This document shows, one piece after another, positions 1-64,000 of a stretch of DNA of 64,000 nucleotides. The stretch is from Halichondria panicea (Eukaryota > Porifera > Demospongiae > Suberitida > Halichondriidae), in contig NC_087383.1 of the NCBI RefSeq assembly GCF_963675165.1, positions 4,990,979-5,054,978 on the forward strand, written 5' to 3'. The notes below the pieces were generated by a model that worked only from the letters and a program-made list of their open reading frames with translations, did not search any database and had not been told where the DNA came from. The first letter of the stretch is position 1; each line of letters starts with the position of its first letter. The position numbers and the translations under genes are program-made.

Positions 1-115
1 AATTATGATAACCGACAAAGTTACAGTCGAGTACCACCTCTATACCAGACACTTACTATTATTGAACACTAGCTGTCATGCGCATATTGACTATGATACA
101 ATTATACTATACATG

Positions 116-508
116 CAGTGGAACCTCCATTACACGCTATATAACGGCCAAGAGCTCAGGTCCGGATTGAAACTACAATGACTTCAATGTAAAGCAACCT
201 CTCAGGAGCGACCACCTCTCTACTCCGTATAACGAGCAGCTTTCTATTATTGCTGAGATAGCATTATTGTGAAAAAAACCTAGCTGTAGCTTGTCTCTAC
301 AGCCTTTTCAAAGCTTGTATGAGCTAAAGAAGCAGTTAGCAAAGCTCCAAGATTCATTCGCAGCCAGAAATGACTCATAGAGCATACAATGTATGTATTG
401 TCTTCCTTGGGAGGTTTTGATATACATAGATGGCAATTGAAACTTCCCAAGGAAGACCACCTTCTCTATAACGGCCAAAAGGTGCCCGTTTTATAGAGGT
501 CCCACTAT
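116..508. mobile_element. Short inverted-repeat element, pogo/Tigger-like ends
   Basis: The stretch opens with CAGTGGAACCTC and closes with the near-complement of GTGGGACCTC, and carries the same phrase (ataacggcc) near both ends in opposite orientation. Inside it, about 399-467 forms a hairpin whose arms read GTCTTCCTTGGGA. No coding frame is seen. CAGTGGAACCTC-type ends are common in pogo/Tigger-related elements; that assignment is inference. Apart from this element I see nothing definite between 1 and 883 except a possible last exon of the neighbouring minus-strand gene. Confidence 0.5.
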
Positions 509-883
509 ATAATTATACACTGACAGTGCTAGTAGCACTAAGGTATGTCAATCACTCACCATCAGGAACATGTACGACAATTCATCTAGCTACCTCGGGA
601 ATAATTCATGAAGTGGGCATTCACCATAATTTATTGCAATTTTTAACTGTCACAAACTACCAACTGTCAGCTAGTTAGTGCAAAGCATCATGTTTGAACT
701 ACAACTGCGAACGTCCACTCCTATAATTTTATAGCAAACACACCGTAGGTGTCAAACTTGAGCAAGTATTATAGACTGAGCGTATATGGCTGTTGTGTAG
801 GCAATTTTGATAGTCATGAAATACGTCACATAATTATATAGACAATAATTATAATGTCCACTAACAGAGACAAATGTACGTAC

Positions 884-3800
884 CTTTAGACTTGTTGCTC
901 ACTCTCAAGAACATAATGAGTGACAACACGGCAAGAGCAACACAGGCGAGCAGTGACGCTCCTCCAGGTACGAATACCAGTACGTGGCGATAGAACGACT
1001 GGCATTTTGGGCAGCACACACTGAATGAATGTATACGTACATAATTATACCTTGTAAAAATTATGATTGCATGTACATGTATATACATGTAATATATAAT
1101 ATACAATGTAAACGTAATCATTTGTTTTAAACTCACTGTTCTGTGTGATTACAAGGGTGAAGGGCTTGAATGACTGCCACAGCGATGCCATTGGATATCT
1201 TATCAGTGAAGCTCATTAGTCCATAGACAAAAGCACCACTACCCTATTGTGTGTATGTCATAATTATGATTGTGTATTATTGTTCAAACAATGTACCAGC
1301 TTTGAAACAGCTAGTAAGGTCACTTCCTTTAATGGCCCTAGATTTAAGGTTTCAAGAAACCATATGGGTAAGCCGTACAAACCTACAGTGCATGTGTACA
1401 TAATCACCACAGCGGGTCCAATGAGGTCAGCCACCATAGACAAGGAGGTGACTAAAATGGTGGCCCCACCCCCTCCTATCAGTACTGTCGACCCGTACAG
1501 GAACACCTCCTCCACTATATTCTGAGGAACACTCTGGACCCAGAACCACACACTGAGAAAAGAAATACATAACTAGTACACCACATAACACATAATGGTT
1601 ACACTTACAGTCCTCCCCAGATGAGAGCCAGGCCGATAAAATACACCATCTGAAAGTAAGGGGTAACTTATTGAATTACACGTATGTACATTTCAGTAGT
1701 TGAACACACTTCATAGATTTGCATGCAGTAATAAGAGATTCAATACCACATGGTTGAACGTACATATCTGCCAATAATCTTGTTGAAGAACTTGAGAAGG
1801 AGAGTCATAAGGAATCCTGATACATAAATCACCAGGGGACCAATAGCCACACTATTCTGTGTGGTACGGAGAATATAGAGTATGAAGAGCTACCCGGTCA
1901 GTATAAAAGGCATGAGGAATATCCACTAGTATAAAGAATGTACATGCAGTCATATTTTTAAACATGTGCTCAGGTAGGCTTTTTATGCCAAGCACTTGTA
2001 AATGACTATTTCAAGGGCAAACATTACACGGTGTTCATACATTCAGCACAATTACGCTTTAGCTCTAGTGCAAGAGAGGAATACACAAGCATGTAAATTG
2101 TGCCCATAAGTCAAGCGTCAAGCTTTGTCACTCACCACTCGCCCCAAACATGCTCTGATGCAAGTTGGGACATCGTCCGGTTTCTGTGTAAGGTATACAT
2201 GGTCCTAGATACATACCTTATTCAATTTAAGTGAATCCACTAGATACAGGGGAATGTACACTTGAGTCAGGTTCACCATCAGTCTCGTGCACATGTAGAT
2301 CACAGCAACCTGCACAAGTGGAATTTGGATCACAATACACCACAGGGTGGTCAATATGACACGCACGGCACACACACTGTACTACATGTACATGTAACCT
2401 TGTCCCAGGTTAACATTAATTTGCGCTATCTCCCTTCCAATAAAAATGCATAATGAATGTAATAGTCCACATTGTACGTCTATATAGAGTAGGGGTAGCC
2501 AAACATACCATATAGCGGGTCATTAATTTTTATTGGTGCAAATTTTCGTACAGATCGAGTACCCATTTAAATTTCGTATAGCTCAGGATAGTGACGTTGA
2601 ACCTAGTGTGCCAGAACATTTTTGCAGTTTTAATTTTCGTAGGTGCTCTACTGATAAGAAAAATACAAAATTTCCACCTTACGAAAATAACCCGCTATAC
2701 AGTAGTAGATTTGAGCGAGAATGGTGAATGGGCTGACAATCAACACCATCACCATCACCACAGTACATGCAGCAAGTACATGTACACATTTCCATACAAG
2801 AAGTCATGTTAGGCACAGTCCATTGAAAATCATGCTGTTCATGCACATACATAATTATGCACACACAAATGCTATTGTACATATTAACGCAGCTATTAAA
2901 ATAGAGCAGCTGTCTACACATTATAGACAAAATAATCATTGTAACATGTACATACACCGGAAATATTCTCCCACCCAGTGTTGAGCGATACAATCAAAGC
3001 CAATTTAGCAAATATCCTCCACGAACATAGCAAAAACGGCCGGACGCAACGTCTATAATCTCGTTTTCAGGCTGATTATTATACAAGACGGATTGACGTA
3101 CGGCTCTCTCTTGTTTCCACACTTTTCGGTGCTTCCTCTGGCCAATCAACTTTCATATTGTTTTTCTCAGACTATTAATTGTTAATACAGTTAGTGTATA
3201 ATTATTATACCACTGAGGCTATAAACCTAACAACAATAAATGTATTTGAAAAGATCAGAAAGGTAAAACAATAAGACTTACAGCGTAAAACTGAGGGTTG
3301 AGGAACCATTTATAAAACGCAAGCTTCTTGCCATTACTCTTCTCATCGTTCTGCTCTGCAGATGTGCTTGGCTCTCTAGTTCCAGCATGGAAGAGCAGGG
3401 AGCAGAAACACCCCGCAGCTATCACCCCAAGTGCAGTACCCTGTAATATTGAACAATAACCTAATTATTGACGATGTACCGGTAATACACAATACACACC
3501 TTCTTTTTTATTAGCATAAGCAATTAAGGCAGCGCTAATTCCTGCATCATACTTATTCTATGACACAACATTTTAAGATGCACCACTCACTCACACAGTG
3601 TGTATATCAGGCAGATCGATCTAAGATAATTAACTCACTCACAGAGAAAATCCACACATCCCCGGGTACTACATCATCTCCAGTGCTGTGCCCCAGTGTC
3701 TCCAGGAGCACAAACATCACCACAAACACACTCAAGTTGGACACAATTGTGGCCGAGTACCTGGAGAGAATTCATCCCACCTTACTTTTTACACATTACA

Positions 3801-4654
3801 TGCGAAATACTAGATGTGTATATAGACAATGTACATCTACTGCTCCCTCACCTGATGGCGTTGAGCCCCACTCGCTCGTTTTCATTCTCTGTCAACTCTG
3901 GAATGAGAGAAAGGTGACTAATTTGAACTGATGCCCATCCAAATTGAAAAATGATGATCGGAATGGAAAAGTAGATGACTTTAATGTGTATTGGAGTCCC
4001 TTCAGTGTTACCAGCATTGTCAGAGTAGGTATTATCATTACAATTGGATGACAAATTTGTGCCATTTGGATTGCTCACTCCATTTGTGCAAAACAAACAA
4101 TTGTGCCAAAAGAAGAAAAACGAGATTGCAACCATTATGGTACCAACCAGATGCCAGGTTTTTCTGCGCCCATATCGTGATCGGGTTTTATCACAGAGGA
4201 ATCCTATGACTGGGGTAGCAGCGGCATCAGCTACTTGTCCAATGAGCAGTATTATACCAGCATATGTGTTGTCTATTTGGAGTACAGCATGGAAGAACAA
4301 CAGGAGGTAAGTGAACCACATGCTGGCACATAGATCGTTAAACACATGGCCAAATCCATAAGCACCTTTGCGAACAATAGATAAGTGCTGATGACTAGCA
4401 ACAGGCACGGAATCAACACCTTGGACTGAGTTTACTCTGTGTGGCTCCATAGGCTCCACTGAGCCATTCTTAGGCTCCACTGAGCCATACCTAGGCTCAA
4501 CAGAGCCATATCTCGACTTTGATGGGGGCCTGGAAGGCAGGAGAGGGGGAGGGCTAGTTGGTGTCGGTTTACTGTCAATGCTGGAACCATCCAGGCTCTC
4601 TGTATAGCCAGGAGGGGGAGAGTTTAGACTCGGATTGGCCTTCAGACTATCCAT
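884..4654 (-). CDS. MFSD12: MFSD12-like major facilitator transporter
   Basis: Multi-pass membrane transporter of the MFSD12 group, which in vertebrates acts in lysosomes/melanosomes (cysteine import); substrate here is inferred. Exons on the minus strand: 4654-3852, 3760-3643, 3440-3282, 2309-2217, 1856-1764, 1649-1609, 1552-1408, 1243-1137, 1020-884, all phase-consistent. The first exon has a Pro/Ser-rich cytosolic N-terminus with a triplicated GSVEP phrase, then the first helices and the MFS loop motif [12 protein letters not shown]. Later exons give [19 protein letters not shown] and [15 protein letters not shown], both typical of MFSD12. The exon ending at 884 stops at a good donor (GTACGT, phase 1), so a last exon lies further left; a possible one (about 737 down to 660) follows an ATTATAG acceptor but is not certain. 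It is divergent from the oxygenase gene. Confidence 0.88.
2506..2704. mobile_element. MITE family C, copy 1
   Basis: A ~200-bp inverted-repeat element in an intron of the MFSD12-like gene. Left end taccatatagcgggt, right end acccgctatacagta. Subterminal text about tttcg/cgaaa also mirrors. Related copies lie at 17146-17313, 36118-36320 and 46358-46675. No coding frame. Confidence 0.65.
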
Positions 4655-4880
4655 GCAGTACAGTTTCGCACGCTCAAACGATGACTTTTGACTGAGGCAG
4701 AGTAATAATTACTGTTGCCTGTATTTATAGTCTAAATCACATGACCTATTAGATCTAATTACTCTAACCTCATGATCATAAAGTTTATGTTTAGACTATA
4801 ATTATGAAAAGTTCAAGTCTTGACTGTTGACATTCCAAAGCAGAACATTCTTCGGTTTCAATATCTGGATTTCAGGGATC
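4655..4880. promoter_or_regulatory. Bidirectional gap between divergent genes
   Basis: Only 226 bp separate the start codons of the MFSD12-like gene (minus) and the oxygenase/F-box/actin gene (plus), so both promoters and 5' leaders must lie here. The stretch is AT-rich; there is no TATA box that I would trust. Shared regulation is inference from the spacing. Confidence 0.5.
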
Positions 4881-7800
4881 ATGGGAAACGTCGCCGGTCA
4901 TGGTCAGGCTGAGGAAACAAAAGTTCTAGTGAAGCCTATGCTGACTACAGCTCAGAAAAACTTCAAGGATGGTAAGCTAGAGCATAGATACTATCTATGG
5001 TAAGAGTGTTAACGTTTCCAAATTTTCTTTCTAAAATTTGAAGCCCTCTGTTGTATATAGATCCTACACTTACAAAATAGTTATAGGCCGAGTCCAAAGT
5101 CTGTACCGTACTTATTCGATTTAAAGCGACCCTCCAAATATGCGACACCCTCGATCTTTTCCAATTTTCTGACCTCTAAAAATAGCGACTGCAGTGTTCA
5201 CAATTATTTTTTTATGTCGCGTCCTAAATAGAGGTCAAACCACAGCCTCGATTCCAGGCCGCAAGAAACAATGTAATTTAAGCGGCCTATAATCGAGGAC
5301 AGTAGAATAACCTCCAATTAGATGCGACCCTCTAAATATGCAACACCAGGACTTCAACATAATTGTTCAACCTCCAAAAGAAACGACCTCTGGCTTCGTA
5401 ATTATTTTAAAGTGTCGCTTTAAATCGAATTATATCCCGTTGCTACGTTGTTGCCAAGTGCAATATGAAGCATATTGCACTGCTGAAAGTCATATTGCAC
5501 TGACCGCAAAGTCATATTGCACTGACCGCAAAACGCCCCTCTGGCAATTAGACAGACAATTAAATTAAATTAATACGCATGAGAAATAACAAGTATCAAA
5601 GTATGTCCAGCCATGCAGGAATGAATGTTCAGCACTGCTGAAGTTTCTTCTTGCAACCATGCAGGTTTTAAAATTGTCCAAGATTCATTTTATGGAAGAT
5701 TCTGTGTTCCTAGATCGACCTAGTCCTCGACATCGTGACGCATGTCAATTCTGCTTCACCGTAGCACTAGAAGTGGCTCTTTTTGCTGGGGGCATGAGCT
5801 GTTTTGCAGCAGTGTAGAAGCGATCTTTCTTGGCTTGGTTATGAGGCCGAGCGTAGACCAGCAGCTATTCACTGAGTAGTGGGGTGGGGCTGTTTCTTTG
5901 CAGCAGTAAGTGGGGCGGGGCTGTTTTGCAGCACCAGAAGTGGGGTGGGGCTGTTTTGCAGATTTCAGTTGAAACTCCAACAATTTTGTGTCAAGCCATT
6001 CGTCGGTCATGCCAAACTTATACGCTGCAGATACTGGCGTCTAGAAGAGAGAAGAGATGGAGCTGTGTCTAGAGTTGTCTCTGTCTTTTTTTGTGCTGTT
6101 TATATTGTGTTACTAGGACAGTGTTATGTTGCTATGCCCTTGGGATATAAACTAGTTATAACACGTGCACTCGGGCTGCATGGCATATATTGCACTCAGC
6201 CCTCGGGGCTGGCGCCCTCGTGCTTCAGTGCAATATATTCCATACATCCCTCGTGCCCGTGTTATAACTATAACTAAGTGCGGTATGCTAAATTCAGAGA
6301 CCAGAAGGCCTGAGGGTATCTGAAGATTATTGATTATGCCTACAGGCCTCTCACGTGCACCAAAAGACTAATTAATAACAAATCTATTCGACTATAATAT
6401 TATATATACATGTATATAGGAGCTCTCTCTAAATCAACAACCGGATGCAAAATGCGCTACTGCAGAGACTAGGTCGGATTTTGTGGCAGTCAAACGCTAG
6501 TTGAGCATAATTAAGTCTCCTACAGATGCTCAGGAGCTTCCTTGGTCCCACGTGTTCTTTTCAAGCTCTAGTTCGCATACCACGCCCTACCTTTCCCTTT
6601 CCCTTTGCGTTGCCTAAATCAGCTATAGGCCTCGTCTACGGCGTAGATACCATTAGACGAGGCCTATAGCTGATTTACGTATCTGATAATAGATCTCCGT
6701 AGAAGACCTCTGAATGTCTGACTGAGAAAATAATGAACCTCTCAGTAACTAATCAGATTGCACCATTATTTTACCCATAAGTCAACAGTGCAAAGCCTCC
6801 AAGCCATATTGCTGCAATTTGAATGTGGCTGCTACTCTACGGTAAAAAGACATCTAAAGCTAACTCAATTCTCTGTTCAATTTCTGGTGCCTTTATTTTA
6901 TTGGTAGCAATACAAAAAGACTGAATTGCAGTTTCAAACTATAATTATATGCCCATCTAATCTAGATGTACATGGACAGCACCATGACCATTACCCTGTA
7001 CACACACCATGCAGTATCACACCCTAGCAGTATTACGTCAGGTAAGGACAGGCCCAAAGTGACCAGAGAAGATCTCGCAGTTCCTGGAGCTCAGTGCTTC
7101 CTCCTTCATGGACTGCTCACTGAAGCCGAATGTGATCACTACATCACAGAGACTGAGAAGATCGGTTATTCTGACATGTCTGACGTCTTCCCTACTGATT
7201 ACCGTAGCAATGATCGCGTCCTATCCATTTGTGACCCTCTTGCTGACGAACTGTGGAACAGAATTGAGCCGCTTATAACGCGCAAGGAGGTTATTAGAGT
7301 AAGGCCTATGGGCTTTGGTAATAAGGGAACATGGAAGCCTTTTCGTGTAAACGAGTGCTGCAAGTTTGGGAGATATTCGTAAGTGAATTAGTATTAATGA
7401 TTATTCAGAAAAAAACTTTCAATTCTGTTTTAGGAGAGATGGTCACTTTTCCCCTCATATTGATGGTCCGTGGGTTCCTCGCGAAGACGAGAGCAGCATC
7501 TTCACTGTGGTCATCTATCTGAATACACTAGACTCCATGTATCAGGGAGGAACTACGAGATTTTTATATGAAGATGATTCAAGTAAGTTAGTTGTAGCAG
7601 AGTAATTTATAACAAGCCTATAATAATTTACACTGCATTTTTAGCAGATCGACCTATTGTTGTAGTGTTGGCTTTCTATATATACCGTACCAACTCTATC
7701 CCTCCTTTGTTTCGCTTACCCCTTGGTTTGCCAGTAATCATGCACTCTTGCATTGTTTAATTCCACCAGCTGCACGAGGACTTCTGACTGTAGCCTACTA

Positions 7801-10513
7801 GCGCACTTATATGACTGGCGCCTTTCATGCTGTGTTTACAGGCAGAGTGGCCGGCTATGTGACTCCAAGAGCAGGAACAGCATTGATATTCAACCATGAT
7901 GCTCTGCACGAGGGAGAGCCTGTTACTTTAGGGGTGAAATACATCATACGCACTGAGATAATGTATCGGAGAGTGGACACGGAGATGCTTTCCAATCTTG
8001 GAAACTACCAGAAGGAGGAGAGTTACATAAAGACACTCACCCTCTACCAAAAGTCATGGGAGCTGGAACAAGGTCAGTTCCTATATTTTGCTTGTCCAGA
8101 GTAACTAATAACTTTATCTGTCACAGTGGGAGATGTGAAAGGGTTCACGGACACCTATCTCCAAGCTATCCAATTACAGAGACAAGCCCAGCGAAGCATC
8201 TCTTCTGAATCCAGTGCCACTGGTGATATTAATCTGTTATTGCCACATGAACTTTACCTGACAATCTTTGCATTTCTAAAACCAAAGGAACTGTGCACAT
8301 GCATGATAGTGTGCAAGGTTAGTTGTACTCATAAATCTATACCTGAAAAATGTTCACATTTCTATCAAAAACAGAGTTGGTATAACATTTGTATGGACGG
8401 ACAGTTGTGGTATGATTTATACCGGAGGAAATGGCCTGTAGGTATCAACTTGGAGGCTACTATCAACCCTAACAAGCCAGCACTGAAGGTATATAGACTT
8501 TATTATTTCAGTCCAAGTACGATTTCATGTGTTGCTTATATATCTTAACATTTTTGCGTGCAGATCACGGATGAGAGACCTTTCTTGAGGGACTGGTTCG
8601 GCCATTACAAACAACGAACTTTAATGAAACAGCCACAGAAAGTAGTAGTAATTGACATGGGAAGCTTCTCATTTAAGTGTGCTGCCCTCCATAGGGCCAA
8701 GTCAACCATTAGGAAGTGTTGCATTGAGTCAGTAGTTGCCAAGGTAGGTGCATCTATTACATGCATCGAATTCTTTTGTATGCATGAATTCCTCTCTTTC
8801 TGAAACACTTTTGGTGTGCTGAGATTTCTGTTAACTATTCCCTCTAAACACTAGGTCCCTGGAGCATGTGACATACATATGCGTCGCTTTTTCTATGAGC
8901 GGTACTTTTGTGGAGAAGAAGCACGAAATGGTTTTCCTGGTCAGACTGTTGATCTTGTAGTTGGAGGAAAGCTAGTCAATACTCAAATGATCCCAGAGGT
9001 TGTCACAGGACTGTTCGTGGACTGTCGCGTGAGACCAAAGTACACTCCAGTTATCATCTTAGAGCCTCCGGGTCTCTGGTCGAGGAAAACTAGGCTGGAG
9101 CTTGCCGAAATCTTTGTTAGAAGATTCTATAACCCTAGCATCTGTTTCCTCAGTTCTGCTGTGGCAGTATTGTGCAGGTAATTGTTCACCCTGCATTATC
9201 TTTGCATAATAGAGTGTGTGTCGTACATCTATCAATTTCTACTTTAATTTTCAGCTTGGACCTCCAGTGTGGTGTTGTGGTGGATGTAGGTCATGGTGTT
9301 GCTACCTCTTCAGTTGTGTGGAACAGAGAGATGTGCAACAGTGTTGACTGCTCTCCGAGTGAGGCCACACCAGAGAAACTAGCAGGCTTGATTGAAGGAG
9401 TGATACAAAAATTCACCAAGGATAAAGCAACAATTTCCGTACTCAGGGGTCTCGTGGTACTAACAGGTATAGATATAGGCGTGTATATGTGATGGTGGTC
9501 CCTACTATGTCACAAGTTCACGTACCCAATACATCTACAGGTGGAAAAAGATGTTGTAGTGATAGTCTTCAAAAGGAGTTGGCTAAAAGTGATTCAAATT
9601 ACAGAGTGACAGTACCAGGTTTGTAATACCTACTGGGAGCTTGCAGAATATTTTTGTGACCACTGCACCAAGTGACATAATATATAATTATGATTGTCTA
9701 CGACTGCATGTGCTTAAAGTAATGCAGTGTGTGGGTATTGATATGGCATTTTAATCTTTTTATGTTTCTACATGTGTAGTTGATGTTCAGTATGCGGCTG
9801 TACTAGGAGGTTGCAGTGTGGGTAATCTGTCGGGCTTCCAGAAAGTTTGCAAATCTGAGCTACACCAGCTTCATGAAGATTCAAAAGCTATTCCTAGAAA
9901 GCGAATGAGAAGTGTCTTCTTTTATGATTGCCCGATTTTGTATTGGTACAAGCTTCTCAATGGAGGAAAAGCGTCTATGTTGGTACGCGCAATGGGAGTC
10001 ATACATCATCTATATGTGACTTGCACTAACCTCTACATTGTCGTTGCTATTAATTCTCTATGTACACATGCATGTACAGTTAGTGTGTGAATTGAGTATA
10101 GCAGTTAAGTCAATTCCTAATGGTACACCCCTGCATGTATGTATGATTAGGCCTGGTCCATATCTACTGACTTTCTTGGCTGTTATTGTACTAGCTATAA
10201 TGCCTATAATATGCACACATACATGTACTGACGCTAGAGATTCTCAACATTTTTTTATAGAAACGAGGCACTAAAATCAGATGTCTGGCATCTCAAAGAA
10301 GTACTAACCACGCATTTCTAGCAAAAATTTACCTGTAAAATGCAATGTGTATATTATGTAACAACAAGTAATTCTTCGCCTGCACAGAAATTACTACATC
10401 ATGCATCTGAACAGGAGCGCCATGATTGGAAGGAAGACGTTGCTGAAGATGAACTATTTGTTGAGGGGGAAGACGTTGCTGAAGATAAACCATTTCTTGA
10501 GGAAGAATATTAA
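4881..10513 (+). CDS. 2OG-Fe(II) oxygenase / F-box / actin-like fusion
   Basis: Twelve exons, all phase-consistent, give 745 residues: 4881-4971, 7042-7378, 7434-7582, 7842-8072, 8127-8317, 8375-8488, 8564-8743, 8855-9179, 9255-9466, 9541-9618, 9780-9983, 10388-10513. Residues ~45-235 are a prolyl-hydroxylase-like double-stranded beta-helix: HID at 151-153, distal His215 in LHEGEPV and 2OG-binding Arg229 in KYIIRTE. Residues ~305-354 are an F-box (LPHELYLTIFAFLKPKEL, then LWYDLYRRKWP). From ~398 the chain is actin-like: VVVIDMGSFSFK (phosphate 1), PVIILEPP, CGVVVDVGHGVA (phosphate 2), LVVLTGG and YAAVLGGCSVGNLSGFQKV. The tail is acidic with a repeated EDVAED. An alternative last exon (10261-10338) also fits the phase. 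Expected roles are protein hydroxylation, Skp1 binding and nucleotide binding; the combined function is unknown. Intron 1 (2 kb) is full of repeats. Confidence 0.85.
5104..5430. mobile_element. MITE family A, copy 1
   Basis: Inverted-repeat element of about 330 bp in intron 1 of the oxygenase gene. Left end TACCGTACTTATTCGATTTA, right arm GTCGCTTTAAATCGAAT; the shared inner phrase is atttaaagcgac. The inside is itself nearly symmetric (gcgaccctc, aatagcgac, gaggtc motifs). A second copy in opposite orientation lies at 17830-18166. No coding frame. Confidence 0.7.
5459..5532 (+). repeat. Short tandem repeat
   Basis: Two and a half copies of a ~23-bp unit containing catattgcactgaccgcaaa, just outside MITE A. 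A second unrelated run of three ~30-bp units (ggggtggggctgttttgcag) occupies about 5877-5960. Both are intronic and look like local slippage. Confidence 0.6.
6153..6270. repeat. Long imperfect hairpin (foldback)
   Basis: About 118 bp that fold back on themselves: left arm begins TAGTTATAACACG, right arm ends CGTGTTATAACTA, and CATATATTGCACT is mirrored nearer the tip. It lies in intron 1 of the oxygenase gene. A similar CACTCGTGC-rich foldback occurs at 35243-35365. Confidence 0.7.
6616..6676. repeat. Perfect 23-bp hairpin
   Basis: Arms at 6616-6638 and 6654-6676 are perfect reverse complements (AAATCAGCTATAGGCCTCGT then CTA), separated by a 15-base loop. In RNA this would be a very stable stem in intron 1 of the oxygenase gene. 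Confidence 0.85.
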
Positions 10514-10707
10514 TAGGCATTGGAACCCTGCAATCTGATTGGTCCACTAGACAACGATTCTTGAAATTATTATTATATACTCCACACAGGCTCAGGCTTT
10601 TTCTGTTCTTTGTCACAATAGTTCATAAGATATTATTCACGACCACGTACTGTTGTTAGTGTGCACTTACACTTTATAAATTATAATTGTTCTACCTAAA
10701 TCCACAA

Positions 10708-13081
10708 TCATTCTGAGCTAGAGACAAACTCCTCCATTCTTTTCTTGTCCATTCTAATCGTCAGCCACTCTCGCAAACACTTTCCCCCGATACGCTCGTA
10801 CAAATCTAAGGCTTTAGTATTCCAGTTAAGCACCTGCCACACCATTCTTTGACAGTCTCTAGTCTTGGCCACCTGCATGTGTGCAGGTTAACGAGAAGCT
10901 ATATATAGCTACTTGCAAAATTTCTTTATTACCTTGGCACATTCTCTCATCAAAGCTGTACCAAGACCAATATCTGATAGTGTTGGAGTGAATATCAATA
11001 ATTGTCAATAATTATTGTCTCACTTCTGTATTGCTGTCTTACGAATACATCCTCTAGATATAACACTCGTCCCTCCCAAGTAGAGTAGTTGAAGAAGTAG
11101 AGAGCATACCCGACGAGTCTCTCATTCTTCACCATCTTTGAGCTTCGCAAATCAGGTGGAGACGTACTTTCTGCATGGGAGATGAGCTATATGTAGTTAT
11201 TGAATTCACTATAACTCATGAGATGTCACTATTATGTAGTACATTCAACTTTCTTGCGACAATGTCGGGTTACATGTACCGTACCCTCGACTCGCAAAAA
11301 TATGCGCCCACCACCCGTTTCTGCAAGAAGTCTAGGCTTATTAGAGGACTGGACGTTTAACCGCGAATGGCGAGTTTTCATTCGAATATAGGCCCACAAA
11401 TCGAGGTTGACACTTTGCTCTCTGACAGTTCTTTATTAATAGTATGAACATTTCATTGACAACAACAATGTTATAAACTAATGCATGAGTATGCATGATT
11501 AAAAGCATGACAAGGAATGAACATGAAGAAGTGGACCCTGACTCTATTCGTTGCTTGTCGATGTCAGATGCAGAAACTTCCCAAAGGTCATACTCCTACA
11601 GAGCAGCTATATCAGGTACAAAAACCAAGGCAAGGTAACCTGCAAAATTAGCCTTGTGATAACTTTCTTGGATTTTGTGTTTTCCTTTCTCAGCATATAG
11701 GACTACTTGTTCCCTGCATATATATACATCTTCAAGGGCAAACAGATCCATGCAGAGAAAGTTATATGTCTGATCTTGGTCCCACATGCAAGGAGTATAG
11801 TCTACTCTTACTAGCTACTACCTAAAACTTCCTTTCTTCAATACAATTAATGGTGAACATGTGGCATAGACTGGAAACCACTCTCTTCGCTCTGGGGACT
11901 GGAAAGTTGCCGTGTTGAGAATTATCCAGAACAAACCACAAAATGTGTAATGCGTGGGTGATATTATTTCAGCTTCGATAACAAACTAGCTGCCAGTGAT
12001 GTACTTATACTCGAGGCCGATAATATTTTGCGCCAATAATAGTTAGCATGTGGGCGGTGGCTTGAGTATTAATTTTGTGACGTTTACATTATTGTGGCAG
12101 CGTGACATTCTTCACGCACTGGGACAACTCTCAACACGGCAGCTTGCCAGTCCCTTTCTCCCGAGAGAAGGGGAGTGGTTTCCAGTCTATATGTGGCATT
12201 CAGCTACTGCACATGCTCAACTCTTTATTCTGGGTGGGCTTATAATCGAGTGAAAATACCCTCGTGCAAGAACTTCGAAGGGGATGGGCATATATTCAAG
12301 ATGAGCTTATTTTCGCAGGGTACGGTATTATTATAGGTTGGATCAGGTTCAAGTTTCTACAAAGCTACCGTATAATCTGGTTAGTAAGCGCATGCGCCTA
12401 TAGTGAAAAGAGGCCTCTATGCGCCTATTATCCAGATGCGCTTATACAACCACACCCATGACGTTTCAATGAAGCAAATCTCCATTAGCTAGCTCGATCG
12501 TTTGTCTGCAAGAAATCTATGGCCATATCTGACAGCAGTAACACAACTACTGGTAGAAGAGACTTAACATCTATAAAGAAGTGTGTATAGACCAGTTATT
12601 GGGCAGAGAACTGTGCAGAAAACCATACGCCTTCTATCAAGGCTCTTGGTCTGCTAACCAGTATGCGCTTATTAACCAAATTATACGGTATTATAATTGT
12701 GCTCATACATAATAATACTTAGCATGCATGTACCTTGTGGAACAGAATTTAACTCCGCCACCAGTAAATGGAAAAACTTCTCATCCCCAAACCCATCTCG
12801 TAAAAGTTCTGGGGAAAGAAACGTTGTGATTATCGCCACGCAAAAGTTTTCATTTTAATATTGCCTCAGTATTAAACCTCACCTTTCTCCCCAATCTTCA
12901 AGGCACAGGGTTCATTTTCATACTCAGCCAAGAGCTATTTAGAATGAAAGGGTCTATCTTATAATTATTAAATGATATTGCTTTAGGTAGCTCCCACCTG
13001 AATCATCCACAAGACACTGGGAATGTCTTCTGCTCTTGCTGGTCTGATGGTAACTGTATCTCTCCACAAATTTGAAGCCAT
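10708..13081 (-). CDS. Diamine/thialysine N-acetyltransferase-like (SAT family)
   Basis: A 187-residue GNAT acetyltransferase in six exons (minus: 13081-12998, 12934-12883, 12808-12734, 11170-11024, 10973-10933, 10872-10708), all phase-consistent; vertebrate SAT1 is 171 residues. Conserved SAT landmarks are LLRDGFGDEKFFH, RLVGYALYFFNYSTWEGR, LYLEDVFV, the acetyl-CoA loop YRNIGLGTALM, and the C-terminal LNWNTKALDLYERIG. The family acetylates polyamines or thialysine with acetyl-CoA in the cytosol; which substrate is used here cannot be told. The extra N-terminal residues are MASNLWRDT. The third intron (11171-12733) holds family E and other repeats. Convergent with the oxygenase gene. Confidence 0.9.
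12366..12690. mobile_element. MITE family E
   Basis: A 325-bp element in the large SAT-gene intron. Left end TACCGTATAATCTGGTTAGT, right end reverse-complements to TACCGTATAATTTGGTTAAT; both continue into aagcgcat. Inside there are further gcgcctat repeats. No coding frame. Confidence 0.75.
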
Positions 13082-14732
13082 ACTCTTACCTTTTGTCCTG
13101 TGAAGTTAGACTCATAGAGTTCATTTCAAGTCCCTGACTTCGAGGTTAAGCCCACCAAAGACCATCATGAGCGGCTTGTTCTCGAGACTAGTATCTCTGC
13201 TGAAAATATTATTGGTGAACATTAAATTTGATCCCCCCCCCCCCTGCAAAATAAACTGCAACAGACACTTATTACAGACACTAAAAATTAGGCTAGAAGT
13301 AGTCTTCAAGAGAAGTTTGCCAATTTATAGATGACCTTAATTAGCTAAGGTCAAGTGGTTCCAGCGCCTCCCAAAGTAAACATTTCGAGGGTAATTTAAA
13401 TGACCACACCCCTACAGTAAAGAGGCTTCAATACTGGATGTAAACTAATTTTCGTATTTCTGGGTCAACCTCAAAATAACCCCAGCTAATACAGTACTTC
13501 ACCCCCAAAAATTATTTCACAGGTAGATTTGTCTGCGATTTTTTATTTCACTCATTTTGACGTTGAATCTATTGCGGTACAGTTTTAATTTTCGTATGAT
13601 ATGCTCTTCATATCGCTATACGGTTATCCATAGCAATTTTAATTACTTGCAAGTGGTTTTGATTTAGCGAGTGCACATTTTTGCGATTAAATAATTATTG
13701 TAATTTGCAGAAATTAATACCTGCAAAATATTCTCACCACCATCGCACTTCGTGTTAGCAAGTAGCGCAGATCCCACCTAACTATGATGACCAGAGGAGG
13801 TCCGACACGAGTCACACGAGTACCTCGATTAGGCTAAAATTGAAGATATTGACAATGACGTCGACTCTAACAAACCTAGCGTTTAAGCTTTATGACTGAA
13901 ACTTTCCTAAACTAGATATAATTTTTATGTGCGCATGGCCCAGGACCAACGCCACTTATAAGACGAAGTAGAGTGGCCATGGACTAGTAGTGGGATAGAG
14001 AAGCCGAGGAGAGTCAACCTGAGCGGCTGCTCTAAACCACAATAGCAGACCCATCAACTACAAAGTACGTCACGCATGATTTTTATTCTATTTTACTATC
14101 ATGAGGGCGAAATTATTTTATTACCATGAGGGCGCAATGCACACGGTAGCGGTGGTGGGTGACCGTCTCATCTTCAATCGTAGGTGGGAGGGGCCACGGA
14201 TGGACCTGTGCCAGCGGCTTCACGAAAGAGAAATTTGTTAGGTGCAACCGTCACATGGTTTACTTTTTTACAGCAACAATGCAACCATTTACCATGATGC
14301 AGTGGGAATAATTGCGAGGCGGACGTGATGCATGTGGTAGCGGTGACAAGTGACTTTAATTCTTGCTATATACTGGGAGGATCGCTGTTGTGCTAGGAAT
14401 CTCCAGATTCAAAGATGCCAGCGAACATGAGATTATAAAGCGTACATATAATTATAATTATATGCACATAACTATAGACTACCTGGTATTTATAAAAGGC
14501 GGAAATTACAGAATGTGAGAAATATAATTATCAATCTGGTCATAGATCTATATAGCTACATTTAGTTATTATTGTGGACTGATATGACTAAGATTATGTA
14601 GTGTTGTACAGGTATTCCATACATGGTATAATTGTAAACAATATACAGATCTGTAGATCATGCACATTGTGCAGTTATGACAGGCTAGCCCTACAGTCAG
14701 TCAGTTTGCACATGCAGAGTATAATAGCAACT
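13082..14732. other. Intergenic, 1.65 kb, repeat-bearing
   Basis: Lies between the start of the SAT-like gene (minus) and the start of the FN3 receptor (plus), so it must hold both promoters. I see a C9 run near 13232, degenerate family-C-like text (ttttcgta, gcgctatacgg) at about 13500-13640, and one copy of the motif CAGAGGAGGTCCGACA at ~13792 that forms the ends of the small element at 59118. No coding region is supported. Confidence 0.4.
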
Positions 14733-17700
14733 ATGAGATTGAAGCTCCTCTTTGCAGCTATACTGGTGTGTGTACTGCCTTATGTTGCTTGCCAGACAGG
14801 GTGAGTTTATAAGAAATATTAAATATTGTATACTGAGTATCTACAAGTTACGTTTATATTCTATATACAGAGTGTGCTATGGACGGACCTCTACCCGGAG
14901 GCGCTCTGTCACCTACAGTCAGGGGCACTATAGTACACAGTATAACTGTGGGTGGTGGGGTTGGGGTAGATGTCAAAGGTATGGACTATAACTGTGTTGA
15001 TGTACTGGCACTATATCTAATATGTTTTTTCAGGGCGCATACTAGACGAAATAGCCGAGAGACTTACTATACTGTGTATATGAGTCAAAGAAAGTGCTGT
15101 TCTGGTTACAGAGATGTTCGGGGGCGGTGCATGCGTAAGTTCATACCGTATAGAAGATTCTCTGTGCCAAATCCTAGAAATGTTCATAACCAACAAATTT
15201 TTTAATTATACTAACTGAATAGGACTCGTTTGATTACCATTAATTACACTTCATGTAGCTGTGTGCAGCTCTGGCTGCTACAATGGTGGCACCTGTATTT
15301 CTCCATATACCTGCTCGTGTGCTCGAGGTTGGATAGGAAGGAGTTGCTCACAAGGTATGTAAACACCATAATTATATCGTAGCTAATAATTTTTGAGGGC
15401 CAATATTTTTGTGGATTTCGTGGATTTCACCGTGTTCAATAAAAAACAAAACAGCTATCCTATGCAAAATTCATAAAAATAACCCTCCTACTATACGTAT
15501 GTTGTGGAGTTCCTTCATATACCCACCACACTGTTATAACGGTGCCTGATACTAAAAGATGGCTTGTGAATATTATTTTGTGAACACAATCGTTGCCATT
15601 ATCAGGTGCTGAGAACAGCACTGCCTGTAGTAATTAAGTTCCTTAAGTGGAACAATACTGCTTGTTAAAACTAATTTACCGGAATTCATTTCACAATGTA
15701 CCTGAAAGCCTTACTAGTGGAAAGGCAGCCAGTAAGTTCTTTAAGTGAACAATACTGTTTAATTGTTCACTCTAATTAATGAGTAAACTAATTTACCGGA
15801 ATTCATTTCACAATGTACCTTACTAGTGGAAAGACAGCCACATATCTGTGCATTAACACATGACATTCTAGCTTGATTTAAAGGCCTGAAGTTAAGGCTA
15901 TAGGCGCATGCCCCCCATGACATTTTTAGACAATCTCAGATCAGTGTATAAGAGCCTAAGGGTGAACACAGAGCTCCCTCCTAAAAGAAGCCCTGATATG
16001 TGTGATAAGAACCGGGTCCAACAGTCAGTAGCCAAGAAACCCAGTATTTTTGATAAAATATTGTTTCTGCATGAGCTTAATTGAATTTGTTTAACGATCG
16101 AATGTATGTTTTATTGTTTGGGAAGTAGCTGTGAACGAACTATAATTATAAGCCTATAATAATTATTGTTCCACAGAATGTAAGTTACAGTTGACATTGT
16201 AATAATTACAGACACCTCACTGATACAATGCTGTACGTATACAGATATCAATGAGTGTACAAATGGACAGAACAACTGTGGAACTATACAATACTCAATA
16301 TGCCAAAATACCAATGGAGGATATCGATGCAACTGCCTCTTTGGGACCTCCAGTGCTCGCCCATGTACAGGTTCGCCCAATTAATTGGCATGTAAATTTT
16401 ATCTACAGTGAATGTACAGTTCCACCAAACCCTTTATCACCCCGGAATTTCCGAGTGTCATCCTTAAGCAGTACATCGGCTACAGTGAATTGGCAAGCTC
16501 CAGTTATGCAAACAAATAACGGAATATCTGGGTACAAGCTGGTTTTGAGAGAGCAAAAGTTTGGACAACGAGATGTGACTAAAAATGTTGCTGCAAACCG
16601 TCTATCGTATGCATTCTCTGGACTAGAAGAATTCAATACCTATGAAGTACAAATCAAGTCAGTGAGTGTTTTTACCTTCGAGTCATCTCTCGTATCTATC
16701 TCATTGACAACAATGGAAGCAGGTGTGTGCATACAATCGTATTGTATAAATGAGTATTTGGCATTGTGTCAATACTATACACATTATTTTAGATGGTCTC
16801 ATGTCAGTATATTATTATACACGTACACAGCACCAGCATCACCTCCTGGCTCACTGTCTGGCAGCAGTCATGGTTCGAATGCACTCTCCCTTTCTTGGAG
16901 GTCTGTGTCCCCTATAGATATAAATGGCCGACTGAATTGCTATGAGATTGACATAATGGAGGTGGAGACTGGGCGACAGTTTCAAACTACTTCATCCTCC
17001 ACTGGCAAAACGATAGTCTCTCTTCATCCCTACTATGTTTACAAGTGTAGAGTGGCCGCGGTAACCATTGCAAGAGGGCCATACACTCAGTACATCAACA
17101 TTAGAACTGATGAGAGTGGTGAGTTACTAAGAAATTGTATACTGAATAGCGCGAAACTTTTGGGGGTTTAATTTTCACTGTTTTCGAGGGTTAGCAATTC
17201 TACGAAAAATTTTCACCGAGCACAGCTAGTGGCAGATACAATGTCATTGACAAGTCGCGATTTATTCATTTCTACATAAATTAAGTTCCTCAAAAATTTC
17301 GCGCTATACCGTAATTTACTTCCACAAACCTTCAAATTTGCAGTTTATACCAGATAGATTTATGTATACTATTTACAATTATTTTGGGTTCAAAAATTGC
17401 ATGGATATCATGCATATAGAGTCCCAGCGATGCACTTAGTTCCTATTCCTAAATGTATAGCACCAAGTGCGCCCCCGGGGAATATTCAAGCCACCGCTAC
17501 TACTACATCTATAACAGTCACATGGGTTCCACCTGACTCTACCTATCGCAATGGTATTATTCGTCGATATAAACTTAATCTCATTGAGAACGAAACAATG
17601 ACCCACTACGAGAAAGAGTACACTGGAACAAGAGCTGTTATTGTAGGGAAACATCCATTTTACACATACCACTTCAATATCTCAGCTGTAACAGTTGCTG

Positions 17701-20700
17701 CTGGACCATACAGTATGCCAAATGTTATCAGACTCCAAGAAACAGGTAATAATAATAATTACAGTAATAATAAGTACAGCAACTTAAATTAAGCAGCGAT
17801 CTGTTAACGGTAACGTAGAATTTGTAACATACCGTAATACCTTGATTTAAAGCGACACTTTTTACGAAACCAGAGGTCGCTTCTTTTGGAGGTTGAAAAA
17901 TTATATTGAAGTCCTGGTGTCGCATATTTATAGGGTAGCATCTAATTATAGAGGTAACTAGCTCTACAGAGTCTACTTGTCTCGATTTCAGGCCGCTTAT
18001 AAACACTGATTTTCCAGTGGGCTACAATCGAGGCTGGGGAGTAGCTACATTTACGAATGCGACATTATAAAAAATAATTGTCAACGCAGCTGTCGCTATT
18101 TTTAGAGGTCAGAAAATTGCTGAAGCTCCAGGGTGTCGCATAATTATAAATCGAGGTATTACGTTACACCTCATAAATGATTGCTATGTTTACATTAGTA
18201 GGTAATTAACAGTTTAACAGTATAATATAGTTATCGACTCTCGACTTATACAGCTCCAACAGCTGCACCTCAGTTTGTCAGTGGTATTGCAGTTAATCCG
18301 ACAACAATCTCTCTCGAATGGTCTCCTCCCCCAAAACAACACTGGAATGGTATTATTCGAAGGTACAAAGTCAGTGTTTTGGAGAGAGAGTCTGGCTCAA
18401 TACTCGAAGACTCCACAACTCGACTCACAACAACTATACAATCACTCCATCCAGATTATAGCTACGTATGTAAAGTTGCTGCAATTACTGTTGCTGAGGG
18501 CGTTTATTCCAGAACAGTAATAGTTTCAACTCCTATCTCAAGTAAGAAAACATCTATATGCATGAAAGGTCTTATCATGTAACGTTTCAGCCCCCAGTGC
18601 ACCACCAAGGAACATTGATTTGACACCACAAGGTCCTCGTACCTTGCTCATAAGTTGGGACCCACCACTGCTTGAGAATAGAAATGGTCCAATCATCGGA
18701 TTCACAGTGAACATTACAGATAGTATTGGACACATTCAAGTGCACACAACCAATACAACTTTACAGCAAAGATCGCTTTACCCATATACAACCTATAGGG
18801 TATTCATAGCTGCTATAACTGAAGTAGGAGCAGGTCCATACAGTGTTGCAAGGGAAATTGAAATGCCTGAAGATGGTAAGCGATGTTGAATGTGTGGTTG
18901 TGCATATTCTAATTTATTTGGCCTTTTGCGTGCAGTACCGTCTGAGCCTGTTCATCCAAGTGCAACTACTGTCATCGGAAATCCATATCAGTTGGCAATT
19001 ACTTGGCAACCACCTCTTGAGCCCAATGGAATTTTGACCGTCTACAATATATACTGTCTGCCAACTCTTGGTTATGACATGAAAGTCATTACTGTTGGAG
19101 CAAGGATCAATCATTCCAGCCTGTTTCCTGGCCTCAGACCATACACTGTGTACAACTGTTTCGTTTCGTGCAATACTTCAGCAGGAGAAAGTAACGTTAG
19201 TCAATCTGTTTCTGCCAGGACTGACGAGTCAAGTAAGTTGGAACGTACCTATTTGTATTTTATATGATTGTACTTAAATGCAGCTCCAGAAGATGCACCC
19301 AATCAACTTGCAGCTTTTTCCAACATATCCGATACCATTTCTCTAAGCTGGAAGGAACCAACCATTCCAAATGGGCCAATTATTTCATACACTGTGACTC
19401 ACAATGAGACAGACACGAACGTAACACAAGTGGTTGTTGACTCTACTCAGCTTGAAATAACAGGATTAATACCATTCACTTTCTATACAGTTATTATATA
19501 CGCTTCAACAAGAATTGGTGATGGGCCTTCTGCGTCAACAACAATACAATCTGCTGAGTCGAGTAAGTTTATTGATAATTATTTCAGTGCATGTATAAAC
19601 TAATATTTACCTTCATAATTATAATAGATCCTGGCGCTCCACCTCAAAACATTGCTGTTTCTGTCGTTAGCTCCACTAACACTGTAGTGTCTTGGCTTCC
19701 TCCAGACCCGGAAAATAGAAATGGAATCATAACACATTATAGGATTGTGCTTACAGACGAGGACTTTAATGTCAGTGGGGCTATCATTACAGTTACCGGC
19801 ACAAAGTATACCTTCAAAACCCTTGAAGAGTTTGTTAGATATTCCTTTACGATTACTGCTGCTACTAGTGCTGGATTGGGTCCATTTTCGGAACGTCTTA
19901 ATTTTACAACGTTTGAAGCTAGTAAGAACACAATCACTAACCTGAACCATTACATATAACTATACCTAAATTTTTGCAGTCCCTTCCGCACCTCCCCAGT
20001 CTGTCCACGGTGTTTTTCACTCCTCAACAGTAATACAGTTTTCTTGGTCACCTCCACCTCCTCTGGATGTAAATGGCGTAATCAAGTATTATGTAGCTGA
20101 AGTGACAGAAAGGTACACAGGAAAATCATGGACTTTCTTTGCTGTGGACTCTCTGGTATACATTGGCTCTCTCCACCCTTACTATCTATATGACTGTGCT
20201 GTTGCTGCCCATACAATCGGAAGTGGTCCTTACTCGGACACTTTGACAATACAGACTGATGAGGAGGGTAGGTTAACAATAAAAACACACACACTAAAAT
20301 GAGATTAATCATCGTTAACTTATGCAGCCCCAAGTGTTTCTCCTACTATTTTGACCGCATCAGTTACATCTCATTCAATTAGATTATCAGTATCTCCACC
20401 TTCATTCGAGAGCACCAATGGTTTGCTAAGATACTATTCAATGAGTGTAGTTGAAACTAAAACTGGTGAAGAGTATGTTGTAGTTTCGGCAAACACGACG
20501 ATTACTATGATCAGTGGACTACATCCAGATTACACCTACATCTGTTCAGTTGCTGCGTACACAATTGGACTTGGGCCTTACAGCGACACAATAACAGTGA
20601 CCCTTGAAGAAGCAAGTAAGTACCTTATAGGGGGTATAAACTTTTGCGGAAAGACAGTTAATTTTTGCGGAATAGCAGCCTTTTTGCAGCATGCATACAT

Positions 20701-23700
20701 GCGATATTAAATCCGTAGGTATAAATCTTCGCGGTACATGCTTAATATAAGCGAAAACCGCGAACATTATTCAATATCTGCATAATTATGTACGACTGAT
20801 ATTGAATGTACTCATTCTGTTAATATAATTGTATCTAGAGCCAACAGGACCACCATTGAACATATCTGGATACTCAACTGGATCAGAAAGTATACACGTA
20901 ATGTGGGGTCCACCATTATCTGAGTTACAAAATGGAGCAATACGATATTACATTGTGTCTGTCACTGAATTGAAAACAGGAGCTTTGAGGAATCACACAA
21001 CCTCCACTGCAGAGATTAACATAGCCTCTCTCCATCCATACTACAGCTATGCAATCAATGTAGCTGCTGCGACCATTGGCCCTGGGCCATTCTCCACTGA
21101 AATCACAATTCAAACGGAGGAAGATGGTGAGTTTAATCAGTAGATCATAACTATTGGGTCTAAAATCGTATATTTATCTGTATAGTTCCGACAGCACCAG
21201 CTGGGAACGTCACAGTAGTTGCAGTATCTTATAAATCAGTCGAGTTGTCGTGGGACCCTCCGCCTCTTGAACATCAGAATGGAGTAATTATGGGATATAA
21301 TGCCACAATCGAAGAAACAAAATCAGGGAAAATATTCACAATTATTGTGCACAGTCCAAACGTGATAGTGGAAAGCTTGAAAGCACACACTACTTATGAA
21401 GTCACTGTGACATCTTACACTCTGGTTGGCGCTGGTCCAAGAAGCAGAGGACTTATTGTCACAACTGATCAGACAGGTATAACAGCTTGCAGAATTTATT
21501 ATAATCGTAATCTTGTAGATCTACAATTGTAGCAGCACAAATTTGCATTTCAGTTGCTTTATCGCCATAGTGCCAATTGCAACTCATGGCGAGGCTAACA
21601 TTACGGTAATGTGCAGTCTATAGGACTTCAACTAGATCGTCCATTGATTACCACAGACCCATACATGCGTGTTGTGCAATTCAAAATGCTATCTAATAAT
21701 CTAATAATTATTATTTGCAGCACCATCATCAGCTCCAGTGAATATGACAATTTCAGATATCAAATCTACAGAATTTCTGCTCACTTGGACTGCACCACCG
21801 TATGAATCACACAATGGCATAATTACTGAATATGTAGTCAACATCACAGAAGTGGAAACTGGTGACATGTACAAACTTGTCTCACAGACAGCGTCCATCA
21901 TAGTTCAATCACTCCATGCATTTTACTCTTACGAGTGCACTGTGTCTGCAGTAACTGTTGCGGAGGGGCCATATACAGAGGCGGTCACTGCCAGAACGCT
22001 GGAAGATGGTATGTGTGATACTCTGTTTATAGCTTCACATAATTATTGATTTGCAATAGTTGTATTTGCAACATATACGTTTTTTGTATAGCTCCAGATG
22101 GATATCCAAAAAATGTGTCAGTTGGAAACATCAGTTCTGAGTCAGTTATTCTCACTTGGGATCCTCCTCAATATTCAGAGAGGAATGGAGTGATAAACCG
22201 TTACGATATTAACTTGACTGATGCTGAACTGGAAACAATAGCTCAGATTGTTACTACTTCTGCTTACATTGAGATTTCTAGTCTAAGTCCCTTTACAACC
22301 TACTTTACTTTTGTGTCTGCTTCAACTAGTGCTGGAATGGGTCCATTTGGAACTTCTTTGTCATTTACAACACTAGAAGATGGTGAGCTGTGTGTACAAT
22401 GTGTGTGGTGTGTATATGATAATACTATGATGTTGACAATACACGCGCAGCACCAGCATCAGCTCCAACACTCCTCTCCAGTAATGCGAGTGATTCAAAA
22501 ACCATTTATCTTTCTTGGAGTCCTCCAAAACCAACCTACCACAATGGAATTATAAGGGAATATCATACTGAGATCCTTGAAGTTGAGACAGGCATGATAT
22601 TCTACCACATCACTTCATCTACCTATATAAGAATATCCTCACTTCACGCTGACTACACATATGAATGGTCTGTAGCAGCAGTGACGGTTGCTGCAGGCCC
22701 TAAAAGTTACACAGTGAGTGTAAAAACTCCTGAAGATGGTAAGTGGCTAAGTGTACAATAGAAGAAAAACACGGGCCTGACCATTGGTGTAAAAGGAATT
22801 GTTGGCGAGATGTTTAAAACTGTTGTTGTTCTTTCCTGTAGTTCCGACTGGGTACCCACAAAACATTGAAGTAACTAATGTTACTACGACCATGATAGAT
22901 CTACAATGGAACCCACCACTCACTCATGAGCAGAATGGGGTAATCACTGGGTACAAAATTAAGGTTCAGAAAATTGAGACCAATTCAAACTGGACTACTC
23001 TCACCACTGAATCGAGGACGGTATCTATCACCCAATTAGAAGCTCACACTGTGTATATGATAGTAATCGCAGCAACAACACTACCAGGAGGAGGCCCATA
23101 CAGCCCTATACTGACTGCCCTAACACAAGAAGATGGTGAGGGGATATCATATTAAATTTTGATTTAGTGGTTAAACCAGTAAGTTTCAATATGGAAAAAA
23201 AATCTCTGTCTTACAGAATTCGTGGCATTGTTCATTACGAACACATCACCACAATTATCACCTTAATTTTTCAGCTCCTGACAGCCACCCAACTAATCTA
23301 ACTGGATACTCAATCAACTCCACCTATATTTTCTTGGACTGGGATCAACCACCAGAGGAGAAATTAAATGGAATTTTGAGGCAATACAAGATTAACATCA
23401 CAGAGGATATCACTGGGAAAAGATTACAATTCATAACGGGACCATACCCCACGGAAATAACTGTTGGTCCTCTTCACCCTGATTACACATACCACTGCAC
23501 AGTAGTAGCATACACTGTAGGAGAAGGTCCACATACCAGCATTCTACCAATACGCACTAAAGAGGATGGTGAGTCCGGTATTGTCATAACGCTCACGCAC
23601 CATTCTTTAAAATTTGGTTTTGGTATTTTTATTATATTTAAATAAAGAATTCTTATAATTTTAGTCATATACTGTTCCTTTGTTCCCAAGGTTCCTTATA

Positions 23701-26700
23701 GATCTAGGTATAAAGTGTAATTGCTGTTATGGCCCACTAGAGTGTATTTGTAACCTATAGATTGGACGGGTTATATCCCAGTTCGCGGTCACAGTATAAT
23801 TATACTTGTCACAAAATCTGAGTTTCAATTATCTCTATAGCAATAGAATACTTATTATAATTATACGTACAGCCCCTTTGAGTGGACCAACAAATGTTAC
23901 GGCTGGTGCTCTTGGTTCAAGAACAATATCTATAAGCTGGCTTCCTCCTCCTGTTGATGAACGAAATGGTCTCATTCGAGCTTACCTTGTGATTGTAAGT
24001 TTTACTGGTGGAAACGAAACTTTTGTTCTCTCAGCAGATATGCGCTCAACTAACATCTCTGGACTTCAAGCATACACCGTCTACGAGTGTAGCATTCATG
24101 CCGTCACTGTAAGCACTGGACCACCCACACGAGTTACAGTCAAAACAGAAGAAGATGGTATGTGAATACCAGTATGTAACTATCGTGTTATAATTATATC
24201 ACCTATTCCCTGTTGTATGTAGCTCCAACAAGCCCACCAGCAGATATTAACATAGAGGCATTGAATTCAATTACTTTCCAACTGTCATGGGCTCCACCAG
24301 CTCATATAAATGGGATAATAAGGAAATACATAATAAATGTAACCGAGGTGGAAACGCACAGCGAAATGAAACTGGTTTCATTAGAATTAACTAACACTGT
24401 ACAGCCCCTTCACCCATTTTATCACTACAAGTGCACACTATCAGCAGTAACTATAGCACCAGGACCTTGGTCAAAGCCAATTATCATACAATTGCCAGAA
24501 GCAGGTGAGCCCAATCTCATAAATTTAGACAAGTGTGTGCATGTGTTTTGTAATAATAGCTCCAAGTCTTACACCTACTGATGTTACTGTTATGGCTACA
24601 ACATCATCATCAATCTCATTTTACTGGAAAAGTCCTCCTGCCTATGCCATTAACGGCATCATCAGAAGCTACTATTTGACATTGACCGAAGAAAATACAG
24701 GAAAGCACTTGCATATAACGGCAAAGTCCCCACCTCAAATATTCGAAGTGTTGCATTCTTTCTACAATTACACCTTGCAAATCGCTGCTTTTACAGTTGA
24801 GGTTGGCCCTTACTCAGACCCTGTCACTGTAACCACCTTGGAAGACTGTAAGTACACCTTTACATACATGTACATAATACAAGCAATATGAACTGCAGCA
24901 ACGATAATACCCGTATTTCAGATCCCACAGGGTCACCATTAAATGTAAACTCGAAGATTTGTTCATCAAAAAGTATCCAGGTGAACTGGGAGCCACCAGA
25001 AGGAATAAAGCAAAATGGTATCATCACATCATACGTGATTCAAATAATGAGCCCCACAGAAAGAAGGAAAATAATATCCAATGTTACAAATGTGGACATA
25101 TTTAACCTTTCACCATACACCACATACTCTGTGTTTGTGTCTGCGGTCAACAGTGTAGGAAAAGGGCCATTCACATTGCCAGTGACTGTTACAACACTAG
25201 AGGACGGTAAGCATGCAGAACAATGAATGATGTAAACTATCTATCTTTTCTTACAGCACCCGCTGCAGCCCCAGAATCACTTGCTGTGACAGATATTACA
25301 TCAAAAAGCGTCAAACTTTCATGGTTGCCTCCTCAAAAAGAACTTACAAATGGAGTTATCAGAAACTATGTCATTGAAATACAAGAAACAAATACTGGGA
25401 TGAACTTCTCTCTTAAAACCAGTGTACACTTAACGCATGTGGTTGGTGATTTGCATCCCTACTATACGTACCGTTTTTCGATTTATGCAGTAACAGTTTC
25501 AACTGGACCGTTGACAACGCCACTAATTGCCACAACACTTGAAAGTAGTGAGTTGCCAAGAGCAAAATTGTAGCAAAACCTTGATATCAAATTTGTGCAC
25601 TTATTAAAGCAGTTACATGATTGTAATTACCCATGCTCATACATGTACGTAGTTCCCACTGGGTCACCACAACAAGTAAATGCCACAGTTCTGGATTCTA
25701 CTTCACTTGAACTTTATTGGGATGCACCACCAGCAGATGAACAAAACGGAAATATTAATCACTATCGTATTACTGCAACAGCAGTAGACACGGGACAAAT
25801 GTTTGAGGTTAAAACAACCGATGATTGTACATCACAAGCAATACGATCTCTGCACCCTTTCTTCACTTATCAGTTCATAGTTGCTGCCGCAACGAAAGTG
25901 GGTAAAGGACCCCATAGTGCTATATATCAAATACAGCAGCCAGAAGATGGTAAGTTAGGGTAGAAAATGTATGAGCGTAATTAACCTCATAATCTATATT
26001 TTCTTTGTTTCTCCACACAGTGCCATCATCAGCTCCACTGGGTCTCACTGGTGATTCACTGAATTCCACAGCAATATTTCTGGAATGGAAACCTCCAACT
26101 CATCGAAAAAGAAATGGCCTGATAACCTCATACACAGTCCGAATACAAGACGTGTTCACTAACAACTCAAATATCTTATTGCACAGCAGTCTTCATCTGA
26201 TTGTTCCCTCACTGCACCCATTCCACCAGTACACATTTGATGTCGCAGCTAATACTTCAGTAGGAAGGGGTCCTTTTAGCACTCCTATCACAATCAGAAC
26301 ACTAGAAGATGGTAAGTCACTTTTCATAACATTGCTTTGCAAGAACAATTACTACTAATGTCTTTTGTTGCTCAGCTCCATCTGCTCCTCCACGGAATGT
26401 TGAAGTGACATTCGTTAACTCGAGCTCAATTAGAATAAGATGGACAAGTCCAGCAGTTGTGAACAAAAATGGATTGATACGTTACTACATTATCAAATTC
26501 ACAAGTTTGAGTGACAATAAAACAGTGAACTACAACGCTAGCTCTGCTGACAAGGAGATAACTGGCTTGGGTGCTTATAAAACATACATTTTTCGTATTG
26601 CGGCATTCACTACTGCAACCGGCCCATTCAGTGACACAATTAAGCTACAAACCTTACAAGATGGTTCGTTAACTACATATATACATGCATCTGTATCCTG

Positions 26701-28115
26701 TAACCTTTTTTGCATTAAGCAGCACCGAGTGGGTCCCCACAAAGTGTACACATTGCAACAGTGACCTCTACATCAGTAGCTATGAAGTGGACGCCTCCAG
26801 AGCCATCAAAACAGAATGGGGAGATCTCTGGTTACACAATACACATCAAACCAAATCCAACAGACAAGAATAAGTACAGCACCATAACAATCAGAGTGCC
26901 TCCAAACAAATTAAACTGGACTCAACAAGGTTACTCATCAATTACACCATAGTAACTGCTTTTCTAATTGACGCATTTTGTCAATCGTAGGACTTGCCAT
27001 CTTTACAAACTACACAGTGAATATTGCTGCTAAAACAATCGCTGGTATAGGACCATTCTCTCAGGCTATTAGATTCAAAACTAAAGAGACGCGTAAGTTC
27101 AAATAGTGTCTCAATTTACTATTATGATCTGATGAATTTAAAGCTCCTAGCCCACCATCTGGAGTTGTCATAACAACATACAACAGCACAATTATCAAAC
27201 TGGAATGGGATGAGCCAAAGAGGCCTAATGGGATTATTCTTGGATATCAGGTTGTATACAAGGGATTTCGAACTAACTCAGAAAAGGTTTGTACACATAC
27301 TCTCCGCAGGTCTATACCATGCAAACCTTATTTCAGACAAGTGGTCCATTTGTCCTCACACTTGACGCAACAGAAAGGGCAGTGATTATTGATAATCTTT
27401 CTCCTGGATTAACTTATGAGTTTAATGTAAGCAACACGTGCTATAGTGTGTTGCCAATAGAAATCCCGGTATTTATTAGGTGACGGCAAAGACATCGGTT
27501 GGCTTTGGTGAAAGCAGAACAATTACCGTTGATATTCCATCAATTGAAAAAGGTACATGCATTTACACAAATCTCATGCCATATTATATACATACATGTA
27601 GGTACACAAGGAAAGCAATTACCGCCAGAAGAGGACACACACTATGTGATAATAATATGCGTACTGGGTTTTTTGGTGATACTTCTGGTTGTAGCTTTTA
27701 CTGCGTGGAGGATCAGACGTAACAAGCTCAAGAAGAAAAGGTGTGTTCTTGAATGTGAGCACAAAACATGTTAATGAACTCCAATTAATTTTAGGGAACA
27801 GATAAATGTTAATCCAGAATTTCAACGAAATACGCCGCAACACCTCCAGGTACATATGCGTTAATCATGCAGGCAGTTCAATTTTTCATGAATACGGTTG
27901 GGCAAGTATTACAAATATGTATACGTATCCACATGCAGTGGATTCACAATGAAGTCTATCGCACACCCGAATCAGTGGTGCCTGCACCCTCTGATTCTAA
28001 AACAGGTAAGCTTTCAGATAAAAATGAATACTATACATCTCACTATACATCTCACTAACATTGTTACTGTACAGAAAATCAGGGCAAAAACCAAGAAAAA
28101 GAGGACAGCTTTTAA
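14733..28115 (+). CDS. EMI-EGF-FN3 (27 domains) single-pass receptor
   Basis: Cell-surface protein of about 2,883 residues. Start ATG at 14733 (14712 also in frame) gives the signal peptide MRLKLLFAAILVCVLPYVAC. Exons 14871-14978 and 15034-15134 encode an EMI-type module (CGWWGWGRC, then RKCCSGYRDVRGRC); 15259-15354 is an EGF module (CSSGCYNGGTCISPYTCSC); 16245-16370 is a calcium-binding EGF (DINECTNGQNNCG). Then come 27 FN3 domains: 25 single-exon ones (16420-26663), number 26 in two exons (26723-26929, 26991-27092) and 27 in three (27144-27286, 27337-27426, 27480-27552). Exon 27602-27740 has the membrane helix (YVIIICVLGFLVILLVVAF) and basic stop-transfer KLKKKR. A ~60-residue tail (27795-27849, 27939-28005, 28075-28115) holds NPEF and ends EDSF. 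Adhesion or matrix sensing is inferred; no catalytic domain is present. Confidence 0.9.
15636..15843 (+). repeat. Direct duplication, ~100-bp unit
   Basis: Two adjacent units share AATTTACCGGAATTCATTTC, CACAATGTACC and CTTACTAGTGGAAAG with scattered differences. They lie in the intron before the calcium-EGF exon of the FN3 receptor. Confidence 0.75.
17146..17313. mobile_element. MITE family C, copy 2
   Basis: About 168 bp in the intron between FN3 domains 2 and 3. Left arm GCGCGAAACTTTTGGGG, right arm CCTCAAAAATTTCGCGC followed by tataccgta. No coding frame. Confidence 0.65.
17830..18166. mobile_element. MITE family A, copy 2
   Basis: About 337 bp in the intron between FN3 domains 3 and 4, in the opposite orientation to the copy at 5104. 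Left end TACCGTAATACCTTGATTTA then agcgac; right end aaatcgaggtattacg. Internal text (gaccagag/ctcgatt/gcgacat) matches copy 1. Confidence 0.7.
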
Positions 28116-28325
28116 GTTCAGGTGTTTTAAGTAACATTAGTTTTCTAAGTAATCATAACTAGCATAGTTTACAGTGTGTACCTACAAGAAATAATTTGCT
28201 GTGATAATAATTATACGTATGAAATTAAGTTGCACATGCAGTGTTAGTATAGGAAATGTGCAGTTTCCCTTTTACCTATAATTATGCTAAAGATACGTAA
28301 CACAATGCTGATCGAGTAATAAACC

Positions 28326-31300
28326 TTAATGTGGTCTCGATTTTATTCCATCAGACTCCAGTTTCTCTCTCAATTTAGTCTTTAAATCTTCATCGAAGAC
28401 ATAGTCGACAGCTTGCTTTGATAGTTCCCGTATGTCACTAATGGACAGACCAAATGTCTGAGCTGTGACTTGATACTCTTCTGACAGCGTGGTGGAGAAA
28501 ATTCCTTTATCATCAGTCTGTCAAAAAATAAAAACAAAAATTATGACATGTACGATAAGCAATGAAACCAGTACTCACACAGATGACAATAGGGTGAGCT
28601 CTATTTATCCAAAATCCAAATTGATGTTGGTCATAACTTGGTACAGTGTGGCATTTCACATTAGAGGTTAAGCACAACTCTGTAATGGCATCACGAGTAA
28701 AGTCAATGCTATTTAAAGTATTGTCAAACTACCCACCAATAGGAATCTTGTAGTTAGTAACTAATTCCATATTTTCAATAGTTCCTCCATTGGATGGTAG
28801 CAAAAACGTTCCATGCCCAATTCTGTCTGGTGGTAAACTTAGCAGGAGGGAGGTCTCATTGTTCACATCCGGTACCTATATTGATACAACAGGGCGTTGG
28901 TTTTTTAATTGTTACAGGTGGAAAACGTAACAGACCTCAGCCAGATGGATTGAAACTTTGAGGCCAGATTCTTTGGCATATTTGAGAGCAGGTAGCAATT
29001 CACGAACGTTGCCAACCTGATAAAATGGCAGGCAGTCACTTTAATTATCACAAGAAGGACACAGATAATAATTATAACTGAGAGTGTCTAAACTAAAATT
29101 CCTTCGGTCTTGTCGAGCATGAGCGCAGCTAGTAACGTAAGTAGAAAAATAACAGTGATAACAGTAAGTTAGCAAGTGAACACATTCTTTTCACGTTACG
29201 AGCAAAGCACCTCTGGATTTCCACTGAAGTCTATTCCTACAACATTTGTTGGGGAAGACTTTCTATACTCTTTGGCCAACTCCACAGTATCTAATGCATC
29301 AGCGGCACCTCTACTCCGGTCAATTGATAGCAGCAACCTTTGAAGGAAACGTAATTACAATCTTCAATTTCTCACTAAGTTGTACCTCACATCTATAGAA
29401 AAATTAGATTCAGCAACTGCTTGCTCAACACCCTTCCACACAGCTTCAATGTAACTGATCTTGGTCATTCCTAATAATCACTAGCATCATCAATTGGTAA
29501 AGGAGAAACCTCTTTCCAAAACTGGATAACTATTTAGCAACTATAACCTTACAAAATTTAAGCGGTACGTACATACAATGTACACCATGTACCTGTGGAA
29601 GGGTTACACCTGGGTGTGGATCGCAGTTCAAGATAAATAATTCCATCAGCGGCAAAGTCACACACTACATCACGAGCCACCTATGGAAGCATTCCAGATT
29701 CTATTATACATGTACAATCAAAGCGATGACCTCACCATTGTCACTGCTTCTTCATCACACACTACGGTGTGAATAATCTTGAACATGGCAAAGCATCTAT
29801 ATAGATCAATCATTCATAGCTGACACAGTTACAGAGCAAGAAATATATCAGGCGCATTTTTTAGGACCAACAAAAAATTGCCCTTGTCCAAGCTGATACT
29901 TAAATAAGCCACAGGCACTAATGTGCTACTGTTAAATAGTTTAAGTGTTTGCTTCTTGAAAGCACATGGCCAGAACTCTGGTGCGTATACATGTCTACAA
30001 AACATCACAGCTGGTGTATAATTATTATTGAGTAGATAAAATGGGTGTGGTCTACCTACCATTTCACCAGCTGTGAGCAGACTGGTGCTTACTTTTACTT
30101 TTCGAACATGCTTTTTGTAAACGCTATAAGAATGCTTTTGGGACCTTAAACTTTGTTCAGGCAGAAGTGGCGCTCAGTATGGTGGTACTGTAGCTACATG
30201 TTATGTATATCAACTATGGTATAATTATAATAATGTAGTTATTAATACTTATGCACTCTCAATATAATCATGTTACGACTTGCATACTCTTTTAAGGTCC
30301 TCTTGTTTCCTTTGTGGATAGTTGTAGTCCAGCCATGTGTGACACTAAAATCTGATGATGATTGCTTAAGTGTTTGGCGATACCTCTCAACCAGCTTCCT
30401 CATTGTAGAACTGCTAATGGAGCCATTTAGATGAGCATGCAGCTCCTATAGGAAGAAAAAAATTTATATTGGAATGTATGACTAGAGAAGGCGTTGATAA
30501 CGCCTCGTGTGCAGATTGCACCGTCCAATCTGACTAGACGCTCAAGAATGTACACATGCACCTCTTGATTTCTGCCTACTTTTCTTGGAGAAGTATATTA
30601 TAGTAAGGGTGTATAAAAAGAGAGAGGGCATATGTAACAGTTTGCGAGAAAAAACTAAAGTGGGCGGTGGAAAAGCACAGTAATAATTATAAAGATTTTT
30701 GTGTACAGTACAAATTTACGTCGTTTGTGAGACTATAGTGTATGCAAACAAGAAAAAACTTAAGTTGCTATAATTATGGGAAAAATGTCCAGGGAGCTTT
30801 ATTTCGAAGTACGATTACCTCTTGATTTCTGCCTACTTTTCTTGGAGAAGTATTAAATTATTATAGCAAGGGTGATAAAACAGAGGAGGTAAGCCAAGGT
30901 CAACAGGGTAATTTTTAATGATCACCTTGTCCTGGGTTCTTGACCTTACAGCTACCGTTTCTGTTGCTCTTGATCGTTTATTTTCTGTTGGAAAGCTTGC
31001 TATACCTAGATCTATCTATCCAGTGCAGCAAACCAGTATATCAAAATTTATACCTTAGCTACAGAAGGCTAATTTTCCATATCTTGTGGTTTCGAAGAAT
31101 AGAATCAAAGGTCAAAGGTTGCAATTAAATCTGGAATCTCTTCTCTCAAGCTAGTTTGTCTGGGGCGCGATAGCTCAACTGATTTCTGCTGTGATTTATG
31201 AACAGGATGAAGCTAGCGGTGGTGTATAAACCCAGGGGCGTGAGGGTAAACTCAATTTTACACATGTAAAACATAAGCTTTGTCATTGGCGTACCTCTGG

Positions 31301-32878
31301 TGATAAAATGCATTCTAAATAGAGGTTAAAGATCAACAATTGATTGACCTTTGACCTTTGCTTAGAACGACCGTAAGTCTCTAGTTGCATAGTAATTAAG
31401 TTAGTGCAGCAATCTTGATTTTGTCTGAATATCATAGATAGAAGGTTAATTATAGCTTCTACACAGGCTCTCCTTTTTCGTTCTTTATCACAATCGTTAA
31501 ATAAGATAAAATACTGTATTAATCGTTCAATGAGATAAAATACGGTATTAATTGGAGGAATAAAGAAAGAAATAGACGTAGAGTTAGGAAAAAGGAGAGC
31601 CTGTATCGGGAAGTCGCGTGAGGGTAGAAGGGTGGTAGAAGGGTGGTAGAAGGGTGGTAGAAGGGTGAAAATGAGCGTGGGCATGCTGAGCTAGAGATGT
31701 TGGACTGCCCACGCAGATATCTATGACTAATAAAGCAGCAAGCTGAACATGGACTTGGAACTGGAAGTTTGCAAGCACTATAGCTAGCTATACCTTAGGC
31801 TTAGCTAGATGATCTACTAGTCTAGATTACATTTGCAATTGTGTGTTCAGATTCTATCATACTATCACCTTTTCTTGTGTCTTTCTACATGCTATAGTGT
31901 ATAGTAGTATACATTTGTAGACCAAGAATAGCTTAGTCATATAGCAGGTAGCTACTGCCACCAGAGCTGGCCACGCTGGTTCTCTGATCTGACTTGCAGC
32001 ACAGCTTGGTGGTTGTCTCAGTACAGTCTTATTAACTCTGAATGCGTGGGAGAATACCTTACGTCACGATTGTGGGTTACATATCGCCCACGTTCATAAA
32101 AATCCTTGTGGATCACGCGATTTCCCAAACCAGGCCTTACTTTTTCTTAACTGTACGCCCATTTCTTTCTTTGCTGCCTCACTTGTCTTTCTTATGATTT
32201 ATGGATGAACAGTGACAACAGCAAGAAAAAGTAAGGCCTGGGAACGAGGCTAGGTTAATTATACCATAGTTGTTACAACAAAAACTCCAAAAATGCATTC
32301 AATCTGAGCTGGCGCTTTAGACCAAAAAGAAAAGCTGACTGCCTTTGGCGCGGCATCACATTACTTACAGCAGCCTTTCGCACTTTAAGAAAAATGCTCT
32401 CGCTTGAGCAGTTCTATTAAAGGCCTTATTTTACCGTAATTATAACGTATTATATTATTTATGTGAGACTATATGTACATGAATTTATATGGTGATATAA
32501 TTATGGCCAACAATTTCGAATTTAGACTGGCGCTGTAATTACGCCAACTACGGTATGGTGGCACTGTAATTTACTACTACCGTAATTGATGTAATTACAG
32601 CACCAGAAAAATTAATTCCACTTCTGAGTGGCGCATCTTTTAGACCACAAAAAATTGCGTTCAGCCTTCGAATCTTATAAGCGCCAGAAAAAAAAATTCC
32701 AGCAACAATTGGCGCTTTTTAGGACCTAAAAAATAATGCTGATGCTGACGTGGCGCTTAAACTTATAAATTATGTTGGCGCTGTAATACGTTTAATTACA
32801 TCAACTATTAATATTACGGCCTTCACTTACCAACTTGGGCAATCTTTTACATACATCCTTTACATATTGTTCTGCCAT
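28326..32878 (-). CDS. ADAL: Adenosine deaminase-like (N6-methyl-AMP deaminase)
   Basis: Ten phase-consistent exons give 359 residues (human ADAL is 355): 32878-32831, 30445-30288, 29796-29736, 29680-29593, 29470-29386, 29337-29211, 29016-28936, 28875-28737, 28679-28579, 28517-28326. The amidohydrolase zinc ligands are visible: HAH in ELHAHLNGSIS, His in VSIHLAE, the catalytic region DRIGHGTF, and the final Asp pair in the exon opening TDDKGIF. The segments ELCLTSNVKCHTVPSYDQ and FGFWINRAHPIVIC are highly diagnostic. The enzyme clears N6-methyl-AMP from RNA breakdown to IMP in the cytosol. Intron 1 (30446-32830) is unusually long and stuffed with repeats. Start codon is 237 bp from that of the divergent coiled-coil gene. 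Confidence 0.95.
30561..30882 (+). repeat. Direct repeat pair in ADAL intron 1
   Basis: A ~60-bp phrase beginning CCTCTTGATTTCTGCCTACT (then tttcttggagaagtat) occurs at about 30561 and 30828 in the same orientation. The spacer has no coding frame. Confidence 0.65.
31536..32252 (+). repeat. Dispersed repeat K, copy 1 (uninterrupted)
   Basis: About 700 bp shared with 42477-43692. It includes TAAAATACGGTATTAATTGG at the left border, a gggtggtagaa minisatellite (four units at 31620-31665, one in the other copy), and ends aaaagtaaggcctgggaacg. No intact gene. It is the empty site for element M found in copy 2. Confidence 0.8.
32578..32819. mobile_element. MITE family B, short inverted copy
   Basis: Left end TACCGTAATTGATGTAATTA then cagc; right end mirrors it (taattacatcaactat...attacgg). 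Inside, ttccacttctgagtggcgca and gcgctttttaggacc match the copies at 33396 and 54911, but the middle is missing. A fragment of a further copy's end lies just before it (to ~32556). Confidence 0.7.
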
Positions 32879-33115
32879 GGTTAGTCAAGCTGGAGAGGAA
32901 CAGTGCTAAGCAAGTGAGGGAGGGTAAAGGTTGGAAGCCCAGCTAGGTTGCACTTCACTTGCATTAGTCTCATAAATTAGCCGCCCTTCCATGGAAGGGC
33001 GGCTAATTCATGAGATAGGTCTTACGTGAAACTGATTGTGGCGTTTGGCGGGATCACTGACTACCTCCGACTTTAAGTTCTATAATTATATCTATACCAA
33101 AACCAATACCAGAGA
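32879..33115. promoter_or_regulatory. Bidirectional promoter gap with a 48-bp palindrome
   Basis: The 237 bp between the start codons of ADAL (minus) and the coiled-coil gene (plus). At 32968-33015 is a palindrome centred on CCATGG, with 17-bp perfect inner arms (AATTAGCCGCCCTTCCA) plus six more paired bases beyond one mismatch. The arms carry GGGCGG, a GC-box-type word. A role in co-regulating the pair is inference from position and symmetry. Confidence 0.65.
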
Positions 33116-36100
33116 ATGGCTGATGTTGCTATAAGCGCTAAGAAACTGGAGCAGCGCCACAAAAACACTGCTGAACTTTCGTCGTATACTAATGAGCTCA
33201 TTGACATGCTGGATTCTGGAGAGGCTGTCGTCAGCGAAGTGCAGAAACTGTCGGATACAACCACCAAAGTTGCTGATAAAATCAGTAAAGCAAAGAAGGC
33301 TACAGCCTCCACTAAGCAGTGTAAGAACAAATAAAAGAGGTGTATAGGCCTATCGTCTTTCCTCTAATCCCGTAAGACCTCTAATTAATTAGAGGTACCA
33401 AATTGACGTAATTACAGCGCCACGTCAGTATCAGCATAATTTTTTAGGTCCTAAAAGAAGCGCCAACTGTTGCTGGAAGTATTTTTTCTGGCACTTATAT
33501 TTTTGGTCATCAAGACATTCATCCTGCCCTTCACAATTCTAAACAGTTGTTGCTACAGCAGGGTGTCATACAGGGGGGGGCGGAGGGGGGATATCCCCCC
33601 CTTTCAATTATGACTGAGTGTCCATAGCTGGGTATTGAAATAACAGTTGACCTTTTTTAGCAACATTTTCTGGTTACTTTTCTCATTCCCCCCCCTCTAC
33701 TTCAAAATCCTGTATGACACCCTGTACAGTCAATGAACGTTGTTCACGAGTCACTCAGCTCTCAACGGTGCAGGTAGCAAGTGAAACCGAGCTAGACCGC
33801 GCCTATTTTCTCTCCAAATTCTATACTAGGTGTAGAACATTAAGCGCTACTATGATTTAGGCGCCAGTTGGGCTGAATGCAATTTTTGTGTTCTAAAAGA
33901 TGCGCCACTCAGAAGTGGAATTAATTTTTTCTGGCGCTGTAATTACACCAATTACGGTACTGCCCTTTGCAGCTCACTTGGAAGTTTGGGGCAAATAGTA
34001 AATTGCAAAAAACCACTTGAGATAAGTGTAACAGTTTACATAAGTAAACCACAATACTACAGAGCAAGGCAGATCTTTATGTTTTGTTGTTGTAGTTTTT
34101 CACGCTATTTGTTGTAGCTCATGTCAGCTCACGTGAAGTTTTAGCAAATAGTATTACTGTAAAATGCAAAAAACCGCTTGAAACAGTTTACAGCTAAACC
34201 ACAAATTGGCTATCTGTAGGTACAACGTTTGGGCTCTAGGGGTAGCTTGATTACGATATAAACTGCCTGTCGTTTAATTAAAATTGTTGACTGAGAAACA
34301 GCCTGCTGCTGAACCAGTCTCCAATTCTCTGCCACATAGTCTGCCACTTAACACCTCTTAATAACTAAGTTTCTCCTGGTTACCCAACTAGTAGTTTATT
34401 TAATACTGTAGGTATAGCTATTTATTGCTTTTTAATAAGTGCTGACATCAGCGTTTTACATTCAAATTGCACAGGAAGCGACTCATCACCGACTGTGCAG
34501 ATATTTTTCCATATTGCACACCCGGAAGTATTATTGCACACTTGTTATTGCACACTAGGAAGTGATTCTTATTTGGAATAAAACGTTTTCAGCAGTGAGA
34601 GAACAAGAAAAAGATAGTTTACACACTTATAATTATGCATTGCAATGTTTATCAGTCTCTTTTCTTGTTTTCTGATGCTCTGTATCACTTCTGTGCTCTT
34701 TTTGCAGTGAAGCTGAGGGTCAGGAGGTTGTCAGTGTTCATATTTAACGCATCAAACAGGCATCAGTGTTGGAAGTGGGTGCTTTGAGCGGAGTATTGCA
34801 TATGTAGAAGTGTACTGCACCACCATATAAGCCTGTTCAGGCTTGTATAAAGTCGTTTTGGCTTCAAAAACGGTTGTCACACTTTTCTTCAGTTATAGCG
34901 GTGCATGTTTCCTCTTCTGATACACTGGAGCATGATAGAAAGCAAGCACATGCTGTTTATCCTTCAGAACTATCCATTTTCAAAACGGGTTGCTGGTTGT
35001 CAACGTTTTTCTTGTCTTTTTTCTTGTCTGTTCTCTACAAAATCTTTAAGTAGCCTTCTGCAAGCTCTCTTGGTGTTCTAGAGTCTTATTTCTTTGTCTT
35101 TCTAGCTGTTTTCTTTCTCTTAAACTCGTCTTCAACTGGGAGAAATCAATTTTGTTGCTACGCATTCTTCTGGTTGATAAAGCAACCGCATGTTGTGCAT
35201 GCGCAGATTCAACCTGCATTTTGGTTGCCAAGCAATAAATGCATTATCCCATGGATACTGATGATTATCACTCGTCCGTGCCTAGTAACTGTCACTCGTG
35301 CCTTGCAGGCACTCGTGCAGTTACTGGCACAGACTCGTGATAATCTTCAGTATCCATAGGATAATATCATAAGATCTATATATCCACATATACTGTAGGT
35401 ATAGCTATAGATCTATATATCCACATATACTGTAGGTATAGCTATAGATCTATATATCCACATATACTGCAGGTATAGCTATAGATCTATATATCCACAT
35501 ATACTGTAGGTATAGCTAGATCTGTATATCCACATAAAGATCTGGTCTACAGAATCTTCTGTTCCAAAATTTAAACTTTGTCCCTTGCTCTATAGTATTG
35601 TGGTTTACTTATGTAAACTGTTACACTTATCTCAAGTGGTTTTTTGCAATTTACTATTTGCCCCAAACTTTCAAGTGAGCTGCAAAGGGCAGTACCGTCT
35701 TTGTTCTAATTACAGCATCAAAACAATTAACGGAAATGGTCTACATTTGGAACGGCAAATATGGACAGTTAGAATATAGTGGAGCTAACAAAAAGAACAA
35801 ATTACAGCTGGTTGCTTCGAATATTAACGTTTGTGATCTAGCTATAATTATCTGCACTCAAGTACCGTATAGCAGATTATTTTCGAGGCACTAAATTTTC
35901 GTGGATTTCCCAAACTAAAAATATATAGCGGTTCAAATGATCACACACAATAGAGGTTCAATACCGGATGTAAACCTTGCAAAAATATGTGCTTGAAGCT
36001 ATTAAATGCTAACTGTATTTTATAACCATTACCATTTATGGTCGTGCTAATTAATTAACTAATCACCACAATAAAATAATTACGAAATGGAAACCATTAT

Positions 36101-37067
36101 AATTATGGTTTATAAAATACCGTACAGCGCGAAATTTTCGAGGCACTTAAGGATTGGCCTCTAAAAGCATTTCGTTGCACAATGTTCGCGGAATGACTGC
36201 TCACCGGAAGCCATGCCTTATTTTTGCACGTTATAGTAATTAAAGAACAATTTTTGCAGACTTAATTTTCGTGTAGAGGATTGCTAAAAATGAAGCCCCT
36301 CGAAAATTTTGCGCTATACGAAAAATAATTAAGAGTTAGTACTTCTATTGGAGTTGTGCTGTAATTAGAATAAAGACGGTATTACGGGATAAATTTATTT
36401 GCTATGAAATTTAAAATTTATTAATTAGACAAAACAAAAAATAATTATTAGTGTTCGAACGTAGAGTAATAGTAGCTGTTCCACATTATGCAGGTTGCTT
36501 CTTTCCCTTGCAGTGCTTGATGAAACTGTTTCTCAGATTCAAAAGAACAATTCTGGGATGCGCCAAGAGTTACAAAATCATTTAAAACCAATTGGAACAG
36601 ATATACCCTCTTTTAAACTGAAAATAGATGATATTAAACAAAAGGTTCGCCAGAAAGAGAGACATTGTGAAGATCTGAAACGCGAACACAGAAGAGTGAA
36701 GAATAGCAAGTGAGGTTTGCAATTTTTTTTCCATGAGGTGGAAATAAGAAAAGTAACCAAAAATGTTGCTAAAAAAGGTCAACTGTTATTTCAATACCCT
36801 GTTAGTATGCCAGGCTATACAACTAGTACCTGAATGCAAATTTTAGGTGGGGAAATTGGAGCTGCTACTGTAGAGGAGGGATATCCCCCCTTTCCCCTTC
36901 CTGTGCATGTATGACACCCTGCCGTGAGTATGTCTGTATTCTTGCCTTTCTTATAATAATGCAGAGTGCAGCGAAGATTGCAAAGGGCTATTGTCAACAT
37001 GAATTTTGATTTGTTGTCAACGGAGCAGAATATTAGAGGCTGTATCCACGCAACGTTCTTGTGGTAG
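33116..37067 (+). CDS. Coiled-coil protein, 167 residues, family not recognised
   Basis: Three phase-consistent exons (33116-33320, 36514-36709, 36965-37067). The protein begins MADVAISAKKLEQRHKNTAE and is helical, charged and heptad-like through LDETVSQIQKNN, FKLKIDDIKQKVRQKE and VQRRLQRAIVNMNFDLL, ending TFLW. There is no catalytic motif, signal peptide or membrane segment. Small kinetochore, augmin or synaptonemal-complex subunits look like this, but I cannot assign one. If intron 1 is retained, the frame stops after 72 codons at 33332-33334, overlapping an AATAAA, which could give a short form. Intron 1 (3.2 kb) is a transposon nest. Divergent from ADAL. Confidence 0.75.
33396..33959. mobile_element. 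MITE family B, full copy carrying a nested MITE
   Basis: Ends taccaaattgacgtaattac and accaattacggta; contains tttaggtcctaaaagaagcg near the left and gatgcgccactcagaagtgg near the right. Removing the nested element at 33559-33724 leaves about 395 bp, close to the copy at 54911-55307. The right end adjoins element F. Confidence 0.75.
33559..33724. mobile_element. MITE family J, nested in family B
   Basis: 166 bp with ends CAGGGTGTCATACAGG and CCTGTATGACACCCTG, flanked on both sides by TACAG. Inside are G and C runs around gatatcccccc and the phrase gggtattgaaataacagttg. A second, reversed copy is at 36723-36927. Confidence 0.85.
35243..35365. repeat. Long hairpin inside element F
   Basis: About 123 bp with ~55-bp arms: left starts attatcccatggatactgat, right ends atcttcagtatccataggat then aat. 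The tip is gtgccttgcaggcac and the arms repeat CACTCGTGC. Mismatches and short gaps are scattered. Confidence 0.8.
35372..35530 (+). repeat. Tandem array, 37-bp unit x4
   Basis: Units start at 35372, 35409, 35446 and 35483 with almost no divergence (agatctatatatccacatat then actgtaggtatagctat), followed by a partial unit. Lies directly after the hairpin in element F. Confidence 0.9.
36118..36320. mobile_element. MITE family C, copy 3
   Basis: Left end accgtacagcgcgaaatttt then cgaggc; right end ccctcgaaaattttgcgcta then tacg. A diverged partial relative begins at 35863 (taccgtatagcagattattt). Both are in intron 1 of the coiled-coil gene. Confidence 0.65.
36723..36927. mobile_element. MITE family J, second copy (reversed)
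   Basis: Reverse orientation to 33559-33724: shares aaaaaaggtcaactgttatt, the gatatcccccc core and the terminal tatgacaccctg. The left end is diverged. It fills most of intron 2 of the coiled-coil gene. Confidence 0.7.
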
Positions 37068-37952
37068 TGCATATCCTACAGTTATATATAATTATGCCCA
37101 GAATTAATTTTGGAAGTGGTGGCAATTTTCAATTGTTATTATGGAGTGCCGTTTCAGAGTAATTTGCCTGTAGTAATCTAGGCCTGCAAACCACCACCAA
37201 CCAGGTGTGCATGTGCCGTATACTAAACATACACTGTTTTGCCAGTTTTCACTAACAAAACATCGTATGTAGTAGTAATACCTTTGTGTAATACCTTTGC
37301 AAATCAGTATTGGTGCAGATCTTTGCGATCTTAAAAAGTTTGCAAATGTTTTGTCACTCGCTAAACATTGTAGTATGTAATACGGTAGTTGGATGGAACT
37401 GTCCTAAGGTGTCCGTATTTGTTTACTACCGTATTAGCTAGACATTTCTGCAGCCCAAAATTCTGCGAATAGCTGTAAAAAGCCTCTGCAGATGCGAATT
37501 AAACCTTCAACGGTTAAATTAGGTGTTTCTGCGTTTACGCAGAATTTGCAGCATTTGCAGCATTTTTGGGCCGCAGAAATTTCTAGCTATACTGTATCTG
37601 TGTTGCAGTACGTATCAACACAATTTGTGGAGTTGCATCCTTTACATAGTGATCAGATATCAAAAGTGGAAGCTCAAGTGATGACCTCCAGACATTTGAA
37701 ATCGACTTCTCAAAAGAAAGTCCATGTGAAGTATCTGATAGACTATGGGACTTAGCATGCTAATGTTGAGTGTTGAGTTTTTACTTCTTTCTTGTGCTTT
37801 TTGTGCTCTTACCTTATAGTTATAATTATATTATTATACATGCAGTCTACCTTATAATTATGGCTATTCCTTGAGGTGTGGTCAATTGAGCCCTGTTTCC
37901 TGTCTTTCCTAGCACTATTGTATTTGCATATCTAGTTGGTACTCATTCAGAT
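37068..37952. other. Intergenic, 0.9 kb, repeat-bearing
   Basis: Between two plus-strand genes. It holds a probable diverged family-H copy (about 37213-37387, right end tacggta), MITE G at 37427-37596, and an open stretch 37610-37755 after a good acceptor that fits no neighbouring gene in phase. The promoter of the epimerase gene must lie in the right part. Confidence 0.4.
37427..37596. mobile_element. MITE family G
   Basis: 170 bp; left end TACCGTATTAGCTAGACATT then tctgcagcccaaaa, right end ttttgggccgcagaaatttc then tagctatactgta. Arms match with few differences; the centre has gcagcatttgcagcattt. Confidence 0.8.
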
Positions 37953-40900
37953 ATGGAATTGGTAGAAGTTTGTAGAGATAGCCAGACCAAAGCAGTTGTG
38001 AACTTGCATGGTGAGATTTCTGTATTGCTTGTTTTAATACAGCCATTTAATTGTCTGCATGTAGGGGCTACATTACAGTCATGGATAAACAATGGAGAAG
38101 AGATGATATTTGTTAGGTGAGCTGCTCAGTAACGTGAAATGCATGTCAACAATTAAAGGTTATGTCAATATGCCAGACTTATTACTGTTTTTATGGACCC
38201 CTACGTTATAGCAAAGACGCTGTATTTAACAACGTCAAGGCAATCAGGGGAGGAATACCTGTTGTGTTCCGTAAGTTAAATCCACATTTTATTGCTCAAA
38301 ACTGACATTAATTAATTCTTGCACTCCAGCATGCTTTGGAGCGTGGGACATGGGCCCACAACACGGGTTTGCAAGGACATCTAAATGGACATGCTCGAAG
38401 CCTCCATTTATGGTTAGTCCAATAGATATTAAAGGGATAGAGTGGTGCATGTACGCGTTGACCATGCATTTCACATTAGTCTTTACACAGGCATTGAAAC
38501 TGTACGCTTTATGCCTATTTTTTGCTGGGTAAAAGTGCTAGAAATAAAATGGTGGTTTCGTGTGTTTTCTCGAGTCATCTCTTTTTCAGCGTTTTTGGCA
38601 TTCCTAGTCTGTGAGCTACATGTACTTGTGAGCTACATGTACTGTTATTACAATGTTTTGCGAATGTCAAACTTGGCAGTGCTAATTAATGGCTGTGCAG
38701 AATTAAAATAGCAAATACCTATATAATCGGTACTTGTATAATTATGAACATCACAATCTTTGCCAGATTTCAAAGCAAAAAACTGTCTGCACGCTTATTT
38801 TGCTCAATCTGTAACAAATTTTTACACTGCAATACCGGTAGGCAGATCTTTAAATTAGACGTAAGCTACATCGAATGAGCACATTTGCTTGAATGTGGTT
38901 AATTTCTTCTGTACGCTCTGTATTTAAAATTTAAACTTCTCTGGTCAATTTTATTTTTTTGTGGTGTCTTTATTAATTATGCAGGTACAGTACATCCATC
39001 CAATCCCTCTCTTTCCTTTAGCTGTAGAGTTATTTATTATGCCTCAAAGCGTAGCCGCACGAGGGATATGCATGGGCGGATCCAGGAGGGGGGGGGGGCA
39101 ATTTAAAGAAACAAAAAAACGGTCAACTATTTTTTTAAAGCCCAATCAGTGTAGCTTTTCTGGTCATGGGTTGATTGATGACTATAATTATCAACAATAA
39201 TTATATATGACATACATAGTAGCAAGAGATAGCAGAAATCATCTTGCTCTTCAGCTTCAAAAGTCTACAACTACTATTCTGCATGCTATGATACCCACTT
39301 CGCAGAGAATGAGCCAGAGTCCACAGATCTTATTTGAGCTATTAAATTTACAGTGATCACTGGTCTTCTAGCAAGAAAGGGGGGGCACATGCCCCTTGTG
39401 CCATGCACTGGATCCGCCACTCAATAATTATATGGTAAAGCTGACTGTGTGTGTCTATTCCAGCTGTAACTTCAAGTCAAGAGCTCAGGCAGAATCCAGA
39501 ACCACAGGGAAAACTCAACGAGTGGGTAGTGATTGACCATGATTGTTGTAATCAACTGCTATCAGCAGAGCCTTGCAGCTCTCCTCACTCTTGCAGCTAC
39601 CGATAGCTAGTGCAGAGCTAACGTACTACTAAGTAGAGAGTATAGCAACAATCCATGGACAAGTTTTTCTACGCACTCTTCTGAAAATGCTCCAAGTAGG
39701 GCATAACTCGAGAATTAAAATCCATTGACAAGAAACCTATAGAAACTCTTACTTGCACCATAGATTGAATAGGGAGAGGGATTGGAAACGGAAGTTACCT
39801 CAAATTATATCTGCATTACGCCGGGGTGTAATCGAGGCTATGTATCTAACGTTGAGTAAAATCTAGTTTTTTTTTTTTTGCAGGCCCCAGGTGGGGTAAA
39901 AATAATTATTAGATCCCACTTGTGTGTGTTTAGCAGGGAATTATGAGCATAGTTTCCCAGGGAATTATAAGCTTGAGGGTATAAGGTACATGTATAATTT
40001 TTTGAATGTACAGAAATGATAATAAAGCTGTAGCTGCATGATAATTAGCTATGGCTGTTCAGTTTTTTCACTACTAGTTTTTACAGCGTTTGCTGGGTTG
40101 TATAGGGTTCCCCAGTATCTTTTCTTCTCTCTACGAGGAACACTAAGAGCCAATGATTTTAACAGTTCTGGGTCCATTAATTTGTCACAAGCATGAAAGC
40201 ATGTCTTCAACTTGTAGCTGATTTGTCAACTTCGTCCTCCTGACTTCTGTTTCTATCCTGCAGCCATGTTTCAAATTGCAGTAGACTCCTGTGTCTTTTT
40301 GGGAACGATAGTGCACTGTAGCATTGCTGCAAGCTGTTCCTTGCTAGCTAGCCGTACATATCAGAACAGTTTACTGAGAAGCTTGAGCTGAGCTGGGGTG
40401 GGGCTTGAGTGCAGATGAAAGAGGAGGCTGGGCTCATTTGTAGCAGAGCGCTTCCTGCACAAGGTGGAGTCACTAGTCCAATGTTGAAGCAAGGCCAATG
40501 CAAAGGTTTTTTTTTAGCAGAAATCATCTAGACTAGCTTGTCAGAACAGGACATTTTCAAAAATAAAGCTGTTGCTAAGGCTTGCTGCTTTTATAGATAC
40601 ACTTCTTGCCTGAGGCAGCCAATGAAAAGTGGGATCTAAATCAGTTAGCACATGTGAATTCGGTACCTCATGCCCATGTACTATCTATAACTTAGAGGAA
40701 TGGCATGTACAGTGACAAGGGTACGCGTAAAATAGTAGATAATTATTGTTAATATTAATTACTGTCCTGTGAGATGGGATTCTGCTGAGATCAGGTCGAT
40801 CTCAATGGGTGTCCTGACTGTATGTCCCACCGACGATCTTGCACCTCTAATTGCTTGGATGGCTGAGCGTAGGAGGGAGAAGGTTAGGCGACATCTTAGC

Positions 40901-43900
40901 CAGCATAGAGTTTTATTGTAGGTGATGTCCCATTTCTGGGCCAGTAGTGAGCTCAGGCGTTTGTAGAAGAGTGATGCTTCTACGCCCATGCCTCCTGTAA
41001 CGGATAAAACTAATGGTGTGAAAGAGGAGTGTTCAACTTCGTTCGTGTTTCTGTATGTTGCTGCATGTGACTGGTTTCTGTTGGAGGGGGCGAGGGGGTT
41101 GAACACTCTCACATCAAGGTATGTTTTTAGAATCTTCCCCCCCCAGACACCATTGGCCGATATATCCAAACGTGCGTTTTCTTGGCTGTTCGCTGAGGCC
41201 CCGTTGAGTTGGTCCGCGCTCACAGGTTGTAGGTTGGGCTCCACACACACTTCACTGCATACTTCCGTGAGAAGGGATGCTGTGGTATCTCTTATTTCGT
41301 TGTGCCTTAACGTTCCTAGGAAACCCTCCTTTGGCACAGGAGAGGGCATGCTCCACATTGAAGTTTTTGCCACAGTTGCATTTGGAGGGCAAGCGAGTTG
41401 GGGTCCAGCCATAGCGTAGTGCCAGGGCATCTTGGAAGGCCGACTTGTGTAGTGTGAATCCATGTTCCGATAGTGGGAGAACCGTGAGCCAAGTGGAGGC
41501 TCCTTTTGTCTTGGATAGCTCCACTGCCTTCTGGAGCCCGTCCGGTAGCTGTTGATGTATAGAGGCTGTGTCTTCTTGTCTGTTCCTGTTGTCCTTACTG
41601 ACCTCTCTTTTCTTCAGTTGCTGGTCACGGACTATGTTATATCCATATTCATTGTCTTGAGCTAGGATGTGGTCGGTGAGGGATGAGGTGACTGTGAGAG
41701 AGTGGTGCAGTTCCTTGTCCGCTAGCTTGGAGGGGATAGTTATTGCTAGTCCGCTGAGCCGAGCCAGTAGAGCGTATAGGTCGCATTCAACACTGTTTGG
41801 AGGTGGTCTTCCCGTAATGGCTGGTATCAGTTTAGTTCGAAGTGTGTTATCCAGTGGGACTAATAGGTGGCTCAAGTTGGGTACGACCCGGCTGAGGTAT
41901 GTCCATTTACTTAGGAGGCCATGGGTAATGGCTGAGTAGGCGGCATGTGGTTGCGACTTTGCTATGTTACTGAGGGTGTTGATACTAGATGACCACAGTT
42001 GTACCTTAGTGTTCACGTATTCAGCAATGTATTCACGGGAGCCAATCGCTGCACCTAGGTATGGTCTGCCTTCTGGCGTGACGTTGACTCCAGACCCAGC
42101 GAAGATGTTGGTGGCTCGGTCATGGTGGTTTTGCTTTGTGACAAGCCAGGTTTTAGACGGATTAGGGAAGTAACCAAAGGCAGGACCTATTGCTGCTAAT
42201 TTGTTCCACCAATCATGTAACTGCCCAATTTTCCCTATTGCCGCAGAGTCGTCCGCATACCAGACCTGTTTGCAGAGTCCATCCAGTTTCCTAATGATAG
42301 GGATAGTTGCTAGTCCGTACATATAGGCATGGCCAGGGGGTATCCTTGTGTAGTACCTTCTTGGGATAGGATAACTTCTCCATCAACAAAGAGCTCAGTG
42401 GAGTTTCTATAAGAGTTAATGAGGGTGGCAATAGGTGGGCAAAGGCGTCTGATGTTCTGTAGTGCTACCTGGCGATTAAAATACGGTATTAATTGGAGGA
42501 ATAAAGAAAGAAATAGACGTAGAGTTAGGAAAAAGGAGAGCCTGTATCGGGAAGTCACGTGAAGGTAGAAGGGTGAAAATGAGCGTGGGCATGCTGAGCT
42601 AGAGATGTTGGACTGCCCACGCAGAGATCTATGACTAATAAAACTTTACCTGCAGCAAGCTGGACATGGACTTGGAACTGGAAGTTTGCAAGCACTAGAG
42701 CTTAGCTAGATGATCTACTAGTCGAGATTGTGTGTTCAGATTCTATCCTATCAGACTACTATCACCTATTCTTGTGTCTTTCTACATGCTATAGTCTATA
42801 GTATAGATAAAGTCATCATTATCATATATAGCAGGTAGCTACTGCCACCAGAGCTGGCCACGCTGGTTCTCTGATCTGACTTGCAGCACAGCTTTAATTG
42901 TCTCAGTATAGTCTTATTAACTCTGAATGCGTGGGAGAATACCTTACGTCACGATTGTGGGCTACATATTGCCCACGTTCATAAAAATCCTTGTGGATCA
43001 CGCGATTTCCCAAACCAGGCCTTACTTTTTCTTAACTGTACGCCCATTTATTTCTTTGCTGCCTCACTACGTCTTATGATTTATGGATGAACAGTGACAA
43101 CAGCAAGAATGAAAGCACCGCGGGTGCTGATGCCTCGGTGGAGGTGCCAAAGCTACATAACATAAAACTACTAATAGCTAGCATTTATACACACATTGAT
43201 TATAATTATCATGATGAACTTTGCTGCATGCAATCAACCGAATAGTGGGTAATGATCAACCATGATTGTTGTTAAAAAGGATCGATGCCAAAAGTTCAAG
43301 TCTAAAATTATGGCTGCAAGTCAGCAGAACCTTGCAGCTCTCTGCTCACTCTTGCAGCTACCAATAGCTAGCGTTCTAATGCATAGCTAACTACTAAGTA
43401 GAGTAGTAACACTCGGTGAACAAGTTTTGCTACGGACTCTTCTGAAAAGGCTGCAATAGCATTCCAAGTAAGCAAAACTAGGTATATCTCGAGAACGAAG
43501 CATTATTTTGCAAATCCACGAATTAAAATCCAAGTAAACATGACTAGAAGCCTATAGAAACTCTTACTTGCACTTGATTCATCCTTGAGCAGCTGTAGCG
43601 GTCTACACACACACACACACAGACACACTACCGTATACCTCGCTTGCGCATGCGCACCGAGGCATAAAAAGTAAGGCCTGGGAACGAGGCTACTATATAA
43701 ACTTACACTTCCAACTGACACTTGAGACCATATTATGGGACACAGTACACCGATGAGTTGCACAGTCTTAGCTATTATTAGAAGCATTCTAGGTATATAA
43801 AGATCTCATAGCGTGACAAAGAATGTTTTGTGCCTCTAGCTATCTTCACAAATGTATTTTTTTTTCCAACTGAAGCTCACCATTAGGGGGCATGAGAATG

Positions 43901-45155
43901 ACACTTTAGGGGGGGCTCTGAATATCTTGTAGTGATCATAATTCATGAAACATTGTTTCCTGCGTGTTGAGCAATCGTAACACGGATTGACATCGAAGGC
44001 TCTCTGGTGCCATGCTGCAAATTCAATGTAAAATGTTACGTGACGCTACTTCCGTTTCCAATCCCTCTTCAATCTATGCTTGCACTTAAGCAAAACATGG
44101 CGAGAGGCATTAGCACAGCGCAGATTAGTGTTTTTATTTTTATCATTATTATTTTGTTGCGTAGTATTAGTATGGTCAATTATGTTTTGCGTAGGATGAA
44201 AGTGGTAATGCAGTGGCAACATTCACACTAGTGGATACCGAAGACACTAGGAAAATGTGGAATGGTAACAAGTGAGTACGAATTTTAAGTTATGCAAAGT
44301 ATAATTTATAGCTGGTTTTTTTACACTTCTTTGTGCATGCTTTCAGGTTTGAAGTCAACTACACCGTTGTCGTTAAAACTGACTGCTTAGTGACTAAGTT
44401 TACAGTTTGTAACCAAAACAGTGAGTGTATATTTACTTCGTGTGTCCCATAATTATGAATCATGGGTTATAATATGCTTGCAAGGTATGGAATCGTTTGA
44501 CTTCACATGCCTGCTTCACACTTATTTTCTACTCCCGGACGTCTCCAAGACAACCATTTCTGGGCTTGGTGGACTACTGTATGTTGATAAGGTGAGTCAG
44601 CAATTTTCTGAGTGTGCTGTATAGTGCAGTGTGTCTGCAGACTGATGGTGGCAAAGAGAAGACAGAGGAAAGTGATCCAAAGACGATCTCCCAGTTTACT
44701 GACAGGTTTGATAATTACGTTGGCCACTGCATGATTAATTTTTTGCTTATCAGATTAGGTAGTATACATTGCATTGATAACTCAAAATTAATTACAGTGT
44801 TTACAAAAATGCTTCCAAAGATCATCTCTTAACAAATGTGGCTGGAGGGAGAACAATTAATATCAAGAAGATGAATTTCCCTGATACTGGTACGGTTAAT
44901 TGAGATGCACGTCAGTAAGGTTTACAGTACATGCATAACTTTATTTGCAGTGGTTTGGAATCCTTGGGCTGAGAAAGCGAAGGCAATGGCAGATTTTGGC
45001 GATGATCAGGTATAACGATCTGCATTTTACTTGCAAGTTAATTCATGTAATTGCGCAGTATCGCAACATGGTGTGAGGCAGGACATGTATCTCATCCAGT
45101 TAGTCTAAAAGCTGGAGAGACTTACACCGCCTCCCAAGAGTTAAAGGTGCTTTGA
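37953..45155 (+). CDS. Glucose-6-phosphate 1-epimerase (frameshift near 3' end)
   Basis: D-hexose-6-phosphate mutarotase family, interconverting alpha and beta glucose-6-phosphate in the cytosol. Exons: 37953-38010, 38065-38116, 38212-38270, 38330-38412, then after a 5.8-kb intron 44195-44271, 44347-44420, 44485-44591, 44641-44705, 44798-44889, 44951-45009, 45059-45155; phases match throughout. Diagnostic segments: [59 protein letters not shown], catalytic His in [29 protein letters not shown]. In the last exon YRNMV is followed by a stop at about 45074; a different frame then reads [20 protein letters not shown], the expected end containing the catalytic Glu. So either a few bases are missing in this allele or assembly, or the gene has recently died. 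Confidence 0.85.
39073..39419. mobile_element. MITE family I (GGATCC ends)
   Basis: About 347 bp inside the long epimerase intron, ends GGGCGGATCCAG and CTGGATCCGCC, with a G-run just inside the left end and ggggggcacatgccccttg near the right. Another isolated end (gggcggatccagggg) is at ~46735. Such ends occur in hAT-like elements; that is inference. Confidence 0.6.
40762..42476 (-). pseudogene. 5'-truncated, frameshifted reverse-transcriptase element
   Basis: On the minus strand, three overlapping open stretches belong to one polyprotein: RT motif text EGTTQG near 42350, YADDSAAIG (polymerase active site) near 42240, [12 protein letters not shown], then a Cys-rich [15 protein letters not shown] near 41350, RHNEIRD, and [12 protein letters not shown] / [15 protein letters not shown] Cys/His knuckle followed by conserved D/R motifs resembles the restriction-like endonuclease tail of R2-type non-LTR elements; this is inference. 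The reading frame shifts near 42320 and near 41310, and the 5' part is missing at ~42476 where repeat K begins, so the copy looks inactive. It lies antisense inside the epimerase intron. Confidence 0.8.
42477..43692 (+). repeat. Dispersed repeat K, copy 2 (interrupted by element M)
   Basis: Matches 31536-32252 up to 43106 (acagtgacaacagcaaga), resumes at 43667 (aaaagtaaggcctgggaacg). The 560 bp between are element M. The left border coincides with the end of the RT fragment. Confidence 0.8.
43107..43666. mobile_element. Element M, copy 1, inserted in repeat K
   Basis: Starts atgaaagcaccgcgggtgct, contains a CA microsatellite at ~43599-43616, and ends in a self-complementary terminus (cctcgcttgcgcatgcgcac then cgagg). 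Other copies: 55716-56329 (reverse), 58891-59112, and fragments near 39473-39790, 46180-46356, 47590-47716 and 57040-57190. No coding frame. Confidence 0.75.
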
Positions 45156-45897
45156 CTACTTATAACTTATTCAACATTTTTCACAGTATAGTAATAGTTT
45201 ATGCATATCTTGAATTTGTATATGCAAAATTAATTTTGATTGGGTTACAAAATTAATGTTATGTTCACATTATCTAATGATAGAAAATTCTGATAAAACA
45301 ATAATTTTGATTGGTTATCTAATGATAGTCGGGTACAATCTGACCAGTCAGTAATTTGTACATCAGGTCCGGCATTGTTCTCAGGTGTAGCTGTGCAAGT
45401 GGGTGGAATTACTTAAAACCAGATTACCAGATTACGCTATATATGGGTACATTTACAATTATTATACAACCATTTGTTGCAATATAATTTTTGGGGATTG
45501 TATGCAAACTCAGAGGAGGTTGGACACGCATCATCATGACGCCTTCAGTCATGTGATAATTATAAACCTTTATAGAATTCCTTTGAGGTCAAAGGTGAGA
45601 ATGTAAAAGCTTATCAGTGCAAGTAAGAGCTAGAGAACGCTAAAGAGAAACAGACTAATGGTGCTCTGACCTCTTCTGCTCATATAGATTTAAATCCTGT
45701 TAAACAAAAATTGGAAAAGTGTCTAAATACTAGTCTAGATCCATCTTGGAATCTTTTCAGCAGTGTAGGGAAGGTGAGAGGGCGGTGGGAATGCTCCTAG
45801 ACCACTTCTGGCTACTTGCAGTGTCTCTGTACAGCCTACAAAACAGTGGAGCATTGAGATGCCTAATGGTGCCTAATCGGCCATTTTAATTAGATTT
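45156..45897. other. Intergenic, 0.74 kb, between convergent genes
   Basis: Between the 3' ends of the epimerase and APBA genes. A short direct repeat (attttgattgg ... ttatctaatgatag) lies at ~45235-45330, and one CAGAGGAGGTTGGACAC motif at ~45512. No gene is supported. Confidence 0.4.
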
Positions 45898-48800
45898 TTA
45901 TGAGCGCACGTGATAAAACCTGACGGTGGATGACGCCTGTCCAACCTTCTCTGATGCAAACTTAAAAGACACATAATTAATATAATTATGAAAGCTTACA
46001 TCCCCTACGGTACAAGAGAGAAGATGCACGATGTCATCGTGATTCATTGCAACCGCACTGGTTCCATTTATCTCGATGATGCGATGACCCACACGAATAC
46101 CACTTCTCTCAGCGATTGACCCCCTGATCAGTGAGGTTATCTGTTGAAAGAGCGAATAGATGGATGAACAATGACAACAGAATTATTTGCAAATTCACGA
46201 ATAAAGACTAGAAGCCTATAGAAAACTCGCCTATAGAAACTCTTATCGAGGCATAACAACAGCAAAACAATAAAATTAGTGCTCCCCCTTAAAAAATGCC
46301 TGAAGAAAATGAAAGCACCACAGGTGCTGATGCCTTGGTGGATGCATTAAAGCTACATACCGTATAGCGGGTTATTTTCAAGGCACTAAATTTTCGCAGA
46401 CTGCCCAAACTAAACATTTCAATATTTTCGTGGGGCAAAATATTCGTGGTTTTCGTGGTTGAAGGTCTGACCACGAATATTTTACCCATGAATGAAGTGA
46501 CCTTGCCTACCCTTTACCTGCAGTGCAAGCAACCACGAAAATAATATCCACAAAATGACTAAATTAATAGTGCTCAACCGCGAATATTTTGTCCTCCGAA
46601 AATAATTTTCAAGGCAGTAAACTTTCGTTTTTCTGGGTCAATCTTCGAAAATCTCGTATGTAACCAGCTATACGAAAGCTACTATAGCTATTGCTAATAC
46701 GTACACATGCGTACAGATATCGATATCATATGCAGGGGCGGATCCAGGGGTAAGGAATATATAGGGCTCATTCAACCTACATCTATAAATAATCTACTAG
46801 CAGCTATGTTAGTCGGGCCACGCCCAACTACAACTGGATAGCATGTATGTAGCTAGCCTCGATTCCAGGCTGCACTTCACTCAGGGAAGTGGGCCTGGTA
46901 TCGACTGCTTGCGCATGCGCTAATATCCCCCCCCCGGTATCTGGGGGCTTTGGATAACATCGTATATGCTCAGTAAAACTATGACAGCACAACGAACAAA
47001 AGTGGATTGAAGGAAGTAGACAGAAAGTTCGATTGAAGGTTTCTAGCCCATCGGATAGCATTCTCTGATAGCTACCCTTAGCCTGCTATGTTAACAAAAG
47101 ACTCACAGCCTGCAACAATGTAGATGACGATCGTCTGAACGGAGTGAAAGCTGACAAGAGTCTATATGGACAGGCCACGCCCATTTAACACTAACTTTGG
47201 TGAAAGTCTACTATACTACTGCTACTGCAGAAGAAAAAAGCTGTACAACAAACCTACACAGCTCTGTCTCTAGCTAGCTAGCCATATAGCTCTGTGTATG
47301 ACTTTAGGATATTTTCTCTGATGAATTCAGTTTTATAGGAAATTTTACGGGAAAAAATATCCAATAATTTTATGCGCATGAAGGCCGGTGAAGGAGGCTA
47401 GTACGTAGCCAGCTAGTCACATTATCATGACCAACTCAGCAAAGACTGAGAATTATTGATGAAGTTATGCAGGAAACATCCAGACAGTCACTTCAGAACT
47501 GCTATGAAAAAAATTGGTTTAGGAAAAATGTTTGTGATTTTTCCCCCTATCAAAATTCCTGGATCTTCCCCTGTAATGTTCTTAAGGTAATTTTGCTGTA
47601 ATCACAGGGAAAACTCAAAGAGTGGGAAATGGTCGACTATGATGGATGCTAAAATGAAAGCACCGCAGGTGCTGATGCCTCGGTGGAGATGCCAAAGCTA
47701 CATAACATAAAGCTACTTATCAGAGGAGGTCGGACACCACTTGACCTTTCTGCGAATAATGACCTTTTAATCACATTCCTTGATCCTTTTCACTACCCAC
47801 CCTCTGAAGATGTACTACAATAGTGGCCGTGGCAACACTAGATCTAGACTCAGTAGCCTAGCCTAGTCTCTTGATGCCAGCAATAGCATGTGCTAGATCA
47901 AAAGGGATATAAAATTATGTATACACTCCTGATATACATGTATGTAAGAGGCTTTTTCTCAACTGATTTGACTGATACACGTAGAATAAATATTATAGCT
48001 ACATGTAGATCTATAATTACTTCTGAATCACTGACAGTCTGTATGTCATCATTCATTTTTTCACATTTCCAGGGGGGGAGATTCCAGGGCTCTCACCCCT
48101 CTCTGTATTAAACCTTGATGTTAACACCCTCTTTGAGAACCTCCCGATTCTTTTGTGTGCTGATACAAATGCTTAGACTGAATTCTACCAGACAACTGCT
48201 TGCGCGAGACTACATTGCTATAATTACAATCACACACCATTCCTTTTTGCACACTGAAGCCCAACTGATACTTAAGATCTGGTCTCACGATGGTCACTTC
48301 GACAACAGCCGGACATGAGCAAACTGTCATCTTCACAACATCCTGATACCGACATTTCTATAGAATGAGTGCATTATATCACAGCTGTAATTATACTACA
48401 TGTATTAAGTCTACATTTTGTAACGTGAGGGTTAGAAAAAATGCTAATTAACAGGTATACTGCGCGCATGACTGTATAAACTTACCTTAAGTTGTTCTAT
48501 GCATGTTTTCTTGGGCATCCCAACCAGGTTGACTCCATTGATAGAGATGATATGGTCTCCAATATTGAGTAGTCCTGATTTCATGGCGGCACCTGTCTTA
48601 CTGAGGTGAGCAATGACACAGGATGGAATGGCAGAACCATAGCCAGACTCCATCACCATCACCCCCATTAGTTCTCCTTTGTGCTTGGCTAAAGTTAGCT
48701 GAGCGTAAGGCAAACGGTGAGGATTAATGAAGCCATAATTGACTGACTTTAGTGTATTAAATTCAACGGTGTGCAAAGGAAGTCATCATGTGGTAAGAGC

Positions 48801-51800
48801 AGCTATATAGGGGATAGGTCCCAAAACACATTTGTAATGTGAAAAACTGCTAAGATTGGCAGAGGGATCGAGGCACCAAAAAGCGTTGAAACAAGAAAGT
48901 GAGAAAAAGCCCTATGGCAAAACCGTTACAACGTCCCTTTAACTTGGCAAGGTTATGTTCCCTATACACACACTAACAGTAGTGTACATGCACATCTCCT
49001 AATTAAAGTTGCAAACATTGCTTCAATGTCAGTACTAATTAAGGTTACATAAAATGTTATGTAGGAAATGTACATAGTGATGTGAATGCAATGTTACCTA
49101 CTAGCTGTACATGTTCATGATGTTGGTAATGAATTGACATAGGGCTATTTCCTTCTTGTTTTACTGTTTTTTGGTGCCTCGATTCTTTGGTATGTGTTTT
49201 TCTTTCTTTCATAATTATGTGAAAGAATGAGTGAATTTCAATTTGTCAATGATAAAAATAATGACAGCCACAGGTTTATGCTGTAGATCTAGGTCTATTT
49301 TGAAGAGTGTTGCAAGAGCATGGAGACATATAGCTAGACCAATGGCAGTCAGTGCATAGTATAAATAGCATACGTACCTGAATAAGAAAGCAGAGTTGAA
49401 GAAAAAGGAGCTTGTAGCACTGCTGCACTTGTATACCATGCCACAGCCACATCCATCTCATAAGTGGTCAGAAGCTAGTATTGTGACGTTACTGTGCCGG
49501 TGAGACAGTCATCTAAAGATGGCGAATTTTCTAGGTATAATTAGAGAAGTCTGAGTCTGAGAAGTCATCTGCATAATATGAAGAAACTGTAGTAGCCAGA
49601 GTTGTTGTTGTTTGGAAAGAATGTCCTAAAGATGTTTGTAGGAAGAGGAAGTGCTCGTCAAGAAACTTATTTACTGTCTTAGCCAGTCATTAACAAACAA
49701 AAAATGAGGTGAAATGTGGAAAGAGTGCAATTTTTCAAATAACGAGGTTTATGGATTTATCATACCACGTACACACACACATGTACCATTTATACACAGA
49801 AAAGGCTAAATAAACCAGCTCTTTCCATGCAGAGTACCGTATTACTAGAATATTTTGTGAGTGAAAAACTTTTGCGAATGAGCCAAATCAGCAGAAAATT
49901 TGACCTTTTGCGATCTAACTATTGCGTTCTGGAAAGGATCATGTGTATTTACTAGTAATAATTTAGGTTTTGCGGATTTAATTGTTGCGAATTGATCAAC
50001 CCTCGCAAAGTTCGCAAATGTTTGATGCTCGCAAAACATTCTAGTAATACGGTATAACAGTTCGAACTCAAGTGAAAAAATGTGAAACAACACTAAACAA
50101 CTAAAAGGCACGTACGCACTGTAATTGTTTTAATAATACATGTAGCGCTTCAGTACTAACCATAATTATAGTACATGAAGCTAACAAACCTTCCTAGTTT
50201 TGTTCCTGTCATTGAATGAATCCACTTCAACCTGAGGCACTGTTTGAGCGTTCAATATGTGTGCGTACTCTGCCTGCTCCAATGCCTCCTCAGATATGCC
50301 ATTGGATAGCAAAAATTGCTTGTAGGCAGCGCTGAATGCTTGACCAATTACTATTGCCACATGCCGCGCCTACAAGTTAAAACAGAATGATGGCAGGTAG
50401 ATTACTACAGCAGCCTCATACAATATGGAAGCTCTTAAGCTCACATTTTCCGTGTCCAACACGTGACAGGTCATCTTGGGAGTGTAACTGCTGATTATTT
50501 CCATACTATTCTCCACTGGAGTAGTGACAGGGGAGAGGGGGGTGGTGTCAGAGGTAGGCAGCACGTGAGCCATCATAACCAACACATTGTCTATATCAGC
50601 CACATAAGAGATTGTATGCAGAGGGTGCTCCATCATGTCAACCTGGTAGATTGATAATCTTCATTAAAACCACTGGGCTAGGAGTTGTAACATGTTTAAC
50701 ACTTTCAATAATTATAATTATTTGTATTATAATTATGTAGGAACATCCAAATTCAATGCTAAGGATGCATTTAGTAGCAGCGTTACAATAATTATAGGCG
50801 TCTCTAAATATTTTATGTACCAGACAGTTATTGTGGCTATAGACCACTAGTTTTTCCCCCACCCATGTCCAAATCTATAATTGTTTCGTTTAGTCTTTGA
50901 CCAGCACAGAGCAATACATAACATTTAAGTGGTAATAAACTAAAACAACATAATTATGTATGCAGCTCACATTTGTCGCAATGTCAGAGATAGTGACACA
51001 CTGAGTGGAGATTTTCACGTTAACAGCTGACTGTGGTCGACCGTCACTATCAGGATCCTACATGTGACATGTACGTACGTCAAGAACAACCTCGGTACAC
51101 AATAATAAAGATTTGAATACATGTACACCACCAATTCTGGCCGGTATTCAATCAGTTGCCCTATACATAATACAATGCTACGTGTACTACTGTCAATAAT
51201 TTTAATATCACATTGCCTTTGGCCACAACGATGTATACATGTACATGTACACGTACAGGTACTACCACACCTTAATCAGTTTCACTGCTTGCTGAGCCTG
51301 GTACATTCTGGACGATTTAGCAGATGCTACTCCAGACAGGAAAATAGGAGTGGATCCAAGATACTGCACACAGCAATATTTGTAGTGCACATGTATTGCA
51401 CATGTATAAGAGCATAAAGTGTTATTATGAGTGGACGAAAAGTGTAACAAAATACGTAGCTATACTCAGGAGCGCCTGTACGTACGTTTGTACGTGTAAG
51501 TGTATAACAGTTAACCAAAAAGACTGGGGAGACAAACCTGAGCAGAGAAATCTATACCAGCTATTAGTTGGTTGACACTGAACTGAGGAGTAATATCCTG
51601 TATCTGAAAACATAAGCATACAATGTTATGAATGAATACTTTAGAGAGCATGAGCATGTACATCACTGTGTACCTAGTATAATTATGTCTAAATTCCGAT
51701 TCACTATTTATGCATAATTATATGTACAGTATCCAGCCTAGCATGCTTGAGCACATGCACCCACAGAGACACAAACAGTGAAGCGCAACGTTCTTTTATA

Positions 51801-53807
51801 TGCACAATGTCCCGTGTCATAGAGGCCGGATAACACAACTACATGCACTTGTACGTAGCTTACTGCATTAGTAAGGGTGGTATGGGAGTTATTTAAAAGT
51901 GTCAGCTCATAGAGTGTAGATGTCTGATCCTGCCATCTAAATGATCATCCAGAAAAACAGCGTTGAAAGTAATACAGCTGACTAACTCCCGGACGCTCAC
52001 TAATAGTAAGCTAGCTGAATCTGCAATAAGACTGAACCATTCTAGTATTCAGGAATTGAGTAAGGTATTAGCTAGGTGCTAAAGATGTATAGCATGTAGC
52101 CCCACAGCAGGCTGCACAGTACACAGTACATTGCTTTTTGCCACTCAATGAAAATCTTCTATACCCCATTACATGTACTATCAATTGGTACTACACATGG
52201 AGATACATGTACTATACCGGTTGTCTAGGAGAGGAAGGACTGACTGGCACTCTGCCTTGTCTGGCCACATCTTCAGGAGTGGAGATGTTGGTGGGGCGTA
52301 GAGGTGGGCTGTGAGTGCCTGTTCGAGCCAGATCATCTACATGACGAGGAAAGAATCCTAGTGACATATATCATGCAGTCCACTAGCCTCGATCCCAGGC
52401 CGCACCGAAGACGGCCTTGTGAAGGAGGCTAGCAGTCTACATGATTGGTAGCCATGCACCTACATGTACACTAAGGCATGCGCAGTATTGCATTTGCAAG
52501 ACAATTGTACTAGTAGTACACTTCAGTGCATTGGTACCTCTCTGCTTTTCGTCTCTTTCATCTGCAAATCTAACTTTCTTAGGGGGTTTAGTTATTTGTT
52601 CGGTTTCCTTTTTAGGTTCATTGCCAGGAGGAAATTCTTCGTCAGACAAACTATATGTATGATCAGAATCTAATAAGATCTCACTGAATTGTTCCAAGTT
52701 TCGATCATTCGAATTGAGTGTTAGTGACTCAGCATCATCAGATGGTGGATCGGCACTATTTTGTTTCTCTTGTGCTTGTTCCATTCCTTTCTCAAGGCCC
52801 GATATGTTCGTTGGTGAAGGTTCGCAATAAGGGGGCACTGTTTCTGCTGGTTTCGGACTCTTTTCAGTCCTTTTCTCATGATCCGAGTCATTTTTGGGCT
52901 CTACATGTAAATGTTTGCAGTTGCTGTCAGCAAATGTTGTTGACGACAACACATCAGAATGCTGCATTAAACTATCGTTACTGGTGTTAACAAAACACAT
53001 TGCACTTGATCCATTCTGTGTTGGTTGTTTGGATCCATTCAATTCCTCCGTGGTTTCCACAGAGCTAGGACTTTCGTTGTCCAGGTGATATTTGGTTTCA
53101 CTATTCTCCTGTAATCCAGTATTCTCTTCAGTGTCAGTGAAAGGACAGTCTGGTGGAGGAACGGCCACAGACTCCAACAAAGACTCTTCACCAACGGCGT
53201 CCTACGGAAAGTAAGGAATCACTCAGTGTACAGTATTTATAGGTATCATCATCAATATAATTTATAATGTCCACCTTAGGACGCTTCACATGAAACTAGA
53301 GCCTCATAATTATCATACTAGATCTTCTAAGGCAGCGCTTTTTAACGGCTAGTGTATGAGAAACAAGAAATAGTGCTATAATTATGGGAGAAGTGTCTAG
53401 GTGGCGCATAATTAGAAGGGGGCCTTATTTGGAAGAAATATGGTATGTGCAAAATCACTTTCATGCCAGGAACAGGAATTTGGTTGTCAGGATGTCGCTT
53501 GTTAGAATCCTGCACCAATTCACTTGAACAGTGTGTTTGTGGCTTTAGCAAGACTTGCTAGATATAATTATTGACTATGTAGAGTCTAGCCTGCGGATAG
53601 ATAATAAATGGCTACGTACGTACCTCTGTACGTATACGCATCTAATTAAACCGCTATCGCTATAATATAAACCTCTAGCTTATTAAACTCTCAAGGAAGC
53701 TTGAGGAGTCAGGTCAACAATGGCCCATTATTTTATTGTTCTCTCCTGTATAATTTAATATGCATATGCTGTGTTAATGAGAGAAAAAAGGAAACACATC
53801 TCACCAT
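45898..53807 (-). CDS. APBA: APBA/X11/Mint adaptor (PTB-PDZ-PDZ)
   Basis: Neuronal-type scaffold family that binds APP-like NPxY tails through its PTB and organises membrane traffic through two PDZ domains. Exons (minus): 53807-53805 (Met only, tentative), 53201-52538, 52336-52218, 51603-51538, 51363-51271, 51057-50971, 50642-50445, 50369-50190, 48698-48486, 48357-48238, 46140-46000, 45960-45898; total 648 residues in frame. The N-terminal ~260 residues are acidic, Ser-rich and disordered, with [10 protein letters not shown]. The PTB spans five exons ([49 protein letters not shown]). PDZ1: [37 protein letters not shown]2: [32 protein letters not shown]. The last exon ([20 protein letters not shown]) lacks the usual APBA ending MYRLLT...YI. 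Confidence 0.92.
46180..46356 (-). repeat. Element M fragment
   Basis: Holds gcaaattcacgaataaagac, tagaagcctatagaaa and ends aaatgaaagcaccacaggtg then ctgatgccttggtgg, as in copy 1, but lacks the centre. It sits in the APBA intron before the PDZ2 exon and abuts MITE C copy 4. Confidence 0.6.
46358..46675. mobile_element. MITE family C, copy 4
   Basis: Left end TACCGTATAGCGGGTTATTT then tcaaggcactaaa; right part ttttcaaggcagtaaacttt and terminal agctatacg. The centre has an inner mirror around cacgaatatttt (gtggttttcgtggtt / accacgaatatttta). Lies in an APBA intron. Confidence 0.65.
47590..47716 (+). repeat. Element M fragment
   Basis: Contains cacagggaaaactcaaagag and aaatgaaagcaccgcaggtg then ctgatgcctcggtgg, matching 39500-39560 and 43107-43170. 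Followed at ~47720 by a CAGAGGAGGTCGGACAC motif. APBA intron. Confidence 0.6.
49835..50054. mobile_element. MITE family H
   Basis: 220 bp in the APBA intron between the PTB and PDZ1 exons. Ends TACCGTATTACTAGAATATT and its near-exact complement (acattctagtaatacggta); tttgcg/cgcaaa words fill the inside. No coding frame. Confidence 0.85.
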
Positions 53808-54089
53808 CAAAATCCAAAGGTACGTAAATCCAAGGTTACTCTCACTTTTCTAATAAATCTACCACCGGTGCTCTCTGAGAGAGCTATAGAGACAGAGCTA
53901 GAGCTGAGGTAGGTAGAGAAACAAATAACTCATGGCGCAAGGCGTACCGATAGACGGGAGGCCACGCCCTTTTTGTCTGAAAGGAGTACATACTCTTCAT
54001 AATTATCATAGAAGAGAAACTGCATGTGGTTTTATGTAGGTATATGCCGACATTATAATAATGTCGGCACATCATGTAGGGGTCGACAA

Positions 54090-54470
54090 ATGCATAATAG
54101 ACGAGCGAACAGTTGCGAAGCCAGCTGAGGTGGACGTACTCTTTGTCTCTGATGCGTTGGTCGTAAGCCTATTTTTTTTCTCGTCTTGTAGGTAGCTTGT
54201 TGGTTTGTTGGGTTCTGGAGCTGTTGCTGGGTGTATTCAGGTGGAAAACCCTCACATCAAAATATGCATCTTGACTCTTGAGCAGCAGACCAGAACCATA
54301 AGTTAACCCCAGGCCGCCCTCGCACAGCTGTCTAGACATGGTGATGGCTAAGCGGTGAATTTTTATTCTTAGGGTTTGCAGTCAGGGTTCGGTGGCTACA
54401 TCGTGGCAGCGCTATGAAGCTGTCAGGTCACGTAGCTCATTGTTGGCGCGGTATAGACTCACTGACCAGT
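54090..54470 (-). pseudogene. Remnant of the same reverse-transcriptase family
   Basis: On the minus strand, scattered frames read NNELRDLTAS near 54440, AYFDVRVFHLNTPSN near 54260 and AYDQRIRDKEYVHL near 54150. These align in order with the C-terminal part of the element at 40762-42476 ([21 protein letters not shown]). Stops and frame changes show it is long dead, and the differences suggest another subfamily. Confidence 0.65.
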
Positions 54471-54512
54471 CCAATCTAGGGATTGGACTGGTCAGTGAGT
54501 CTAGGCGCGGTA
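54445..54512. repeat. Perfect 22-bp hairpin flanked by 9-bp direct repeats
   Basis: Arms 54455-54476 and 54481-54502 are exact complements (agactcactgaccagtccaa then tc) with a 4-base loop tagg. GGCGCGGTA stands at 54445-54453 and again at 54504-54512. The insertion lies within the RT remnant. Confidence 0.9.
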
Positions 54513-54802
54513 CTGGTTTGCTGAGAATTTGCTAAGTTGAAGTGGAAAAATGGAGAAGCTGATAGCTAACAGAGCTGACCTGTGCAGAAAGTCACGCAAT
54601 AAAACGTCACACGTGATGAAACGCGAATCGAGTTTGAGTATGAGATTATCGCTATGGTGCTGCACGCTCGTATAAATTATCTGTTTTAGGTAGATCTACA
54701 TACGGATATAATTATGTAGATTTGCCTCTCTGAGATTTGCAGTCTGGAGAATGATATAAATCACATGCACAGTATACTACTAGATCTAGGTACTTGGAGA
54801 TA

Positions 54803-57800
54803 ATGACGGAGAGGAAGCTCAAAGATGTTCACAAGAAAATGGCGGAGACAGAGAAAACTTCACAGCTGAATATGGAGCTTATCAGAAAGTATGCCAAGTT
54901 TCATTTTTAATACCGTAATTGATGTAGTTACACTATAATGTAGCGCCACGCGGCATCAGCATAATGAAGCGCCTACCATAGCTTATTTTTTTCTGACGCT
55001 TATAAAAAGGCTTGTTGAGACACCAAGACAATCATCCTGCATCTTTGACTTCCTTCACACCTGAACAGATGTCTAACCCATAGCTACAGTCAATGAATGT
55101 TGTTCACGAGTCACTCAGCTAGCTCTGAAAGGTGCAGCTAGCAAGTGAAACTGAGCTAGACCACACCCATTTCCTCTACAACAATCATGTACTAGCTAGC
55201 TGTAGAACATAAGCACCACCATAATTTAGGTGCCAGCTGGGCTGAATGTAATTTTTTTGTGTTCTAAAAGATGCGCCACTCAGAAGTGGAATTAATTTTT
55301 TCTGGCGAAACAAACCTAGTGAATATTGTTCGGGGGGGGGGGCCGGGGGGACGTTATGATTAAAAACAAATGTGTTTGATAACCGGTCTAGTACGTCTGT
55401 GTGCAGATGAGGACACGCATCATGTGCGCTTTTAGTGATAGACCCCTTGCAGTACGCAGGGCTTAAACCGTGTTCATGCACCCAGGTGCACAAGTACTCT
55501 ACTGAGTCACAGAGTGCATATACATGTACAAGACAACTGCCATTATACGCCATTGATGCTACCTCATCAAGGACTCAATCACTTGAAATGAGCACTGAGC
55601 AGTGGCTCAAAGAAAAGACCAACCATCTACATGCAGCTTCACCTGACAGACTATTTTTGCACCAATCTGATTCCTTGCATGCAAATGCAATAATATTGTG
55701 CACGTGTGTATTATTATGCCTCGGTGCGCATGCACAAGCGAGGTATACGGTACAGTACGTGTGTGTTTGTGTGTGTGTGCGTACGTGAGTGCGTGCGTGC
55801 GTGTGTCTGTCTTTGTTGACTACTACAGCTGCTCAAGGATCAATGAAGTGCAAGTAAGAGTTTCTATAGGCTTCTAGTTGGATTTTAATTCGTAGATTTG
55901 CAAAGTAATGCTAGTTATGCTTGGAATGCCATTGCAGCCTTTTCAGAAGAGTGCGCAGAAAAACTTGTCGATGGAGTGTTGCTACATGTACTCTACTTAG
56001 TAGTTAGCTCTGCACTAAAACGCTAGCTATTGGTAGCTGCAAGAGAGCTGCAAAGGCTCTGCTGAAGCCATCAATTTTAAACTTGGACTGTTGGCATCGA
56101 TCCTTTTTAACCACAACCATGTCGATCATCACCAACTCCTTGAGTTCTCTGTGATTCTGGATTCTGCCTTACATGCAGCAAAATTAAAATGCAAAAGTGT
56201 TCATTATGATATAATGTGTGCATAACAGCTATTGCAATAGCTAGTACATGTACATGTAGCTTAATTTATGTTATGTAGCTTTAACACCTCCACTGAGGAA
56301 TCAGCACCCGCGGTGCTTTCATTAAAGCATGGATTGTCTGTACACAGGAAACTCCATGATATGCTATTTGATTGGCAAGCCACTGAAGTCAAACAAAAGA
56401 GTGTGAAGCATCGAGAGAAAAGTGTAAGTTCTGAAAACCGGATGCTTCATACTAAGATTCGATCAAAAGTCAACAGTAAACCTGCTACTGTAACAAGAAC
56501 CAAGCTAGAAGGTCAGTTCTTGATATTCATAATTAGATGTTGAATTGCTTATCTTTCATAACTACATGTACATGTACAGAGATATAAATAACAGTCGGTC
56601 ATCGGTCATCGGTCAATTTCCGAGCAATTAGCGTATTTGACCGGCCATTTAGCTACTTGCTCGGTCGATCATAGTGTCCTAGCATGCAAAGATTGAAGGC
56701 CAAAATTAATGTCATAGTTATGATGCGCATGCGCACTAAAATAATGATATCCTAACAGCCACGTGTCTTTGTTCATTGCACAAGAGGAGGCCTAGATATT
56801 TATATAGCTATGTAGCAGAGGGACAAGACAACTAGGTAAGCTTCTATTTTATAATTATGCTTTAATTAAGCATTACCTTACCTTTTCTAAAGCCTAGAGA
56901 TTACTAAGGACATTGCATGGGTAATTTAATGTCCGACCAATATCACCTAATGGCAGAACAAAATGTATTTTGCTAGGACAACTTGTCAGGACAATCACAG
57001 TGTGTTATTTATACCTCTGATGTACATGTAGAAAGATAGGCATGCAACCATGTCTCGAGTTATGCCTAGTGTTGCTTACTTGGAATGCCATTGCAGAAGA
57101 GTGCATAGCAAAACTTGTTCACCTAGCTAGTGTTGCTACTCTATACTACATGTATTAACGCTAGCTATTGGTAGCTGCATAATCGATCACTACTACCAGC
57201 GTTGTTAAGGACTACGGATTGTTTTGCCTATCAAAATGTTGTAGATATCTTTCTTAGAGTTCTATCTATGCTGTAAGTTTGCTGTTACGTATGATAATAA
57301 TGTTCATTTGTAGCAATAATCGTTATTAGTAATAAAAAAAAAAAAAATAATGAGATGTTTAGTACATTTAAACTTGAGCCAAACTAAGACATGTGCATCA
57401 ATAAAACTTAGTGGACCCGGTGAACATGCTCTTACTCTACGCAATAAAACTTAGTACAGACATTCAATAAATGTGGTTCAAGAAATCAACTAACACAAAG
57501 AAAGACACTTGAAAACACCTTCAACTGTTTATTGTAACCAGATAGTTAAAGCATACACAAGGTCAGAAGTATGTGGACCCAGTAACTATAGTATATACCT
57601 ACTGACTAACAAAAATAAACACAGCAATTCTTTTCAAACAGCAGATCAACTGGCACAAAGTTATTAAAAGAGTGAGTACAGCCATTTTCAGCTCCACAAA
57701 TCAACTACAACGCTCCAATCATAACTAAAACTTACTTTACACTAGGAAAGAAAAACGGGGAGCGTGGAAAAGAACTAAAAAAATTGACCTAAAACATGCG

Positions 57801-60800
57801 ATAATTATGTGAATGACGTTGCAACGAATTGGAGTTACATGTATGGTCTCATCGGGTTCTTGTTTCCACGCTTTTTGGTGTTTCCCCCGGCCAATCTGTA
57901 GCAACTTTTAACATTCCAAATGTTTTTCTGGCCGGATCTACAGTACTTAGTATTCCTTTGGTGTGAGGTGTTGCGCCTATGGCATCTCAGACATGTACGT
58001 TGTACATAAATGTACATGTTGAGGTTTTGTAATCTTGAGTATGGCTTTCAATATACTATTCCATTCTTACCCTTAAAGCTGATACGTCTACATCAAAGTC
58101 TAGCTATCGAGTGTGTTTGACAGTACAAAACCCCGTGTTGAAATCGAAAGTGGAAGCTTTTTCCTCACAACTAGTTTCCAGAAACGATGAGCTTGCTGTA
58201 GCAGGTTGCAGTCGGACAAAACCATTACAGTGCCCACCAATCTCCAGTGATGTTTCTACGAAGAAAACAAAGGTGCAACAATTAGTTATTAGCAAGTAAC
58301 ATGGGTACTCTATTCATTGCATAATAGATTGGTGAACTGCAAACAGAGATCAAACTACAAAGGCAGCAGATGCGGGACATTACCACCCTGCTGGACTCTT
58401 TGTTACGGAAGATTGATTCACTTTCGATGCAGATACTTACTAGTGATACCCACTTGAGCAGAGAGAAGTGCAATGATATGGTGGAGGTAAGGACTATAGC
58501 AGTGGTCCATACATGTAGTTTCCACGGGTATAGTAGTACTTTGGTTTGTTACCCGAGGCCGTGCCGCGGCCAGTGTGTATAGTAGTCCGTTTGTTACCCG
58601 AGGCGTGCGTGGGCGGCCACGGGTATAGTTCGTTGGTTTGTTTGTTTGTAACAGCTGAGCCCGCATGCTCCCCTGGCTGCCATATAGCACTGCGTTTTCA
58701 GCATGGATAGCCTCCACAACTACTTTAAACAGTGGCAGATTTCGATGTTAAAGCTTCGTTGTCGTATAAAAGCGAGCGAAGCTAATGAGAAACTTAGTTG
58801 AACTTGCACGTTGGCTAGCGACCTTCATTCAAGGTAGAGCTACACATTTTTAGCTGAAGTGATCCTTTACCAGTCTCTAAATTAATTTTTTTATGCCTCG
58901 GTGCGCATGCGCAAACGAGATCGATATAATTATGGTAGTGTGTTTGTGTGTGTGTGTAGACTGCTACAGCTGCTCAAGGATCAATCAAGTGCAAGTAAGA
59001 GGCTTCTAGTCATATTTTTGAGGGGATTTTAATTCGTGGATTTGCAAAATAATGCTTTGTTCTCGAGTTATGCCTAGTTTTGCTTACTTGGAATCCCATT
59101 GCAACCTACATATAGTCTCAGAGGAGGTACGACAGGTGCAGTGAATACTAATTATCTGCCTACGCCCTGTGTTACTGCTGAGTTTAATCAGAGGCTAATT
59201 GCTTGAGCTGTGTACGTCGTACCTCCTCTGACAGTCCAATACATATGCAAGCAAGGGACTCTCCTATGCAGCTTTGTTTAGATAATGGTACACACTCAGA
59301 GTCACTGGTTCAAAGAAAAAAGCTCGTAGCAAGCACCCTCATTATATCGCAAGTACCCTCAATGTATGAAAACACACCTTCATAAGATCAGTAATGACAC
59401 CCTCACTGGCAGAAAATACACCCTCATAAGATTAGCAAGCACCCTAACTGGCGTAAAAGACATCCTCATAAGAAAGCACCCTCAATGTATGAAAACACAC
59501 CCTCATTGAAATTTTGCAGTCACCCTACTACGTTTACAGCATGGATGCCTTCACACAACAAGTTATTACAATGTAGTTTTAATACAGTAGAACTTCGCTA
59601 ATCCAGACCCCTTTATATAGTCCGAAACCTCGCAAATCTGGACAAATGGCAAACTGAAAAAGAGGAGGGCTGTCAGTAGAATAAACTATTGCGCATGCGC
59701 AATCTAGCTGAATCAGTTATTAACTCAATGATCACTGCAAAGAAAACGAAGAGAGAGCTCACAATACAGTGAAGACTCACTGTTATTGGAGAGAAAGTTG
59801 AGATAAAAGACTATTCTAGCTATATAGCAGCTTCCCTTCTGGCTACAGTAATAATCATAATGTAGGGCCACTAAACAGGAACGCACACTAAACAGGAACA
59901 ACCGGAAATGAAACCAATAATGGATGTGTCTATTGCGGGTTGTTGTTGAGAGCGTGGGCTAATTATTGAACTGAGAATAGAATCTGTGCTTGTGACGTCT
60001 GCACAGCATGCATCTCTGGCTCCTAGTGAGGTGTTCCTGTTTAGTGTGAGGGTTGACACTAAACAGGAACACCCCCGGCCCCTAGAGGCCAAGAAACAGG
60101 CTGTGCAATGCAACTCAACCAGACACTCATAATGACTTATAAGTATATGTATAGTCGTAGTAGAGGAACGTCTTCCTCCCCAAAACTTACTAGACGTAGT
60201 AGTACCAGTAATGTGTCAAATTATAATTATCGTTTAAATAATAAATATTAATATTATTTCTAGCTAGTAAGCTCTACACTCTGTAGCTACTTGATCTGTC
60301 AGCTGCACCAAGAATTCCTCCATGTCGCACAAAGCTGTGGAAGAGTTACTCTGATTCTCAGTTAGATAATAACTAGGGTGACACAAGATGTCATGGAGCG
60401 AGCGTGTTAGCAGTACAGGTGGTTCACATCTATGTGTTGTGAATACCTATGCCTGTCTTGTTCCAAGCGTGCCTGTCTGGCCTCAGGAGTCTCTGTAGAA
60501 AAAAAACACTGGCATGAACGCCACTTGTCAGTGGCACTTACCCGAGGCTCTGCTGGTTTGAGTTGAAGCAGCCATTTGCTGTAGGCGTGCCTGTCTGGCC
60601 TCAGGAGTATCTGTAATGAAAATTACACTGGCTTATATCACCTGTACGCCGCCTGTACTTACTTGAAGCTCTGCTGGTTGGGTGGAAGCAACCATTTGCT
60701 GTAGGCGTGCCTGCCTGGCCTCAGGAGTCTCTGTGTCCCGTCTCAGTTGCTGGGATGCTCTATTGGCATCCAGTGCAATGGTTACCTTGAATCTTGAGTG

Positions 60801-63800
60801 CCCTGTGCTTTTCTCTGTGTTTGGCTAGCCTGACTTCTTTCTCTTCAGCTGTTTCTTGGGCTCTTGCTTGTCTGTCTCGATCCCTCCTTATTCGAAGTCT
60901 TTCTTGTTTGCTTTCGTTGTCAGGATTCATTTTATGCAACTTTTTCTTATGCCTCCAGTTGTGCAAAATACACGAGGAATACACGAAATTGGTAAGGACC
61001 GCGTGTGTAAAAACCGGCTATCAGGCCGACGAACGTACCATTACATACATACATACATACATACATACAGAGAAATTGTCTACCGAGGTCACTACGATAA
61101 GGCTCGCTACGCTCGCCCCAATTAGTGACCTCGCAATAGCCACGCCCATGGCTTCAATTCCGGTTGTTTCTGTTTAGTCCTACATGCGTATGCTTGCACT
61201 TGACAAACCACATTTACAACTTCAACACCCACACATTTTTGTGCTTTCCACAAAATTTGTCACAGTAGTCTTCTTTAAAAGAGAGGGTTTCAGGCTGACC
61301 TTAGTGTCAGAGCACATCATGGTACATGTACAGTATGCATACAGATGGCGTACATAACGTTCATGGAATATTAGTGTGTATAATACGCTCTCTACTTACA
61401 TCTACATGCTACATGTACATGTATACAGTCTAAGTTGGTGAATATGAGTGATAAGCTCCATTCTAAGATTCAAGAACTGGAGTACGTTTTGGGGAGAAAA
61501 GATGACTTGCAACTTGAAGTCATTTCTGTTCGAAAGGAATTGCATGATGTTCAAGATAATGTTACTGTCATTGAAGCAAATGTAAGCAATTGATGCAGAC
61601 TGCTCATCCTAATTTTTGTTTCTGTTCTTAGCTTGCTCGTTTACAGGAGGATTACGACAAATGCTGTGAAAATCTTGCTATCTCTATGACTAAATCCACC
61701 AAGCTTGAAAAGCAGCTTTTGTCTGTATCAACAGGTGCAACTTACATTGAAAAAAACACGGAGAAGCTGCAGGCATCATTGAAAGCTTCTGAGAACAGTT
61801 TGGAGAATACGCTTTTGACCCTTAGCACTGAGAAAACAGCCAACGAAGAATTAAGAATTTCAGTTGATAGACTCTCTGGTAATCTTGATAGAGCAAGTGA
61901 AAAGGTTAATTATCTTACTGATGAAACCACACTGTTAAAAGAAGACGTAGCGCTGAAGAAACAGGACATTTTGCATATGCACCAAGAAGCTCGCTCCTTA
62001 AAATTGAAGTGGAACGATTCCCAAGAACGTAATGTTGGGCTTGAATCTAAGTTGAAACAGTTGCAGCAGGACATCAAAATACAAGGCAGAGAACTTACAA
62101 CATACAAAGAAACGAGTTCTGTCTTGAGGCAAAATCTCACTAAGACCAGCGAACAACAGGGCGAAGATGTTAGGAGCGTATTAGCGGCAACTAAGTCTGA
62201 GCAATTGGAGCTGTTCAAATCAAAAGAAGAAGCTGATTGTGAGCTAAATGCCAAGTTTAAATCTCAATACACTCTTTCAGGGGAAAACGGCCTCCAAGCC
62301 CAAAGAGAAGAAGAATTATACACGTTATTAACACACAAGAACCTTGTATTGACCTCGGAGCTACAAGGCTTAAATAGAGACATTCAGTCGAACAAATCTG
62401 AAATTTATGAAGGCCTTACTCTGAAATGTTTCGAGCTTGAAAAGGAAAAGAGAAAAAATACTGAGGTACGTGTACATGTACATTAATTATTTTGGACTAG
62501 CGCTGTTGTTTTAAAAGTACATGCATGGACACAAAGTTGTACACGTACATGCACATTGTACTTTTTCTTAATCCACTCTCCAGCTTGAGCTATGTTCTAC
62601 AAAAGCAGAATTGCAGGACATTAAAGAGCAGCAATCGAAACTTAGAGCTGAAATGGAACAGACAAAAAGGGACTGCCGAGGAGAGGTATGTACTACACGT
62701 ACATGTATCGTATACATGCACTTTTCTCTAACACCGCAACAGTGTCAACGAACGCTTTTTCACAAAAGAGCTGAACCGGGGAAAACAGTAGAAAACATGC
62801 AGTGCCGCCTAGACTGTGAATCCGAGAAAAACTCCACTCTCCAGCTGGAGCTATGTTCTACAAAAGCAGAATTGCAGGACATCAAAGAGCAGCAATCAGC
62901 TCAAATAGAGCAGGACTACTACCGAGGAGAGGTACATGTACATGCATGTACTATTTATAATACTAAGCTAAGTTGTGCATGCACTTTTCTCTAACTCCTC
63001 AACAGTGTCAACGAACGCTTTCTCACAAAAGAGCTGAACCAGGGAAAACAGTAGAAAACATGCAGTGCCGCCTAGACTGTGAATCAGAAAAATACTCTAC
63101 TCTCCAGCTTGAGCTATATTCTACAAAAGCAGAATTGCAGGACATCAAAGAGCAGCAATCGAAACTTAGAGCTGAAATGGAGCAGACAGAGAGGGACTGC
63201 CGAGGAGAGGTACATTGTACATGTACTACAGGTACACACCGTATTTACTTGATTAAACGCCCTCCTTGAATAAACGCCCAGGGTAAAAGCTCTGTATTTG
63301 AATAAACACCCATCTTAAATAATCGCCCATGTATGGGGCGTGGCACTGTGGGTGGAGCTGAAATAGCATGTGGAACCCAGCTGCAAGCATGGCAGCATAG
63401 AATAAAAATGCTTTTTTATGATGCATCGATGGCAGAGAGAGAGAGGTACCGACACAGAGGGCACTCCTATGACTTAAATTTAAGCTGAGACAGCAGCCCA
63501 AGAAGAGCAGGAAACATAACAATAAACGTCCACACCCCCTCTAAAGACTTCGATCTGAAATAAACGCCCGGGCGTTTAATCAAGTAAATATACGGTATAC
63601 ATGTATTATACTAAGCAAAGTTTAAGTTGTGCATGTACTTTTCCTAACCTGTTAACAGTGTCAACGAACGCTTGATGACAAAAGAGAAGAACTGAGGAAA
63701 ACGGTGAAAAACATGCAGTGCCGCCTAGACTGTGAATCGGAGAAATACTCTACTCTCCAGCTTGAGCTGTGCTCTACAAAAGCAGAATTGCAGGACGTCA

Positions 63801-64000
63801 AAGAGCAGCAATCAGCTCAAATAGAGCAGACAGAGAGGGACTACCGAGGAGAGGTACATGTACTATTATAATACTAAGCTAAGTTGTGCATGCACTTTTC
63901 CCTAACTCCTCAGCAGTGTCAACGAACGCTTGATGACAAAAGAGAAGAACTGAGGAAATCAGTGGAAAACATGCAGTGCCGCCTAGACTGTGAATCCGAG
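54803..64000 (+). CDS. Long coiled-coil protein with tandem repeat exons (runs off window)
   Basis: Eleven phase-consistent exons, 788 codons so far: 54803-54888, 56348-56511, 58079-58272, 58328-58486, 61429-61581, 61632-62465, 62584-62685, 62743-62931, 63006-63209, 63659-63853, 63917-64000+. It starts MTERKLKDVHKKMAETEKTS. The first ~200 residues are basic and partly helical; from IGELQTEIKLQRQQMRDITT on it is continuous heptad-type coiled coil. The 278-codon exon at 61632 is the main rod. Exons from 62584 onward repeat one 63-68-residue module (CQRTL, ENMQCRLDCESEK, KAELQDIKEQQS). No motor, signal or membrane segment. A centrosomal, ciliary or Golgi tether type protein is possible; I do not recognise the family. 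Joins across the 1.5-, 1.6- and 2.9-kb introns rest on phase only. Confidence 0.75.
54911..55307. mobile_element. MITE family B, copy without the nested J element
   Basis: Left end TACCGTAATTGATGTAGTTA; shares cattgaatg-type text, acgagtcactcagct and gatgcgccactcagaagtgg with 33396-33959. The right terminus is lost after ttttttctggcg. Lies in intron 1 of the long coiled-coil gene. At ~55085 it reads ctacagtcaatgaatgttgt where the other copy has the J insertion. Confidence 0.8.
55716..56329. mobile_element. Element M, copy 2 (reverse)
   Basis: Starts tatgcctcggtgcgcatgca then caagcgagg, has a TG/CG microsatellite at ~55758-55806, and ends cacccgcggtgctttcatt. Its right end lies 18 bp before the exon at 56348 of the long coiled-coil gene. 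Confidence 0.75.
58891..59112. mobile_element. Element M, copy 3 (partial)
   Basis: Starts tatgcctcggtgcgcatgcg then caaacgag, includes a short TG run and ctgctacagctgctcaagga then tcaa, and breaks off after attgcaacct. Intron 4 of the long coiled-coil gene. Confidence 0.7.
59118..59231. mobile_element. Small MITE, 114 bp, perfect 16-bp ends
   Basis: Ends TCAGAGGAGGTACGAC and GTCGTACCTCCTCTGA are exact complements. The same end word with small changes appears singly at ~13792, ~45512 and ~47720. No coding frame. Confidence 0.85.
59328..59510 (+). repeat. Irregular minisatellite (caccctca words)
   Basis: Repeated caccctcat/caccctcaatgtatgaaaa and cataaga words with unit lengths near 30-40 bp, not in register throughout. 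Followed at ~59583 by a CAGTAGAACTTCGCTAATCC tail resembling a pogo/Tigger end, and between 59870 and 60075 by four CTAAACAGGAAC words in both orientations. Confidence 0.6.
60407..60930 (-). CDS. Small nested gene with ETPEARQARLQ repeat exons (possibly decayed)
   Basis: Minus strand, inside intron 4 of the long coiled-coil gene. First exon 60930-60786 encodes MNPDNESKQERLRIRRDRDR and ETAEEKEVRLAKHREKHRAL. Three following exons, ending near 60730-60668, 60610-60545 and 60490-60407, each open with (E/D)TPEARQARL, the last ending RHRYSQHIDVNHLYC and a stop. Acceptors and most donors fit phase 1, but the second exon has a one-base difference that leaves its donor (CAA/GTAAGT) out of phase with the third. 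Such ETPE/ARL basic repeats occur in proteins of mobile elements in invertebrates; this is inference. Confidence 0.5.
61030..61068 (+). repeat. ATAC microsatellite
   Basis: About seven tandem tacatacatac units between the nested gene and the next exon of the coiled-coil gene. Confidence 0.85.
62584..64000 (+). repeat. Tandem coiled-coil exon array
   Basis: Five near-identical exons, all phase 0-0. The first (62584-62685) holds only the second half of the module; 62743-62931, 63006-63209 and 63659-63853 are whole; 63917 on is cut by the window end. Introns are also alike (gtacatgta ... aagttgtgcatgcacttttc ... cag). Without MITE D the duplication unit is about 260-295 bp. Confidence 0.92.
63238..63597. 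mobile_element. MITE family D in one repeat-array intron
   Basis: 360 bp with left arm accgtatttacttgattaaa then cgccc and right arm gggcgtttaatcaagtaaat then atacggta. Inside are further taaacgccc words. No coding frame. Confidence 0.85.

Follow-up and report, generated by a model that had tools for sequence, protein, structure and literature searches.

The window, the 64,000-nucleotide stretch of Halichondria panicea DNA analyzed here, contains a gene that is predicted to encode a 2-oxoglutarate (2OG) oxygenase of the prolyl 4-hydroxylase (P4H) superfamily, an F-box and a reduced actin-like fold in one polypeptide. As read from its DNA, the gene is one conserved three-domain fusion. We lean toward the interpretation that its product is an SCF substrate receptor that carries its own hydroxylase in the same chain, for which we infer Skp1 binding, enzymatic activity and a client.

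The gene occupies positions 4881-10513 of the plus strand and consists of 12 exons, all with GT donors and AG acceptors, that join into one predicted frame of 744 residues plus stop, confirming the claim of an earlier note on this DNA that twelve exons keep one frame. The ATG is the first to follow an in-frame TGA at 4821. Exon 1 (4881-4971), which ends in a GT donor, encodes a conserved N-terminal segment (VKPMLTTAQKNF) that is also present in a paralog. The first half of the 2OG oxygenase domain is encoded by exon 2 (7042-7378), the HxD iron ligands H151 and D153 by exon 3 (7434-7582), and the end of the domain, with H215, K225 and R229, by exon 4 (7842-8072), in which a helical, TPR-like linker begins. 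This linker continues into exon 5 (8127-8317) and is followed there by the first part of the F-box, the remainder of which shares exon 6 (8375-8488) with a post-F-box linker. Exon 7 (8564-8743) carries a conserved linker, DRPFLRDW..YKQR, and the actin-like phosphate-1 loop IDMGSFSFK (residue 401), and exon 8 (8855-9177) carries actin-like sequence that aligns from actin residue ~53 until before the phosphate-2 loop. That second loop, VVVDVGHGV (residue 546), lies in exon 9 (9255-9466) together with a short stretch that replaces actin residues ~169-292 and the start of the adenosine motif LTGG (residue 608), which is completed in exon 10 (9541-9618). Exon 11 (9780-9982) encodes the C-terminal part of the actin-like region, QYAAVLGG..FQKV, and exon 12 (10388-10513) an acidic tail and the stop.

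When the whole protein was compared with Pfam, all three domains exceeded the curated cut-offs, so chance matches are not an issue. The domain 2OG-FeII_Oxy_3 (PF13640) covers residues 138-228 (E 3.2e-12), F-box-like (PF12937) covers residues 308-351 (E 4.4e-15; 55.6 bits against a cut-off of 24.3), and Actin (PF00022) covers residues 396-560 in two stretches (E 8.9e-14; 51.3 bits against a cut-off of 27). The same protein gave no Pfam match to JmjC at E values up to 1, and all NCBIfam matches to the 2OG domain were far under cut-off.

Such a variety of domains is unusual, and the model was read from DNA and not from RNA, so that two or three neighboring genes might have been read as one. However, the introns between the three domain parts measure just 54, 57 and 75 bases, and exons 4, 5, 6 and 7 each contain linker as well as domain sequence. 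In addition, searching the genome at the protein level revealed a second locus on contig C10, unlinked to the window gene, that has the same domain order and shares its introns. We therefore regard the gene as single, as the earlier note had proposed, and consider an artefact of this kind extremely unlikely; an arrangement of two separate genes was rejected on the strength of the short inter-domain introns and the unlinked copy with its shared introns. The C10 paralog has 13 exons and encodes 753 residues, with all three domains above the Pfam cut-off (F-box PF12937, E 5.1e-16). Nine of the 11 introns of the window gene are found at the same alignment column and in the same phase in the paralog. 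The other two, including the intron after exon 1, have equal phase and adjoin alignment gaps. An additional intron is present in the paralog.

Across 725 aligned codons the two predicted proteins are 56% identical, and the paralog is, by this comparison, a long-diverged copy. For the whole chain pN is 0.28 compared to a pS of 0.76, at which silent differences are saturated, and pN is also low in the linkers (0.21 and 0.29), a point in favor of selection on the whole chain, linkers included. Conservation is highest in the 2OG domain (74% identity, pN 0.17). Identity is 59% in the N-terminal actin part, with pN 0.28 versus pS 0.79, and the C-terminal actin part (residues 561-672) is the least conserved domain region and appears much less constrained, given its 33% identity, pN of 0.45 and pS of 0.62. 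Identity falls to 26% in the tail (residues 673-744). Within this acidic tail, the window gene also has a 36-nt in-frame tandem duplication (10433-10504, with copies starting at 10433 and 10469) that is not apparent by eye in the tail of the paralog.

The N-terminal domain had been described as prolyl-hydroxylase-like, and this description is borne out: by Pfam, by its best solved matches, which are bacterial P4Hs, and by its intact iron triad, the predicted oxygenase is a member of the P4H superfamily. An alignment of seven sequences, namely both copies, L006 (a stand-alone relative encoded in this genome) and four proteins from bacterial plasmids, shows no variation at H151, D153, H215, K225 or R229. 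We take H151, D153 and H215 to be the iron ligands (HxD...H) and K225 and R229 to be the downstream basic residues. The best solved matches of the seven-sequence profile (A4) are bacterial prolyl 4-hydroxylases (E 1.3e-13) and a viral collagen prolyl hydroxylase (E 4.3e-9), and Dictyostelium PhyA (6t8m) scores weakly against the same profile (E 0.075).

By sequence, the domain falls within a large family of bacterial 2OG-Fe(II) oxygenases that carry K[YT]xxR[TS][DE]xMY and whose frames, mostly 180-215 residues, are too short to accommodate an F-box or an actin domain as well. Within the genome collection, 484 of 501 pattern matches encode a relative, and 80 were kept. HxD and the distal H are present in 78 of the 80, and the full HxD..H..K..R arrangement in all 78 within the length limits, the remaining two (146 and 8 residues) having been left out for length; K and R formed part of the search pattern and are thus not independent in this set, whereas the iron ligands are. 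With the 2OG domain as the sole query, 11 plasmid records contained relatives, and one phage record had a 2OG match that was 26% identical. Among viral contigs, the alignments of the 2OG, actin and F-box parts gave 53, 65 and 47 pattern matches, respectively, and none was confirmed.

The stand-alone relative (L006:1898-2587, contig C15) is a single exon that is ~35% identical to the window 2OG domain, shows no F-box or actin match, and is possibly an ancestral or retro-derived form. Its structure was predicted from an alignment with the 55 bacterial relatives that remained, out of the 78, after removal of near-duplicates, and has a pLDDT of 88.7. In VIA-align, the best match listed for this model is an algal P4H (Z 18.2, rmsd 3.3, 181 aligned), human LH3 scores nearly as high (Z 17.6, rmsd 2.9, 182 aligned), and PHD2 and OGFOD1 are within ~2 Z units of the top matches. 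In these comparisons the L006 model has the double-stranded beta-helix fold, which it shares with PHD2 and PhyA, and prolyl and lysyl hydroxylases tie among the structure matches listed. Prolyl specificity is one possibility, and the target residue may be a proline or a lysine. Elsewhere in the genome, six exon-level matches to PF13640 were found, although introns may hide others, just as they kept the window gene itself out of this search. These six are L006 and five near-alike copies of another family (L094-L097, contigs C15 and C17), which on visual inspection we do not consider PHD. The five copies represent a family expansion, with frames of ~316 to 491 residues in four and an in-frame stop in L096.

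The putative oxygenase could instead lack catalysis or play a regulatory role, as a pseudo-enzyme that senses cofactors within an otherwise ordinary F-box receptor. We consider this quite improbable, however, as both copies and L006 retain the iron ligands, K225 and R229, and as no other region is so well conserved between the copies.

The central F-box, LPHELYLTIF...VCKSWY...LW, follows a pattern that we regard as canonical. Among solved structures it matches KDM2A and KDM2B best, and together with the Pfam score this upholds the earlier assignment of an F-box to the protein. Upstream of it, residues 239-268 of the TPR-like linker match a designed TPR (E 3.7e-5), with no Pfam match to TPR in the linker. 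Downstream, the DRPFLRDW..YKQR segment between the F-box and the actin fold is strongly conserved in the paralog. The F-box part also has three weak matches (E 0.06 to 0.34), at C2:261420, C9:3749513 and C13:2183531, which probably represent other F-box genes.

An F-box would bring the enzyme to Skp1, and the genome has a canonical Skp1 gene on contig C11, with its last exon unlocated, as well as a further Skp1 match on C10. The C11 sequence reads KNDFSPEEEE compared to KNDFTEEEE in human Skp1, which places a proline at the position of human Glu147. In sections of PMC7864055, the corresponding residue (Pro143 in Dictyostelium, or Pro154) is the one hydroxylated by DdPhyA and TgPhyA, and human Skp1 E147P is a substrate for both enzymes. 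The idea of Skp1 hydroxylation raised in the earlier note is therefore strengthened to the extent that the genome's own Skp1 has a proline at the site hydroxylated in Dictyostelium, and such a modification is chemically possible. On this basis, the oxygenase might modify Skp1 itself at the Pro143 equivalent, making the fusion a self-delivered PhyA-like enzyme. However, plant SKP1-like chains have the same proline in 5 of the 5 alignments listed, so the residue is permissive and not diagnostic, and PhyA is a weak sequence match to the window oxygenase. Furthermore, PF11397, which we take to be the family of the Skp1 glycosyltransferase, had no match in the genome, in a search in which no control rang, so that absence is not established. 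Taken together, we consider Skp1 an unlikely target.

The actin-like part is recognizable but reduced. A profile built from two sequences matches actins at 1e-8, with the phosphate-2 region and LTGG paired with their actin counterparts. The phosphate-1 loop falls outside the local alignments of this profile; when compared ungapped with the genome's own actin, it keeps Asp11 and Lys18 at the same spacing, and the hhalign global alignment is gapped there. We assume actin numbering and roles for the aligned positions, with Gln137 and His161 taken as catalytic and the segment lost below taken to include subdomain 4. The Gln137 and His161 positions are occupied by Ser and Ser in the window protein and by Ser and Cys in the paralog, and the Asp157 position by His and Glu, respectively, with Asp154 retained. 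In both copies, actin residues ~169-292 are replaced by ~39 residues, such that ~85 residues are gone and subdomain 4 is removed. Gln137, His161 and subdomain 4, which characterize a conventional actin or ATPase ARP, are therefore all lacking. The earlier description of an actin/Hsp70-type ATPase fold is accurate in that the fold is that of actin and both phosphate loops are recognizable, but with subdomain 4 lost and both catalytic residues, Gln and His, replaced, the ATPase part of the description is not supported. The actin-like part is more plausibly a nucleotide-binding or purely structural fold, and it would represent a natural case of a reduced, probably non-hydrolyzing actin fold that is maybe used for binding.

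Actin-like sequence is kept on either side of the lost subdomain 4, and the N-terminal actin part has changed far less at replacement than at silent sites between the copies. These features could reflect an oxygenase that targets actin or a protein binding to it, with the actin-like domain recruiting or mimicking this target, in a ligase that regulates the cytoskeleton. We nevertheless think this improbable, because nothing points to the identity of the client and the C-terminal actin part is the domain region that the two copies share least.

Several known proteins combine some of these domains. KDM2A and KDM2B are animal proteins that join an F-box to a JmjC-type 2OG demethylase with CXXC, PHD and LRR. 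Their F-boxes are the best solved matches to that of the window protein, but the latter contains 2OG-FeII_Oxy_3 where KDM2A/B has JmjC. PhyA is a separate protein and is not known to be an F-box protein. Like the window oxygenase it belongs to the P4H superfamily, and part of PMC7864055 links it to SCF function, but given the weak sequence similarity it does not appear to be the nearest relative. The earlier note had placed the pairing of an F-box with a 2OG oxygenase in KDM2; the pairing is also found in Dictyostelium JcdI and JcdH (PMC9485057). According to sections of that report, JcdI (Fbxo13) combines an F-box with a JmjC oxygenase, binds Skp1 and has an activity limited by physiological O2, and its family is reported as absent from metazoa. 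The window protein resembles JcdI and JcdH in having an F-box and a 2OG/Fe oxygenase in a single chain. However, the oxygenase of JcdI and JcdH is of the JmjC type and follows the F-box, with no actin domain described in those sections, whereas that of the window protein is of the P4H type and precedes the F-box. The same sections state that deletion of jcdI, jcdH or both left O2-dependent development of Dictyostelium unchanged, and this calls for caution over claims of oxygen sensing.

The second precedent comes from plants. Arabidopsis SUSA2/ARP8 (At5g56180) has an F-box and an actin domain in one chain, so the suggestion that an actin-like module accompanying an F-box was undescribed does not hold; sections of the report on it (PMC7562919) place the pairing in the plant lineage only. 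They also describe that SUSA2 interacts with ASK1, that mutation of predicted nucleotide-binding residues did not abolish function, and that the actin part is proposed to bind clients. In both ARP8/SUSA2 and the window protein a C-terminal actin domain is preceded by the F-box. In those sections, however, ARP8/SUSA2 is described with F-box and ACTIN alone, whereas the window protein has a 2OG domain in front. The window gene would therefore be a case of an F-box-actin protein outside plants. The combination of all three domains appeared in no title or abstract opening found in open-licence PMC. F-box-actin and F-box-2OG pairings are thus already known, and it is the P4H-type oxygenase and the predicted three-way combination that would set the window protein apart.

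The reading we favor, an SCF receptor with its own hydroxylase, draws on the three domains in frame, the conserved second copy, the intact 2OG residues, the canonical F-box, the proline in Skp1, the degenerate actin and the JcdI and SUSA2 precedents. In such a protein, the central F-box would dock on Skp1. The N-terminal domain would use Fe(II), 2-oxoglutarate and O2 to hydroxylate a residue of a protein bound within that complex. The C-terminal actin-like fold would bind proteins instead of hydrolyzing ATP and forming filaments; its role would probably be to bring in the client, as has been suggested for the actin domain of SUSA2/ARP8. Hydroxylation and ubiquitylation would then be coupled in one polypeptide, and degradation could follow the supply of O2, iron or 2OG. 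We counted against this reading that the substrate residue is unreadable from sequence, the tie between P4Hs and lysyl hydroxylases, the weak PhyA match, the presence of the Skp1 proline in plants, the lack of a PF11397 match (with the caveat on controls given above) and the weak constraint on the C-terminal actin part. Should it be correct, the fusion would provide a compact, testable system in which hydroxylation is coupled to ubiquitylation.

Oxygen sensing by the window protein is possible. The more specific proposal, that it is an oxygen-gated SCF receptor of an early-branching animal, in which one polypeptide does the job of PHD and VHL and the degenerate actin fold reads the client, seems to us rather unlikely, if conceivable. 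In sections of PMC5800844, sponges and ctenophores are reported to be without EGL9/PHD and HIF orthologs, and VHL is reported in few demosponges only. Our own search of the genome gave no match to VHL (PF01847) or HIF-1 (PF11413), but no control rang and absence is therefore not established; Wnt gave 10 exon-level matches, which mark the genome as that of an animal, and atp9, sought as a mitochondrial marker, gave four uninformative matches. If the animal does lack the HIF pathway, the fusion would be a candidate for an alternative oxygen-dependent degradation route and would bear on how protein turnover is adjusted to oxygen.

Several other features were noted in the window. Intron 1 contains, outside the protein, a high-copy interspersed repeat of ~845 bases (5430-6274) with an imperfect inverted repeat (6153-6270) at its end. 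Among 1398 candidates, of which 40 were scored, it has at least 40 other long matches at 94-98% identity, and because of this high identity it was probably recently active. On the minus strand, a divergent neighbor with an MFS_2 match (3848-4708) has a likely ATG near 4654, ~230 bases from that of the fusion gene. A convergent neighbor, also on the minus strand (10708-11186), consists of two frames with GNAT acetyltransferase matches under the Pfam cut-off (18.0 and 20.6 versus 20.7 bits). Further along, a minus-strand open frame at 41252-42382 has no Pfam match up to E 1 and includes the stretch WYADDSAA, which we take to be a typical reverse transcriptase motif. Finally, two plus-strand frames at 16224-22555 contain fibronectin type III domains above cut-off and perhaps form a single repeat-rich gene.
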